DNA of 47,296 nt, taken from assembly GCA_937989675.1 (NCBI GenBank), contig CALKRK010000042.1, forward strand, positions 1 through 47,296, given 5' to 3'. Shown one piece after another: positions 1 through 47,296 of this stretch. The notes under the pieces were generated by a model, which saw only the letters and a list, made by a program, of their open reading frames with translations, was not told where the DNA came from and did not search any database. This DNA is from an uncultured Arenicella sp. (GTDB lineage: Bacteria; Pseudomonadota; Gammaproteobacteria; Arenicellales; Arenicellaceae). The position numbers and the translations under genes were made by a program. Position 1 is the stretch's first letter. Every line of letters begins with the position of its first letter.

Positions 1-2
1 TC

Positions 3-374
3 GAAAGCCCACATTCACCGAAAGAAACGGCGGACCGCTACGCGGCCCTTGTTGTCGAAAAAGGGTTGACGCTGTTTGCTCGCATTGATCACTCAGCGAA
101 TGCTGCCAGCGCAGAACTTGAACTCGCACCTACCGAGTTGATTCTCTTTGGTAATCCCAAAGTTGGCACGCTGTTGATGCAGTGTGCACCTACGGTGGCT
201 ATTGATTTACCGCAAAAAGCGTTGGTGTGGCAATCTACTGATGGAACAACGAAATTGGCGTACACCGACCCAGCTTATATGAAAGATATACATAAAATCG
301 AAGGTTGCGATCCTATTATTGAAAAAGTAAGTAATTTACTTGCTGGACTTGCGCAGGCCGCAACCAGCGAATAG
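3..374 (+). CDS. DUF302 domain protein, 5' end cut by the window edge
   Basis: The reading frame is open from base 3, so the true start lies before the window; the TTG at 66 is an internal leucine codon rather than a start. The visible part carries the DUF302 hallmarks: an AALVVEKGLTLFARIDH segment, then a FGNPKVGTLLMQ segment and a TKLAYTDPAY segment near the C terminus. DUF302 is a small alpha/beta domain of unknown biochemical role, often periplasmic or membrane linked; nothing here refines that. The family call is from remembered motif pattern and is fairly sure; function is unknown. Confidence 0.85.
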   Translation, partial: ESPHSPKETADRYAALVVEKGLTLFARIDHSANAASAELELAPTELILFGNPKVGTLLMQCAPTVAIDLPQKALVWQSTDGTTKLAYTDPAYMKDIHKIEGCDPIIEKVSNLLAGLAQAATSE

Positions 375-679
375 ATACTGAAAAAGGTCGAAAATAGACA
401 AAACCTACTTCTTATTTTTGACCATCGAAAATTTCCTTAGTCGTTAGGCTGAAAAAGCCCGCGGTATTAAGCGCCGAGCGTAAACTCGTGTGAAATCTGC
501 CAGTTTCGATGGCATTTATGGTTTGCCTAGACTCTCTCTGCGCTGGCTAGATTCACTTGCGCCGAACTATACTCTGCCCGCAATACCTTTAAGCTACTCA
601 AGTGCTAAGTGACTCTTCGTTAGCTTCCTCGTTATACTAGCCACCAGACACCAATACACATCGAAACCAAGAGCTAAGC
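375..679. other. Intergenic stretch without a recognisable gene
   Basis: About 305 bases between the DUF302 stop and the symporter start. I see no ORF with a ribosome binding site, no long repeat and no clear factor-independent terminator. Its 3' end holds the candidate promoter listed separately. Confidence 0.6.
609..638 (+). promoter_or_regulatory. Candidate sigma70 promoter of the BASS transporter
   Basis: A good -10 box TATACT (633-638) lies 18 bases after GTGACT (609-614), which matches four of six bases of TTGACA. It sits about 40 bases before the ATG at 680. Pattern match only. Confidence 0.45.
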
Positions 680-1558
680 ATGGGTGATTTTTACATCGAA
701 TACGAATACTGGTTTGCTGCGGTTCAGTTAAGCTTGGCTATGTTTGGCATGGGCGCGACCTTAACGCTTAACGATTTTAGAGATGTTGCCCGAGAACCTA
801 AAGCCGTTCTACTTGGAACCCTGATACAGATAGCACTGGTTCCGTTGATTGCCTATGTTTTTATAACGACGTTCGGATTAGCTGGTGGGATTGCTGTGGG
901 CATTGCCTTAATCGCAGCTATTCCCGGAGGGACTACTTCTAACATTTTCACCTTTATGGCGAAAGGCAATAGCCCCTTATCGATTTCCATCACTGGCATT
1001 ACCACGCTGGCTTGCTTAATCACAACACCACTTATTCTGTCGCTGCTTATTACAGAATTTCTGCCGAGTGGCTTCACAATGCCAGCGGCTAAGATCGTCA
1101 CAGAAATAGCGCTCACTCTACTGCTACCATTGGCCTTAGGGATGCTTCTACTCAAGTGGGTACCAAAGCATGCGGCACTGATATCCAAATGGAGTATTCG
1201 TGCATCTTTATTTGCGATTCTCATGATTGTGGTCGGTTCGTCAAGCGCCGGACGCTTAGATATCGACGCGTTTGGCGGGCAAAATGTGCTTTTGGTCATA
1301 GCCTTTCTTACCATATTAGCTGTTTGCGGATGGGCCGCCCCTCGCTTAATGGGCTTGTCAAAAGCCGATTCTACCGCGATTGAAATGGAGGTTATTGTGC
1401 GCAACGCCAATTTGGGTGTGCTCATCAAGGCCTCTATGTTTCCTGCAGTCGTTGGCGCGAGCAATCAATTGGGAGACACGGTATTGTTTACGGTATTACT
1501 GTATGGCGGCTTGCAACTATTGGTCGCCGCTTTATTGATCTTCGTCTATCGGCGCTAA
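680..1558 (+). CDS. Bile acid:sodium symporter family (BASS) permease
   Basis: A 292-residue polytopic inner-membrane protein with about nine hydrophobic segments, the usual size for bacterial BASS members. Family features are the N-terminal MFGMGATLTLNDF stretch, the GIALIAAIPGGTTSNIFTFM segment around residues 72-92 that corresponds to the conserved sodium/substrate-site crossover, and a second conserved EVIVRNANLGVL segment near residue 240. Members move organic anions (bile acids, pantoate, pyruvate and other acids) with sodium; the substrate here cannot be read from sequence. It appears to be a single-gene unit with its own promoter and a hairpin after the stop. Confidence 0.88.
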   Translation: MGDFYIEYEYWFAAVQLSLAMFGMGATLTLNDFRDVAREPKAVLLGTLIQIALVPLIAYVFITTFGLAGGIAVGIALIAAIPGGTTSNIFTFMAKGNSPLSISITGITTLACLITTPLILSLLITEFLPSGFTMPAAKIVTEIALTLLLPLALGMLLLKWVPKHAALISKWSIRASLFAILMIVVGSSSAGRLDIDAFGGQNVLLVIAFLTILAVCGWAAPRLMGLSKADSTAIEMEVIVRNANLGVLIKASMFPAVVGASNQLGDTVLFTVLLYGGLQLLVAALLIFVYRR

Positions 1559-1563
1559 ACCAA

Positions 1564-1603
1564 AACGCACTACTGAAATTTTCAAATTTCGGCTAGTAGC
1601 GTT
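1564..1603 (+). terminator. Stem-loop downstream of the BASS gene
   Basis: Inner arms GAAATTT/AAATTTC separated by TC, outer arms AACGC..TACT/AGTAGCGTT with a two-base bulge. It lies six bases after the stop codon, but there is no T-run, so a transcript-end or mRNA-stabilising hairpin is likelier than a strong intrinsic terminator. Confidence 0.4.
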
Positions 1604-1706
1604 GCGTCAAATGAGCTGAGCCACTATCATTGATCGTGTACTCGGTCTGCAAACTCGACTTGCATTCAGACACTACGTACTCCCCGGTTAGAGATTAATA
1701 CACTTT

Positions 1707-3362
1707 ATGAGCAACGCCAGTTTCAGCAGCTTAATCTATAGAATTATCGGCAAGCCTGAGCGCTGGCACGATGAATACATCGTTGAGATGATGGAGCAGT
1801 ATCTCGATGAAGAAGATGTATTTGATGACCCAAGCAACCTCACTGAACTTGCCGCTGGAGACCATATTCTTTCGCGCATTCAGCAAGGTAATGCGGCACT
1901 CAACGCGTTTAATACACTGCTCGATAAAAGCCGTTTTAAGATGATCATTCTGGATGATAAGCTAAGCCCGCTTTATCATAACCAAATTGCGGAGGGCCTG
2001 TTCTCTCGCCTGCAAGATCCGGCAAACCCTCCGTCACTCAAACCTGAATTAGTAAAGCTAATTAACAACGCGCCAGAGGCCAACAAGACCAATAAGAACA
2101 ACATCTTGATGGCGCTTGATTTTCGAGACGAAAACAACGAACAAGTTTATTTACGGTCAATATCCAGCGCCGTAAAGGAGCGCAATAGCCCAACTCAGTT
2201 CCATATTTTAATGGTCTTGGACCGCGATCATGCGGACCTCCAGCTAAACGCTGAACTAATCTCACTGTATAAACTCACAGAACGTGAGCAAACCGTTGTT
2301 CTAGGCCTAATCCACGGCAATTCGATTAAACAAATCTCCGAGAATTCGTTTATCACTGAGAACACCGTCAAAACCCACCTTAAATCGATTTTCAATAAAA
2401 CCAGAACAAACTCACAGGGCGCCTTAATCAGCCTAATTCTTACCCACGAATCCCAGGTTTTGGACTCGTACTTTGAATCGGATATAAGCACAGCTAGCCC
2501 GATTGCACAGAACGAGAATGATCGTGAACTTACACTCGCAAGCGGCGTTACAATCGCCTATTGTGATTATGGCCCGAAAGATGGCAGACCTATCGTCGTG
2601 TTTCATAGCGGCTTTGGTTCGCGGCTTTCTATTCCACCGGACTATGTTGAAATTTGCGAGCGAACCAATCGTCGCCTTATCATTCCAGACCGCCCAGGAA
2701 TTGGTAAAACCAAGTATATTGAAGGCCACCCTGACCAATGGAATGAGCAATTAAACGAGTTCATAGCGCAACTTGAACTTGATCAATACGACGTTCTTGG
2801 CAGCGTCATCAGCTGTCAAATGGCACTGAGTTTCGCAGCTCAAGCAGATGATAAATTACAAAAACTGATACTCACCTGCCCAGTCATTATTAATGAGGAC
2901 TCGCACGCCCAATACTTCACCGAAATACTTGCGCCGGCCGCTCGCTATGTCCGCTTGTCGCCCTCGTTTGCGAAAGAGGTCTATATACTGTGGCTTAAGA
3001 GTGTGACGCTTAATCTGGACGCACACTATCCGCTAATGTTGCAAGAAAGTATCGGCAGCGCGGAACGCGACTACTTCGCAGCCGATAATATGATTCAGCG
3101 GCTAACAAATGCGTTTAAAGAAGGTGCACGTCAGAGTTTGGACGGCATATTAAACGAGATGGTGTTCTGCATGACTCCTCTAAATCTCGATCTCTCTAAA
3201 TTCGAGACCCCAATCGAAGTCTGGTACGGAACCGAAGACAAACGTATTACTCGAGAAGGCGTAGAAAAGATATACAGCGAGTTTCCTAACTGCACTCTTA
3301 ATATTAAAGAGGGCTACAGCGAGCATTTATATTACCCTTTGCTAGAAGAAATCATCGCCTAA
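1707..3362 (+). CDS. LuxR-type regulator fused to an alpha/beta-hydrolase domain (nucleophile apparently lost)
   Basis: 551 residues in three parts. Residues about 60-180 resemble a PAS-type sensor (RFKMIILDDKLSPLYHNQIAEG, split by predicted strands; no cofactor residue evident). Residues about 189-245 are a LuxR helix-turn-helix beginning LTEREQTVVLGL with the recognition segment TENTVKTHLKSIF. Residues about 265-551 are an alpha/beta-hydrolase fold: oxyanion-type HSGFGSR, a late acid D511 in YGTEDKR and a C-terminal H540. The nucleophile elbow, normally GxSxG, reads G365-S-V-I-S369, so the serine position is valine. I infer a ligand-sensing, non-hydrolytic domain controlling the DNA-binding part. 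The gene stands alone; its target is unknown. Confidence 0.8.
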   Translation: MSNASFSSLIYRIIGKPERWHDEYIVEMMEQYLDEEDVFDDPSNLTELAAGDHILSRIQQGNAALNAFNTLLDKSRFKMIILDDKLSPLYHNQIAEGLFSRLQDPANPPSLKPELVKLINNAPEANKTNKNNILMALDFRDENNEQVYLRSISSAVKERNSPTQFHILMVLDRDHADLQLNAELISLYKLTEREQTVVLGLIHGNSIKQISENSFITENTVKTHLKSIFNKTRTNSQGALISLILTHESQVLDSYFESDISTASPIAQNENDRELTLASGVTIAYCDYGPKDGRPIVVFHSGFGSRLSIPPDYVEICERTNRRLIIPDRPGIGKTKYIEGHPDQWNEQLNEFIAQLELDQYDVLGSVISCQMALSFAAQADDKLQKLILTCPVIINEDSHAQYFTEILAPAARYVRLSPSFAKEVYILWLKSVTLNLDAHYPLMLQESIGSAERDYFAADNMIQRLTNAFKEGARQSLDGILNEMVFCMTPLNLDLSKFETPIEVWYGTEDKRITREGVEKIYSEFPNCTLNIKEGYSEHLYYPLLEEIIA

Positions 3363-3563
3363 ATCGATGTTTTACTTGATTTGCCTGCTTATACAAATGG
3401 CAAAATAAGTTATTCACGTCTGAGCTCAACCGGCTTCGTGAGATATAAAATAATATCAGCCTCTATACGATTTTACCTATCTAGCCGCCCACCCAAAATA
3501 GTCGCAACACGCAAAGTAAAGGATTGATAAACTCTAAGTACCCTAACTGAAAATAACAACACC

Positions 3564-4619
3564 ATGTCCACCGCCAATAGAAGAATTAAACACATTGCGC
3601 CAATTCTTCCGCCCAGCGCCTTACTCACCGAATATCCGGTGTCAAACTACTCTGAACAGTTAATTAGTAAAACGCGCCAACGCATCAGCCACATACTGCA
3701 CAAAAAAGACGACCGACTGCTGGTAATTGCTGGCCCGTGTTCTGTACACGATGTCGATTCGGCGCTTGACTACGCAAAACGCCTTGCTTCGCTCAGAGAA
3801 ACCTACACTGATACACTAGAACTTGTTATGCGTGTGTACTTTGAAAAGCCACGCACAACCATTGGCTGGAAAGGCCTGATCAATGACCCAGACCTGAACC
3901 AAAGCTATAACGTCGACAAAGGATTGGCTTTGGCGCGCAAACTGCTTTTGAAAATAAATGAGCTCGGAGTGCCGGCCGGTTGTGAGTTTCTCGATGCAGT
4001 TACCGGCCAGTATTACGCGGATCTGGTCAGCTGGGGTGCGATAGGCGCACGTACCACAGAAAGCCAAGTGCACAGGGAACTCGCCTCTGGCTTATCTTGC
4101 CCCATCGGCTTTAAAAACGGCACCAAAGGAGACATCGATATCGCCGCAGATGCGGTCATCGCAGCGCAATCACAACACATATTTCTTAGCCCTACTGAAG
4201 AGGGCACCACAGCGCTTTTCACCACGGCTGGCAACGAAGACGGCCATATTATTTTGCGCGGTGGGCAAACGCCTAACTACGACTCAATTAACGTCGCCAA
4301 AGCTTCGGCAATCTTAACCAAGCGGAATATTGAAACCGGCATTATGATCGATATGAGCCACGCCAATAGTCAGAAGCAGCACCGTAATCAGCTTATCGTT
4401 GGACGAGATATTGCTCAGCAGTTGACAAGTGGTAATAGCGATATCGTAAGCTGCATGATAGAAAGTCACCTAGTCGAAGGTCGGCAAGATTTTGTCAATG
4501 AGAAGCAACTTACTTACGGGCAAAGCATTACCGACGCCTGTATCAACTTCGAGCAAACCGAAGACATATTCGAGCAACTTGCCAGCGCGGTTCAGGCTCG
4601 CCGCAAACTTCAAAACTGA
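3564..4619 (+). CDS. 3-deoxy-7-phosphoheptulonate synthase (DAHP synthase, class I)
   Basis: Catalyses condensation of phosphoenolpyruvate and erythrose-4-phosphate, the first step of the shikimate pathway, in the cytoplasm. The 351-residue length and motifs fit the E. coli AroG/AroF/AroH group: LLVIAGPCSVHD, MRVYFEKPRTTIGWKGLINDP (split here by the usual loop), GAIGARTTESQVHRELASG, GFKNGTKGD, HIILRGG, and IDMSHANSQKQ. The N-terminal extension that carries feedback regulation is present, but I cannot assign Phe, Tyr or Trp sensitivity, so no aroF/G/H symbol is given. It is not clustered with other aromatic amino acid genes. Start chosen at the ATG at 3564, which has only a weak ribosome binding site. 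Confidence 0.95.
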   Translation: MSTANRRIKHIAPILPPSALLTEYPVSNYSEQLISKTRQRISHILHKKDDRLLVIAGPCSVHDVDSALDYAKRLASLRETYTDTLELVMRVYFEKPRTTIGWKGLINDPDLNQSYNVDKGLALARKLLLKINELGVPAGCEFLDAVTGQYYADLVSWGAIGARTTESQVHRELASGLSCPIGFKNGTKGDIDIAADAVIAAQSQHIFLSPTEEGTTALFTTAGNEDGHIILRGGQTPNYDSINVAKASAILTKRNIETGIMIDMSHANSQKQHRNQLIVGRDIAQQLTSGNSDIVSCMIESHLVEGRQDFVNEKQLTYGQSITDACINFEQTEDIFEQLASAVQARRKLQN

Positions 4620-4693
4620 CGCGACGAGCCACGGCCGTCATTATATAAGCTACCCTCAAACGGCGACCTCACTTTCTCGTAATATTAAAACAG

Positions 4694-4731
4694 TTGACAT
4701 ATGGTGACACATGTCGCCTAATGGCGACATG
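4694..4731 (+). promoter_or_regulatory. Promoter/operator of the BlaI-type repressor
   Basis: A perfect inverted repeat CATGTCGCC-TAAT-GGCGACATG fills 4710-4731. Just before it, GGTGACA (4703-4709) pairs with TGTCGCC (4712-4718), giving a core GACA-CA-TGTC (4706-4715). That resembles the TACA-N2-TGTA core known for BlaI/MecI operators. A TTGACA box lies at 4694-4699, and a weak -10 (CCTAAT) at 4717-4722 would be overlapped by the repeat. Autorepression by the downstream BlaI-like gene is the natural reading. Confidence 0.6.
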
Positions 4732-5100
4732 AACCCAGCCGCATCAGAATTAGTTATCCTCAAGCACCTTTGGCGTACCAAGGCACAGAGCCTGCGAGAA
4801 ATCCACTTAGCCATCGAGCCGAAATTGAACTGGTCTCGATCTTCCACGCGCAAAACAGTAGAGCGCATGGTGGAAAAAAATATGCTAAATGTCGCCGATT
4901 CACACGGCCTAAAAGTGTATCGCGCAAAGATCAAGAAAATCCCGACACTCGCCGCACTGATTCGCAACTTTGCCGCCGATGTACTTGGCCTGGATGGCCC
5001 CTTACCTGTTTCGAATTTAGTTAAGAGTCACATACTTACTGATCAAGAGCTGGTTGAGCTGGAAGAGTACCTTAAGAAACTTGAAGAACAAGAAGCCTGA
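4729..5100 (+). CDS. BlaI/MecI-family transcriptional repressor
   Basis: About 123 residues with the family's winged helix: NPAASELVILKHLW at the N terminus, LREIHLAIEP, then the recognition region WSRSSTRKTVERMVEKNML, and a C-terminal dimerisation part ending in acidic helices. I prefer the ATG at 4729 over the in-frame ATG at 4711: BlaI proteins normally begin only a few residues before the ASELEVL-type helix, and the earlier start would put the operator palindrome inside the coding region. No good Shine-Dalgarno precedes 4729, so translation may be leaderless. In Bla/Mec systems the repressor is inactivated when the partner M56 protease, here the next gene six bases on, is triggered. Confidence 0.85.
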   Translation: MNPAASELVILKHLWRTKAQSLREIHLAIEPKLNWSRSSTRKTVERMVEKNMLNVADSHGLKVYRAKIKKIPTLAALIRNFAADVLGLDGPLPVSNLVKSHILTDQELVELEEYLKKLEEQEA

Positions 5101-5105
5101 AAATC

Positions 5106-6536
5106 ATGCCGTTGGAGCAATTAATGAACCAAATCATATTTCTGTGTAGCGCGATTGCGTTCTCAAGCCTGCTTGTTGGAACGCTAGTGTATTGTCTGGC
5201 TTTTTGGCTAAAGAAAATCCGTTATTGGCCAACCATCTGGGCCATTGCATTACTAACAATTGCCAGCTCATCATTGCTTGCCTTTGTGCTCTTTTTATCA
5301 CCGGAATACGGGCCAGCCCTTGCCATTAATTTAGGTTCACATCACGCTCCGCTAGGGCCGAATGATGTGATGCAGTGGAGCGCCGCAGCGCCATCAAACA
5401 CTCAAGGCACTTTGCTATCGAACGCCGCTAGCTTGACCACAATACTATATTTATCTGGCGTTGGGCTTTTTCTACTACGTTTATTGAACGGCCGACGCCG
5501 CGCACTCAAAATCGCCAAATGTGCGACTCAAATGCACACCCTCAATGGGGTTGAGTATTGGGTAACCGAGGCTGCTTTATCACCATTCGCCATTCGTAGA
5601 AAAGCAAACGGTAAACGCCATCAAATCGTAATCCCAAGTGATCTAATACACAACTTAAGCAGAGCCGAACTTGGGCATATCCTAAGGCACGAATTAGCGC
5701 ATACTCAGCGGCGAGACGATGAGTGCGGCTTGTTGTTACGAACCGTTGTGGCACTAACTTGGTTTACGCCAATCTCACACTTACTTTTCTCCAATTGGGC
5801 ACAAAGCATCGAAATGCAATGTGACCTTGACGCCTTAAGTAACGCGCCCGTAACTTCCAGACGAAGCTACGCTCACACTTTGCTCAAAACGCTCAAGCTA
5901 ACCCTAGGCCAGTCTTCGCGCTTACCCGTCGCCGCTTTTTCCGGGCGTCATATGAAAAATGAGAAACGACGCCTCACCGCAATCCTTAAAGGAGACGAAC
6001 GCAATCGCGCGATGCCGCATACGCTCTTCGTTATATTATCTGCAGGCGCGCTTACCTTCGGTAGCGCCATCTTCATGTCAGCTAATGCGGGGGCAGATTG
6101 CGACAAACAAAGCAGCCGCACGACTAGCAATAACGACTTCAAGATCAACGGCAGAATAAGTTCAAAGTACGGTCATGAGCGCGACCCATTCAAAACTGGA
6201 GAAATGCAAAGGCATAATGGCGTGGATATTGCCGCGCCCTTAGGAACAACGATCTATTCACCAGCGACGGGCACGATTATTGCCATTACCGACAATTTCC
6301 TCGGCAACCCTAGATACGGCAAAGTCATGGTCTTGGAAACTGACCACAACACGCGAACAGTACTTGCGCATTTACAAAGCTATAAAGCAAAAGAGGGCCA
6401 GCGAATTAATGCTGGTCAAGCCATTGCAACCGTTGGTAAAACCGGCGCTAGCACTGGGCCCCATGTACACATTGAAACCTACGTTGCAGGAAATCGTGTA
6501 GACCCAGCCAGCGTATGGTCATTGAACAAGAATTAA
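5106..6536 (+). CDS. BlaR1-type M56 membrane metallopeptidase fused to an M23 peptidoglycan endopeptidase domain
   Basis: 476 residues. Membrane segments lie near 10-35, 41-63, 111-127 and 300-318. The cytoplasmic M56 domain carries HELAH at 195-199 with downstream acidic residues (EMQCDLDAL). The region after the last membrane segment should be periplasmic and is a complete M23 lysostaphin-type domain: H370 and D374 of HNGVDIA, H422 in VLAHL, and H453/H455 of GPHVHIE. In BlaR1 this position holds a beta-lactam sensor; here a wall hydrolase replaces it. I infer a sensor whose periplasmic part binds or cuts peptidoglycan and whose M56 part inactivates the BlaI-like repressor. It is six bases after the repressor and 24 bases before a deacetylase gene, suggesting one operon. 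Such M56-M23 fusions are known in proteobacteria. Confidence 0.88.
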   Translation: MPLEQLMNQIIFLCSAIAFSSLLVGTLVYCLAFWLKKIRYWPTIWAIALLTIASSSLLAFVLFLSPEYGPALAINLGSHHAPLGPNDVMQWSAAAPSNTQGTLLSNAASLTTILYLSGVGLFLLRLLNGRRRALKIAKCATQMHTLNGVEYWVTEAALSPFAIRRKANGKRHQIVIPSDLIHNLSRAELGHILRHELAHTQRRDDECGLLLRTVVALTWFTPISHLLFSNWAQSIEMQCDLDALSNAPVTSRRSYAHTLLKTLKLTLGQSSRLPVAAFSGRHMKNEKRRLTAILKGDERNRAMPHTLFVILSAGALTFGSAIFMSANAGADCDKQSSRTTSNNDFKINGRISSKYGHERDPFKTGEMQRHNGVDIAAPLGTTIYSPATGTIIAITDNFLGNPRYGKVMVLETDHNTRTVLAHLQSYKAKEGQRINAGQAIATVGKTGASTGPHVHIETYVAGNRVDPASVWSLNKN

Positions 6537-6560
6537 CGCACAGAGATAACCACCTTTAAG

Positions 6561-7544
6561 ATGAAACTTTACTTGCCGTTTAAAAAAATGCGAATTCTTA
6601 CTTTTTTTACCCTCTTGTTCATTGGCTTTTCCTACTCTTCAGCCAATGCTGAAACTTCCAAACGTATCGCATTATCATTTGATGATGCGCCACGTGGTAC
6701 AGGGCCTATGTTCAGCGGTAATGAACGCAGCGAAGCATTGATCGCTGCTTTGGCGAAAGTAAACGCAGGGCCGGTGGCATTTTTCGTGACAACCAAAAAC
6801 CTAGACTTAAATGACAATCGAGTCAGAATAGGCAGCTATGCGAAGGCAGGCCATTTAATTGCGAACCACTCACATAACCACCCTTGGCTACATAAAATTG
6901 ACGCTAAAACCTATATCGAAGGAATAGACACCGCAGAATCACTTCTAGAGGGGTTCGATAATCGCCGCCCTTGGTTTCGATTTCCGTATCTCGATGAAGG
7001 TAGAACGCTCGAAAAACGAGACAAGGTAAGGCAAGCCTTGACTAAACGCGGGCTCAAGAATGGCTATGTCACGGTTGACAATTTCGACTGGTACCTAGAG
7101 CAAAAATGGCTAGAAGCTGCACAGAGTCAACAAAATGTTGACCTTGATGCGCTGCGCCTCGTATACATTGATGTATTGGTCGGCGCAGTCGATTTTTTCG
7201 ATAGCTTGGCACGAGAAACCCTAGACAGATCACCAGCGCATGTACTGCTGCTGCATGAAAATGATCTAGCCGCGCTGTTTATCGACGACCTAGTCGTCGA
7301 ATTGAGAAAACAGGGCTGGGAAATCATCAGCCCTGACGAGGCTTATCAAGACCCAATAGCTTCAAAGACACCGCAAACGCTGATGGCTGGTGAAGGACTT
7401 GTTGCCGCACTGGCTGTTGAAAAAGGGATTGAAGCAGGCCGATTATCACACTTAGCCGTTGAAGAAACCCAAATAGACCAACTGCTGGCTGACCGCTTAG
7501 TATTTAGGACTAGTGGCGCCTTAGAGTTAAGCAATCCGCACTAA
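6561..7544 (+). CDS. Secreted polysaccharide deacetylase (NodB homology domain)
   Basis: 327 residues with a signal peptide ending in SSANA-E (cleavage near 30). NodB motifs are in order: SFDDAP with D41/D42, the metal-binding H103-S-H-N-H107-P, and RFPYLDEG at 140-147. The family is metal dependent and removes N-acetyl groups from peptidoglycan, chitooligosaccharides or related polymers; the substrate is not decided. The position directly after the M56-M23 gene suggests wall modification, for example deacetylation in response to wall damage. The C-terminal 60 residues, rich in alanine, leucine and glutamate, are outside the catalytic core. The segment EKDRGL-type linker typical of polymer-anchored enzymes is absent, so a free periplasmic or secreted enzyme is likely. 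Confidence 0.88.
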   Translation: MKLYLPFKKMRILTFFTLLFIGFSYSSANAETSKRIALSFDDAPRGTGPMFSGNERSEALIAALAKVNAGPVAFFVTTKNLDLNDNRVRIGSYAKAGHLIANHSHNHPWLHKIDAKTYIEGIDTAESLLEGFDNRRPWFRFPYLDEGRTLEKRDKVRQALTKRGLKNGYVTVDNFDWYLEQKWLEAAQSQQNVDLDALRLVYIDVLVGAVDFFDSLARETLDRSPAHVLLLHENDLAALFIDDLVVELRKQGWEIISPDEAYQDPIASKTPQTLMAGEGLVAALAVEKGIEAGRLSHLAVEETQIDQLLADRLVFRTSGALELSNPH

Positions 7545-7575
7545 GAGGTATTGCGGAACCTCATAAAAAGTGGGG

Positions 7576-8016
7576 TTAATCGATCTCTTCAAACTCAGCA
7601 TCGATAACCGATTCGTTGTCTTTTTCCCATTGGGTGAAGCGGTCAAGGTCAGCGGCCACCGTATTTAACGTCCAAGTAAGCAAAGCCGCATCGTCAATAA
7701 AACCAAGCGCAACAATAAAGTCAGGCAAGGTATCAATTGGCATGACGAAGTAGATGATTGACGCAACGATAAGACCCAGGCTTTCAATCGAGATGTCTCG
7801 GTAATGCCCCTTAGCGTAGCAACGTACTAGGCGAAACGCCGCCTTAGTCTGCCCCAAAATATCACTAAACCTTGAGCTGCTTAAGGCTTTAAACCCCTGT
7901 GCACGACTAACCAATTGCAACAGTCGCTCAGGCGCAGCCACCGTAGTGGCAACCAAGCTTTTCGCTTTGCGATATGCCCAACTTTCGAGAAATCTTGACT
8001 GCTTATCAGTGCTCAT
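7576..8016 (-). CDS. DUF1232 (YkvA-type) membrane protein
   Basis: 146 residues. The DUF1232 core runs from about residue 68 to 125, with the diagnostic IIYFVMPIDTLPDF and GFIDDAALLTWTL elements separated by a short hydrophobic segment. This small domain is widespread and its biochemical role is unknown; it is usually membrane associated. The gene converges on the deacetylase operon with a 31-base gap, which contains a weak GAGGT/ACCTC dyad. Start at the ATG at 8016. Confidence 0.85.
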   Translation of the reverse strand: MSTDKQSRFLESWAYRKAKSLVATTVAAPERLLQLVSRAQGFKALSSSRFSDILGQTKAAFRLVRCYAKGHYRDISIESLGLIVASIIYFVMPIDTLPDFIVALGFIDDAALLTWTLNTVAADLDRFTQWEKDNESVIDAEFEEID

Positions 8017-8122
8017 TGGCGCCTAGGAATTTGCTAATGACTACATATAAATATATGAGCAAATTTTGTTAATTCAATATAACAGCAAGGCCTGCACAAC
8101 GCAGACCCCGCTGATTTCACAA

Positions 8123-9559
8123 TCACTCGCTTTGTGGCTCCTGCTCTGAGACGGTACGAAACTCAACATCCAGTTCCGCCATCAAATAAACGAGAGCCGC
8201 GTACGCCGCCACATTTTGGGCTAACTCATCCGGGACAATTTTATCCAGCGTATCGTCTGGTGTGTGATGCAGATCAAAATAGTCCATTCCATTTTGATTT
8301 AAGCGCACGGTGGGCACACCAGCCTCGACCAGTGGAATGATGTCTGGGCCACCGTTTGCGACTTCACTTCCGCCGCGTGCGATGCCCAATGGAGCAATGA
8401 GCCTACCAATTGCGTCAATCACCGGGTTAGCCGCTTTATCAACATTTGAAACCAACTGCCAGATGGTGCTTGCGCCAAAATCAGATTCAGTTGCAACAAC
8501 ATGATTCGCTAATTCACTTTCATGCTGTTTTGCGTAGGCTCTTGCGCCAAGCAAACCAACTTCCTCGGCACCAAACATCACAACTCGAATAGTTCTCCTG
8601 GGCCGCTTTGGTAAGCGCGCAATCAGCTCTGCAGCGGCAGTGGTAATCGCCACGCCCGCACCATCATCGACGGCTCCGGTACCCAAATCCCAACTGTCGA
8701 GATGACCGCCTATCAATACGATTTCATCGGGTTTCTCGCGCCCAATAATGTCCAGTATGACATTACCGCTACTCACGTCACCTTTCCAGGCCGCTTCCGA
8801 ATGCAAATTCAACGTCATGCTCTTACCTAGCCCGTGCAGCCGCCTTAGCTGGTCAGCATCCGGGTTAGAAATCGCGATCACAGGAATGGCAGGCCATGTC
8901 CCTTCTTTCGAACTCATCATGCCCGTATGCGGAAATCGATGGAAATCGGAACCCACCGAGCGCACAACCAGCGCTGCCGCTCCGCCACGTTCAGCATGTT
9001 GCCAGCCCACGCGCCGCCGCTGATTAGCTTGACTATAGCCACCACCAGTTTGACTTTTCACCATAGCGTCGCCATCGATGAACGCTATTTTATTTTTTAA
9101 CTCACCGTCTTTAACCGCTTTTATTTTCTCTATCGAGCGAAAATAAACAACATCTGCGTCAATCGTGTCGCTTGACGCGCCAGAGCCACCCAAGGCAGTC
9201 CCGTATAGTGGCTGGTTATAAGGCGATGTCAGCGTAACCTGCATAGCACCACGTTCCCAGTACGGCATGGTAAATTCTTCAACCGAGACTTTGTCAAAGC
9301 TTAGCTTCTTGCCCAGCTTCACGCCCCATTCTCGTGCGCGTTTTTCGGCCTCGGAACCCGCCAACCGAGCACCGACCTCGGTGGTCAATGATTCAACGAT
9401 TTCATAAGCCAAGTCACTGTTAAGCGCTTCTTCCATTAGCCCTTGCGCAACTTCGGCTTGCTTTGCATCTAACTCATAATCAGATGCCGTTGCGGCAGTT
9501 TGCGCGTAAGCGCTACCAACACCAAGCAACGCGAAAATTGGTACTAAAAATAACTTCAT
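8123..9559 (-). CDS. Secreted M28-family zinc aminopeptidase/carboxypeptidase Q-like peptidase
   Basis: 478 residues from the ATG at 9559, which has a GGAG box seven bases upstream and is followed directly by a signal peptide (MKLFLVPIFALLGVGSAYAQ). The frame is open further upstream to 9676, but that extension has no ribosome binding site. A protease-associated-type insert precedes the catalytic part. Zinc ligands are visible in GGHLDSWD, GAVDDGAG, FGAEEVGLLG, TESDFG and FDLHHTPDDTLD, the complete M28 set. It acts in the periplasm or outside the cell on peptides. It is divergent from the next hydrolase gene across 218 bases. Confidence 0.9.
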   Translation of the reverse strand: MKLFLVPIFALLGVGSAYAQTAATASDYELDAKQAEVAQGLMEEALNSDLAYEIVESLTTEVGARLAGSEAEKRAREWGVKLGKKLSFDKVSVEEFTMPYWERGAMQVTLTSPYNQPLYGTALGGSGASSDTIDADVVYFRSIEKIKAVKDGELKNKIAFIDGDAMVKSQTGGGYSQANQRRRVGWQHAERGGAAALVVRSVGSDFHRFPHTGMMSSKEGTWPAIPVIAISNPDADQLRRLHGLGKSMTLNLHSEAAWKGDVSSGNVILDIIGREKPDEIVLIGGHLDSWDLGTGAVDDGAGVAITTAAAELIARLPKRPRRTIRVVMFGAEEVGLLGARAYAKQHESELANHVVATESDFGASTIWQLVSNVDKAANPVIDAIGRLIAPLGIARGGSEVANGGPDIIPLVEAGVPTVRLNQNGMDYFDLHHTPDDTLDKIVPDELAQNVAAYAALVYLMAELDVEFRTVSEQEPQSE

Positions 9560-9777
9560 ACGATTCTCCAAAAATGGGCAACATCTATCAAAATACGAAG
9601 TGTTTTTGATCTGCACGTGTCGAGCCCTTACCGAACGATAGTAAACTATTTTTCTCTCGCCGATAAGACATGTCATGGGGCTTTTTATGCTGAAATACCA
9701 AGGCGTTAATCACGCATATAAATGCGGTCATCAAGAACTGCTATGATTGCGAATATCAGTTGAAAATAGAGGCATCA

Positions 9778-10839
9778 ATGATCAAAAAAATTGCGAGCGT
9801 TCTCCTTAGCTTACTCGTGCTCATATGGCTAGTTTCCGTCTTGTCATTGCGCTTCGAATCGCATGAATATACCGAGTTAACTGAGCAACAAAAGTCCGCA
9901 GCGGCGACATATCTTGAAGGCAAGATCACAAACATCCCCGAAAACTGGCAGTGGTTCACCGTCGAACCAGAGCCTGGAGTCACATTAAGAGGCGGCCAAA
10001 TAGACGCCGAAAATGCCAAGGGCACAATCATTGTAATCCCGGGTTTTACCGGTTCGATTGAAATGATCATGCACGAAATCACCTATTTGAACAGTGCAGG
10101 TTACCGAGTTGCAGCGCTTGAGTATCGTGGCCAAGGAAAATCGTATCGGCCCCTGCGAAATCCTGAAAAGGGGTACGTGAAAGACTACTCAGTATTGGCC
10201 TCCGAAGTTGCGCAATTTGCACAACAATCACGAATTGAGGGTAAACCACTATTCTTTTTCTCAATCTCGAAGGGTGCACATATCACCATGCGCATGGCCG
10301 CCGAACATAAGCTCGATGTCTCCGCCTATTCGCTTATTGTGCCGATGATTCAGATCAATACTGGCGAATCAGATTACAACACAACTGGGCGATTGGCTCG
10401 CCTCTTTAATTTGGTCGGCCTTGGCAGCATGTACGTGCCGGGACAGTCTCAATACCCAGCCAATGAATCAACATTTGGCGAGGCAACCGACTGCAATGCC
10501 AACCCCGAGACAGCGCAAACTCAAAGTGCTCTGTTCGCACTGCAGCCCGAGCTGCGTACACGCGGAGTCACGATGGGCTGGGTAGACGCAACAATTTCCT
10601 CCACCAAAAAGCTACTTGATCAAGAATACACACGCGGTATTACGGCACCAGTAAATATAGCCACAGCGGGCATCGATACCCTGGTAAGCACCGAAGCGAC
10701 CAACACCTTTTGCAGCTTGCTGAAAGATTGCAGCGTCGTTCACTATGAAACCTCTCGGCACTGCATTACCCGAGAAAATTTCGATGTCTATAATGACATC
10801 ATCCGGCAATCCATCGAGCATTTTGACAACAATCTATAA
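9778..10839 (+). CDS. Alpha/beta hydrolase, lysophospholipase-like, membrane anchored
   Basis: 353 residues from the ATG at 9778, chosen because GAGG lies six bases before it; the in-frame TTG at 9760 has no such site. An N-terminal hydrophobic segment (residues about 5-22) suggests a signal anchor. The fold is a hydrolase of the monoacylglycerol lipase/lysophospholipase type: oxyanion IPGFTGS, then AALEYRGQGKS, and the nucleophile elbow S-I-S164-K-G, where the first glycine of GxSxG is serine. A late aspartate (ATAGIDTLV) and histidine (SRHCITRENF) complete the triad. Substrate is probably a lipid or ester. It has no operon partners. Confidence 0.82.
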   Translation: MIKKIASVLLSLLVLIWLVSVLSLRFESHEYTELTEQQKSAAATYLEGKITNIPENWQWFTVEPEPGVTLRGGQIDAENAKGTIIVIPGFTGSIEMIMHEITYLNSAGYRVAALEYRGQGKSYRPLRNPEKGYVKDYSVLASEVAQFAQQSRIEGKPLFFFSISKGAHITMRMAAEHKLDVSAYSLIVPMIQINTGESDYNTTGRLARLFNLVGLGSMYVPGQSQYPANESTFGEATDCNANPETAQTQSALFALQPELRTRGVTMGWVDATISSTKKLLDQEYTRGITAPVNIATAGIDTLVSTEATNTFCSLLKDCSVVHYETSRHCITRENFDVYNDIIRQSIEHFDNNL

Positions 10840-10869
10840 ACCTATCTAAGGCCATGACCTATCCCGTGT

Positions 10870-12057
10870 TTAAGCTTTCGAATTGTCGCCCCTCATCCCA
10901 ACGAACACATGTAAAAAGCTGATACGACGAAGCAATTGATAAAGCACGTACAAAATACACATTGTTATGCTGGTAATTAGAAAGAATTTCATCGCAATGG
11001 ATAGATTCATCGGTAATACAACGCTCTCTAGTGCAACCAGCACCGGCAAATGCAAACAAAAGGTAGGGTACACCGCTCGATTTAAAGCGCTCAGCACCAC
11101 GCTAGGGCGATTTAGATATCTAGCCGAGTAGCCTACACACACCAATATCCATAACCACGCGTTAGAAATTCTCAAAACACAAAACCACAGATACGCAAGC
11201 GCATCGACTTGCTCACCAGCAAAGGGAAGCAGTTTCATTTTACTCGGCTGCCAGAATTGCCAAAATAGTAAAGACGAAACAAGCACGGCTGCGCACAAAG
11301 AAATCGTTCTCAACTTTTCGGCGTCACTTAACAAGCCTCGCTCAAAGGCAAACACAAAGCCCGCAACGAAAACCATAAACCAGTGACTGAAACTCGCCCA
11401 ATCATGGATTAAATCACGAAACCCAGGAAATATTGGCCTCAGGGGAATTTCAACTAGTAGCAACGGCAAAATAAATAGATAGATGCCGAAACCGTTTAGT
11501 CGATAGCGTGTCAATGTTTCGTTAATCCATTGGCGCCCGTTGGCTTCTCGTATTCGGCGAAAGATCGGCCAAGCAAGTAGACAAAAAAGATACAGATAGG
11601 CAAGGAACCAAAAATGGTGCCAACTTAAATGACCACGCGGGTATACACCTTCGGTAAAGTACTCGAGATAGAAGTGCCAGTAGTCCAGCTCTAGCGCACC
11701 AATATAGGTTTTTTCCAAATACACCATAATAGGTACCAACACCACAACACCAAAAATCAGTGGCACAAGAAGACGGCGACTGCGTTCTTTGATAAACGCA
11801 TTGCGACCTTTAGAGCGAGTCGCGAAATACACGCCACAACCAGACACAAAGAACAGCAATGCCAGTCTAAACTGATGAGAAAACGCAACGGCTATGGTTA
11901 AACCTACGCTAGGTTCAGCGTTTAGGGTCATCGGTATTCCTTGTGGTAAAAACGCTACGGCTGCATGGAAATAAATCAGCACACCAAATGCGATGACCCG
12001 CAACCAATCTAAATCATAACGACGACAAACACCCGTCTTGGAACTTTCGTTTCTCAT
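10870..12057 (-). CDS. Membrane acyltransferase, acyltransferase-3 family
   Basis: 395 residues with about ten membrane segments. The N terminus RYDLDWLRVIAFGVLIYFHA holds the family's R-x10-H type signature (conserved arginine in DWLR and histidine in the first helix). The family transfers acyl groups to sugars or glycans (O-antigen acetylases, OpgC succinyltransferase). Closest in feel is the OpgC/OafA-like group, but the acceptor cannot be inferred. Conserved WHFWFL near residue 155 is typical. It ends 31 bases from the converging hydrolase gene and starts 104 bases downstream of the AraC-type regulator's stop codon on the same strand, so the two could be co-transcribed. Confidence 0.85.
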   Translation of the reverse strand: MRNESSKTGVCRRYDLDWLRVIAFGVLIYFHAAVAFLPQGIPMTLNAEPSVGLTIAVAFSHQFRLALLFFVSGCGVYFATRSKGRNAFIKERSRRLLVPLIFGVVVLVPIMVYLEKTYIGALELDYWHFYLEYFTEGVYPRGHLSWHHFWFLAYLYLFCLLAWPIFRRIREANGRQWINETLTRYRLNGFGIYLFILPLLLVEIPLRPIFPGFRDLIHDWASFSHWFMVFVAGFVFAFERGLLSDAEKLRTISLCAAVLVSSLLFWQFWQPSKMKLLPFAGEQVDALAYLWFCVLRISNAWLWILVCVGYSARYLNRPSVVLSALNRAVYPTFCLHLPVLVALESVVLPMNLSIAMKFFLITSITMCILYVLYQLLRRISFLHVFVGMRGDNSKA

Positions 12058-12161
12058 TGGAGCCTCAGAGAGTTAAAACGATCTCTCTATTTCACCCCCA
12101 GACCGAGAATACATCTCCCGAGATTTAGGAATTCGCTATCGAATAGTTAACCAAGTAATAA

Positions 12162-13175
12162 TTAAGTGCTGATTTGCGACTGCGCTCGGTATTGAGTTGG
12201 AGAAACGCCGAAGTGCGTGAGAAACGCAGTGTTGAATGAAGAGATAGAGCGAAAGCCCACATCGAGCGCTATCGTTAGAACCGGTGTTTTCATATTCTCT
12301 AACAAGCGAACACCAGCCTCTTCGATACGGTATCGATTGATAAATTGATTGAAGTTGCGATAACCAAGTTGTTGATTGATGCGTTTTCGCAGTTGATATT
12401 CAGCCACGTTTAGAGTGTCAGCCAAACTCGCGACTCGCACGTCATGATCGGCATACAGCCGCTCCGAGCGCATACGCGACAACAAGGTTTTGATTACCTC
12501 ATCATCGCCTTCATCTCGCGCGATAACGGGTGGCGACACTAATCGCGTAGCTGGGTTCTTGCGAACAAAGTAAAGGTTAAAAACAAATGCACACACCGCA
12601 ATAATACTCATGCCCACGATCTCAACAGTCTGTGGCACCAAAAAGCCAGTGAACAGCTCTACCAAAATTATACTGAGCACGATCATCGCGACGATCACTA
12701 CAAACAAACTGCGAAACTTGAATCGCAGCTCAACCAAGTCCGCCTCGCGCCCGCGCCAAACGACGATCAAGGAAGTCACCACTAATACAACTTTCAAGTA
12801 CTGACTTATTAGCTTCAAATAGGGAGCCTCAATCACACCAACAAAGGCCAAGTGCGCCGAAAGTGATAAGATCAGAGATACAACCACAACCACGATTAGC
12901 CATAATGGGATTGGTTCATGCTCCTCAAACAGTACCCATACAAACAACAATAATAGGCTTGGCACTATTGAGGCGGGGTACCAAAAAATCGAGGCACAAC
13001 AATCACCAATATAGCCTGTATAGAGTGGGGCGAACAGATACCCAACCACGCCAGCCATTAGTACGGCACCGAGAAGCCTAATTCTCATCGGATTGGAAGA
13101 CATGAGAAGCATGCAGATAAACAGCAGAACCTGAGATGCCGCCATCAAGCGCAGTACAATATTCGCAATTTCCAT
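12162..13175 (-). CDS. AraC-family regulator with an N-terminal multi-pass membrane domain
   Basis: 337 residues. Residues 1-215 form about seven hydrophobic segments, a predicted membrane sensor. Residues about 235-335 are an AraC DNA-binding domain: SLADTLNVAEYQLRKRINQQLGYRNFNQF followed by the second helix-turn-helix TPVLTIALDVGFRSISSFNTAF and the closing GVSPTQYR (split here by normal spacing). This membrane-AraC layout is common in marine gammaproteobacteria and signals are mostly unknown. Likely control is of the downstream acyltransferase or of itself; no operator is proven. Confidence 0.88.
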   Translation of the reverse strand: MEIANIVLRLMAASQVLLFICMLLMSSNPMRIRLLGAVLMAGVVGYLFAPLYTGYIGDCCASIFWYPASIVPSLLLLFVWVLFEEHEPIPLWLIVVVVVSLILSLSAHLAFVGVIEAPYLKLISQYLKVVLVVTSLIVVWRGREADLVELRFKFRSLFVVIVAMIVLSIILVELFTGFLVPQTVEIVGMSIIAVCAFVFNLYFVRKNPATRLVSPPVIARDEGDDEVIKTLLSRMRSERLYADHDVRVASLADTLNVAEYQLRKRINQQLGYRNFNQFINRYRIEEAGVRLLENMKTPVLTIALDVGFRSISSFNTAFLTHFGVSPTQYRAQSQIST

Positions 13176-13218
13176 GGCCTAAGTGTGCCATGCAAAGCGG
13201 TTAAGCAAAGGAATTTAT

Positions 13219-13252
13219 CTATCGATTTTTATCGATTACAAAAATTCGATAG
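13219..13252. repeat. AT-rich dyad between AraC regulator and OmpA-like gene
   Basis: CTATCGA (13219-13225) is repeated inverted as TCGATAG (13246-13252), with T- and A-runs inside and a further ATCGATT copy between. It could end transcription of the OmpA-like genes or serve as a binding site for the AraC-type regulator that starts at 13175. Confidence 0.35.
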
Positions 13253-13278
13253 CGCATTTACGCCCTTTGATAGCTTAA

Positions 13279-13869
13279 CTATGAACTTCCTTTATTCACA
13301 AAAAAGACATTATTTTGGGTATCGAGCTTAGGCGCAAGAGAGCTTGTCGCTCTCGCCGTTGACTTATCGCCCACCACCAAAATCAACTTATTCTTTAGCC
13401 GCTTATTCGCTTTCAGGTGCGCTGCAATCGCATAGGCGCGATCCAATGCGAGGCGTTCTGGGCTACGGTCCTTGGTGCGAATATTTGTACTCACATTAAT
13501 TTCAAAGGTCGGATTATTTGGTATCAGCTCAATCGCTGAGGCAATAAGGTTTAATTCTTCACTGCCCTCGGCCGACATCACCGACGAATCGGGCGCAAAA
13601 TCAATATGAAATCCCACCGGCTTTTCAGATTTGCGTTCCAACGCAGATTTGGTCGCCATACGCTCTTTGGAGTAACGCAGCTCTGTATCACCTGAGTTTG
13701 TATTTTTGCCGTGCTTGCCTACCGACACACCATCAACCACGATAACATAATCCTGATTGCTAACGGCTTGGTCACCAGTAGGTGGGCCAGACAATACAGC
13801 AGCCGGATGCCATAAAAAGCCTAAAGTCACGAAGCTAATTACGATGCCTCGCTGTGCAAAATCGAACAT
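13279..13869 (-). CDS. OmpA-like periplasmic protein, copy 1
   Basis: 196 residues with a probable signal peptide (hydrophobic residues 8-27, ending ...AAVLSG). The C-terminal half, about residues 90-190, matches the OmpA peptidoglycan-binding domain in shape: FHIDFAPDSSVMSAEGSEELNLIASAIEL, then a strand, then ERLALDRAYAIAAHLK, equivalent to the LSxxRAxxV helix. There is no beta-barrel or lipobox, so it would be soluble or peripheral. It shares its organisation and about half its C-terminal residues with the next gene, 99 bases upstream, which indicates tandem duplication. Confidence 0.7.
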   Translation of the reverse strand: MFDFAQRGIVISFVTLGFLWHPAAVLSGPPTGDQAVSNQDYVIVVDGVSVGKHGKNTNSGDTELRYSKERMATKSALERKSEKPVGFHIDFAPDSSVMSAEGSEELNLIASAIELIPNNPTFEINVSTNIRTKDRSPERLALDRAYAIAAHLKANKRLKNKLILVVGDKSTARATSSLAPKLDTQNNVFFVNKGSS

Positions 13870-13968
13870 AACACCACCCCTAGCTGTTCGTTACTAAAAA
13901 CAAAAACCTAATAAGCGAGCAATTTACACCTTCGTACTCACGGTGTCCAAGTAGCGCCGATTGCAATC

Positions 13969-14559
13969 CTAGCTGCCCTTGTTGACAAACAACACATTCT
14001 GATTGGTAGACGAGCTGGAACGCGCTGAATATCGGTTGTAGAGCCCAGGCCTAGTGCCACCAACCACAATTAACTCGTTCCTTAAACGGCGGTTAAGCTG
14101 CAAGTGCGCCACGATCGCACGTGCACGAGACATCGCAAGTTGTTCTGAGCGACGATCCTGACTATCTGTGTCTACGTGAATCTCGAAAGCGGGCCACCCG
14201 GGGATCAGTTCCATAGCAGAAGCGATTAAATTCAATTTAGCCTTGCCCTGCGCAGTCATTACCGACGACCCAGGTGCAAACTTAATATGAAATCCAACGG
14301 ATGGGTTTGTGGTATTTTCCAATGCACCCTTAATCGAGAGTCTGGTTTTTGGCGCTGAGCTAAGACCTTGCTTTACGGACACACTTTGATCAGAAGAAGG
14401 CTGCCGTTTGCCATACACAATCATGTCTTCAAGCACAATCACATCACTTTGCGAAAAGTCTGAAGAAAAATCGAGTTCACTTGAATGTGCAAATACAGGC
14501 AGGAACAAAGTCAGAAGCAGACCAAGCCCCGAGAGTGAGTCACGGTAGGGCATGTACAA
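13969..14559 (-). CDS. OmpA-like periplasmic protein, copy 2
   Basis: 196 residues (or 194 from the third codon, also ATG). Signal peptide is near residues 10-26 (LGLLLTLFLPVFAHS). Like its neighbour it has a middle segment SVGFHIKFAPGSSVMTAQGK followed by LNLIASAMELIPG and RSEQLAMSRARAIVAHLQ, the OmpA-domain helix. Both copies also share a ..VIVLEDMIVYGK/VIVVDGVSVGK segment after the signal peptide, so the whole gene was duplicated. A role in peptidoglycan anchoring is an inference from the fold only. Confidence 0.7.
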   Translation of the reverse strand: MYMPYRDSLSGLGLLLTLFLPVFAHSSELDFSSDFSQSDVIVLEDMIVYGKRQPSSDQSVSVKQGLSSAPKTRLSIKGALENTTNPSVGFHIKFAPGSSVMTAQGKAKLNLIASAMELIPGWPAFEIHVDTDSQDRRSEQLAMSRARAIVAHLQLNRRLRNELIVVGGTRPGLYNRYSARSSSSTNQNVLFVNKGS

Positions 14560-14717
14560 AATAATACGAATTTTTAGGCCTTACCTCACACAAGGTATGA
14601 CCGGGTTGGGAGTCGTATAAAATTTACACTAGTTTAGTAAAAGAAGCCAACCCGGAAACTGTACAATTTATCCATTTTCACAATTATCGTGCTCATTGCC
14701 TGTATCTGACGGGCTTT

Positions 14718-15065
14718 TTAAAGTGGGTACGGCTCATCTGCAAGAATCTTCGCGAAGCCGTTGATCACCCGATACAAGGCCCACAACCAGGCTAAGCCTA
14801 AAATAGCGTAACCAATCAAAATGAATACGGTTATGAAACCGAGCACTGTCCAAAAAAGGCTCCACCAAAACACTCTAGTCGCGTTGACGTAATGACTGTG
14901 ATATACGGTCCCTAGCGCACTGCTTTTCTTGATCATCGCCCAGACGGCGCCGATAAGAAGCGGAATAGCCGTGAATAAGCCAATGGCCAATAGAATATAG
15001 GAAATAAGGGCGTGATTCTTGACCTCGCCTTGGTGCGGAATCGAATTGCTGACTACTACGCTCAT
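14718..15065 (-). CDS. DUF4870-type small membrane protein
   Basis: 115 residues with three hydrophobic segments at about 20-46, 66-86 and 88-105. The HALISYILLAIGLFTAIPLLIG start, the YHSHYVNATRVFWWS segment and the C-terminal GLAWLWALYRVINGFAKIL are typical of this family of uncharacterised inner-membrane proteins. It has a good ribosome binding site (AAGGAGG five to six bases before the ATG). No partner genes. Confidence 0.78.
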   Translation of the reverse strand: MSVVVSNSIPHQGEVKNHALISYILLAIGLFTAIPLLIGAVWAMIKKSSALGTVYHSHYVNATRVFWWSLFWTVLGFITVFILIGYAILGLAWLWALYRVINGFAKILADEPYPL

Positions 15066-15170
15066 AAACCCTCCTTGCGCGGTTGAAATTGTCGTCTTAC
15101 GTTGATCTCAATATATTGATAAGGCTTCATGCCAAGATTTCAATACTCTAAGCTAACGTTAAAAATCATA

Positions 15171-15689
15171 TTACTTGGCATTCGTATCCACCAGCCGCGA
15201 CAAAGCTTCACCTTTAACAAAATCGACAGCCTTGGCCAACTCACTCAATCCACTTTCAGCACCGCCATTAGCGACCTCATCAAAAGTCACTATTGAACCA
15301 TCGACGTGTGCCTCAATTGTAATGGTCCAAACCGTATTAACCGCAAGCGCCTGGAGAGGCCCAAAGGGCGCATCTAAGCGCAAAAGCTCATTGGTTTTGA
15401 CATTAAGAACAGTGCCGTGCACCACCGAATTGCCATCCCAGCTTTCTCGCCAAATTCCACCGGCTTGGGCATCCAATATTAGGTTTTTCGAATCACCAGA
15501 ATAGGTATGATCCGGATCCCACCATTCGCTTGGCTCAATTAGGCGAAGCCAGAGTTTTTCTGGCGGCAGTACTGAGGTAGCTTCATGCTGCAACACATAA
15601 TGGCTCTCGGATGACGAAATGATTTTTGCCTGCGCAATGCCGCACAACGCGGCGCAAATCGTGACTAACAAAACACTAACAACTTTCAT
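15171..15689 (-). CDS. SRPBCC-fold (AHSA1/polyketide cyclase-like) protein with signal peptide
   Basis: 172 residues with a signal peptide ending near ...CGIAQAK (residue 21). The rest is a START/SRPBCC ligand-binding fold: PPEKLWLRLIEPSEWWDPDHTYSGD, GGIWRESWDG, LLRLDAPFGPLQ, a beta strand WTITIEA and a C-terminal helix LSELAKAVDFVKGEAL. Periplasmic location is unusual for this fold but seen in proteobacteria. Function (lipid or small hydrophobic ligand handling) is not known. It is downstream of yghU but separated by a strong terminator. Confidence 0.8.
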   Translation of the reverse strand: MKVVSVLLVTICAALCGIAQAKIISSSESHYVLQHEATSVLPPEKLWLRLIEPSEWWDPDHTYSGDSKNLILDAQAGGIWRESWDGNSVVHGTVLNVKTNELLRLDAPFGPLQALAVNTVWTITIEAHVDGSIVTFDEVANGGAESGLSELAKAVDFVKGEALSRLVDTNAK

Positions 15690-15747
15690 TAGCGGCTCTC
15701 CAGTTTGACCAAGTAAAGACTAACTATAGCATCGAGGTGCCCGACAT

Positions 15748-15785
15748 AAAAAAGGGCTGCATAGCGTCGCTCGGTGCAGCCCTTT
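15748..15785 (-). terminator. Factor-independent terminator of yghU
   Basis: Read on the minus strand, an 11-bp perfect stem AAAGGGCTGCA/TGCAGCCCTTT (arms 15775-15785 and 15751-15761) with a 13-base loop is followed by a run of six T. It lies 30 bases after the yghU stop. Confidence 0.88.
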
Positions 15786-15815
15786 GAATAACAATCCAAA
15801 TATTGAAAATCTTCG

Positions 15816-16700
15816 CTAATCCGGCTCGTCTTCAGTTTGAAGTTTATCTTGAGTCATTGTGTCGAAGTCACTGGCGTCGTGCCGTTCGTGCAATTGAGAA
15901 CTCAGTTCACCCCAAGTTCGATTTACCATACGGCCACGTTGCACGGCTGGTCTCGCACCAATTTCGTCGACCCATCGATTCACATGCTTGTACGAGGCAA
16001 CGTCAAGAAATTCCGCGCTGTCATAAGCGGCATTCGACACTAGAGCGCCATACCATGGCCAGATAGCAATATCAGCAATTGAATACTCATCGCCAGCAAT
16101 GAATTGTTTGTTCGCTAGCTCTTTATCAAGCACATCCAGCTGTCGCTTAACTTCCATGGTAAAACGGTCGATCGCGTATTCGATTTTGGTTGGTGCGTAG
16201 GCATAAAAATGGCCGAATCCACCACCTACGTATGGTGCACTACCCATTTGCCAAAACAGCCAATTGAGTACCTCTGTGCGCTTAGCAGGGTCGCTTGGCA
16301 GCAAGGCGCCAAACTTTTCTGCGAGATACAAAAGAATAGCGCCTGATTCGAACACCCGCGTTGGCGTCTCAGTGCTGTGATCCAACAAGGCTGGAATTTT
16401 CGAATTAGGGTTGATACCCACGAAACCACTACTAAACTGCCCGCCTTCGGTGATGGATACTAGGTGCGCATCGTATTCAGCACCCTCAAAGCCTAAAGCA
16501 AGCAGTTCTTCCAGCATCACGGTCACCTTCACGCCATTGGGTGTCGCCATCGAGTAAAGTTGCAGAGGGTGCTTTCCTACCGACAGCGCTTTATCGTGGG
16601 TTGCCCCAGCAATAGGCCGATTAATCTTGGCAAACTGGCCACCATTCTCAGACTCCCACTTCCAAACTTTAGGCGGGATGTATTCGTTTTTATCGCTCAT
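15816..16700 (-). CDS. yghU: YghU-type glutathione-dependent disulfide-bond oxidoreductase
   Basis: 294 residues from the ATG at 16700 (GAGAGA box upstream); the longer frame to 16766 lacks a ribosome binding site. It aligns along its length with remembered E. coli YghU: KVWKWESENGG, FAKINRPIAG, GKHPLQLYSMATPNG, QFSSGFVGINPNSKIPALLD, FGHFYAYAPTKIEYAI and the closing LHERHDASDFDT. It belongs to the Nu-class GST-like enzymes that bind two glutathiones and reduce disulfides in the cytoplasm. Adjacent upstream on the same strand is another GST gene, 113 bases away. Confidence 0.95.
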   Translation of the reverse strand: MSDKNEYIPPKVWKWESENGGQFAKINRPIAGATHDKALSVGKHPLQLYSMATPNGVKVTVMLEELLALGFEGAEYDAHLVSITEGGQFSSGFVGINPNSKIPALLDHSTETPTRVFESGAILLYLAEKFGALLPSDPAKRTEVLNWLFWQMGSAPYVGGGFGHFYAYAPTKIEYAIDRFTMEVKRQLDVLDKELANKQFIAGDEYSIADIAIWPWYGALVSNAAYDSAEFLDVASYKHVNRWVDEIGARPAVQRGRMVNRTWGELSSQLHERHDASDFDTMTQDKLQTEDEPD

Positions 16701-16813
16701 AAGGTCTCTCTGCAATGAATTAGGTCTAGATGTGCTAATAGTATCTATTAAGACATTATCAAGCATACATATCTTTCATGTTAACGCGACCTGAGAGCAT
16801 ACGCAGTGAAGCC

Positions 16814-17437
16814 CTACACCGGTTTTGCGTATCGCAGCCAGCTAGGGCGCGCCTTAACCGCGTTAACCCATCGATTAGCATGCCGGAGATCGCTTGGAAC
16901 ATCTAGGTCAAGAAACCCCGATATCATCAGCGCCGTCATCCCGGTGATATCGGCAACGGTGAAAGTATCACCGGCAACAAAAGCCCTTCCATCCGACATT
17001 TCTTCGTTAAACCAAGCCCATCTCTCACTAGTCAGGCGCCGCTGAGATTCAGCGTATTCTGGTATCTGCTCAATTTTGTCTGCAAAGATAGGCATTGCAT
17101 GAAGGCCCACCTCGCTATATGGCCCCATGATTTGCTGTTCCATACGTCGATTCCACATTTCGATACGTGCGCTATTTAAGGCGTTCTCTCCCATCAATGG
17201 GACCTCCGGATGCAGTGATTCGAGGTAACGGCAAATAGCGATACTTTCACTTAGGTAACTGCCGTCATCGAGTTCTAACACTGGGATTTCACCTAAGGAG
17301 TTTCTTTTTAGATGATCTTCTTTGCGTGCTTCACCTTTCAACACATCGATTTGTTCAATTGGTAGATCAAGATTTTTTTCATGCATAAAAGCAAGAACAC
17401 GAAAAGCGTTGGGGGCAAAACCAGCATAAAGTTTCAT
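16814..17437 (-). CDS. Glutathione S-transferase
   Basis: 207 residues. The N-terminal thioredoxin-like half contains KLYAGFAPNAFRVLAFMHEK, the cis-proline motif GEIPVLELDDGSYLSES (glutathione gamma-glutamyl binding) and ICRYLESLHPE; the C-terminal helical half has the conserved AGDTFTVADITGMTAL. Catalytic residue is uncertain (S or Y in the first loop). It is transcribed away from an ArsR regulator 90 bases off, and the long dyad between them makes it a likely target of that repressor. Confidence 0.9.
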   Translation of the reverse strand: MKLYAGFAPNAFRVLAFMHEKNLDLPIEQIDVLKGEARKEDHLKRNSLGEIPVLELDDGSYLSESIAICRYLESLHPEVPLMGENALNSARIEMWNRRMEQQIMGPYSEVGLHAMPIFADKIEQIPEYAESQRRLTSERWAWFNEEMSDGRAFVAGDTFTVADITGMTALMISGFLDLDVPSDLRHANRWVNAVKARPSWLRYAKPV

Positions 17438-17454
17438 TGATAAGTCTCATTTAG

Positions 17455-17511
17455 TTAACTATTTGGTTGACTTTATATCGCTATCAATATTAAAGTCAAC
17501 CAAATAGTTAA
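17455..17511. promoter_or_regulatory. Operator dyad between GST and ArsR genes (perfect 21-bp arms)
   Basis: Arms at 17455-17475 and 17491-17511 are exact inverted copies, separated by 15 bases. Each arm contains AACTATTTGGTT, itself a partial dyad (8 of 12 positions symmetric), as expected if two ArsR dimers bind. The dyad sits between divergent starts at 17437 and 17528. Confidence 0.8.
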
Positions 17512-17527
17512 GTTTATATGAAAAGCA

Positions 17528-17848
17528 ATGAACAATATCCAACACACTTTTGCAGCGCTCGGAGATCAGACTCGTATGGCGATCATTGAGCGGCTGGCAC
17601 TCAATGAGATTTCATTGTCTGAATTGGCAGAGCCGTTTGCGATGTCGCAAACAGCGGTGAGCAAACATGTTCATGTGTTGAGCGAAGCCGGCTTAGTTGA
17701 AATTAGCAAACGAGGCCGAACACGCTACTGTCGACTAAAGCCAGAACCGCTTCGCGCTGCCGAAGAATGGCTCGAAACGTATCAACAATTTTGGTCAGAG
17801 CGATTTGAAAATTTGGCTACATTTTTAACTAAGGAGAAATCAGAATGA
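17528..17848 (+). CDS. ArsR-family winged-helix repressor
   Basis: 106 residues, typical size. The fold is seen in FAALGDQTRMAIIERLALNEISLSELAEP, the recognition helix MSQTAVSKHVHVLSEAGLVEI and the wing RGRTRYCRLKPEPL. No metal-binding ELCVCDL-type cysteines are present, so it is one of the non-metal ArsR regulators usually paired with an AHSA1 gene. Its stop overlaps the start of the following gene by four bases (ATGA). It probably represses its own operon and the divergent GST through the dyad upstream. Confidence 0.92.
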   Translation: MNNIQHTFAALGDQTRMAIIERLALNEISLSELAEPFAMSQTAVSKHVHVLSEAGLVEISKRGRTRYCRLKPEPLRAAEEWLETYQQFWSERFENLATFLTKEKSE

Positions 17849-18318
17849 ACCTACCCTTTTTAACCACACCTCAAGGGGAAGACCCAGTCATACTTGAGGC
17901 CGTATTTTCGACCAATGTCGAGCGCCTATTCCAAGCTTGGACGACCCCCGAAGATATTAAACAGTGGTTCGGTGCCGATGAAGGCGGCCCTGAACATGTG
18001 AGCATGCAAGTTGAAGTAGGCGGTACGTGGGAGTTCGTATTTTCAGAAAACGAAGGTAAGGTCGATAGCCTGAGCGGTGAATATCTGCGCATTGAGAAAG
18101 ATACGCTTCTCGAATTTACCTGGGTTCATACTCGAACCCTAGCAGATGGAAGTAGCGAGCAATCACCAGAATCGCTGGTTAGCGTTGCTTTTGAAGAGCG
18201 GCCATCAGGAGCATTTTCTCGATTGGTTCACAAATCAGTTATTAGCGATAGCAGCCGCTCCAATATCGGCGGCGGTTGGTCATCATCATTTACTAAACTC
18301 AAGGCGCTCACGGAATGA
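17845..18318 (+). CDS. AHSA1/SRPBCC-domain protein
   Basis: 157 residues of the activator-of-Hsp90-homologue SRPBCC type: VFSTNVERLFQAWTTPEDIKQWFGAD, VGGTWEFVFSEN, GEYLRIEKDTLLEFTWVH and a C-terminal helical closure SNIGGGWSSSFTKLKAL. A strong AAGGAG lies eight bases before the ATG although it is inside the ArsR gene. ArsR-AHSA1 pairs are very common; ligand and role are unknown. The stop overlaps the next start by four bases, so the three genes are translationally coupled. Confidence 0.9.
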   Translation: MNLPFLTTPQGEDPVILEAVFSTNVERLFQAWTTPEDIKQWFGADEGGPEHVSMQVEVGGTWEFVFSENEGKVDSLSGEYLRIEKDTLLEFTWVHTRTLADGSSEQSPESLVSVAFEERPSGAFSRLVHKSVISDSSRSNIGGGWSSSFTKLKALTE

Positions 18319-18623
18319 ACTACCAACAACTCTCCGAAAAAATGTCGGAATCTGAAGGCGTAGAACAGTCGACAATGATGGGCTCTCCCTGCTTACGTTA
18401 CAAAGGTGAGTTTGTGGGTATGATGTTCGAAAAAGAGCAGTCACTCATCGTTAAGGTATCGGCGCAGAGGGTAGATGAGATCATCGCCAACGGTGAAGGC
18501 AACGAGTTTAACTTCACCAAGAAACGGTTTAAGGAATGGGTGCTCATTCCTTTAGAATTTGAGGAACACTACGAAGCTTATTTGCAGGAAGCCATAGCCT
18601 ATGCAAAGTCAAAGATACGTTGA
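18315..18623 (+). CDS. Small TfoX-N/YjbR-like protein
   Basis: 102 residues, third gene of the ArsR operon. The pattern TMMGSPCLRYKGEFVGMMFEK, then a strand SLIVKVSAQRVDEII, then FKEWVLIPLEFEEHYEAYLQEAIAYAK is that of the small alpha/beta domain shared by TfoX N-terminal and YjbR/MmcQ proteins. I am not sure which of the two families it falls in. Members often accompany ArsR-AHSA1 genes. No enzymatic residues can be named. Confidence 0.6.
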   Translation: MNYQQLSEKMSESEGVEQSTMMGSPCLRYKGEFVGMMFEKEQSLIVKVSAQRVDEIIANGEGNEFNFTKKRFKEWVLIPLEFEEHYEAYLQEAIAYAKSKIR

Positions 18624-18723
18624 TCACTTCTTCGGCATAAAAGCAGGCTAGCAGGCCTAGCGAAAAACAATGAAAGTCAAATCCAACTCATGACCTTATT
18701 GTTCATTCAAGGTGCTACCCACA

Positions 18724-20016
18724 TCATGAGAGAGGGTCTAGCTTTTCTAAAGCGATTCTTAATTTATTGCCTTTGTGCGGGTTGAGTTGCGAAACGTAAT
18801 TTACGCGCCCCACCAAGTAGGCATAAAAATTACTGTGGCCATCGATATTTTGGCTCGCTAAACCGTGCCTTTCACAATTATGAATTATTGCTTTAAGTTG
18901 ATCGTAATATCGACGATCAATATTGGCTTTTTCGTTAACCACAACGCCAGTGATTTTTTGTCGTTGCGATTCCCTTGTGCGCCGAGTCTTACGGTGATTT
19001 AGCTCAAACCCTTCTTCAATACAAATTGAACCCACAAGCGGTTCAAGAAAAGACCAGTCACGTTCGACATTGCCAGAAAATGCCAAGTCGTCAGCATATC
19101 TCGAATAACTCAGTTTTAAGCTTTTTGCTAAACCGGCTAACCGCCTATCTAGTTGCAAACATACAGCGTTTGACAGCATTGGCGAAGTTGGCGCGCCTTG
19201 TGGTAAGTGTCTAAGCTGCGCTAAACGCCTTTCATGCTGACCTAGTTCTTTCGGCAAAATAGATTCGTGTGTAGCTTGGTGTGTACACAGACCAGCCAGG
19301 TGACGGCTAACGTGTTTGTTATAGCCCATGTTCAAAAATTGCCGATATACTTGATACCATGAAATACACGGAAAAAAGTGTTTTAAGTCAAAGGCAAACA
19401 CCAATACTTTCCCTACATGATGCGACGCGTGAGTTATGCAACTTCCACCCCGTCGGTACCCTTGCGCAGCAGAATCAATTGAAGCGTATCTAAGTATTTC
19501 GCTATTGATTTGCCTTTGCACATCTTTTAGTAGTCGTTTAGGCGATTCCAATAAACGAAATCCCCCTCGACGCTTGGGGATAACTTTATAGTGATAATGA
19601 TTTAAGTTACTTGCATCAGATTTATCTGCGCGCATTAAGCCCGCCAACCAGATTAGCTCACCGCGGCTCAATCCAAGCCAAGCCGCAAGGTCTGACTCAG
19701 TTTCCAGCCTGGGAAGAGGAAACGCAACCTCTGGCAGAACACGATTCGAGGCTAGGTTAAAGCGTGAGATTTTGGGCACGTTCTCTCGCCACCCAAACCA
19801 AGCCTTAATGTAAGCGTCTTCGCGCAAATGTTTTTCTAGGGCCTCTGAATCTGGCCGCACCGGAAATCGTAGCAACATTTTGTTAACTACCTTGTCGATA
19901 TCCGGCGGTAGATTTTCGACAACTTCGATAAATTTGGAGAGCAATGTTACATAACCCCAGGGGGATTCCATCCACCAATCTGAGAGAGACCGACAAAAAA
20001 GATTTTTACGATTCAA
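18724..20016 (-). CDS. Retron-type reverse transcriptase with long N-terminal extension
   Basis: 430 residues from a TTG at 20016, chosen because AAGGAG lies seven bases upstream; the first ATG is codon 16. Polymerase motifs: region X-like HYHYKVIPKRRGGFRLLESP (140-159), motif A aspartate D210 in FDLKHFFPCIS, LPQGAPTSP (271-279), the catalytic YADD (307-310), ITG355-357 where retrons carry VTG, and a terminal helical thumb. Where retron enzymes have NAxxH this one has HAxxH (196-200). The first 135 residues, including AAWLGLSRGELIWLAGL, precede the fingers and match no domain I recognise. No maturase or endonuclease domain is present, which argues against a group II intron. From memory it resembles the myxobacterial Mx162-type branch. 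Confidence 0.9.
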   Translation of the reverse strand: MNRKNLFCRSLSDWWMESPWGYVTLLSKFIEVVENLPPDIDKVVNKMLLRFPVRPDSEALEKHLREDAYIKAWFGWRENVPKISRFNLASNRVLPEVAFPLPRLETESDLAAWLGLSRGELIWLAGLMRADKSDASNLNHYHYKVIPKRRGGFRLLESPKRLLKDVQRQINSEILRYASIDSAAQGYRRGGSCITHASHHVGKVLVFAFDLKHFFPCISWYQVYRQFLNMGYNKHVSRHLAGLCTHQATHESILPKELGQHERRLAQLRHLPQGAPTSPMLSNAVCLQLDRRLAGLAKSLKLSYSRYADDLAFSGNVERDWSFLEPLVGSICIEEGFELNHRKTRRTRESQRQKITGVVVNEKANIDRRYYDQLKAIIHNCERHGLASQNIDGHSNFYAYLVGRVNYVSQLNPHKGNKLRIALEKLDPLS

Positions 20017-20078
20017 CTAACCACTCCTTGTCTAGCTTCATCGAGGCACACATTTACTCCAACTCAAAAATAAAAAGT

Positions 20079-20089
20079 GCAGCATTCAA
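20079..20089 (-). repeat. Retron a2 repeat
   Basis: Minus-strand TTGAATGCTGC, the exact inverse complement of the segment at 20222-20232. Pairing of the two would close the RNA and place the msd 3' end next to the branching guanosine. Confidence 0.75.
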
Positions 20090-20221
20090 CTCCAATATCG
20101 CGCGAACAGCCTTGCACGCAGTGCAATTGAGTTCTCGCTAGGTAAAACCTGAAATACAACGCCGTGGGGTAACCCCACAGCCCTCATTACTAGGTACTAA
20201 TTCTAAGTATTAAGGAATAGC

Positions 20222-20232
20222 TTGAATGCTGC
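20222..20232 (-). repeat. Retron a1 repeat
   Basis: Minus-strand GCAGCATTCAA, 11 of 11 complementary to 20079-20089. It begins at the expected transcription start of the candidate promoter at 20241-20246. Confidence 0.75.
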
Positions 20233-20240
20233 TGTTCTCT

Positions 20241-20269
20241 ATATTAGTCAGAAATCAAATATTTTCCAG
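20241..20269 (-). promoter_or_regulatory. Candidate promoter of the retron RNA
   Basis: On the minus strand a TAATAT -10 box (20241-20246) is preceded after 17 bases by CTGGAA (20264-20269), a poor -35. The predicted start, about seven bases after the -10, falls at the beginning of the a1 repeat. Confidence 0.4.
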
Positions 20270-20294
20270 CTATTTCACTTATAGGCTAATGACT

Positions 20295-20708
20295 CTATTG
20301 CACCTGGCCACATTGCCGAATCGCTAAACCCACCAATACGAACATTATCAGATCAATCAGCATAAAACCTTGAATCGCTGGAGTGTAGCTGCCGAAGGCA
20401 AACCCATCCAGCACGAGGCTCAGCAGGCGCCCAAATAGCACTCCACCGATCGTCATCAAGAAAACTATCAAGCCCACTTTGGTCGACAACTTGCCAAACA
20501 GAGACATGCCGAGCACAAGCGAAAACGCTAGAAAGAAGCCTCCGTATTGGCCGCGAACTTCGTTCAATGCGCTGATGCTATTAAGAGTAATATCCAGATT
20601 CGCCATCATCGCAGCCGGGCTTAGAGTAGCGCGCATAGCAATGTACAAGCCGGCGACAATACCGACAATAAGAACAATTTTTTGCAAAACAGTAGAAGAC
20701 TGAGTCAT
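20295..20708 (-). CDS. DUF4345 family membrane protein
   Basis: 137 residues with four membrane segments. The conserved NEVRGQYGGFFLAF, GRLLSLVLDGF and terminal helix IDLIMFVLVGLAI identify DUF4345, a four-helix inner-membrane family of unknown function. It is divergent from a TetR regulator 74 bases away, with a perfect 22-bp palindrome between, so it is the probable regulated target. Confidence 0.82.
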   Translation of the reverse strand: MTQSSTVLQKIVLIVGIVAGLYIAMRATLSPAAMMANLDITLNSISALNEVRGQYGGFFLAFSLVLGMSLFGKLSTKVGLIVFLMTIGGVLFGRLLSLVLDGFAFGSYTPAIQGFMLIDLIMFVLVGLAIRQCGQVQ

Positions 20709-20744
20709 TACGAATCACCTCTTTTCTAACAAATTGAACTATTA

Positions 20745-20766
20745 TACTATGGTGATCACCATAGTA
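20745..20766. promoter_or_regulatory. TetR-type operator, perfect 22-bp palindrome
   Basis: Arms TACTATGGTGA and TCACCATAGTA meet without spacer. It lies midway between the divergent DUF4345 and TetR genes, the usual arrangement for TetR autoregulation. Confidence 0.82.
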
Positions 20767-20782
20767 ATGCAAATCACTTCAC

Positions 20783-21367
20783 ATGCCTCGCACATCAGAC
20801 GCAAAACAGAAAGCCATCCAAACTGCAATTCGATTGTTTCGACAACAGGGTTACCACGGAACAGGGCTTACTCAAATTTTGAACGAAAGTGGTGCTCCAA
20901 AGGGGTCATTCTATTTCCATTTTCCGCAAGGCAAGATTCAATTAGCGTGCGCTGTGCTTGAGACTGTTGGCCCGTTAGTGAGTAAAATAATAGACGCGGC
21001 CGCCGAGGCATCTGAAAATTCTGTGGTATTTGTAAACCAAGTCTCGGATACATTTTATAAAGAACTAGAAGCTTCTAATTATCAATCAGGTTGTCCGGTG
21101 GCGGCGCTAGCCAACGAAGTGTCAGTAGATTCCATAGAGATTCGCAAAGCCGTTAGTAAGGTACTCAATATGTGGCAGAGAAGCATTGCGAAGGGTTTAG
21201 AGGCACATTCAATTTCACCGTCAATAGCCCTGCCATTGTCCGGCACAATTCTCAACGCCATCGAAGGTGCCACTATGTTATCTAAGGCACATCGAAGCCG
21301 AACTCCTTTCGACCAGCTGCAAACATCGCTTTCGGCGCTTCTGGTCGCAAATCAATCAAACACATAA
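20783..21367 (+). CDS. TetR-family repressor (LmrA/YxaF-like)
   Basis: 194 residues. The N-terminal helix-turn-helix is clear: KQKAIQTAIRLFRQQGYHGTGLTQIL followed by GAPKGSFYFHFPQGKIQLACAVL. The C-terminal part, including QSGCPVAALANEVSVDS and LEAHSISPSIALPLSGTILNAIEGATML, is of the LmrA/YxaF group whose members sense flavonoids, drugs or other hydrophobic compounds; the ligand is not known here. It probably controls DUF4345 and perhaps the following DUF3237 gene. Confidence 0.92.
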   Translation: MPRTSDAKQKAIQTAIRLFRQQGYHGTGLTQILNESGAPKGSFYFHFPQGKIQLACAVLETVGPLVSKIIDAAAEASENSVVFVNQVSDTFYKELEASNYQSGCPVAALANEVSVDSIEIRKAVSKVLNMWQRSIAKGLEAHSISPSIALPLSGTILNAIEGATMLSKAHRSRTPFDQLQTSLSALLVANQSNT

Positions 21368-21383
21368 TTGTATGAGGCATGCA

Positions 21384-21845
21384 ATGAGTAAACTCGATTA
21401 CAAAGACTTACTGACACTAGAACTAACCGTCGACTTTAGTGCAATGAAAACTATTGGTAATACACCTAACGGGCTTCGTCGAATCGTACCAGTTTCAGGA
21501 GGCACCTTTTCAGGGGAAAGACTAAATGGAAAGGTGCTGCCAGGTGCGGATTGGGTTCTAAACCGTAGCGACAAAGTGATGGTCATCGATGTCAGACTAA
21601 TATTAGAAACCAACGACGGCGCCAATATATACCTAACATACCAAGGCCGCTTTTTGGCCGCGCCAGATGCTATGGAGCGATTCGGGAAAGGCGAGGTTCT
21701 CGACCAATCAGAATATTCATTAGCCATATCTGCACATTTCGAATGTGGTAGCAGCAGCTACGAGTGGCTTAATAACGTTGTCGCGGTTGGTACCGGCGAG
21801 CAGACCATTTCAGGCCCAATTTATAAAATATTTGAAGTGGGTTAG
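21384..21845 (+). CDS. DUF3237 family protein
   Basis: 153 residues from the ATG at 21384, which has GAGG six bases upstream; the in-frame extension back to 21267 overlaps the TetR gene and is unlikely. Conserved family pieces are TPNGLRRIVPVSGGTFSG, GKVLPGADWVLNR and the central IYLTYQGRF. DUF3237 forms a beta-barrel-like fold and is uncharacterised. It starts 16 bases after the TetR stop, so it is likely the second gene of that operon. Confidence 0.85.
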   Translation: MSKLDYKDLLTLELTVDFSAMKTIGNTPNGLRRIVPVSGGTFSGERLNGKVLPGADWVLNRSDKVMVIDVRLILETNDGANIYLTYQGRFLAAPDAMERFGKGEVLDQSEYSLAISAHFECGSSSYEWLNNVVAVGTGEQTISGPIYKIFEVG

Positions 21846-21876
21846 GACAAACGCATCAACTTATCAAACTAGCACT

Positions 21877-22950
21877 TTATTGGCACTGCCCGTCTAGAGC
21901 ACCAGTAACACCAGCACAAAGCCGACAAACTGGATTACCCGTTACAGGGCCCAAAAAGGTGGTATGGTAAGCTCTCGTTTCGGTAAATCCTGAGCCGGTG
22001 TTAGCACGCATGGAATTTGTTGTGCCTGAGATTAGGCTGTTTCTGATCGTCGCATAAGAGTTCGAATTCAGATTCCAAAGGCCATGCGCAGTTTGCGAGG
22101 AAAAAATACGTTCAGCACTTACATCTGAATCCCTAATTGAGATGCTCGAGCTAACATTGTAAATACCAACATTGTTGTCCGCTTGGCGCACCAGAATATT
22201 ACTATCGTAGAACTCCACCGTGCCCCCCACATCATTATTGAAAACACCATACGCGTTAACAGCATTAGAACAGCGCACCAGTATTCGTACTTCACGCATA
22301 AACGTACGCGCTTTCCGATTATAGACACCTCGACAACTGCCAGAGCTAGTTGCGTCGCTAGTTAAAATAGATATCCTAACGCTCTCCATTTCTGAAAAGA
22401 TATTAGAAGTAGAGCCATTGTGATAGAACGCCCAAACACTCTGGCCGCCTCTAACATCCATTGTCAGGTTTTCGAACTGCGAGTTACCCGTATTGTAGAT
22501 ACCAACGGAGTAGAAACCACCACCGCCGTTATTTAATTCCATATCCGCGATAGTACTGTTTCCTGAGGTACGAATAATGGCTGCGTTAGACACAACATTG
22601 CTGCTAATACTGGCTACCAGCGTTGTACTTCTTTCTCCAGCTCCATAAATACTAACAAATGGCGGCACAACCAATTGGGCTGGCACGGAATATCTACCCG
22701 GGCCAACAAAAATAACAAAGGGATTTTCTTCATCTGCATTGTTGATGGAAGCCAGAGCGCTGGCAATACTCGAATAGTCACCATTTTCAGCACTAACTCG
22801 TATCACGTTTTTCAATGGTTTCACGTCACTTCCGCCAAGTGGCACAACAACAACCTTATTGTGTGCAAATACACCACTAAAACAACCAAACAGAAAAATG
22901 GAGAAAAGTGTTCTGGCAAATTTGGGCAACATGGCAAAGGCTTTCTTCAT
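21877..22950 (-). CDS. Secreted right-handed beta-helix protein, function unknown
   Basis: 357 residues from the ATG at 22950 (no clear ribosome binding site; a GTG at 22980 in frame is the alternative). A signal peptide is evident (MKKAFAMLPKF..CFSGVFA). The start of the mature part, VIRVSAENGDYSSIASALASI followed by VIFVGPGRYSVPAQLVVPPFVSIYGAG, is the entry of a pectate lyase/pectinesterase-like beta-helix. About seven repeats with SNVVSNAAIIRTSGNSTIADMEL-style turns follow. The catalytic residues of pectinesterases are not recognisable. The C-terminal CRLCAGVTGALDGQC is cysteine-rich. Confidence 0.65.
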   Translation of the reverse strand: MKKAFAMLPKFARTLFSIFLFGCFSGVFAHNKVVVVPLGGSDVKPLKNVIRVSAENGDYSSIASALASINNADEENPFVIFVGPGRYSVPAQLVVPPFVSIYGAGERSTTLVASISSNVVSNAAIIRTSGNSTIADMELNNGGGGFYSVGIYNTGNSQFENLTMDVRGGQSVWAFYHNGSTSNIFSEMESVRISILTSDATSSGSCRGVYNRKARTFMREVRILVRCSNAVNAYGVFNNDVGGTVEFYDSNILVRQADNNVGIYNVSSSISIRDSDVSAERIFSSQTAHGLWNLNSNSYATIRNSLISGTTNSMRANTGSGFTETRAYHTTFLGPVTGNPVCRLCAGVTGALDGQCQ

Positions 22951-23160
22951 GCGAAGTATGTAAAAATAAAAAACATACACGAGTCAATATTGCCTGACCC
23001 GAGTGCTGGTACCTATATTTGACGCCTAGCATACTCACTTTTCATTTTTCCGGGCCATAACTCGATACCTAAGCACCCATGAACAAGACAACGATTCTCA
23101 AGCCTACAATGCAAGTGCTAAGCTGATGACATATAGACACCCTGGCAAGAAGGTACTGAA

Positions 23161-23583
23161 ATGAAAGATGTGATAAAACGTTATACGAAAGATGATTTAG
23201 AAGTCGTTTGGCAGCCAAGTAAGTGCACTCACTCAGCCGTGTGTGCAAAAACCTTAGGAGACGTGTTCAATCCGAAGAAGCGACCTTGGATCAACTTAGA
23301 TGCCAGCGACAAGGAATCCATCGAAAATACGGTTCGCAGTTGCCCTTCAGGCGCATTGAGCCTTCCAGATGCGCAAGCTATTCCCGATAGCACACAAGAC
23401 CGCCCAGACGTCACTATTACCTTGTTAGAAAACGGCCCGTTGTTAATCAACGGCCGCACCACGATTACGCTTAGCGATGGCAGCCAACAAGCAAAAACTA
23501 ACCCAGCGCTTTGCCGCTGCGGCGCATCAAGTAACAAACCTTTTTGTGATGGCAGCCACACGAAAGCGGGGTTTAAGGGCTAA
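23161..23583 (+). CDS. Divergent ferredoxin-like (Fer4_19) plus CDGSH iron-sulfur protein
   Basis: 140 residues. The N-terminal domain has a mono-cluster pattern: W-QPSKCTHSAVCAKTLGDVF followed by VRSCPSGALS, with three of the usual cysteines for a 4Fe-4S cluster. Residues about 110-140 hold LCRCGASSNKPFCDGSHTKAGF, the CDGSH C-x-C-x(8)-C-x3-H 2Fe-2S motif. Such two-domain proteins are widespread in proteobacteria; a role in redox or iron-sulfur trafficking is inferred. The ATG has AAGGTACTGAA upstream (partial site). It converges on the symporter gene. Confidence 0.88.
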   Translation: MKDVIKRYTKDDLEVVWQPSKCTHSAVCAKTLGDVFNPKKRPWINLDASDKESIENTVRSCPSGALSLPDAQAIPDSTQDRPDVTITLLENGPLLINGRTTITLSDGSQQAKTNPALCRCGASSNKPFCDGSHTKAGFKG

Positions 23584-23623
23584 CAACCGTGCCTTAACAA
23601 AGCTGGCAATACATACACCGGCA

Positions 23624-23643
23624 TTCACTCCATAAAGAGTGAA
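23624..23643. terminator. Weak hairpin between converging genes
   Basis: TTCACTC-CATAAA-GAGTGAA, a 7-bp perfect stem between the CDGSH and symporter genes. No T-run follows on either strand. Confidence 0.35.
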
Positions 23644-23674
23644 AGTACCTTATCGAATCAATGTGGCGCTCACT

Positions 23675-25243
23675 CTACCAGAAGACAACTAGAACTAAGC
23701 CCATTGCGATTGCCAACACTAGGGACTGCACTCGATAATCTTTCAACAGAGATCCTTGATGATGTGAATCGCTTAGACCTCTGCGATATACCAACGACTC
23801 TATTTTTTCCTGGTCTACAGCTTGGCCGAACTTACTCGCAACAATCAACGCTACTGTGCAAATCGCAAACATAATCCCCACAGCGACTGAGAAATGGATA
23901 CTCGACACACCCGTTTGCCGCAACAGAAAAAAGCCGATGCCAACCGCAAAACCAAACAGCAAAGTAATATACGCGCCTGTGCCATTCGCGCGCTTATAAA
24001 ACATGCCTACTAAAAATAACACGGCAATAGGCGGAACTATAATCGCGAACATCTGCTGGAGGTAACTCCACAAACCGCCAAAATTGCCAATCATGGGGGC
24101 CCATAGCGCCGCTACAACCATAATTATAAGCATAGTAACCCGCCCAATTTTCGCCGTCTCTTTACTCGACAAATTTGGTTTTCGGGGTTTGATAAAATCC
24201 ATCACAATAAGTGTCGAGGCTGAATTCAGGGTTGAATCCACAGTAGACATAATCGCTGAAATAAGACCGGCTAGCACAATACCAACGACACCGACCGGCA
24301 AGACCTCGGCCACTAAGGTAGGAAAGACCATATCGCCATTTTCAATGTTCGGCAGCAAACTAACCGCCATTGCACCTGGTAACACCATGATGAACAGCGG
24401 AAGAATTTTCAGGAAGCCGCCCAATATCGCTCCCCAACGTGCATGATTGATATCACGAGCTGCGAGAACACGTTGAGTAACGTATTGATTGGTCACCCAA
24501 TACCAAAAACCGAGTAACGGAACACCAACTAAGGTACCCAACCATGGCAGCATCGGGTCATCGGCTGGGCGAATAACCGACAGGCGACCCTCAGGCACGG
24601 ATGATGTAACACTCTCCCAAGAAAAACCGTGTTGACTAAATAAAATATAGCTTAGCACCGAGCAGCCAACAATCAGAATAATCGCTTGAAGTGTGTCGGT
24701 ATAGACCACGGCTTTTAAACCACCAAAAGCCGTATACACGCCCGCGATCAGCGCCAGCACCAAAGTGGTATGCCACAACTCAATGGTCGGGAAAAACACT
24801 TTCAATACAACCGCACCGGCGTACAAACCACCAGCCATGTCTACCAGCACGCTGATGATAATGGTAACCGCAGAGAATATCTTGCGCGAACGAGAATCGT
24901 AGCGCAGCTCGAGAAATTCTGGCACCGTAGTTATTCGTGCGTTCAAATAAACTGGAATGAAAATCGCCGCCATAATAATGAGCGGTAAACCCGACAACCA
25001 TTCGTAGTTAGAAACGGCAATACCGGATGTGTATGCGGCTCCACTCAAACCGATCAGCGTGGTACTCGAGATATTCGACGCGAACAGCGAGAAACCAATC
25101 ACTCCCCAAGTCAGTGATCGTCCACCCAAAAACAGATCTTCTTCTGTTTTGGTTTTTAGGCCAACCCAAACACCGATACCAAGTACTAACAGAAAGTAAG
25201 CGCTGATAATTACTAAATCCAGATCGCTGATCCCACTTATCAT
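23675..25243 (-). CDS. Sodium:solute symporter (SSS family), probably sugar transporting
   Basis: 522 residues with about 14 membrane segments, the size of the SGLT-like subgroup. Typical stretches are VIISAYFLLVLGIGVWVGLK at the start, FLGGRSLTWGVIGFSLFASNISSTTLIG split by normal spacing, GLKAVVYTDTLQAIILI and the conserved AGLISAIMSTVDSTLNSASTL. Its position downstream of the TonB receptor, next to a LacI repressor and a glucosidase, points to sodium-driven inner-membrane uptake of the glucoside or glucose. A terminator lies between the receptor and this gene, so read-through or a separate promoter is needed. Confidence 0.92.
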   Translation of the reverse strand: MISGISDLDLVIISAYFLLVLGIGVWVGLKTKTEEDLFLGGRSLTWGVIGFSLFASNISSTTLIGLSGAAYTSGIAVSNYEWLSGLPLIIMAAIFIPVYLNARITTVPEFLELRYDSRSRKIFSAVTIIISVLVDMAGGLYAGAVVLKVFFPTIELWHTTLVLALIAGVYTAFGGLKAVVYTDTLQAIILIVGCSVLSYILFSQHGFSWESVTSSVPEGRLSVIRPADDPMLPWLGTLVGVPLLGFWYWVTNQYVTQRVLAARDINHARWGAILGGFLKILPLFIMVLPGAMAVSLLPNIENGDMVFPTLVAEVLPVGVVGIVLAGLISAIMSTVDSTLNSASTLIVMDFIKPRKPNLSSKETAKIGRVTMLIIMVVAALWAPMIGNFGGLWSYLQQMFAIIVPPIAVLFLVGMFYKRANGTGAYITLLFGFAVGIGFFLLRQTGVSSIHFSVAVGIMFAICTVALIVASKFGQAVDQEKIESLVYRRGLSDSHHQGSLLKDYRVQSLVLAIAMGLVLVVFW

Positions 25244-25268
25244 GTGCTTACTCTTATTCTAGTTAATC

Positions 25269-25320
25269 AAAAAAGGGAAATCTCCGCGCGGCTCTTTTAT
25301 CACTACCGCGCGAAGATTTC
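25269..25320 (-). terminator. Intrinsic terminator after the TonB receptor gene
   Basis: On the minus strand a 15-bp stem (arms 25306-25320 and 25277-25291, one U-G wobble, GC-rich core CGCGCGG/CCGCGCG) is followed by CCC and six T. It lies between the receptor stop and the symporter start. Confidence 0.88.
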
Positions 25321-25327
25321 GTAACAA

Positions 25328-25350
25328 CTCCGGAGCGTTGCTCACCGGAG
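25328..25350 (-). repeat. Second hairpin after the TonB receptor gene
   Basis: CTCCGG and CCGGAG arms, 11-base loop, just upstream of the main terminator. Together the two may protect the receptor mRNA 3' end. Confidence 0.5.
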
Positions 25351-25367
25351 CTGAACCTGCGTGTGAC

Positions 25368-28328
25368 CTAGAATGATCCACGAACACCGATGTTATAACG
25401 CGCGCCACGCTCTTCATAATAGCGCAGGTAATTGCGTTTTCCATCAAAGAACACAAACTCATCTTCGTCGGTCAAGTTTACCCCTTCAACAAAGAATGTC
25501 AGGTTATCGTTGAGGTTATAGCTCGCGGTTAGGTCAAGTTGTCCATAATCATCAACCGTTTCTGAGCGGCCTGACAAACCCGAAATTTCACGTACATACT
25601 CATCACGAAAGTTATAGGAAACACGCACACTCAACTTGTCAGTTTCATAGAAGCCGGAAAGGTTATACGTTAGGTCAGACACATTCTCTAACGAAGATAC
25701 GATACCGTCAGCCGTCGTCGTTTCGCTATCAACCAACGTTAGATTACCTTGGTAACCAAACCCGTTTTCGAAAAACTGCACATACGACAACTCGAGGCCT
25801 TTAAGCTCTGATGAGTCACTGTTATCAGGCCTTGTAAAGTTAAATTCTCGACCAAAAGGCTGACCTGCACCGATAACCTCACGAGAAACCACATTGGCAA
25901 CAGTATCACTCAGATCTTTATAAAACAGAGCGGCAGACGCCGTTATATTGTCGCCGTAGTACTCCAAAGAAAGATCAAAGTTATTAGACCGAGTTGGCTC
26001 TAGGTTTGGATTACCCGCAACGATCGACTCGCTCCCTAAATTAGTGCTGACCACAGCCTGCACCGTCGTTAAATTACTCAAAGTTGGCCGCGAGATAGTT
26101 TCAGCAAAGCCTGTTCGCAACACAAGTTGATCACTCAAATCCAACGCAAAATTGAATGCAGGCAACACATCGGTATAAGAGTTACTAAACGATACTGGCG
26201 TATCATTGCTGAACGTAAATACTTGATCGGGGGCGGTTGGCACCAACTGTACGATATTGGTCACTTGGTTGAACGCTCCAGTCGATGTAAGCTTAGTGCG
26301 CACCACACGCACACCGGCGTTTGCGCGAAACGGATAACTTCCAAGCTCACCTTCAAAATCCAACTGGGTATAGAAGCCAGTTACTTCTTCCTCAATCGTA
26401 TTCGATTGATCCGGTCGCACGATTGGCGTCAAAATATCAGCTCCGCTGCTGTTAGCAAAACCGGTAAAGTCCGCTGTTCGAGCTACTGCAATCGGGTTTC
26501 CATTCATGTCTTCGGGAATACCTTCCGCGTTGAGAATTGGATCACCTTGATTGAACTGAGCATAGAGCGCTCGCAGCCCATCTCGGGTAAATGTTGGAAA
26601 GTTATTCGGCACGTTTGCGCCAGCATCTCTAAGAAAATCATTTACCGGGAACGGTTGGAAGATGGCATCGTAGAGAGCCGGGTCAATTCCGCGCAGCGAG
26701 AACCCTGTTGAACCGCAAAAGAAATTACACCAGCGATCTCGATTATCGGCTGCGATGTTACCCTTTTCTCGATCGGTATAGTCAAAACCGAATTTTATTG
26801 AACTAGCATCCCCAAGCAAGTATTCACCATCCAGCTTAAAGCTCGTTACAGTATCTTCAATAAGGTTGATCGAATCACGCGTAAAGTGACCACGGTATTG
26901 ACGAGGCGAATTGCCTTGAGCAATGCCCGCATTTAGCGCCGACAATGGCACACGGTCTGCTGCAGCAATATTTGGGTTCAAACCTCTCGGGAAAGCCGGA
27001 TCATACGGCGCAACTAAGCTCTGGAAGTTCCCAACTTCCCCGCCCGTATAATTGTAAATATTGAGCGCCGGTACCGGAGTACCGATTACATAGAAAGAAC
27101 CACTGCCACCGCCTGAAACAATATTGTCACGTTGCCCCTTTGCTTCTGACCATGCCAGGTCAAAGTTCAAATTAAGTTGATCGTTGACTTGCCAATCACC
27201 ATTGAACCCAAGCTGCAGTGTTTCAGTATCTACTTCAGTAAAGCGAGAGTTTAGTTCAGACGATTGAAGATAATCAAACGCGGTCAATACGCCATTCTCA
27301 GCGACTTGCACATTATTTAGCGAGGTCACACAAGCTGGGCACGGAAAATGTGCACTTGCAAAATACTGACCAGGGCTTTTGAATTCTGTGTAGAGAACAT
27401 CCACCAAACCTTCAAAGTTCTCGCTTGGACGAAATTGAAACGCCAACGTACCACCGATTCTCTCGCGCTCTTCTCGAGCTGTTCCATAAGATGATGACGT
27501 GTAATCACCACTTCCTATGCCCACGGCCCCAACAGGTACATTACTAGGATCTCCAATACCGCGAATCTCACCGGACGCTAGTTGATAAAGAGGAATACTA
27601 AACGGATCGATACTTTCAGCAACATCTACTCTAAAATCGCGCTTAGTGTAGTTAACTGACCCTAAAAACCCATACGTTCCCTCTTCGTTTACTGTGCTGA
27701 ACACCCCTGAAGCGCGGCCACCAGTATCGTCGGCAAGGTCATCACGCAAGCCAGCAACTGAGAAACTCGCGACCGTACCATCGTAGTCAAAGGGTTTCGC
27801 TGAAACCACATCGACACGGCCGCCGATACTACCGTCACCTAAACGGGTTTCAGCCGATTTATACACTTCGACTTTTGATACTAGCTCCGAAGCAATATTA
27901 TCAAAACTAAATTCGCGCCCAATATTTTCAGTTGCTAGCAAGCGACCGTTATACGTCACCGAGTTAAACTCTTCACCAACGCCACGAATGGTGATGAAAC
28001 GACCATCGCCGCCTCGGCCACGCGCGATAGCCACACCGGGCACACGCTGCAAAGATTCAGCCACATTCTGGTCAGGAAACTTGCCCAAATCTTCGGCGGT
28101 TATCGCATCGACCAAACCTGATGCATCCTGTTTGATGTTAGCCGCGTTTTTTAAACTGCCCTTTATGCCCGTTACGACAATCTCTTCAAGTACAGTTCCT
28201 TCTTGTGCGTTGGCTACACCTAATACGCCGGTCATCATCACAGGAAATAGAAAAGCCGCTATCGCCTTTCGTTTAAACACTGGCGTCGACATCGACCTCT
28301 GTTCATTTTTTGTATAATTTTTTTTCAT
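25368..28328 (-). CDS. TonB-dependent outer-membrane receptor, carbohydrate type
   Basis: 986 residues with a strong GGAGG site before the ATG. A signal peptide ends at ...GVANAQ (about residue 42), followed directly by a TonB-box-like EEIVVTGIKGSLKNA. The plug domain contains the family's ALD-type features AITAEDLGKFPDQNVAESLQRVPGV, FITIRGVGEEFNSVTYNG and VSKVEVYKSAE (shortened here); the barrel ends with the aromatic terminal residue GVRGSF. The length and QNVAESLQRVPGV form belong to the Xanthomonas/Caulobacter type of sugar receptors. With GH13, LacI and SSS genes next door it should import alpha-glucosides across the outer membrane. A LacI-type operator lies 159 bases upstream. Confidence 0.93.
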   Translation of the reverse strand: MKKNYTKNEQRSMSTPVFKRKAIAAFLFPVMMTGVLGVANAQEGTVLEEIVVTGIKGSLKNAANIKQDASGLVDAITAEDLGKFPDQNVAESLQRVPGVAIARGRGGDGRFITIRGVGEEFNSVTYNGRLLATENIGREFSFDNIASELVSKVEVYKSAETRLGDGSIGGRVDVVSAKPFDYDGTVASFSVAGLRDDLADDTGGRASGVFSTVNEEGTYGFLGSVNYTKRDFRVDVAESIDPFSIPLYQLASGEIRGIGDPSNVPVGAVGIGSGDYTSSSYGTAREERERIGGTLAFQFRPSENFEGLVDVLYTEFKSPGQYFASAHFPCPACVTSLNNVQVAENGVLTAFDYLQSSELNSRFTEVDTETLQLGFNGDWQVNDQLNLNFDLAWSEAKGQRDNIVSGGGSGSFYVIGTPVPALNIYNYTGGEVGNFQSLVAPYDPAFPRGLNPNIAAADRVPLSALNAGIAQGNSPRQYRGHFTRDSINLIEDTVTSFKLDGEYLLGDASSIKFGFDYTDREKGNIAADNRDRWCNFFCGSTGFSLRGIDPALYDAIFQPFPVNDFLRDAGANVPNNFPTFTRDGLRALYAQFNQGDPILNAEGIPEDMNGNPIAVARTADFTGFANSSGADILTPIVRPDQSNTIEEEVTGFYTQLDFEGELGSYPFRANAGVRVVRTKLTSTGAFNQVTNIVQLVPTAPDQVFTFSNDTPVSFSNSYTDVLPAFNFALDLSDQLVLRTGFAETISRPTLSNLTTVQAVVSTNLGSESIVAGNPNLEPTRSNNFDLSLEYYGDNITASAALFYKDLSDTVANVVSREVIGAGQPFGREFNFTRPDNSDSSELKGLELSYVQFFENGFGYQGNLTLVDSETTTADGIVSSLENVSDLTYNLSGFYETDKLSVRVSYNFRDEYVREISGLSGRSETVDDYGQLDLTASYNLNDNLTFFVEGVNLTDEDEFVFFDGKRNYLRYYEERGARYNIGVRGSF

Positions 28329-28664
28329 TACTGAATCCTCCTCATAAATTCAAATCTATTGCTTCGCTTTCTCTATCAACCGAATTTTGTTTTTGGTCGA
28401 GACTTGTGGTCAAGCACACATACAAACACGCTGTCGTTTATTCAAAATTCCGTAGCGATCACTTTCAGATTAAAAACATAAATAGCTCTTAATCGATTAA
28501 GATGAATTTAGATATTCCACCAAATTCCGGTCAATCTCAATACTGGGGAGGTCTTAATTTTCTCTTAATTTTAAGAGGGCCTAAACCGAAAATACGTTCT
28601 CAACAATGCATCCATTAACTAGACTTAAGAATACTTCGACCTATCTAAAACTTGCCCTTATCCT
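28329..28664. other. Regulatory stretch before the TonB receptor
   Basis: 336 bases between the LacI stop and the receptor start, without a supported ORF. It holds the LacI operator (28487-28502), an inverted repeat CTCTTAA-TT-TTAAGAG (28562-28577) that resembles the operator but lacks its central CG, and a long receptor leader. On the minus strand TTGACC (28529-28534) upstream of the operator is a possible -35 box. Confidence 0.6.
28487..28502. promoter_or_regulatory. LacI-type operator before the TonB receptor
   Basis: Perfect 16-bp palindrome TCTTAATCGATTAAGA with the central CG expected of LacI-family sites. It matches 31384-31399 before the glucosidase in 15 of 16 positions. Confidence 0.8.
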
Positions 28665-28673
28665 TTAAGGGCA
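28645..28673 (-). terminator. Terminator of the glucosidase-LacI operon
   Basis: On the minus strand TGCCCTTA-AAGGA-TAAGGGCA (8-bp perfect stem) overlaps the LacI stop codon and is followed by AGTTTT. Short T-run, but the stem is good. Confidence 0.7.
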
Positions 28674-29711
28674 GCTCTCTCTAATGATGAGTTCTGTGGG
28701 TAAAACTAAGCTTTTTTCTTCTCTCATTCCGAGAAAGATTTCCGCCGCAATACGCCCTTTATCCTTGCTTTGCTGATGCACCGTTGTAAGTGTAGGGTGC
28801 TGGGTATGCGACTCTGGAATATCATCGAAACCCGTTATTTTTACATCCTCTGGCACGCGCAAACCAAGGTGTCTTGCCGCTTGTAAAGCCCCCAATGCAA
28901 TGCGGTCGCTCATACACAGCAACAAACCGGGCCTGTGATCCTGGGTCAACGCTTCGCGTGCCGCTTGGTAGCCCAACTTGTGTGTATTATCCGGGATATG
29001 CCAAATTCTCTTCGGCGCTATTGTACGCTTAAATTTCTTTGCCGCCGCTTGAAACCCTCGAAGCCGCTGTATGGTAATGGTGGCTTCATCAAACAATCCG
29101 CCATCGTCGACTCGACAAACTCTGTTACGATCATTAATGCGAAGACCAAGCACAGCGATACCCGACTCGGCGGATAAATTCTCTAATGCATATTCGGCGC
29201 ACGCGCGCGCACCTCTGTAGTTATCGACATTCACCGACACGTAACCTTCAATTTCAAAGTCAACGGTAATGATAGATTTGTGTTGAGCAACCAATTGGGC
29301 CAGCTTTTGAGGTTGTGGTGGTCCATACACTATGAATCCGTCAACAAACGATTCATAGCCAGAAGCCATCTCGACATGATCTCTGGATGGCATTACCAAT
29401 AGATTGAATTGTCGCTCCTCAAATACTTCGGCTAAACCTTGCAAAAACTGATTAGCAACAGCGTCCGAGAAGCTATAACTGAGATAGTTCGACAGCATCA
29501 CTCCGATTATTCCAGTCTTACCCGTCCTCAAGCTTCTAGCGGCGGCGTTTGGCCCTGGATAACCTATCTCTTGGCAGCGTTCCAAAATGTGTTCGCGCAA
29601 ACTGCGAGATAACTGACTTGGGCGGTTAAACGCGTTGGAGACGGTCGCTGTTGACACCTCCAACAAAGCGGCAACATCTTTAAGTCTCAACTGACTGGAC
29701 GAATTAGACAT
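28665..29711 (-). CDS. LacI-family repressor of the glucoside locus
   Basis: 348 residues. N-terminal helix-turn-helix RLKDVAALLEVSTATVSNAFNRPSQLS (split by its turn) with the hinge helix AARSLRTGKTG; the rest is a periplasmic-binding-protein-like effector domain with GVMLSNYLSYSF, GFIVYGPP, RPGLLLCMSDRIALGALQAA and the closing ITGFDDIPESHTQHPTLTTVHQ. It follows the GH13 gene by 13 bases in the same operon. It very likely binds the matching palindromes before the receptor and the glucosidase, with a glucose-oligomer product as inducer (inference). Confidence 0.93.
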   Translation of the reverse strand: MSNSSSQLRLKDVAALLEVSTATVSNAFNRPSQLSRSLREHILERCQEIGYPGPNAAARSLRTGKTGIIGVMLSNYLSYSFSDAVANQFLQGLAEVFEERQFNLLVMPSRDHVEMASGYESFVDGFIVYGPPQPQKLAQLVAQHKSIITVDFEIEGYVSVNVDNYRGARACAEYALENLSAESGIAVLGLRINDRNRVCRVDDGGLFDEATITIQRLRGFQAAAKKFKRTIAPKRIWHIPDNTHKLGYQAAREALTQDHRPGLLLCMSDRIALGALQAARHLGLRVPEDVKITGFDDIPESHTQHPTLTTVHQQSKDKGRIAAEIFLGMREEKSLVLPTELIIRESCP

Positions 29712-29724
29712 CTAATTTAAATAG

Positions 29725-31356
29725 CTATCCACACTGTTCATAAAACGCCACCTGAAACGGCGGTAAATAGAGTGTGCCATTCTCGAGTTGATAGGTAAAG
29801 CCAGCCTCATCCAGAACTCGACCATCCGTAAATGGCAAGCTTACTTGCTGCGTAGCGTTGCTTGTATTGATTGCTACAAACAGCTGCTGGCACTCCGATT
29901 GGCGCAGCCAACAAAGTACTTCACCAGTGCCCTCGATCAATTCAATATCGCCGAAAACTAAGGCTGGCTGGGCCTTTCGCCATGCTATAAAGGCTCGACT
30001 AAAGTTCAAAACACTACTTTCATCACGCTTTTGAGTGGCAACCGAGAGAGCACTATGACTATCTGGTATTGGTAGCCAAGGCTCAGCCTGACTAAACCCG
30101 GCACCCTGGCTGCTATCCCAAGGCATTGGCGTGCGGCAACCATCTCGCCCCTTGTACTCGGGCCAAAATGGAAGACCATAAGGATCTCTTATTTGTTCAT
30201 AAGCAACGTCAGCTTGAGGCAAACCAAGCTCATCACCCTGATACAGGCAAATACTGCCACGCATCGAAAACAATAGCGCTAGGCTCATCTTTGCGAAGTC
30301 AGCTCCATGCCCTGTTCCCCATCGCGTGTTATGTCGCTCTACATCGTGATTTGACAAAGCCCAACAAGGCCAACCGTCGCCGATGGAATTCTCGATCTTG
30401 GAGATCACCTTACGCACATAGTCAGCGGAGAATTGTTTGTCCAACAGGTCAAAGGTATAAGCCATATGCAACTTATCACCGCCCGAGGTATAGGCTGCCA
30501 TGGTATCAAGAGGGTTATCATCACTGATCTCACCCACACTGGTCGTTTCAGGATACTGATCTAGTAGGCTTCTTAAATCGCTAAGGAAATCAAGATTTTC
30601 AGGTTGAGTGATGTCGTATCTATGATGTTGCCACCCGTATGGGTTATCATCGCTCACGGTCAATGTCTTGTGCTCTGCGCATTGCACCGCAGGATTGTTA
30701 CGCAGTGCATGATCATGATAGTAGAAATTAACCACGTCAAAACGGAACCCATCCACTCCAAGTTCAAGCCAAAATTTAGCATTATCTAGCTGTTCTTTTC
30801 TTACTTGCGGATTGTGGAAATTCAGATCAGGTTGACTACTTAAAAAGTTATGCAGGTAATACTGTTGGCGCCTTGAATCCCAAGTCCAGGCTTGACCACC
30901 AAACAGAGATAACCAGTTATTTGGGGCTGTACCATCGGGCTGCGCGTCAGCCCATACGTACCAATCCGATTTCTGATTTGATCTGTCGGCCCGGCTTTCT
31001 TTAAACCATGCATGGTTTTCAGATGTATGACTTAATACCTGATCGACAATAACCTTAAGCCCAAGGTGATGTGCGGCAGACAACAACGCCTTGAAATCCT
31101 CGAGACTTCCAAACAATGGGTCCACATCACGATAGTCACTAATATCGTATCCAAAATCCGCCATTGGAGACTTAAAAAACGGTGACACCCATATCGCATC
31201 AACTCCCAATTTAGCAACGTAGTCTAATTTTGCACTGATTCCATTTAGATCCCCCATTCCATCTCCGCGGCTATCACAAAAGCTGCGCGGATAAATTTGA
31301 TAAATACTCGCTCCCTTCCACCAAGGAATCGCACTCTCGTTTGTTTTGCTTCTCAA
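29725..31356 (-). CDS. GH13 alpha-glucosidase (oligo-1,6/alpha-1,4 type)
   Basis: 543 residues from a TTG at 31356; an in-frame TGA four codons upstream leaves no other start, and GAGA lies seven bases before. The catalytic set is complete: nucleophile D207 in GFRFDVVNF, acid/base E276 in SVGEISDD and D338 in SNHDVERH, with the early FDVDPLFGS-type loop reading YRDVDPLFGSLEDF. The opening WWKGASIYQIYPRSF is typical of cytoplasmic or periplasmic exo-acting glucosidases, and no signal peptide is present, so hydrolysis is cytoplasmic. Together with the receptor and symporter it forms a short alpha-glucan oligomer utilisation set. Confidence 0.93.
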   Translation of the reverse strand: MRSKTNESAIPWWKGASIYQIYPRSFCDSRGDGMGDLNGISAKLDYVAKLGVDAIWVSPFFKSPMADFGYDISDYRDVDPLFGSLEDFKALLSAAHHLGLKVIVDQVLSHTSENHAWFKESRADRSNQKSDWYVWADAQPDGTAPNNWLSLFGGQAWTWDSRRQQYYLHNFLSSQPDLNFHNPQVRKEQLDNAKFWLELGVDGFRFDVVNFYYHDHALRNNPAVQCAEHKTLTVSDDNPYGWQHHRYDITQPENLDFLSDLRSLLDQYPETTSVGEISDDNPLDTMAAYTSGGDKLHMAYTFDLLDKQFSADYVRKVISKIENSIGDGWPCWALSNHDVERHNTRWGTGHGADFAKMSLALLFSMRGSICLYQGDELGLPQADVAYEQIRDPYGLPFWPEYKGRDGCRTPMPWDSSQGAGFSQAEPWLPIPDSHSALSVATQKRDESSVLNFSRAFIAWRKAQPALVFGDIELIEGTGEVLCWLRQSECQQLFVAINTSNATQQVSLPFTDGRVLDEAGFTYQLENGTLYLPPFQVAFYEQCG

Positions 31357-31381
31357 TGAACTGTCTCAATTTTTGGAATAC

Positions 31382-31420
31382 TATCTTAAACGATTAAGAT
31401 AACTAATACCCCCAAGTCAA
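31382..31420 (-). promoter_or_regulatory. Promoter and LacI-type operator of the glucosidase operon
   Basis: A 20-base near-perfect palindrome TATCTTAA-ACGA-TTAAGATA (31382-31401, one mismatched pair) overlaps the region where the -10 box should lie downstream of TTGACT (31415-31420). Steric repression is the simplest model. Confidence 0.72.
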
Positions 31421-31509
31421 CGCAATCCGAAAGTTTCTTAAATTTCACTTAAATTATATAAAACCGAATTAAACACGCTTAGCTAGAAAGGCAACGCAAA
31501 CAAGAAGGT

Positions 31510-32739
31510 CTAACGAAAAACAACAGATACACGATACCTCGAGTCTTTATCAACATCTGTCTTAAGCGTGCATGAAAGTCGATCACAAATTCGTTCAACG
31601 ATACTCAGGCCAATACCAAAACCTTCGCTGCGCTTTGTGGCACTGCCCATCTCGTTCGAAACAACAATAGAGTCATTGAGTAACTCGATAACTATTGGGC
31701 TACTACTCCCATGAGCAATCGCGTTTCGAAGTAAACTTCGAATAATTACGGCAGCCACGTTTGCCGGCAAGGGATACTCAAAAGACGATACAAGTTCAGT
31801 TTCGATATTCACTACTTGTGTTGCCATAGCGGCTTTTACAGAATCAATTTTTTGGCGGAGCACGCCTAACGAACATCGATCCTCGGAACTTAGTTGGCGT
31901 TCACTCGCTAACCATAAAAACGCGTCGGCCACTTCGTTCATTTCCAAAACAGAGCGCTTAAGTCGAGCCACATAATTCGAAAATGGGCCTGTCTGATCTT
32001 CAACGTGTAATTCCAACAACTCGGTGGCCGACCTTGCCACCTGAATCGGCGAACGTAATTCGTGACTTACACCGCGATTAAATTCGTATTCACGTTGCGC
32101 CGCATTTTTAGCCTTACTCAGGGCCACAGCGAGCTCCTTCGCAAGAACACCGATCTCATCATCTGAGAATTCATTTGCCAACTCGATAACTGAGCCATCC
32201 AAATCACCTTGCTGTACTTCGTGGCTCAGCTTGCGCACTGGCTCCAATGTTGTTCGCACTAACCGTCGCGCTACCAACACGGCCACAACAGTCACAAGCA
32301 GCGTGGCAATAATAATCGAAATAAAAATCGGCAATTTGTTGCCACGCACAGCAAGTAAATCACTCACATCGTAGACTAGGAACCGAGAAGAGTCAGCCAC
32401 ATTGAAGTGGTGAATAAATAGTGCATTTTGCGAGTCAAAATACTCATGGATGCCAATGCTTTGAGCGATTCGATTTCGATCTTTAAGTGGAACCGAATCC
32501 GGCAGCGCGCCAATCGAACTTGCCAGCAGAAAACGGCGGTTACTAGGCTCCCACTCCACGGTTGGGTTTTGCGATTGATGTAAATCAAAAAGTTTTTTCT
32601 CGGCGGACATCTGATTGACGAATACCTGGTCTTCCGTGGTGAAAACAATTATAAACAGCAGCATCGTAAACACAGCACAGAGCACCAGCGACAAACCCAA
32701 CATCGAATTACGAAATCGAGCCTTGATACTAATTGCCAT
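31510..32739 (-). CDS. Sensor histidine kinase (HAMP, HisKA, HATPase)
   Basis: 409 residues from the ATG at 32739, which has GAGG nine bases upstream and overlaps the regulator gene by 11 bases; the frame extends to 32775 without such a site. Membrane segments lie near 8-32 and 145-170, bracketing a sensor domain of about 110 residues. HAMP is followed by H226 in VSHELRSP, an N box RNAIAHG and a GFGIGLSIVERI glycine box. Being co-transcribed with an exporter and a hydrolase, it probably senses membrane or envelope stress that the exporter relieves. Confidence 0.92.
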   Translation of the reverse strand: MAISIKARFRNSMLGLSLVLCAVFTMLLFIIVFTTEDQVFVNQMSAEKKLFDLHQSQNPTVEWEPSNRRFLLASSIGALPDSVPLKDRNRIAQSIGIHEYFDSQNALFIHHFNVADSSRFLVYDVSDLLAVRGNKLPIFISIIIATLLVTVVAVLVARRLVRTTLEPVRKLSHEVQQGDLDGSVIELANEFSDDEIGVLAKELAVALSKAKNAAQREYEFNRGVSHELRSPIQVARSATELLELHVEDQTGPFSNYVARLKRSVLEMNEVADAFLWLASERQLSSEDRCSLGVLRQKIDSVKAAMATQVVNIETELVSSFEYPLPANVAAVIIRSLLRNAIAHGSSSPIVIELLNDSIVVSNEMGSATKRSEGFGIGLSIVERICDRLSCTLKTDVDKDSRYRVSVVFR

Positions 32740-33418
32740 GACTATCTTCCTCAGCTCGAATTGCAAACCCGACACCGCGAACTGTCTTTAGCATTTTAAA
32801 CTCGAATGGTTTATCCAGTTCACGGCGTAATTCATACATGTGCGAACGCAATGGGTCGCTCCCTGGCGGGTGATCGCCCCAAAGTGAAAACTCAATATCT
32901 TGCCTCGAAACGACATTGGGCGACGCGCGCATTAACATTTCTAAAACTCTTTGCGACGCGCGATGTAGGCTCAATTCTTTACCACTGCGCGTGGCTCGCC
33001 ATTCATCTAAATTCAATGACAGATCTCCAACAACGATGTTACGTGAGCGGTTCGGCTCGAGCCTAAGTTTTAGTGCGTCAAGCCGCATCGATAGCTCCTT
33101 CATTTCAAACGGCTTAACCAAATAGTCCCACGCGCCCATTTGAAACCCGGTGACTTTATCCGCCAGGGAGCCACGCGCGCTAAGCATAAGCACAGGCGTT
33201 TCAAGTTGGTGCTCTTCACGCAGCTTTCGACATAGTTCGAAACCATCCATACGCGGCAAATTGATGTCCAGAATAATACTGTCGAAGGCGTTTTCCGTTG
33301 CTAGACGCAATCCCATAACGCCGTCACTGGCATAATCCACTGCATGCCCAAGCAGCTCAAGATAATCGCCGATGTTCGCGGCAATGTCGGAATTATCTTC
33401 TACGATAAGTATTCTCAT
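32729..33418 (-). CDS. OmpR/PhoB-family response regulator
   Basis: 229 residues. Receiver with D8-D9-type acidic pocket (VEDNSD), phosphoacceptor D51 in LDINLPRMDGF and K in VKPFEMKEL; the C-terminal winged helix contains LSLHRASQRVLEMLMRASPNVVSRQDIE and the wing ending TVRGVGFAIRAE (both split by the standard turns). Partner of the overlapping kinase. It lies 72 bases after the permease gene in the same direction, so the exporter operon probably continues into it. Confidence 0.95.
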   Translation of the reverse strand: MRILIVEDNSDIAANIGDYLELLGHAVDYASDGVMGLRLATENAFDSIILDINLPRMDGFELCRKLREEHQLETPVLMLSARGSLADKVTGFQMGAWDYLVKPFEMKELSMRLDALKLRLEPNRSRNIVVGDLSLNLDEWRATRSGKELSLHRASQRVLEMLMRASPNVVSRQDIEFSLWGDHPPGSDPLRSHMYELRRELDKPFEFKMLKTVRGVGFAIRAEEDSHGN

Positions 33419-33490
33419 TATGAACCCTAAGGTGCGGTTGAAAATTTTTTAGTGAATGGCATCTTGAGCTAAACCGGTTTCGATTACTCA

Positions 33491-35959
33491 CTATGCTAGC
33501 TTAGCCGGACTTCGTAAGTTCCGATAGGCAAACACCCAACCAAGTATTGCGAAGGCAGCACTGATACACAAGGTTAACAAAACTGAGCGGACCCAATCGG
33601 GTTTGTAACTCAGTGCAAACAAATTTTGAAACATTAGCTCGGCAATAAGCTGTACACCTAAGATTCCAACTAAGCATGCTACCAAGCCTACAGTAATATG
33701 TTCGATCATGGCCATTGCGTAGTATTGATTACGGCGTAAACCGAAGGCTCTGAGCAAGGTCATCTGAGTTTGCTTATGCGCGGCACTAACAAACGAGGTT
33801 GCGATAATCACCATCACCGCGCCGGCTAGTAGTAGTAACAAAGTAGTATTCATCAACCGGGTCAGCACAATCATAATATTGCGAATACCAGCGATCTGTC
33901 GCTCTAGATTAATGACTCGCACCTGCGGAAAAGCCTTGGCGAGATTGCTAAGCGCTTCTTGCGCGTCGCCCCGCATCATCAAGCCCCCCATATAACGGTG
34001 CTCAAATTGAGACAATGCATCAGGGGAGAACATAAACCAAAACATCATTCGCGAACCCCCGCCCTTGTATTCACGGCGGCTTGTAATGGTACTTTCAAGC
34101 TGCCTATCGCCAATTTGAAACCGTAATTTATCGCCCATAACCAAACCAAAGTCAGTCATCACTTCAGATTCAACCGACACAGCATTGCTTCCGAGGCTTG
34201 GCCAGGCACCATCCAACATACGATTGTTTTGAGGCGGCTCCTCAGACCACGACAAGCGGACACTTGACCTAGTTTCTTCTCGAGTGTCGCTTTCTTTATC
34301 TAGTGCACTTTCAATATCAACGCCATTGATGGCCACTAGCTTGGCCGTCACCGTCGGGAAGATGCCCTTTAGTTCGATTGCATTACCGCTAACTGAGTCA
34401 ACAAAAGCCGTTCTCTCATCGCTCGGCAGACCAGAAAAAATGTAGTTACCATCTGTTTCGAGCATCTGAACCTGCAGGGCATCTAGAAAGCTTCCACGCA
34501 GTGTCAGCGTCATCAACACTGCCATCATGGCGATGGAAACGGCCGTGAGGGGAGCAATATGACGGCCAGATGAACGGCCAATAGACCTCACCGCCACTTT
34601 CATTGGCCCGCGAAACAGATGATGCGCTTGCGCTGATAACTTACTCAAACCCCAACCAAAAATAGTTGCAAGCACGACCAATAAACTCACGGCGCCAACC
34701 AACATTAATGTTAGCTGTGCATTGTCACTACTCATCCATAACATAGCGGCAACAACGACGGCGGCACACAGCCCGGTTATGTACTTTCCTTTAACGCCTT
34801 CGACAACACCTCGCAAGACGCTGACAACCGACATTGAACTTAATTTCTGCAGTTTTGGCACCACGAATGTAAGCACCGTTACTACTCCAATACCAATTGG
34901 GCCAACGAGATCTCTTAGCTCAACTCGCGCCACTTGCAAGCTCATATGCGGTTGCATAACGTTGATCAACAATGGCTGCAACAGCCAGCCAATTAGGCAA
35001 CCAACCAAACTGCTTATCAATGCAATAAGCAAAAGCTGTAAACACAGAGCCCACGACACGACACGGCGATTCACGCCCATGCACCTAAGCATGCTGGCGG
35101 GCATGGCATAATTTCTAACTGAATGGTCCGCTAGAGTTGCGGCCGCACCGCCACACATCAAAAGGATCAAGACCAACACCACATTTAGAAGCCGCTCGGC
35201 TCTTAGGCTCATGCGTGAAAACGGGTGCCGACCTTTTCCTGGCTTAAAAACATCAAATTCATGGTCCAGCAAGGCTGGCAATTGCGCCTCTAAATACTCT
35301 AGTGCCCGTTTTTCCCCGCTTAGTAAGGCTCGGTATTCGCCTCGCTCATTATCATCAGCAACTCCTGTGTTCGCTAAGGAATCGGTGGACACCATCACCC
35401 GTGGCAGCGCGTGTTGTAACTGGGTGAGGCGGTCTGGTTCGAACACCACTTCAGCAGCGACAACTAAGGTTTGACGGCCAACTTGGACGGTATCACCCAG
35501 TTCAATCTTTAGTTGATCTAGTGCCAGTGAGTCTAACCAAGCTTGGTTCAACTTTAGTTCCTTAGCTGAAACCAAACGCTCTCCGCGCTCGTCTCGTATC
35601 ACGAGCTCACCTTGCAATGGGTAAGCTGATGACACCCCTTTAAGCGACACGCTTTGATACGCATCGCCGCTAATGGCTCCGGTTGTAAACGCGGCCGTAA
35701 ATACCGGCGGGCTTATTCCATTTACGTCGAATGCGGATGAGTTGAGCGCCTGAGCTGCGCGCACCACCAGCGGCGCACCTAAGTAGTTCGCAATGTCGTC
35801 ATCAAGCGCGGTCTGAACACTTTGCGAAAAAAAACTCAGCGCTGCAGCAACCCCTGAACAAACGATAATACAAATACTTAGTAGTCGATTGACGCGTTGC
35901 GTTAACGAACGCTGCCCGAGCCGGTTAGCCAAGATAAGAGTTTGGTTTAAAGTTTTCAC
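33491..35959 (-). CDS. FtsX-family ABC permease, YbbP-like
   Basis: 822 residues. A first membrane helix near 30-48 is followed by a periplasmic region, a membrane cluster (about 258-460), another periplasmic region and a final cluster with the FtsX signature region (about 690-815, including NTTLLLLLAGAVMVIIATSFV and LLRAFGLRRNQYYAMAMIEH). Ten helices and two large periplasmic domains match E. coli YbbP (about 800 residues). Its start overlaps the ATPase stop by four bases. It would extract or export a hydrophobic substrate with the ATPase and perhaps hand it to the secreted hydrolase. Confidence 0.88.
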   Translation of the reverse strand: MKTLNQTLILANRLGQRSLTQRVNRLLSICIIVCSGVAAALSFFSQSVQTALDDDIANYLGAPLVVRAAQALNSSAFDVNGISPPVFTAAFTTGAISGDAYQSVSLKGVSSAYPLQGELVIRDERGERLVSAKELKLNQAWLDSLALDQLKIELGDTVQVGRQTLVVAAEVVFEPDRLTQLQHALPRVMVSTDSLANTGVADDNERGEYRALLSGEKRALEYLEAQLPALLDHEFDVFKPGKGRHPFSRMSLRAERLLNVVLVLILLMCGGAAATLADHSVRNYAMPASMLRCMGVNRRVVSWALCLQLLLIALISSLVGCLIGWLLQPLLINVMQPHMSLQVARVELRDLVGPIGIGVVTVLTFVVPKLQKLSSMSVVSVLRGVVEGVKGKYITGLCAAVVVAAMLWMSSDNAQLTLMLVGAVSLLVVLATIFGWGLSKLSAQAHHLFRGPMKVAVRSIGRSSGRHIAPLTAVSIAMMAVLMTLTLRGSFLDALQVQMLETDGNYIFSGLPSDERTAFVDSVSGNAIELKGIFPTVTAKLVAINGVDIESALDKESDTREETRSSVRLSWSEEPPQNNRMLDGAWPSLGSNAVSVESEVMTDFGLVMGDKLRFQIGDRQLESTITSRREYKGGGSRMMFWFMFSPDALSQFEHRYMGGLMMRGDAQEALSNLAKAFPQVRVINLERQIAGIRNIMIVLTRLMNTTLLLLLAGAVMVIIATSFVSAAHKQTQMTLLRAFGLRRNQYYAMAMIEHITVGLVACLVGILGVQLIAELMFQNLFALSYKPDWVRSVLLTLCISAAFAILGWVFAYRNLRSPAKLA

Positions 35960-36648
35960 GCCGCGACCTCGACAGTATCATCGCGAACCAATCGGCCACC
36001 CTCCAGGTTCAATATTCTATCGCACCGCTCAGCTAGGCTAGAATCGTGCGTCGCGATAACCATAGTTGTATTCAACTCTTGCTGGAGTGCAAACAGCTGA
36101 TCAAGCATTGCGCTCGCCGTGCTTGTATCTAAGTTAGCAGTTGGCTCATCGGCAAATAGCAGCATTGGCCTAACAGCAAAAGCACGGCAAAGTGCTACAC
36201 GCTGCTGCTCCCCACCTGACAGCTGCTTTGGTAGGTGTTTTTTTCGATCAGCCAGACCGAGTCGCCCCAACCAGTCTGATGCGGTTTCGCCCGGTGTCTG
36301 ATGGCCAAATAGCTCCAGCGGCAATGCCACATTTTCCAGCGCGGTTAAGTCTTCAATCAAACAGAACGACTGAAAAACAAAACCAACGCTGTTGGCACGA
36401 AGATTTGCGCGCTCATCTTCACCGAGGCGAGTGATGTCCACTCCATTAACAAAGACCTTACCAGACTCAGGTAAATCTAGCCCAGCAAGCACACCAAGCA
36501 AGGTAGATTTACCACTACCGGACGCGCCTTGAATTGCAAGCGACTCGCCTGATTTCAAACTTAAACTCACGTCATCTAATATTCGAAGGTTCCCAGATTC
36601 AGTTTGCACTTCACGTGTTATCGAATGAGCTGAAAGTACGGTACTCAT
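35956..36648 (-). CDS. ABC exporter ATPase, LolD/MacB/YbbA type
   Basis: 230 residues. Walker [13 protein letters not shown]-loop [18 protein letters not shown], signature [15 protein letters not shown], Walker [13 protein letters not shown] and switch H in [12 protein letters not shown] (motifs shortened). It is the ATPase half of the MacB/FtsX type exporter together with the next gene, both starting in four-base overlaps. The preceding gene, a secreted hydrolase, also overlaps by four bases. Confidence 0.95.
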
Positions 36649-37562
36649 TTGGCATCTCCAGACTCTAGAGAATTCAAAAATGACAACGCCGTTGAAATAG
36701 ATTCAGGCGGCAATCGATGACCAGCGTCAAACCATGTGAGAGTTTTCTCGGCCGAGGAAATCCGTTCAAACGAATTGCTGGTTTGTTGCCGATTTGAGTA
36801 TGGGTCTTCATCGCCTGCCAGCCACAAAACCTTTGCACTAGTAATTCGATCAACATGAATACGCGGTGCCACTGGTGATGTATCGGACTTTACGTACGGC
36901 GGAACCATCGCTAATACTGTGCTCACATCATGTTCATAGCTCGCCAATAACAACGCCATTTGCGCACCCATACTGTAGCCCATCACAAGCACTTGCTCTG
37001 GCTGAAACCTCTCTTTCGCCCACGCCAATAGAGCGCGATAGTCACGTACTGAGCCGATTATTGTTTCTGTGTATAAGCGCGGCTGCGCACTGTGTGCTCG
37101 CTTGAGGAGTTCACGCGGCCCGAACCCTTCGCTTGCACGCTCGCCATGACGCCGAGCATCAAGGCTGATGACGGTGAACCCTTGTTTGCGAAGCGCCATA
37201 GTAAGTTTGTGTGTGCCAAGGCGAGATTCTGGGTTCCACCAAAACTGCTGATCAGACCCCATAGGGTGCAATGCTAGCGCGAGCTTTGTTGGAGCAGATT
37301 CATCCGCAGGAAATCCAATTGTTCCATTCACCGCGTGACCATCGTCACTGGTAAACCGTAGATCGACGCGCGCCCCAATCGAGTCGTCCTCTACGGGGCT
37401 TTCTAAGAAGCCATCAAGTTCAGACGAATCAATTGAAAACCACTGCTCTAGGTAGGTTTGGTCTAGTTGCGAACTTGGGAGTTCATCGCTTTTCGCAGAG
37501 AGGGTTGAATTACTCACAAGCGTTAATAGCCCGAGCACAAAAAAAATCTTAGTTAACGTCAT
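36645..37562 (-). CDS. Secreted alpha/beta hydrolase, first gene of the exporter operon
   Basis: 305 residues from the ATG at 37562, where GGAG sits seven bases upstream and a signal peptide begins (MTLTKIFFVLGLLTLVSNSTLSA); the frame is open to 37757 but without support. Hydrolase features: ALHPMGSDQQFW oxyanion region, VLVMGYSMGAQMALLLA with the G-Y-S-M-G nucleophile elbow, AGDEDPYSNRQQ acid, and a late H in FDAGHRLPP. The periplasmic location and fusion-like coupling to the ATPase and permease recall E. coli tesA beside ybbA-ybbP. Substrate unknown; an ester or acylated lipid is likely. Confidence 0.85.
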   Translation of the reverse strand: MTLTKIFFVLGLLTLVSNSTLSAKSDELPSSQLDQTYLEQWFSIDSSELDGFLESPVEDDSIGARVDLRFTSDDGHAVNGTIGFPADESAPTKLALALHPMGSDQQFWWNPESRLGTHKLTMALRKQGFTVISLDARRHGERASEGFGPRELLKRAHSAQPRLYTETIIGSVRDYRALLAWAKERFQPEQVLVMGYSMGAQMALLLASYEHDVSTVLAMVPPYVKSDTSPVAPRIHVDRITSAKVLWLAGDEDPYSNRQQTSNSFERISSAEKTLTWFDAGHRLPPESISTALSFLNSLESGDAK

Positions 37563-37845
37563 TAGTTTGCTCCAAACAATATTAGTCAATGTGGAGCAGG
37601 GTACGACAGCGAATATCAAATGAACTTCAAACGAGCGAGAACGCCATGAAAATTTTCCAGCTGCTAACCGATATCTTTCACAAGTACGTTGCAAAAAAAA
37701 TCGTGGCACTAAGCTGAGTGAATACGTCTTCACGCTAGTGAATCCAGTGATCACCAACTTCTACGAATCGTAATTCAAACTATACATAACAGGTACTTCT
37801 TGGTTGCTATTGTGCGCCCTCATTCAAAACAAACGAGGTTACCTC

Positions 37846-38373
37846 ATGACACTTCCATCTACTCAACGAACATTATTCGCTGGCCTTCTAATGGCCGTCT
37901 TCGGAATTTTCGCCCTAGCCGCTAATGCCGGAAACGATGCAAAAGACAAGGCTGCAAAAGACATTATCGATACAGCTGTAGCAGCGGGTTCTTTTAATAC
38001 GCTTGCAACCGCTTTAACAGAAGCCGGTCTAATCGATACGTTAAAGGGCGATGGACCATTTACAGTTTTTGCGCCGACTGATGAAGCATTTGCCAAGATC
38101 CCGGCCGAACAGCTTAACTCTATTCTTGCCGACAAAGAGCTGTTAACGTCGATTCTGACCTATCACGTTGTAGCAGGCAAAGTAATGTCAACCGATGTCG
38201 TTAAACTAGAGTCGGCCGATAGCCTGCAAGGATCGAGTCTTACCATTTCGACTGATGACGGTGTGAAAATTAACGAAGCGGTTGTGATCAAAGCCGACAT
38301 TGAAACAAGTAACGGTGTTATCCATGTCATCGATACTGTATTAGTACCTACCGACGGTTTGGCGAACAACTAG
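37846..38373 (+). CDS. Fasciclin (FAS1) domain secreted protein
   Basis: 175 residues from the ATG at 37846 (GAGG seven bases upstream; the in-frame start at 37804 lacks one). Signal peptide to about ...ALAANAG. One FAS1 domain follows: [44 protein letters not shown] is the H1 region (spread over the usual spacing) and [11 protein letters not shown] plus [13 protein letters not shown] the H2 region. FAS1 proteins mediate adhesion or extracellular binding. It is a single gene, divergent from the exporter operon and convergent with the photolyase. Confidence 0.93.
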
Positions 38374-38404
38374 TCGCGCTTACCCCAAATTCTAGCGCAA
38401 ACTC

Positions 38405-38454
38405 GGCGGCGTATTATTTATGAATATACGTCGCCAGTATTTAACAAAATACTC
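38405..38454. terminator. Bidirectional terminator between fasciclin and photolyase genes
   Basis: Stem GGCGGCGTAT/ATACGTCGCC (38405-38435, one wobble, 11-base loop) followed by a smaller AT hairpin AGTATTT/AAATACT (38436-38453). T-rich or A-rich flanks are short, but the location between two converging stops fits. Confidence 0.65.
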
Positions 38455-38459
38455 GGCCA

Positions 38460-40004
38460 TTAGACATTGTCGAGCGACGCTAATAGCGAATCGGCATGGC
38501 ACAATATCGAATCTCTTAAATCGCCATCCATTTTGTCAAGATTGCGATACACCATTCCGATTCTAGGATTGTTTCCAAAACGATCTCGATGCCGGTGCAT
38601 AAAGTGCCAATACAAACTATTGAACGGGCATGCGGTTTCACCGACTCGTTCTTTAACCTTATAGTGACAGCCGCTACAGTAGTCACTCATGCGATTAACA
38701 TATGAGCCACTTGCGGTGTAAGGTTTACTTGCAACGATTCCGCCATCTGCGAACTGACACATACCCCGCGTGTTAGGCATCTCTACCCATTCTATCGCGT
38801 CGATATAAATCCCCAAGTACCAATCATCAACTTGCTTTGGATCAATTCCAGCAAGAAGACAAAAGTTACCTGTGATCATCAAGCGCTGTATGTGATGCGC
38901 GTATGCATGCTCAAGCGACTGCCCAATAGCGTGGCTCATACAATTCATCTTAGTCTTACCATTCCAGAAAAAGTCTGGTAAGTCACGCTTTGCTTGCAAC
39001 GCATTTTGCTGCGCGTAATCTGGCATATTGACCCAATAGATGCCACGCACAAATTCTCGCCACCCAATGACCTGCCTTACGAAACCCTCTATCTGCGCTA
39101 GACTGATCTCGGCTTTGCGCTTTTCGTACTCTGCAATAGCACGCTGCACAACAAGCTTAGGGCTTATGATTTTTGCATTGAGCGCAAATGATAAACGCGA
39201 ATGATATAAGCTCCACGCATGTGGTGACTTATGCGTCATCGCATCCTGAAACGTACCGAAGTTGGGTAAACAAGTCTGGCAGAAAAACTCTAATAACTCC
39301 GTTGCTTGTTTGCGCGTAGTTGGCCATTTAATAGTCGACCCAATGTCCCCGAAGTAACCCACATTATGGCGATCAATGCGCTCCTTTATAGAGGTGATAT
39401 CATTCTTGAAAACAAACGGCTCCGGTATGTTGGCCAAATCACTCGCCTTTAGTTTGTTACGATTCTCGGCATCGAAGTTCCATTGCTCACCCCATGGTTG
39501 ATCGCCATGCATCATAATATCAAAGCGCTTTCTCATCTTTCGATAGAACGTTTCCATACGCATAACTTTTCCTTTCTTAAAGTAGCTTTCTATCTCATTA
39601 AAGGGCAAATAAAAATGTTCTGTATCCACCTCATTGACTTGTGTATCGCCAAGCTCTAACGCCCTTAGCTGAGTTAGTAGACGGTATTCGTCAGGCCGTT
39701 GATACTCCACCTTATGTATCTGTTTGGACTGGCAAAGTGACTCAATAAGATGAGGCAAGCTTTCATACCTGCACGTTGCATCCAAATCTAGATGTAACAC
39801 GCGATGACCGGACGCATCCAGCGCTGCCGCGAAGTTCTGCATTCCTTGAAAGAACGCGCATAGCTTTTGAATATGGTGCTTTACGTAGTTAGTCTCTTGA
39901 CTCAACTCGGCTATAAGGTACAAGACCGATTCATCCTTACTTTGAAACCACGAATGCTGTGCATTAAGTTGATCTCCTAGAATCAGGCGTAACGTTTTAG
40001 TCAT
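38460..40004 (-). CDS. Iron-sulfur bacterial cryptochrome/photolyase (PhrB-like)
   Basis: 514 residues, the size of the FeS-BCP group that includes Agrobacterium PhrB, a (6-4) photolyase. The N terminus LRLILGDQLNAQHSWF is diagnostic of this group rather than of classical photolyases. The C-terminal part has C-S-G-C then 12 residues and C (YCSGCHYKVKERVGETACP), matching three of the four cluster cysteines; the fourth should lie about 90 residues earlier, where LMITGNFCLLAG supplies one. It repairs UV photoproducts with FAD and light. Neighbouring genes show no functional link. Confidence 0.92.
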   Translation of the reverse strand: MTKTLRLILGDQLNAQHSWFQSKDESVLYLIAELSQETNYVKHHIQKLCAFFQGMQNFAAALDASGHRVLHLDLDATCRYESLPHLIESLCQSKQIHKVEYQRPDEYRLLTQLRALELGDTQVNEVDTEHFYLPFNEIESYFKKGKVMRMETFYRKMRKRFDIMMHGDQPWGEQWNFDAENRNKLKASDLANIPEPFVFKNDITSIKERIDRHNVGYFGDIGSTIKWPTTRKQATELLEFFCQTCLPNFGTFQDAMTHKSPHAWSLYHSRLSFALNAKIISPKLVVQRAIAEYEKRKAEISLAQIEGFVRQVIGWREFVRGIYWVNMPDYAQQNALQAKRDLPDFFWNGKTKMNCMSHAIGQSLEHAYAHHIQRLMITGNFCLLAGIDPKQVDDWYLGIYIDAIEWVEMPNTRGMCQFADGGIVASKPYTASGSYVNRMSDYCSGCHYKVKERVGETACPFNSLYWHFMHRHRDRFGNNPRIGMVYRNLDKMDGDLRDSILCHADSLLASLDNV

Positions 40005-40025
40005 CGATCTTCTATCTATTACCGA

Positions 40026-40670
40026 CTAAATAATGCCCTTCTCCAAGGCCCTTAGCACAGCTCGCGTGCGGTCCCTAACACCTAGTTTCGATAACACATT
40101 CGAGACGTGATTTTTAATCGTGCCTTCAGATTTGTGCAATGCCTCAGAAATTTCCTTATTGCTATAACCGCTCGCGACAAAGCGCAGCACCTCGGTTTCC
40201 TTCGGCGACAAAGGTTGAGGTTCCGGCATTGAATCAAAATCACCTTTTTGGGCACTTAGACTACGCAGCAATGTATCGGTCAGAGCGGGCTGTACAATCG
40301 TTTCACCGTTGTGCACGGCTTGAATTGCGTTGATCAAGCTCTCAAGTGACACGTCTTTTAAAAGGTAGCCATCGGCGCCCGCTTTTAAACCATCCAGCAC
40401 AAGTTCATGATCATCAAATGTAGTAAGAATAATGACCGGAGTTTCGAAACCACCATCACGCAAACTCTTGATCGCTTCGATGCCATTCATGCGCGGCATT
40501 CTCAAGTCCATAAGGAACACGTCTGGGCAGTGCTCTTGCGCCAGGGTAACGGCCTTGTCTCCATCTTCACCTTCTGCAACAACTTGCACCTCACTCGCCA
40601 AACTCAGCAAGCTCTTTATGCCGCTACGCACCAAGGTTTGATCATCAATCAAAGCTATTTTGATGGTCAT
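40026..40670 (-). CDS. NarL/FixJ-family response regulator (DesR-like)
   Basis: 214 residues from the ATG at 40670, which lies two bases after the kinase stop; an in-frame TTG at 40682 is the alternative. Receiver with phosphoacceptor D55 in FLMDLRMPRMNG, then a LuxR helix-turn-helix LSPKETEVLRFVASGYSNKEI and SEGTIKNHVSNVLSKLGV. It is the partner of the preceding kinase gene. A dyad in front of the operon (41822-41850) is its probable binding site. Confidence 0.94.
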   Translation of the reverse strand: MTIKIALIDDQTLVRSGIKSLLSLASEVQVVAEGEDGDKAVTLAQEHCPDVFLMDLRMPRMNGIEAIKSLRDGGFETPVIILTTFDDHELVLDGLKAGADGYLLKDVSLESLINAIQAVHNGETIVQPALTDTLLRSLSAQKGDFDSMPEPQPLSPKETEVLRFVASGYSNKEISEALHKSEGTIKNHVSNVLSKLGVRDRTRAVLRALEKGII

Positions 40671-40671
40671 A

Positions 40672-41799
40672 TTAACTGGCAACCGGAGTCACCGCTCGTA
40701 GTGTAAGGTTCGGCCTAGACTTTATTTCAAGATAACCACCCAAACGTTCAATTCGTTCTCGCATTCCGGTCAGCCCGTTTCCGGCTTCTAAGGTTTCACA
40801 TCCGCCGCCGTTATCGGAATAGCTAAGTATGATTTTTTCGTTCTCGAGCATCACTTCGATTGTTACTCTATTGGCGTCACTGTGCTTCAAGGTATTAGTA
40901 ACGGCTTCCTGCACTAATCTTAATAGGGCCTCAGCTGTATTGACGTCATCAACTTGAAGCGAGTCTTGCACTTCTAAGCAGATATTCAAGTTTGGTGTAT
41001 CTCGCAATGTCATCGCTAGCAATTCTTGCAAATTAACTACGGGCATCTCTCTAAGTCTTGAGACAGACTCGCGCACATCATTCAATAACAATTTTGACAA
41101 AGCATGACATTGATCAATCTTTTCCTTTGCCTGGCCTTCACTAAGCTTACTTGCTACTTGAAGATTGATTGTTAAGGCTGTCAGATGGTGACCTAACAAG
41201 TCGTGCAGATCGCGTGCGATTCTCGTACGTTCGCTGCCTCTTGAGGCTTCGCCAAGTAAGTGTTGGGTAGCAAGCAATTCTCGATTAAGTTGCTGGGTTT
41301 TTTGATTCGCTGTTTCCGACTCTTTTGTCGCAATGGAACAGATGAGCGCAAACATGTGGAATGTAGCCTCCAACAAAGTTTTGATAAGGATATTGTTTTC
41401 TTGCCCTATCACCAAACGCAAGAAATACCATGCACAACATACTCCGAGCAAGCTCCACCACCAATATGCGCGAGGTAGACGGTGCGGCACTATGGCGATC
41501 CATACAATGGTGTAGATAAAGTATATATCCAATGACACGTGCCAACTCAAAACATAAATCAGAGGGAGCATTAACCAAAACGCATAGTAGCGAAGTTTAT
41601 TGTCATCTTGTTTATGTGCTGGGTTAGACACCAGAAGTATCAAGGCCAACATAACTGCCTGCCAAGCCATAGCCTCCCAAAAAATTGGCTTTTGCCACAA
41701 CGCCCAAGCACTAACCAAAGCGATTACTAAGCCTGTAATGATGCCGCCCAAATATTGAAAGAGTGCTATGCGATTTTCCATAGCGCTATTATTGCGCAT
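40672..41799 (-). CDS. HisKA_3 sensor kinase with membrane-only sensor (DesK-like)
   Basis: 375 residues from the ATG at 41799 with GGAG six bases upstream; in-frame starts to 41823 are not supported. About five membrane segments in residues 15-160 have no sizeable periplasmic loop, the layout of membrane-state sensors such as DesK. The dimerisation/phosphoacceptor helix has H199 in RIARDLHDLLGHHL, and the ATPase domain has LLRLVQEAVTNTLKHSDA and GNGLTGMRERIERLGG. The signal is probably membrane physical state (inference from layout). It forms an operon with the NarL regulator. Confidence 0.92.
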   Translation of the reverse strand: MRNNSAMENRIALFQYLGGIITGLVIALVSAWALWQKPIFWEAMAWQAVMLALILLVSNPAHKQDDNKLRYYAFWLMLPLIYVLSWHVSLDIYFIYTIVWIAIVPHRLPRAYWWWSLLGVCCAWYFLRLVIGQENNILIKTLLEATFHMFALICSIATKESETANQKTQQLNRELLATQHLLGEASRGSERTRIARDLHDLLGHHLTALTINLQVASKLSEGQAKEKIDQCHALSKLLLNDVRESVSRLREMPVVNLQELLAMTLRDTPNLNICLEVQDSLQVDDVNTAEALLRLVQEAVTNTLKHSDANRVTIEVMLENEKIILSYSDNGGGCETLEAGNGLTGMRERIERLGGYLEIKSRPNLTLRAVTPVAS

Positions 41800-41821
41800 T
41801 CTTATCTCCAGCATATAGGCC

Positions 41822-41850
41822 AAAAGTCATGTTTTTAACTCATGACTTTT
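41822..41850. promoter_or_regulatory. Dyad between DesK-like operon and membrane-protein gene
   Basis: Perfect 10-base arms AAAAGTCATG and CATGACTTTT with a 9-base spacer. It lies 23 bases before the kinase ATG and 63 before the opposing gene, a good position for the NarL-type regulator to control both. Confidence 0.68.
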
Positions 41851-41912
41851 CGTACTTACTTAAAGCAAGCCATAAACCTACCATGTCAATTCAAAATTCA
41901 CGGAGGCCGATT

Positions 41913-42674
41913 ATGACTATTACTTACAAAACTCTATTGTTCTTTCACATTGGCGTGGGCTTTGCATCGCTCGTCTTCTTTTGGATACCCGTTTACGCAA
42001 AAAAGGGCAGCGCATTTCATATTCGCAGCGGACATTGGTATGCCAAAACAATGTATGCAGTCGGCTATAGTGCGTTGGCGCTTTCGCTAATGTCAATGAT
42101 AGACCCGATGGGATTCAAATTTGGCGACGCTAACTTTAGCGAAGAGGAAACACTCAGAGCCATCGCCTCGGCGCGTGATGTTGGCTTATTCCTACTGGCC
42201 ATTTCGGTTTTAGTGCTAGTTGGAGTTCGCCATGGGCTGCAATCTGTGCGTGCGAAAGGCAACCACTCTCTGATGCGCAGGGCCGATAATGTCCTGGTGA
42301 ACTTGGTACTTTTGGCCGTCGGTATTTGGCTCGGCATTAGCGCAACCGGTAATTCGCCTATGAGCGTCTTATTCTACATATTCGCCTTTCTATGTATTTT
42401 TACATCGATTGGGAATTTGCGGTTCTGCCTAAAATCATCCGTGACACGATCTGAGCAGATCATCGCTCACTTATCGAGCATAATCGGGGCTGGTATCGGC
42501 TCACACACGGCGTTTTTTGTGTTTGGCGCGAACCGCGTCTTTTCGGAGCTACTATCTGGCTACGCTGAGATCATTCCTTGGGTTCTACCCGCCATCATAG
42601 GCAACATCATCATTTTGCGACAGGCCAAACGTTATCGTCGACCAAAAGCCAAGGCGGCAAAGATAATTAGTTAA
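41913..42674 (+). CDS. Multi-pass membrane protein, DUF2306-like
   Basis: 253 residues from the ATG at 41913, with GGAGG eight bases upstream; the longer frame from 41829 would cross the dyad and lacks a site. About seven membrane segments. The N-terminal FFHIGVGFASLVFFWIPVYAKKGSAFH and HIRSGHWYAKTMYAVGYSALALS (shared residues) have the H..G..H-R-x-G-x-x-Y spacing of DUF2306 proteins. The family match is tentative. Divergence from a DesK/DesR-like pair suggests it is their regulated target. Confidence 0.65.
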   Translation: MTITYKTLLFFHIGVGFASLVFFWIPVYAKKGSAFHIRSGHWYAKTMYAVGYSALALSLMSMIDPMGFKFGDANFSEEETLRAIASARDVGLFLLAISVLVLVGVRHGLQSVRAKGNHSLMRRADNVLVNLVLLAVGIWLGISATGNSPMSVLFYIFAFLCIFTSIGNLRFCLKSSVTRSEQIIAHLSSIIGAGIGSHTAFFVFGANRVFSELLSGYAEIIPWVLPAIIGNIIILRQAKRYRRPKAKAAKIIS

Positions 42675-42873
42675 GGGACCTTTGATTAATATGCATTAAC
42701 GCGGAGGGTGGCGCTCTCAAACTGCATACGTAATTATGTGTTACAGCCCAAATTAGTAGTGCCGTTATATGCAATAATGGTGGTGTAGTAATAAATATGC
42801 CGTACCGCATTGAGACTAAACTAATCGGAACTGGTGAACTTCTTACAAAGCGCCAAGCTGAGGAATTTTAACG

Positions 42874-43764
42874 GTGTGTACTCAACTAGTTATGAAGCTA
42901 ATTCCAATTTGCAAAACAACATTACGTAGGTGGCAGTCTTTAGCCATACTCGTTGTAAGCCTGTGCACTATAGCATCCGCCGAGGCTGCGCCTGAAGCAA
43001 CGCTAATCTCTTACTGGAACTCTAGCGACGCGAGTAGCCAAGATGCTGTAGACCACAGCCAGTGGCAAACACTGCTAGATAGGTATTTGGATACCGCGCA
43101 TCAAAGTGGTATTAATCGTTTCAATTACGCCGCCGTGTCGGCCGACGATATTAAATTGCTTGATCAATACTTAGCGTATTTACAAAATCTTGATCCAAGA
43201 AAATTAAACCGCGCTCAACAATTTGCCTATTGGGTAAACCTATACAATGCCAAAACAATCGAGTTGGTAACACGCGCCGTGCAAACAAGGGGGATAACGA
43301 CAATTAGGCAAATTAGGTCCAATTACCTATGGCCTGGCCCCTGGCGAATGAAAACACTTGAAGTTGCAGGTAAAGATCTCAGCTTAGATAATATTGAGCA
43401 CGGAATACTAAGACCTATCTGGAAAGACCACCGTATACACTATGCCGTTAATTGCGCCAGCATTGGCTGCCCGAACCTATTACCAACGGCGTTCACGGCA
43501 CTGAACTCTGAGGGACTGCTAGCAATCGCAGAAAAGGACTTTCTCTCTCACCCAAGAGCCGCCACTGTAAACGGTAATAAGCTCGTCTTATCGAAACTCT
43601 TTAGCTGGTACGGCTCCGACTTCGCTGCCGATACTGAAAAGCTTGTCGGTTATGTCGGCCAGTTTGTTAATCTTGAGATGGCCGTTGGGGAGTATGACGT
43701 ATCCTATTATTATGACTGGAAATTGAATTCTCAAGATTCGCTTAGCAGCAAAACCTCCGATTAA
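42874..43764 (+). CDS. DUF547 secreted protein, copy 1
   Basis: 296 residues from a GTG at 42874 (GAGG about ten bases upstream); the ATG at 42892 is the alternative. Signal peptide ends near ...SAEAAP. DUF547 features: FAYWVNLYNAKTIELV, the basic-aromatic IRSNYLWPGPW, LSLDNIEHGILRP, then the cysteine signature AVNCASIGCPNL with C194 and C199, and ending FSWYGSDF. The domain is uncharacterised; its paired cysteines suggest a catalytic or metal role. Followed 125 bases later by a divergent paralogue. Confidence 0.88.
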   Translation: MCTQLVMKLIPICKTTLRRWQSLAILVVSLCTIASAEAAPEATLISYWNSSDASSQDAVDHSQWQTLLDRYLDTAHQSGINRFNYAAVSADDIKLLDQYLAYLQNLDPRKLNRAQQFAYWVNLYNAKTIELVTRAVQTRGITTIRQIRSNYLWPGPWRMKTLEVAGKDLSLDNIEHGILRPIWKDHRIHYAVNCASIGCPNLLPTAFTALNSEGLLAIAEKDFLSHPRAATVNGNKLVLSKLFSWYGSDFAADTEKLVGYVGQFVNLEMAVGEYDVSYYYDWKLNSQDSLSSKTSD

Positions 43765-43898
43765 TCAGTAACTTGAATATAATCAACATTTCTCATAATC
43801 ATGGACAAATTGTAGTTTATGGCTTGCAACATAGTTTATAAATTAGGTATGTTAGTCAGGTATAAACAAGGGCAATGTTTTAAATAGGGTTGGGAATT

Positions 43899-44735
43899 AT
43901 GGGTAGCTCATACAAAAGTCGCATTCGAGTGCGCAAATCATTCATTTCTTTTCTTCTAGTTTTTGTTTGGCTGCAGGTCGGCCAAGCTCCGGTTTTAGCT
44001 GCGCCAAAAGCAAAGCAAATTGACTTTTGGAATGACTCAGAAGAAGAAAGTGGCCTAAAGATTGATTACTCAGCTTGGGACTCATTACTGAAAAAATTCG
44101 TTATTACAGACCACCCTTCACGGCTCAATCGCTTCGACTATGAGTCTGTTAGTGAAGGCGATAAGCTAGCACTTGATGGGTTTGTAGACTACATCCAGAA
44201 AATGGATCCAAGGCAATTGACCAAACAACGTCAAAAAGCCTATTGGTTAAATCTATTCAATGCCGGCCTGATTCAGCAAGTTCTTAAATCAGAGCCCGAA
44301 GATTCAATCAAGGATATCAGTGGAAATCTGTGGAAAAGAAAACGCTTTTACATCGCTATGCAAAAGATGTCACTCGATGATGTTGAACATGGCGTGTTAA
44401 GGCCTATTTTTAAAGACCCGAGAATTCACTTTTCCTTGGTCGCTGGCACAGTTGGCTCAGCAAACATATTGCCAGTCGCGTTTACTGGAGACAATGTAGA
44501 ACAACTTATTGAAGAAAATACCAAAGAATTTTTATCGCATAGCCGGGGCGTGAGAAACGACAATGGCAAGCTTGTACTCTCAAGAATTTTCAATTGGTAC
44601 CAAGCTGACTTCGGTGGGAATTTTGAAGGCGTGAAATCGTTCATCAAACCTTATGCCCCGCAATCGTTGGCGCCAATTTTGATTGATGCCAGAAAGGCCA
44701 AATATCAATACGACTGGAGCCTAAACAAGCCTTAG
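43899..44735 (+). CDS. DUF547 secreted protein, copy 2, cysteine signature lost
   Basis: 278 residues from the ATG at 43899 (TGGGA upstream; a TTG at 43890 also possible). Signal peptide to ...PVLAAPKA. It is collinear with copy 1: KAYWLNLFNAGLIQQVL, ISGNLWKRKRFY, MSLDDVEHGVLRPIFKDPRIHF, then VAGTVGSANILPVAF and FNWYQADFGG. The two cysteines of copy 1 are A182 and S187 here (about residues 185 and 190 in the longer form). Everything around them is kept, so the fold is retained but the cysteine-dependent function is probably lost. Confidence 0.85.
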   Translation: MGSSYKSRIRVRKSFISFLLVFVWLQVGQAPVLAAPKAKQIDFWNDSEEESGLKIDYSAWDSLLKKFVITDHPSRLNRFDYESVSEGDKLALDGFVDYIQKMDPRQLTKQRQKAYWLNLFNAGLIQQVLKSEPEDSIKDISGNLWKRKRFYIAMQKMSLDDVEHGVLRPIFKDPRIHFSLVAGTVGSANILPVAFTGDNVEQLIEENTKEFLSHSRGVRNDNGKLVLSRIFNWYQADFGGNFEGVKSFIKPYAPQSLAPILIDARKAKYQYDWSLNKP

Positions 44736-44757
44736 TGTAATGCCAGAATGGGCGGCA

Positions 44758-45660
44758 CTAACACCAAGGAAACTCGCGGCTAACATCACTTAGCCAGTCA
44801 ACAAATAGACGAGTTCGAGTAGATAGATATCTATTTTGCGGATACATCGCGTAGATTCCTCGTTGAGGATATGTTTCGTACTGTGGAAACAGTTCAACCA
44901 GATCACCTGTTTTTAGGTGTGAGTGCGCACTAAAAATTGGCAATAACGCGACACCAATACCCCGTAAGCACGCTGCCAGTTGCATCTCCGCTGAATTGGC
45001 TGCGAAGCTTCGGTTAAATAAATACGTTTTCACCTCCCCATGATCATCCTTGTAGCGCCATTCTTCTCTTTGCGAATGCCGGCTGTAAACCACACCTGGA
45101 TAATCAGAAAGCTCATTCACTGACTTCGGTAACCCTCGTGATTCAATCAATTTCTTGCCTGCACACAAAACAATAGGGCACGGCGCTAGTTTTCTAGCAA
45201 TCAGGTTTGAATCTTGCAAGTGTGCTATTCGAACCACAATGTCATAACCCTCACCGACAACATCAACCCAGCGATCATTAAAATCGACTTCCAGCTCAAC
45301 GTCCTTATAGTGCTCGGCAAAAGCCGCAATAGGCTCAGTTAAAAACTGCGAGCCAAACGACATTGGGGCGTTTATCTTTAGTTTGCCTGTAGGGCAGGCT
45401 TTTAGATCTTGTATCTGCTTTTCTGCCTCATCTAAATCTTCCAGCGCTTTGCGGGCCCTGTCAAAATAAATCGCACCCTCTTCTGTCATCGAAACATGGC
45501 GAGTGGTTCGGTTAAGCAGCTTAACGCCAAGTTCGTTTTCCAACGATTGCACCTGTTTACTGATAGCAGGGCCAGTCATCCCAAGCGTTCGCGCCGCGCC
45601 AGCAAAACTTTCGTGTTTGACCACCTCTAAAAAAACACTAATTCTTGATACACGATCCAT
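44758..45660 (-). CDS. LysR-family transcriptional regulator
   Basis: 300 residues. N-terminal winged helix ISVFLEVVKHESFAGAARTLGMTGPAISKQVQSLENELGVKLLNR (family standard, broken over its helices) and a substrate-binding domain with APMSFGSQFLTEPIAAFAEHY and the GVALLPIFSAHSHL switch. It is divergent from DoxX and pirin genes, a frequent proteobacterial arrangement, and probably controls them. Ligand unknown; quinones or electrophiles are typical for this cluster. Confidence 0.94.
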   Translation of the reverse strand: MDRVSRISVFLEVVKHESFAGAARTLGMTGPAISKQVQSLENELGVKLLNRTTRHVSMTEEGAIYFDRARKALEDLDEAEKQIQDLKACPTGKLKINAPMSFGSQFLTEPIAAFAEHYKDVELEVDFNDRWVDVVGEGYDIVVRIAHLQDSNLIARKLAPCPIVLCAGKKLIESRGLPKSVNELSDYPGVVYSRHSQREEWRYKDDHGEVKTYLFNRSFAANSAEMQLAACLRGIGVALLPIFSAHSHLKTGDLVELFPQYETYPQRGIYAMYPQNRYLSTRTRLFVDWLSDVSREFPWC

Positions 45661-45763
45661 ATTAATAACTTTTAGGAACTAATCAAATAACAATATTGCA
45701 TATTATCATCCTCAATGGAACTGATATCGTGTCATCTCTATTAATCATTTCGAGGCAAAGACC

Positions 45764-46201
45764 ATGAATACTACCGAAACTAGCTCCATCAATAATCACG
45801 CTGCATTTATCACACGCGCATCATTGGGCGTTGTGTTACTCGCACATGGCTTACTTAAAATACTGGTGTTTACAATACCCGGCACCGTTGGATTTTTCGA
45901 GAGCCTAGGGCTCCCTGCTTTCGCCGCGTACCTGACCATTTTTGGTGAAGTTGTCGGGGGAATCGCGCTGATTCTGGGAATCTACCCGCGCCTAGTCGCA
46001 ATGCTAAGTTTGCCAATTTTAGCCGGTGCTGCTTGGGCGCATATTAGTAACGGATGGCTATTCAGCAATCAGGGTGGCGGCTGGGAGTTTCCGGTACTGT
46101 TGATCGCCTTAGCCGTTGCAGTTTCTCTGCAAAGCACAGGCAGTTTTGCTATTAAACGCGTGCCAGGTCTAGACAAGCTGATACCTGAGGCTCTCAAATA
46201 A
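45764..46201 (+). CDS. DoxX-family membrane protein
   Basis: 145 residues with four membrane segments; GAGG lies eight bases before the ATG. Typical DoxX features are RASLGVVLLAHGLLKI, FGEVVGGIALILGIYPRLVAMLSLPILAGA (split) and the closing LALAVAVSLQSTGSFAI. DoxX proteins are poorly understood inner-membrane proteins linked to redox and thiol stress. It precedes the pirin gene by 46 bases and is likely co-transcribed. Confidence 0.92.
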   Translation: MNTTETSSINNHAAFITRASLGVVLLAHGLLKILVFTIPGTVGFFESLGLPAFAAYLTIFGEVVGGIALILGIYPRLVAMLSLPILAGAAWAHISNGWLFSNQGGGWEFPVLLIALAVAVSLQSTGSFAIKRVPGLDKLIPEALK

Positions 46202-46247
46202 TAGGCTTCGAGGCCCTTTACCTAACTAACACCTTGAGGAAAAAACA

Positions 46248-46949
46248 ATGCTTACTCACTACCCGTATAAACAGCTGGGCCACGCCAATCATGGCTGGCT
46301 TGACGCTCGCCACCACTTCAGTTTCTCGAGCTATCAGAACCCCAGTCGCACAGGTTTCGGCACACTTCGAGTCATTAACGACGACATCATTAAAGCCGGC
46401 TCAGGATTCGATACGCATCCGCATAAAGACATGGAAATCATCACCTATGTGCGCGAGGGCGCCATTACCCACCGAGACAGCAATGGCAATGTTGGCCGTA
46501 CAAAAGCGGGAGACGTACAGGTTATGAGTGCGGGGTCTGGCGTATTTCATTCTGAGTTTAATCTGGAAAGTGAGGATACAAATATTTTCCAAATTTGGAT
46601 TGAACCGAATCGACTAAATGTTGAACCACGCTGGGACAGCCACCAGTTTCCGACTGAGGCTACTAACGACTCACTCATACCACTTGTCGCTGGCGATGAA
46701 ACGGCCCCGCTTTTCATTCATCAAGATGCCAGCATACATGCTGGATACCTAACTGAGGGAACCCAATTGAGGCACCCAATAAAACACCAGGCCTACATCC
46801 TAGTGTCAGAGGGAGCGCTCATGCTTGACGACATCACGGCTCACAAAGGCGATGGTTTAGAGGCCACAAACGTGTCTTCAATAACCATTAAAGCGTTGAG
46901 CGATGCCAAGATACTGGTGATCGACGTCCCGGAAAAAAATAGTCGTTAG
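46248..46949 (+). CDS. Pirin-family protein (YhhW-like quercetinase)
   Basis: 233 residues with TTGAGGA upstream of the ATG. The bicupin is evident: GHANHGWLDARHHFSFSSYQNP, FDTHPHKDMEIITYVREGAITHRDS, MSAGSGVFHSEFN (metal ligands H, H, E of HPHKDME and the later H of FHSEFN), and FQIWIEPNRLNVEPRW. Some pirins oxidise flavonols such as quercetin with a metal; physiological role here is unknown. Common partner of DoxX and LysR genes. Confidence 0.93.
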   Translation: MLTHYPYKQLGHANHGWLDARHHFSFSSYQNPSRTGFGTLRVINDDIIKAGSGFDTHPHKDMEIITYVREGAITHRDSNGNVGRTKAGDVQVMSAGSGVFHSEFNLESEDTNIFQIWIEPNRLNVEPRWDSHQFPTEATNDSLIPLVAGDETAPLFIHQDASIHAGYLTEGTQLRHPIKHQAYILVSEGALMLDDITAHKGDGLEATNVSSITIKALSDAKILVIDVPEKNSR

Positions 46950-47022
46950 CACTCTCGCGATATGCCAGAGAAGCAATAGGTGCGCTTTTATCAACAGAAC
47001 TACCAATCATCGCGCCGTCAGC

Positions 47023-47068
47023 AAGAGTCAGAGCTAATTTCACGTGGAGGTGTAACGCTCTGGCTCTT
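47023..47068. repeat. Stable 12-bp hairpin in the pirin 3' region
   Basis: AAGAGTCAGAGC/GCTCTGGCTCTT pair fully with one wobble; the 22-base interior has a smaller TTTCAC/GTGTAA stem. A second small hairpin CTTCTT/AAGAAG follows at 47074-47086. No T-run of terminator strength follows, so it could be a weak terminator or part of an RNA leader. Confidence 0.5.
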
Positions 47069-47172
47069 CTATGCTTCTTAAAGAAGAGTTTCTAACTACG
47101 AAGATTCGCTAAGAAACAATACCTTTGTAAGATTTTTTCTATTCGTCGACTTTAGACAATCTGTACAATTGT

Positions 47173-47200
47173 TTTACATTTCATAATTAATTTGTATAGT
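47173..47200 (+). promoter_or_regulatory. Candidate sigma70 promoter of the last gene
   Basis: TTTACA (47173-47178), 16 bases, TATAGT (47195-47200) with a TG before the -10 element. Confidence 0.6.
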
Positions 47201-47276
47201 AGTCATCAGTATCAAAAAATCATAATAAACTCGTTCATAAGTTGGGGCTTATCAGCTTCTTAGGAGAAAACGGATA

Positions 47277-47296
47277 ATGACGGATCACTCCACAAG
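47277..47296 (+). CDS. First codons of a gene cut by the window end
   Basis: ATG at 47277 with AGGAG about ten bases upstream and a clear promoter 77 bases before. Only MTDHST is visible, too little to name a family. Confidence 0.5.

Follow-up and report, generated by a model that had tools for sequence, protein, structure and literature searches.

A reverse transcriptase (RT) gene that follows a short structured RNA in the genome of an uncultured Arenicella sp. raises the question of whether the two form a genuine retron and, if so, which effector they work with. The window analysed here is the whole 47,296-nucleotide stretch of contig CALKRK010000042.1, in which the RT gene occupies 18724-20016 of the minus strand and encodes 430 residues from a TTG start at 20016, comprising an N-terminal helical domain (residues 1 to ~85) and an RT core (~101-426). 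The GC content at the retron locus is 0.45, within a contig range of 0.44-0.50, the retron sits on a chromosomal contig, and the genome (80% complete, 288 contigs) holds a single match to this RT. A preliminary description of the DNA had named the locus a complete retron unit. In our view it is a retron without a linked effector gene, a reading to which we assign a probability of about 0.88, a figure that excludes its use.

The complete msr-msd ncRNA spans 20079-20232 on the minus strand, and its outline is as the preliminary description had drawn it: 154 nt, ending 62 nt from the RT start and bounded by a perfect 11-bp repeat. The msr 5′ end is formed by the a1 repeat GCAGCATTCAA (20222-20232, minus strand) and the msd 3′ end by the a2 repeat TTGAATGCTGC (20079-20089, minus strand), which pair at 11 of 11 positions, and the cDNA is predicted to start opposite 20090. 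The first base after a1, G20221 on the minus strand, is followed by a C, also as previously noted, and is the predicted priming (branching) G by analogy with known retrons (PMC6868368). Both of the strong hairpins reported earlier were recovered, namely the signature msr hairpin GCTGTGGGG-TTA-CCCCACGGC at 20181-20161, which is helix 5 of the family structure, and the msd hairpin at 20138-20100, found by folding and as helices 6 and 7, with a lower stem GCGAGAAC/GTTCGCGC and an upper stem TTGCAC-TGC-GTGCAA. The window RNA folds with an energy of -59.3 kcal/mol, compared with -41.1 ± 3.6 for shuffled sequences (z -5.0), and none of 200 shuffles is as stable.

The RT carries the YADD and ITG motifs that had been read from its translation. 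YADD (residues 307-310) is an intact catalytic-centre motif as far as sequence goes, with Y307, D309 and D310 invariant in all 47 family RTs compared and A308 nearly so, and ITG (residues 355-357), a VTG-like form of the region Y motif of retron RTs, has its G357 invariant in the same 47. Region X, which is NAXXH in retrons, reads HASHH here (residues 196-200), the last histidine being invariant (47/47) and the asparagine replaced, a departure also described for Mx65 and Ec48 (PMC6868368). Among PADLOC models, RT_other (2.7e-123, 411 bits) and RT_outgroup (5.8e-118) are the top two for the window RT, both being untyped retron RT models that match each of the 47 family RTs scanned, and RT_XIII comes third (1.4e-97, 326 bits). 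RVT_1 (1.7e-21) is the sole Pfam domain in the protein. By both sequence and fold, the closest solved RTs are those of Retron-Eco2 (Ec67; 6.7e-31) and Retron-Eco1 (Ec86; 1.4e-28), and when the AlphaFold2 (AF2) model, with a mean pLDDT of 91.8, was compared with the PDB using Foldseek, ranks 1-18 were all retron RTs, the first group II RT appearing at rank 19.

These data bear directly on another reading, in which the enzyme would be of the DGR, group II or Abi type, a placement that the preliminary description had named as telling against a retron, and the structured leader beside it a coincidence. The window RT does match group II, Drt2 and Drt3a models, but below their cut-offs; the NCBIfam retron models are also below cut-off and score highest among the retron, group II and DRT models, and the PADLOC retron models score far higher still (411 bits for the best, against 40.5 bits for the NCBIfam group II model). 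Together with the fold ranking and with a covarying a1/a2 RNA that tracks the RT lineage (see below), this leaves such a coincidence with a negligible probability. From its sequence, fold and position in the tree, the window RT belongs among retron RTs, not among DGR, group II, DRT or Abi enzymes.

In order to place the enzyme among its relatives, we searched genomes at increasing distance. At E ≤ 1e-30 the RT has no match among 17 further genomes from the genus, three from the family or 79 from the order, and in the class-level scan 10 of 369 genomes match at E ≤ 1e-40, the window's own included. Scanning a genome collection with a seven-sequence alignment gave at least 538 relatives among at least 590 stretches, and from these at least 538 we retained the best 80 (L015-L094), with 36-48% identity over their best segment. 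The relatives come from Pseudomonadota (gamma, beta and alpha), Myxococcota, Planctomycetota, Acidobacteriota, Verrucomicrobiota, Gemmatimonadota and one Desulfobulbaceae genome, and their named hosts with isolates include Exilibacterium tricleocarpae, Hahella ganghwensis, and Paraburkholderia and Duganella strains. Plasmid records gave 21 RT matches at E ≤ 1e-30, three of which cover 80% or more of the query, all on Burkholderia replicons, and phage records gave four, none over 80% of the query. Viral contigs yielded none in a single-sequence scan and 194 with the alignment, the best 80 of which were kept and are at most 40% identical.

The preliminary description had named conservation and covariation of the repeat upstream of homologous RT genes as a test, and pairing is indeed kept across the family. 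In a comparison made without a shuffled control, the nearest relatives have a1/a2 repeats at the same place, with a different sequence and equal pairing, and in 77 of the 80 relatives a GGGG-N(3-6)-CCCC core lies no more than 900 nt 5′ of the matched part of the RT, a count likewise made without shuffling and weak alone in GC-rich genomes. From nine sequences we built an alignment of 38 base pairs (A3), in which 97.0% of cells are paired, compared with 26-47% in slid versions, and 19 of the 38 pairs have changed on both sides. In four of five measures A3 was equalled by none of 500 shuffles, the fifth, the number of pair types, being reached by 10 of 500. The covariance model built on A3 (R1), which gives 127 bits to the window RNA, itself one of the nine training sequences, finds the RNA in 77 of the 80 relatives at E ≤ 1; for the 72 relatives outside the training set, the count is 67 at E ≤ 0.01 and 69 at E ≤ 1. 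Each of the taxa listed above has at least one locus with a match at E ≤ 0.01. The three relatives without a match (L033, L036 and L093) nevertheless contain the GGGG/CCCC core. Among 30 Myxococcota loci, R1 finds a full-length RNA at E ≤ 0.01 in three (L175, L177 and L179, the first being the same place as L057), and it has no match at any of the 80 viral-contig RT loci or at L005-L010 and L014 (0/7). When run on whole genomes the model missed the genome of L047 although the L047 locus itself matches, so that absences in that mode are unreliable.

All R1 matches from the scan that covered the 80 relatives were then combined in an alignment (A4) of 106 rows, 104 of them distinct. Of these rows 84 are full and the other 22 are partial, the palindromic msd hairpin having been read there on the reverse strand. 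In A4, which is fitted to the structure and contains related sequences, 93.3% of cells pair, compared with 35-43% in slid versions, 34 of the 38 pairs show changes on both sides, and in all five measures none of 500 shuffles was as high. Changes on both sides occur at all 11 pairs of the a1/a2 stem (helices 1 and 2), as well as in msd helices 6 (7 of 8 pairs; 85.2% of cells paired) and 7 (6 of 6; 96.9%), and the msr hairpin (helix 5) is paired in 99.8% of cells. Covarying msd stems could also be seen by eye in 30 Burkholderiales sequences aligned without structure (A9), for instance GCATGAGC/GCTCACGC, GCAAGGGG/CCCCTCGC and GCAAGTGC/GCACTCGC. The A-C mismatch present in the msd stem of many Burkholderiales was considered as a conserved feature and discarded, as the stems are fully paired in many others. 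The RNA signature of the family is a CT-NN-GGGG-NNA-CCCC-NN-GG hairpin together with the a1/a2 repeats and the msd hairpin. In 69 of 77 loci the RNA ends no more than 64 nt from where the RT is predicted to start, and in the other eight at 74-1274 nt. Because the homologues keep this structure it is not due to chance, and, as judged from sequence, the locus is very probably a real retron consisting of an RT and a folded RNA template.

A promoter precedes the RNA. In the window the -10 box TAATAT (20246-20241, minus strand) ends 8 nt 5′ of a1, placed for transcription from a1 as had been proposed, and the -35 element is poor (TGGAAA), the best -35/-10 pair scoring 8 of 12. In 81 sequences, many of which come from a few related genera and so are not independent, the 60 nt preceding the RNA contain TTGAC in 55 cases, where mononucleotide shuffles lead one to expect 4.6, and the best -35/-10 score reaches at least 9 of 12 in 40, compared with 2.6% of shuffles. 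For pairs scoring at least 8, the commonest distance from the -10 box to the first base of the model is 12 nt. Much of the family has a sigma-70-like promoter before a1.

Retrons first came to notice through the msDNA of myxobacteria (PMC12548924), and several features invite comparison with these systems. PMC6868368 describes an extended RT N-terminus in Mx162, Sa163, Mx65 and Ne144, to which that of the window RT is likened by description, and considers vertical inheritance likely for Mx162/Sa163. The bases around the priming G differ, being CAGC or GAGC in these myxobacterial retrons and AAGC in the window. Within the family this position reads CAAGC in many relatives and CTGGT in the Granulosicoccus-type ones.

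In a quick tree of 86 RTs, all 40 rows with an R1 match fall inside one set of 48-49 rows (SH-aLRT 95 and 98). The same set also holds nine other rows, five without a full R1 match (L033, L036, L093, L176 and L182) and four with none at E ≤ 1 (L014, L180, L184 and L188). The R1 label is clustered on the tree (none of 500 shuffles gives so low a value), yet five changes are required, and so it does not mark one clean clade. The remaining 37 rows, all outside the set, are RT_XIII-like and viral RTs. Of the nine scanned RTs that lie just outside it, six match RT_XIII best (L178, L190, L192, L201, L008 and L010), and none of these six loci has a full-length R1 match at E ≤ 1. RT_XIII is the third-best model for the window RT, which on this measure does not belong to type XIII. 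Two further loci without an R1 match, L014 on an Actinomycetota plasmid (3526-3679) and L184 from Myxococcota, have long repeats of the a1/a2 type just before the RT, which span 154 and 161 nt, respectively; the L014 repeat region contains a CCAGCGGTAACCGCTGG hairpin. Both loci may carry the same RNA in a diverged form.

The preliminary description had also suggested that the RNA may be undescribed, and this holds in part. Rfam gave no match in the window at gathering score, and at E ≤ 10 its one match in 20000-20300 is to a miRNA family (E 9.5, 20045-20081) and touches only the last bases of a2; no retron family was found in an Rfam scan of 17 loci, mostly myxobacterial, and the RNA was not found in the literature searched. 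The RT clade, on the other hand, is already fitted by the PADLOC RT_other and RT_outgroup models. The entries for these models name no effector or type; to them our analysis adds an msr-msd family with its promoter, and the finding that no partner gene of at least 80 aa nearby is shared. Mestre et al. 2020 reportedly gave ncRNA predictions for retrons. Subject to comparison with the RNA models of PADLOC and Mestre, our contribution is to define this RNA family and to find no partner gene common to the lineage.

As regards the effector, 779 ORFs (≥80 aa, up to 5 kb on each side) were clustered around the 80 RTs. The RT itself clusters in 72 loci, and no partner gene of at least 80 aa within 5 kb is shared beyond eight of the 80 loci; these eight are all Burkholderia, so that it is the locus and not a system that they have in common. 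The next downstream ORF (≥100 aa) is on the RT strand in 36 of 76 cases, after leaving out L040 and L063, in which it is the remainder of a broken RT frame, and this is as expected without an operon. PADLOC on 76 downstream and 72 upstream neighbours gave scattered matches (for example JetD, Cas12f-like, Csx1), with no model matching more than two, and defence genes are rare beside the family RTs. In the Pfam listings, H-NS is the most frequent downstream family (5/76; 25 of 79 families listed), and UTRA and GntR are the most frequent upstream (3/72; 25 of 85 listed). In a B. pyrrocinia record, the genes flanking the RT code for an SDR oxidoreductase on one side and a D-Ala-D-Ala carboxypeptidase on the other. 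At two loci a gene lies between RNA and RT: in Singulisphaera (L064:3774-4970) an IS605 OrfB (TnpB/Cas12f-like) gene, dismissed as an effector since it matches IS605 OrfB transposase families, and in a Schlesneria MAG (L092:4569-4979) a 136-aa ORF with no Pfam match.

In an ordinary tripartite retron the toxin would be one of the two window neighbours, the DUF4345 protein (20295-20708) or the TfoX_N-like protein (18315-18623), or else a protein below 80 aa or encoded at an unlinked site. Typed retrons come with effectors, which can be membrane proteins, as in Ec48, and by eye hydrophobic stretches can be seen in the DUF4345 product. Neither neighbour matches PADLOC, however, the TfoX_N-like gene is on the strand opposite to the RT, and neighbours of at least 80 aa are shared only among the eight Burkholderia loci, so we set both aside as effectors and consider the tripartite arrangement rather improbable. 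No co-encoded or fused effector of the kind found in typed (I-XIII) retrons was detected among ORFs of at least 80 aa at the 80 loci or by Pfam on the RT. Retron-Eco2 and Retron-Eco1 differ in this respect, carrying a Toprim fusion or a separate effector, neither of which was found at the window. What stands of the complete unit described earlier is thus the RT and the msr-msd RNA; a linked effector gene was not found. Since no gene of at least 80 aa is shared, the next gene is on the same strand in only 36 of 76 loci and defence genes are rare, we describe a stand-alone retron family, present in several bacterial phyla, with no shared toxin gene of at least 80 aa nearby. Two retrons lacking the usual effectors are described in PMC12548924, so that effector-less retrons as such are not new.

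Two other features of the window may be mentioned. Beside the retron, 17528-18623 contains genes for an ArsR-type regulator, an AHSA1 protein and the TfoX_N-like protein; at E ≤ 1e-30 the AHSA1 neighbour was found only in the window's own genome out of 18 of the genus, and as the 17 others have no match, this may be an accessory region. Further away, two adjacent ORFs of 196 aa (13279-13869 and 13969-14559) are 46% identical over 171 columns, representing a tandem duplication of an unnamed protein.

With no partner gene in sight, attention turns to the N-terminal helical domain of the RT (19762-20016, minus strand; residues 1 to ~85), modelled with a mean pLDDT of 89.4. In 41 relatives this region is 8-35% identical to that of the window, against 34-48% for the whole RT, which marks it as fast-evolving. 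In the AF2 model these ~90 residues fold confidently as a separate unit. One could envisage a single-protein retron in which this domain is a built-in effector, or recruits one, and is held in check by msDNA, the comparators being RT-Toprim, RT-TIR and RT-protease fusions. Such a role would fit a similar-sized region in the window and all 41 relatives that is predicted to fold on its own, its low conservation relative to the whole RT, and the lack of a shared separate effector gene (≥80 aa, 80 loci). On the other hand, Foldseek found no PDB match for the domain at E ≤ 10, Pfam gave none for the window and, for one relative, only ABATE below cut-off (E 0.063), and none of the residues is invariant among 42 sequences, which argues against an active site. 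Profile comparison detected no homology of the N-terminus to those of five RT_XIII-like RTs or of L014, and a role in RNA binding fits the same data equally well. We thus consider a built-in effector unlikely, though less so than the tripartite arrangement.

The distribution of the family bears on a further explanation, a decaying or selfish retron that makes msDNA and has no function for the host. Presence is patchy, as seen in the 17 other genomes of the genus and in Paraburkholderia, the genus of L047, where the RT is found at E ≤ 1e-60 in 17 genomes out of 77, six of them with a copy that has an inner stop or is in pieces, some perhaps through assembly breaks. These two counts indicate that the retron RT is dispensable, and the lack of a partner gene also agrees with decay. 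Against this, an RT frame of at least 353 aa is open in 78 of the 80 relatives and compensatory change continues across the family, both of which point to long-term selection, and the window genome has one copy only. A retron without host function is in our opinion improbable, if somewhat less so than one with an ordinary toxin. The gene is rather an accessory one that persists, is lost and decays, yet its RNA structure is kept over large distances.

Returning to the retron without a linked effector, its product can be outlined by analogy with known systems. The RT would bind the folded RNA and prime from the 2′-OH of G20221 beside the a1/a2 duplex; copying would start opposite 20090 and proceed through the msd hairpin, giving a cDNA of ~50-75 nt, the RNA template would be trimmed by host RNase H, and a branched msDNA-RNA-RT particle would stay in the cell. 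On this analogy the retron very probably makes msDNA. Its use is a guess, to which we give somewhat less than even odds: since no toxin gene travels with the retron, the particle may sense phage or DNA metabolism and act via the RT N-terminal domain or host proteins encoded elsewhere, perhaps in phage defence like the retrons already studied. A role in defence would agree with the patchy distribution, but not with the absence of a toxin or with surroundings poor in defence genes.

The function of retrons has been demonstrated mainly for those with a linked toxin. The RNA signature, the covariance model and the isolate hosts make the question of a retron without effector directly testable in this family, and its compact msr-msd RNAs and RTs from several phyla are candidate tools for DNA production. 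More tentatively, the RT and the RNA may work alone across phyla, with the N-terminal domain or host proteins replacing the toxin and the msDNA particle being the acting unit. If true, this would be a retron mode distinct from the toxin-guarding tripartite model.
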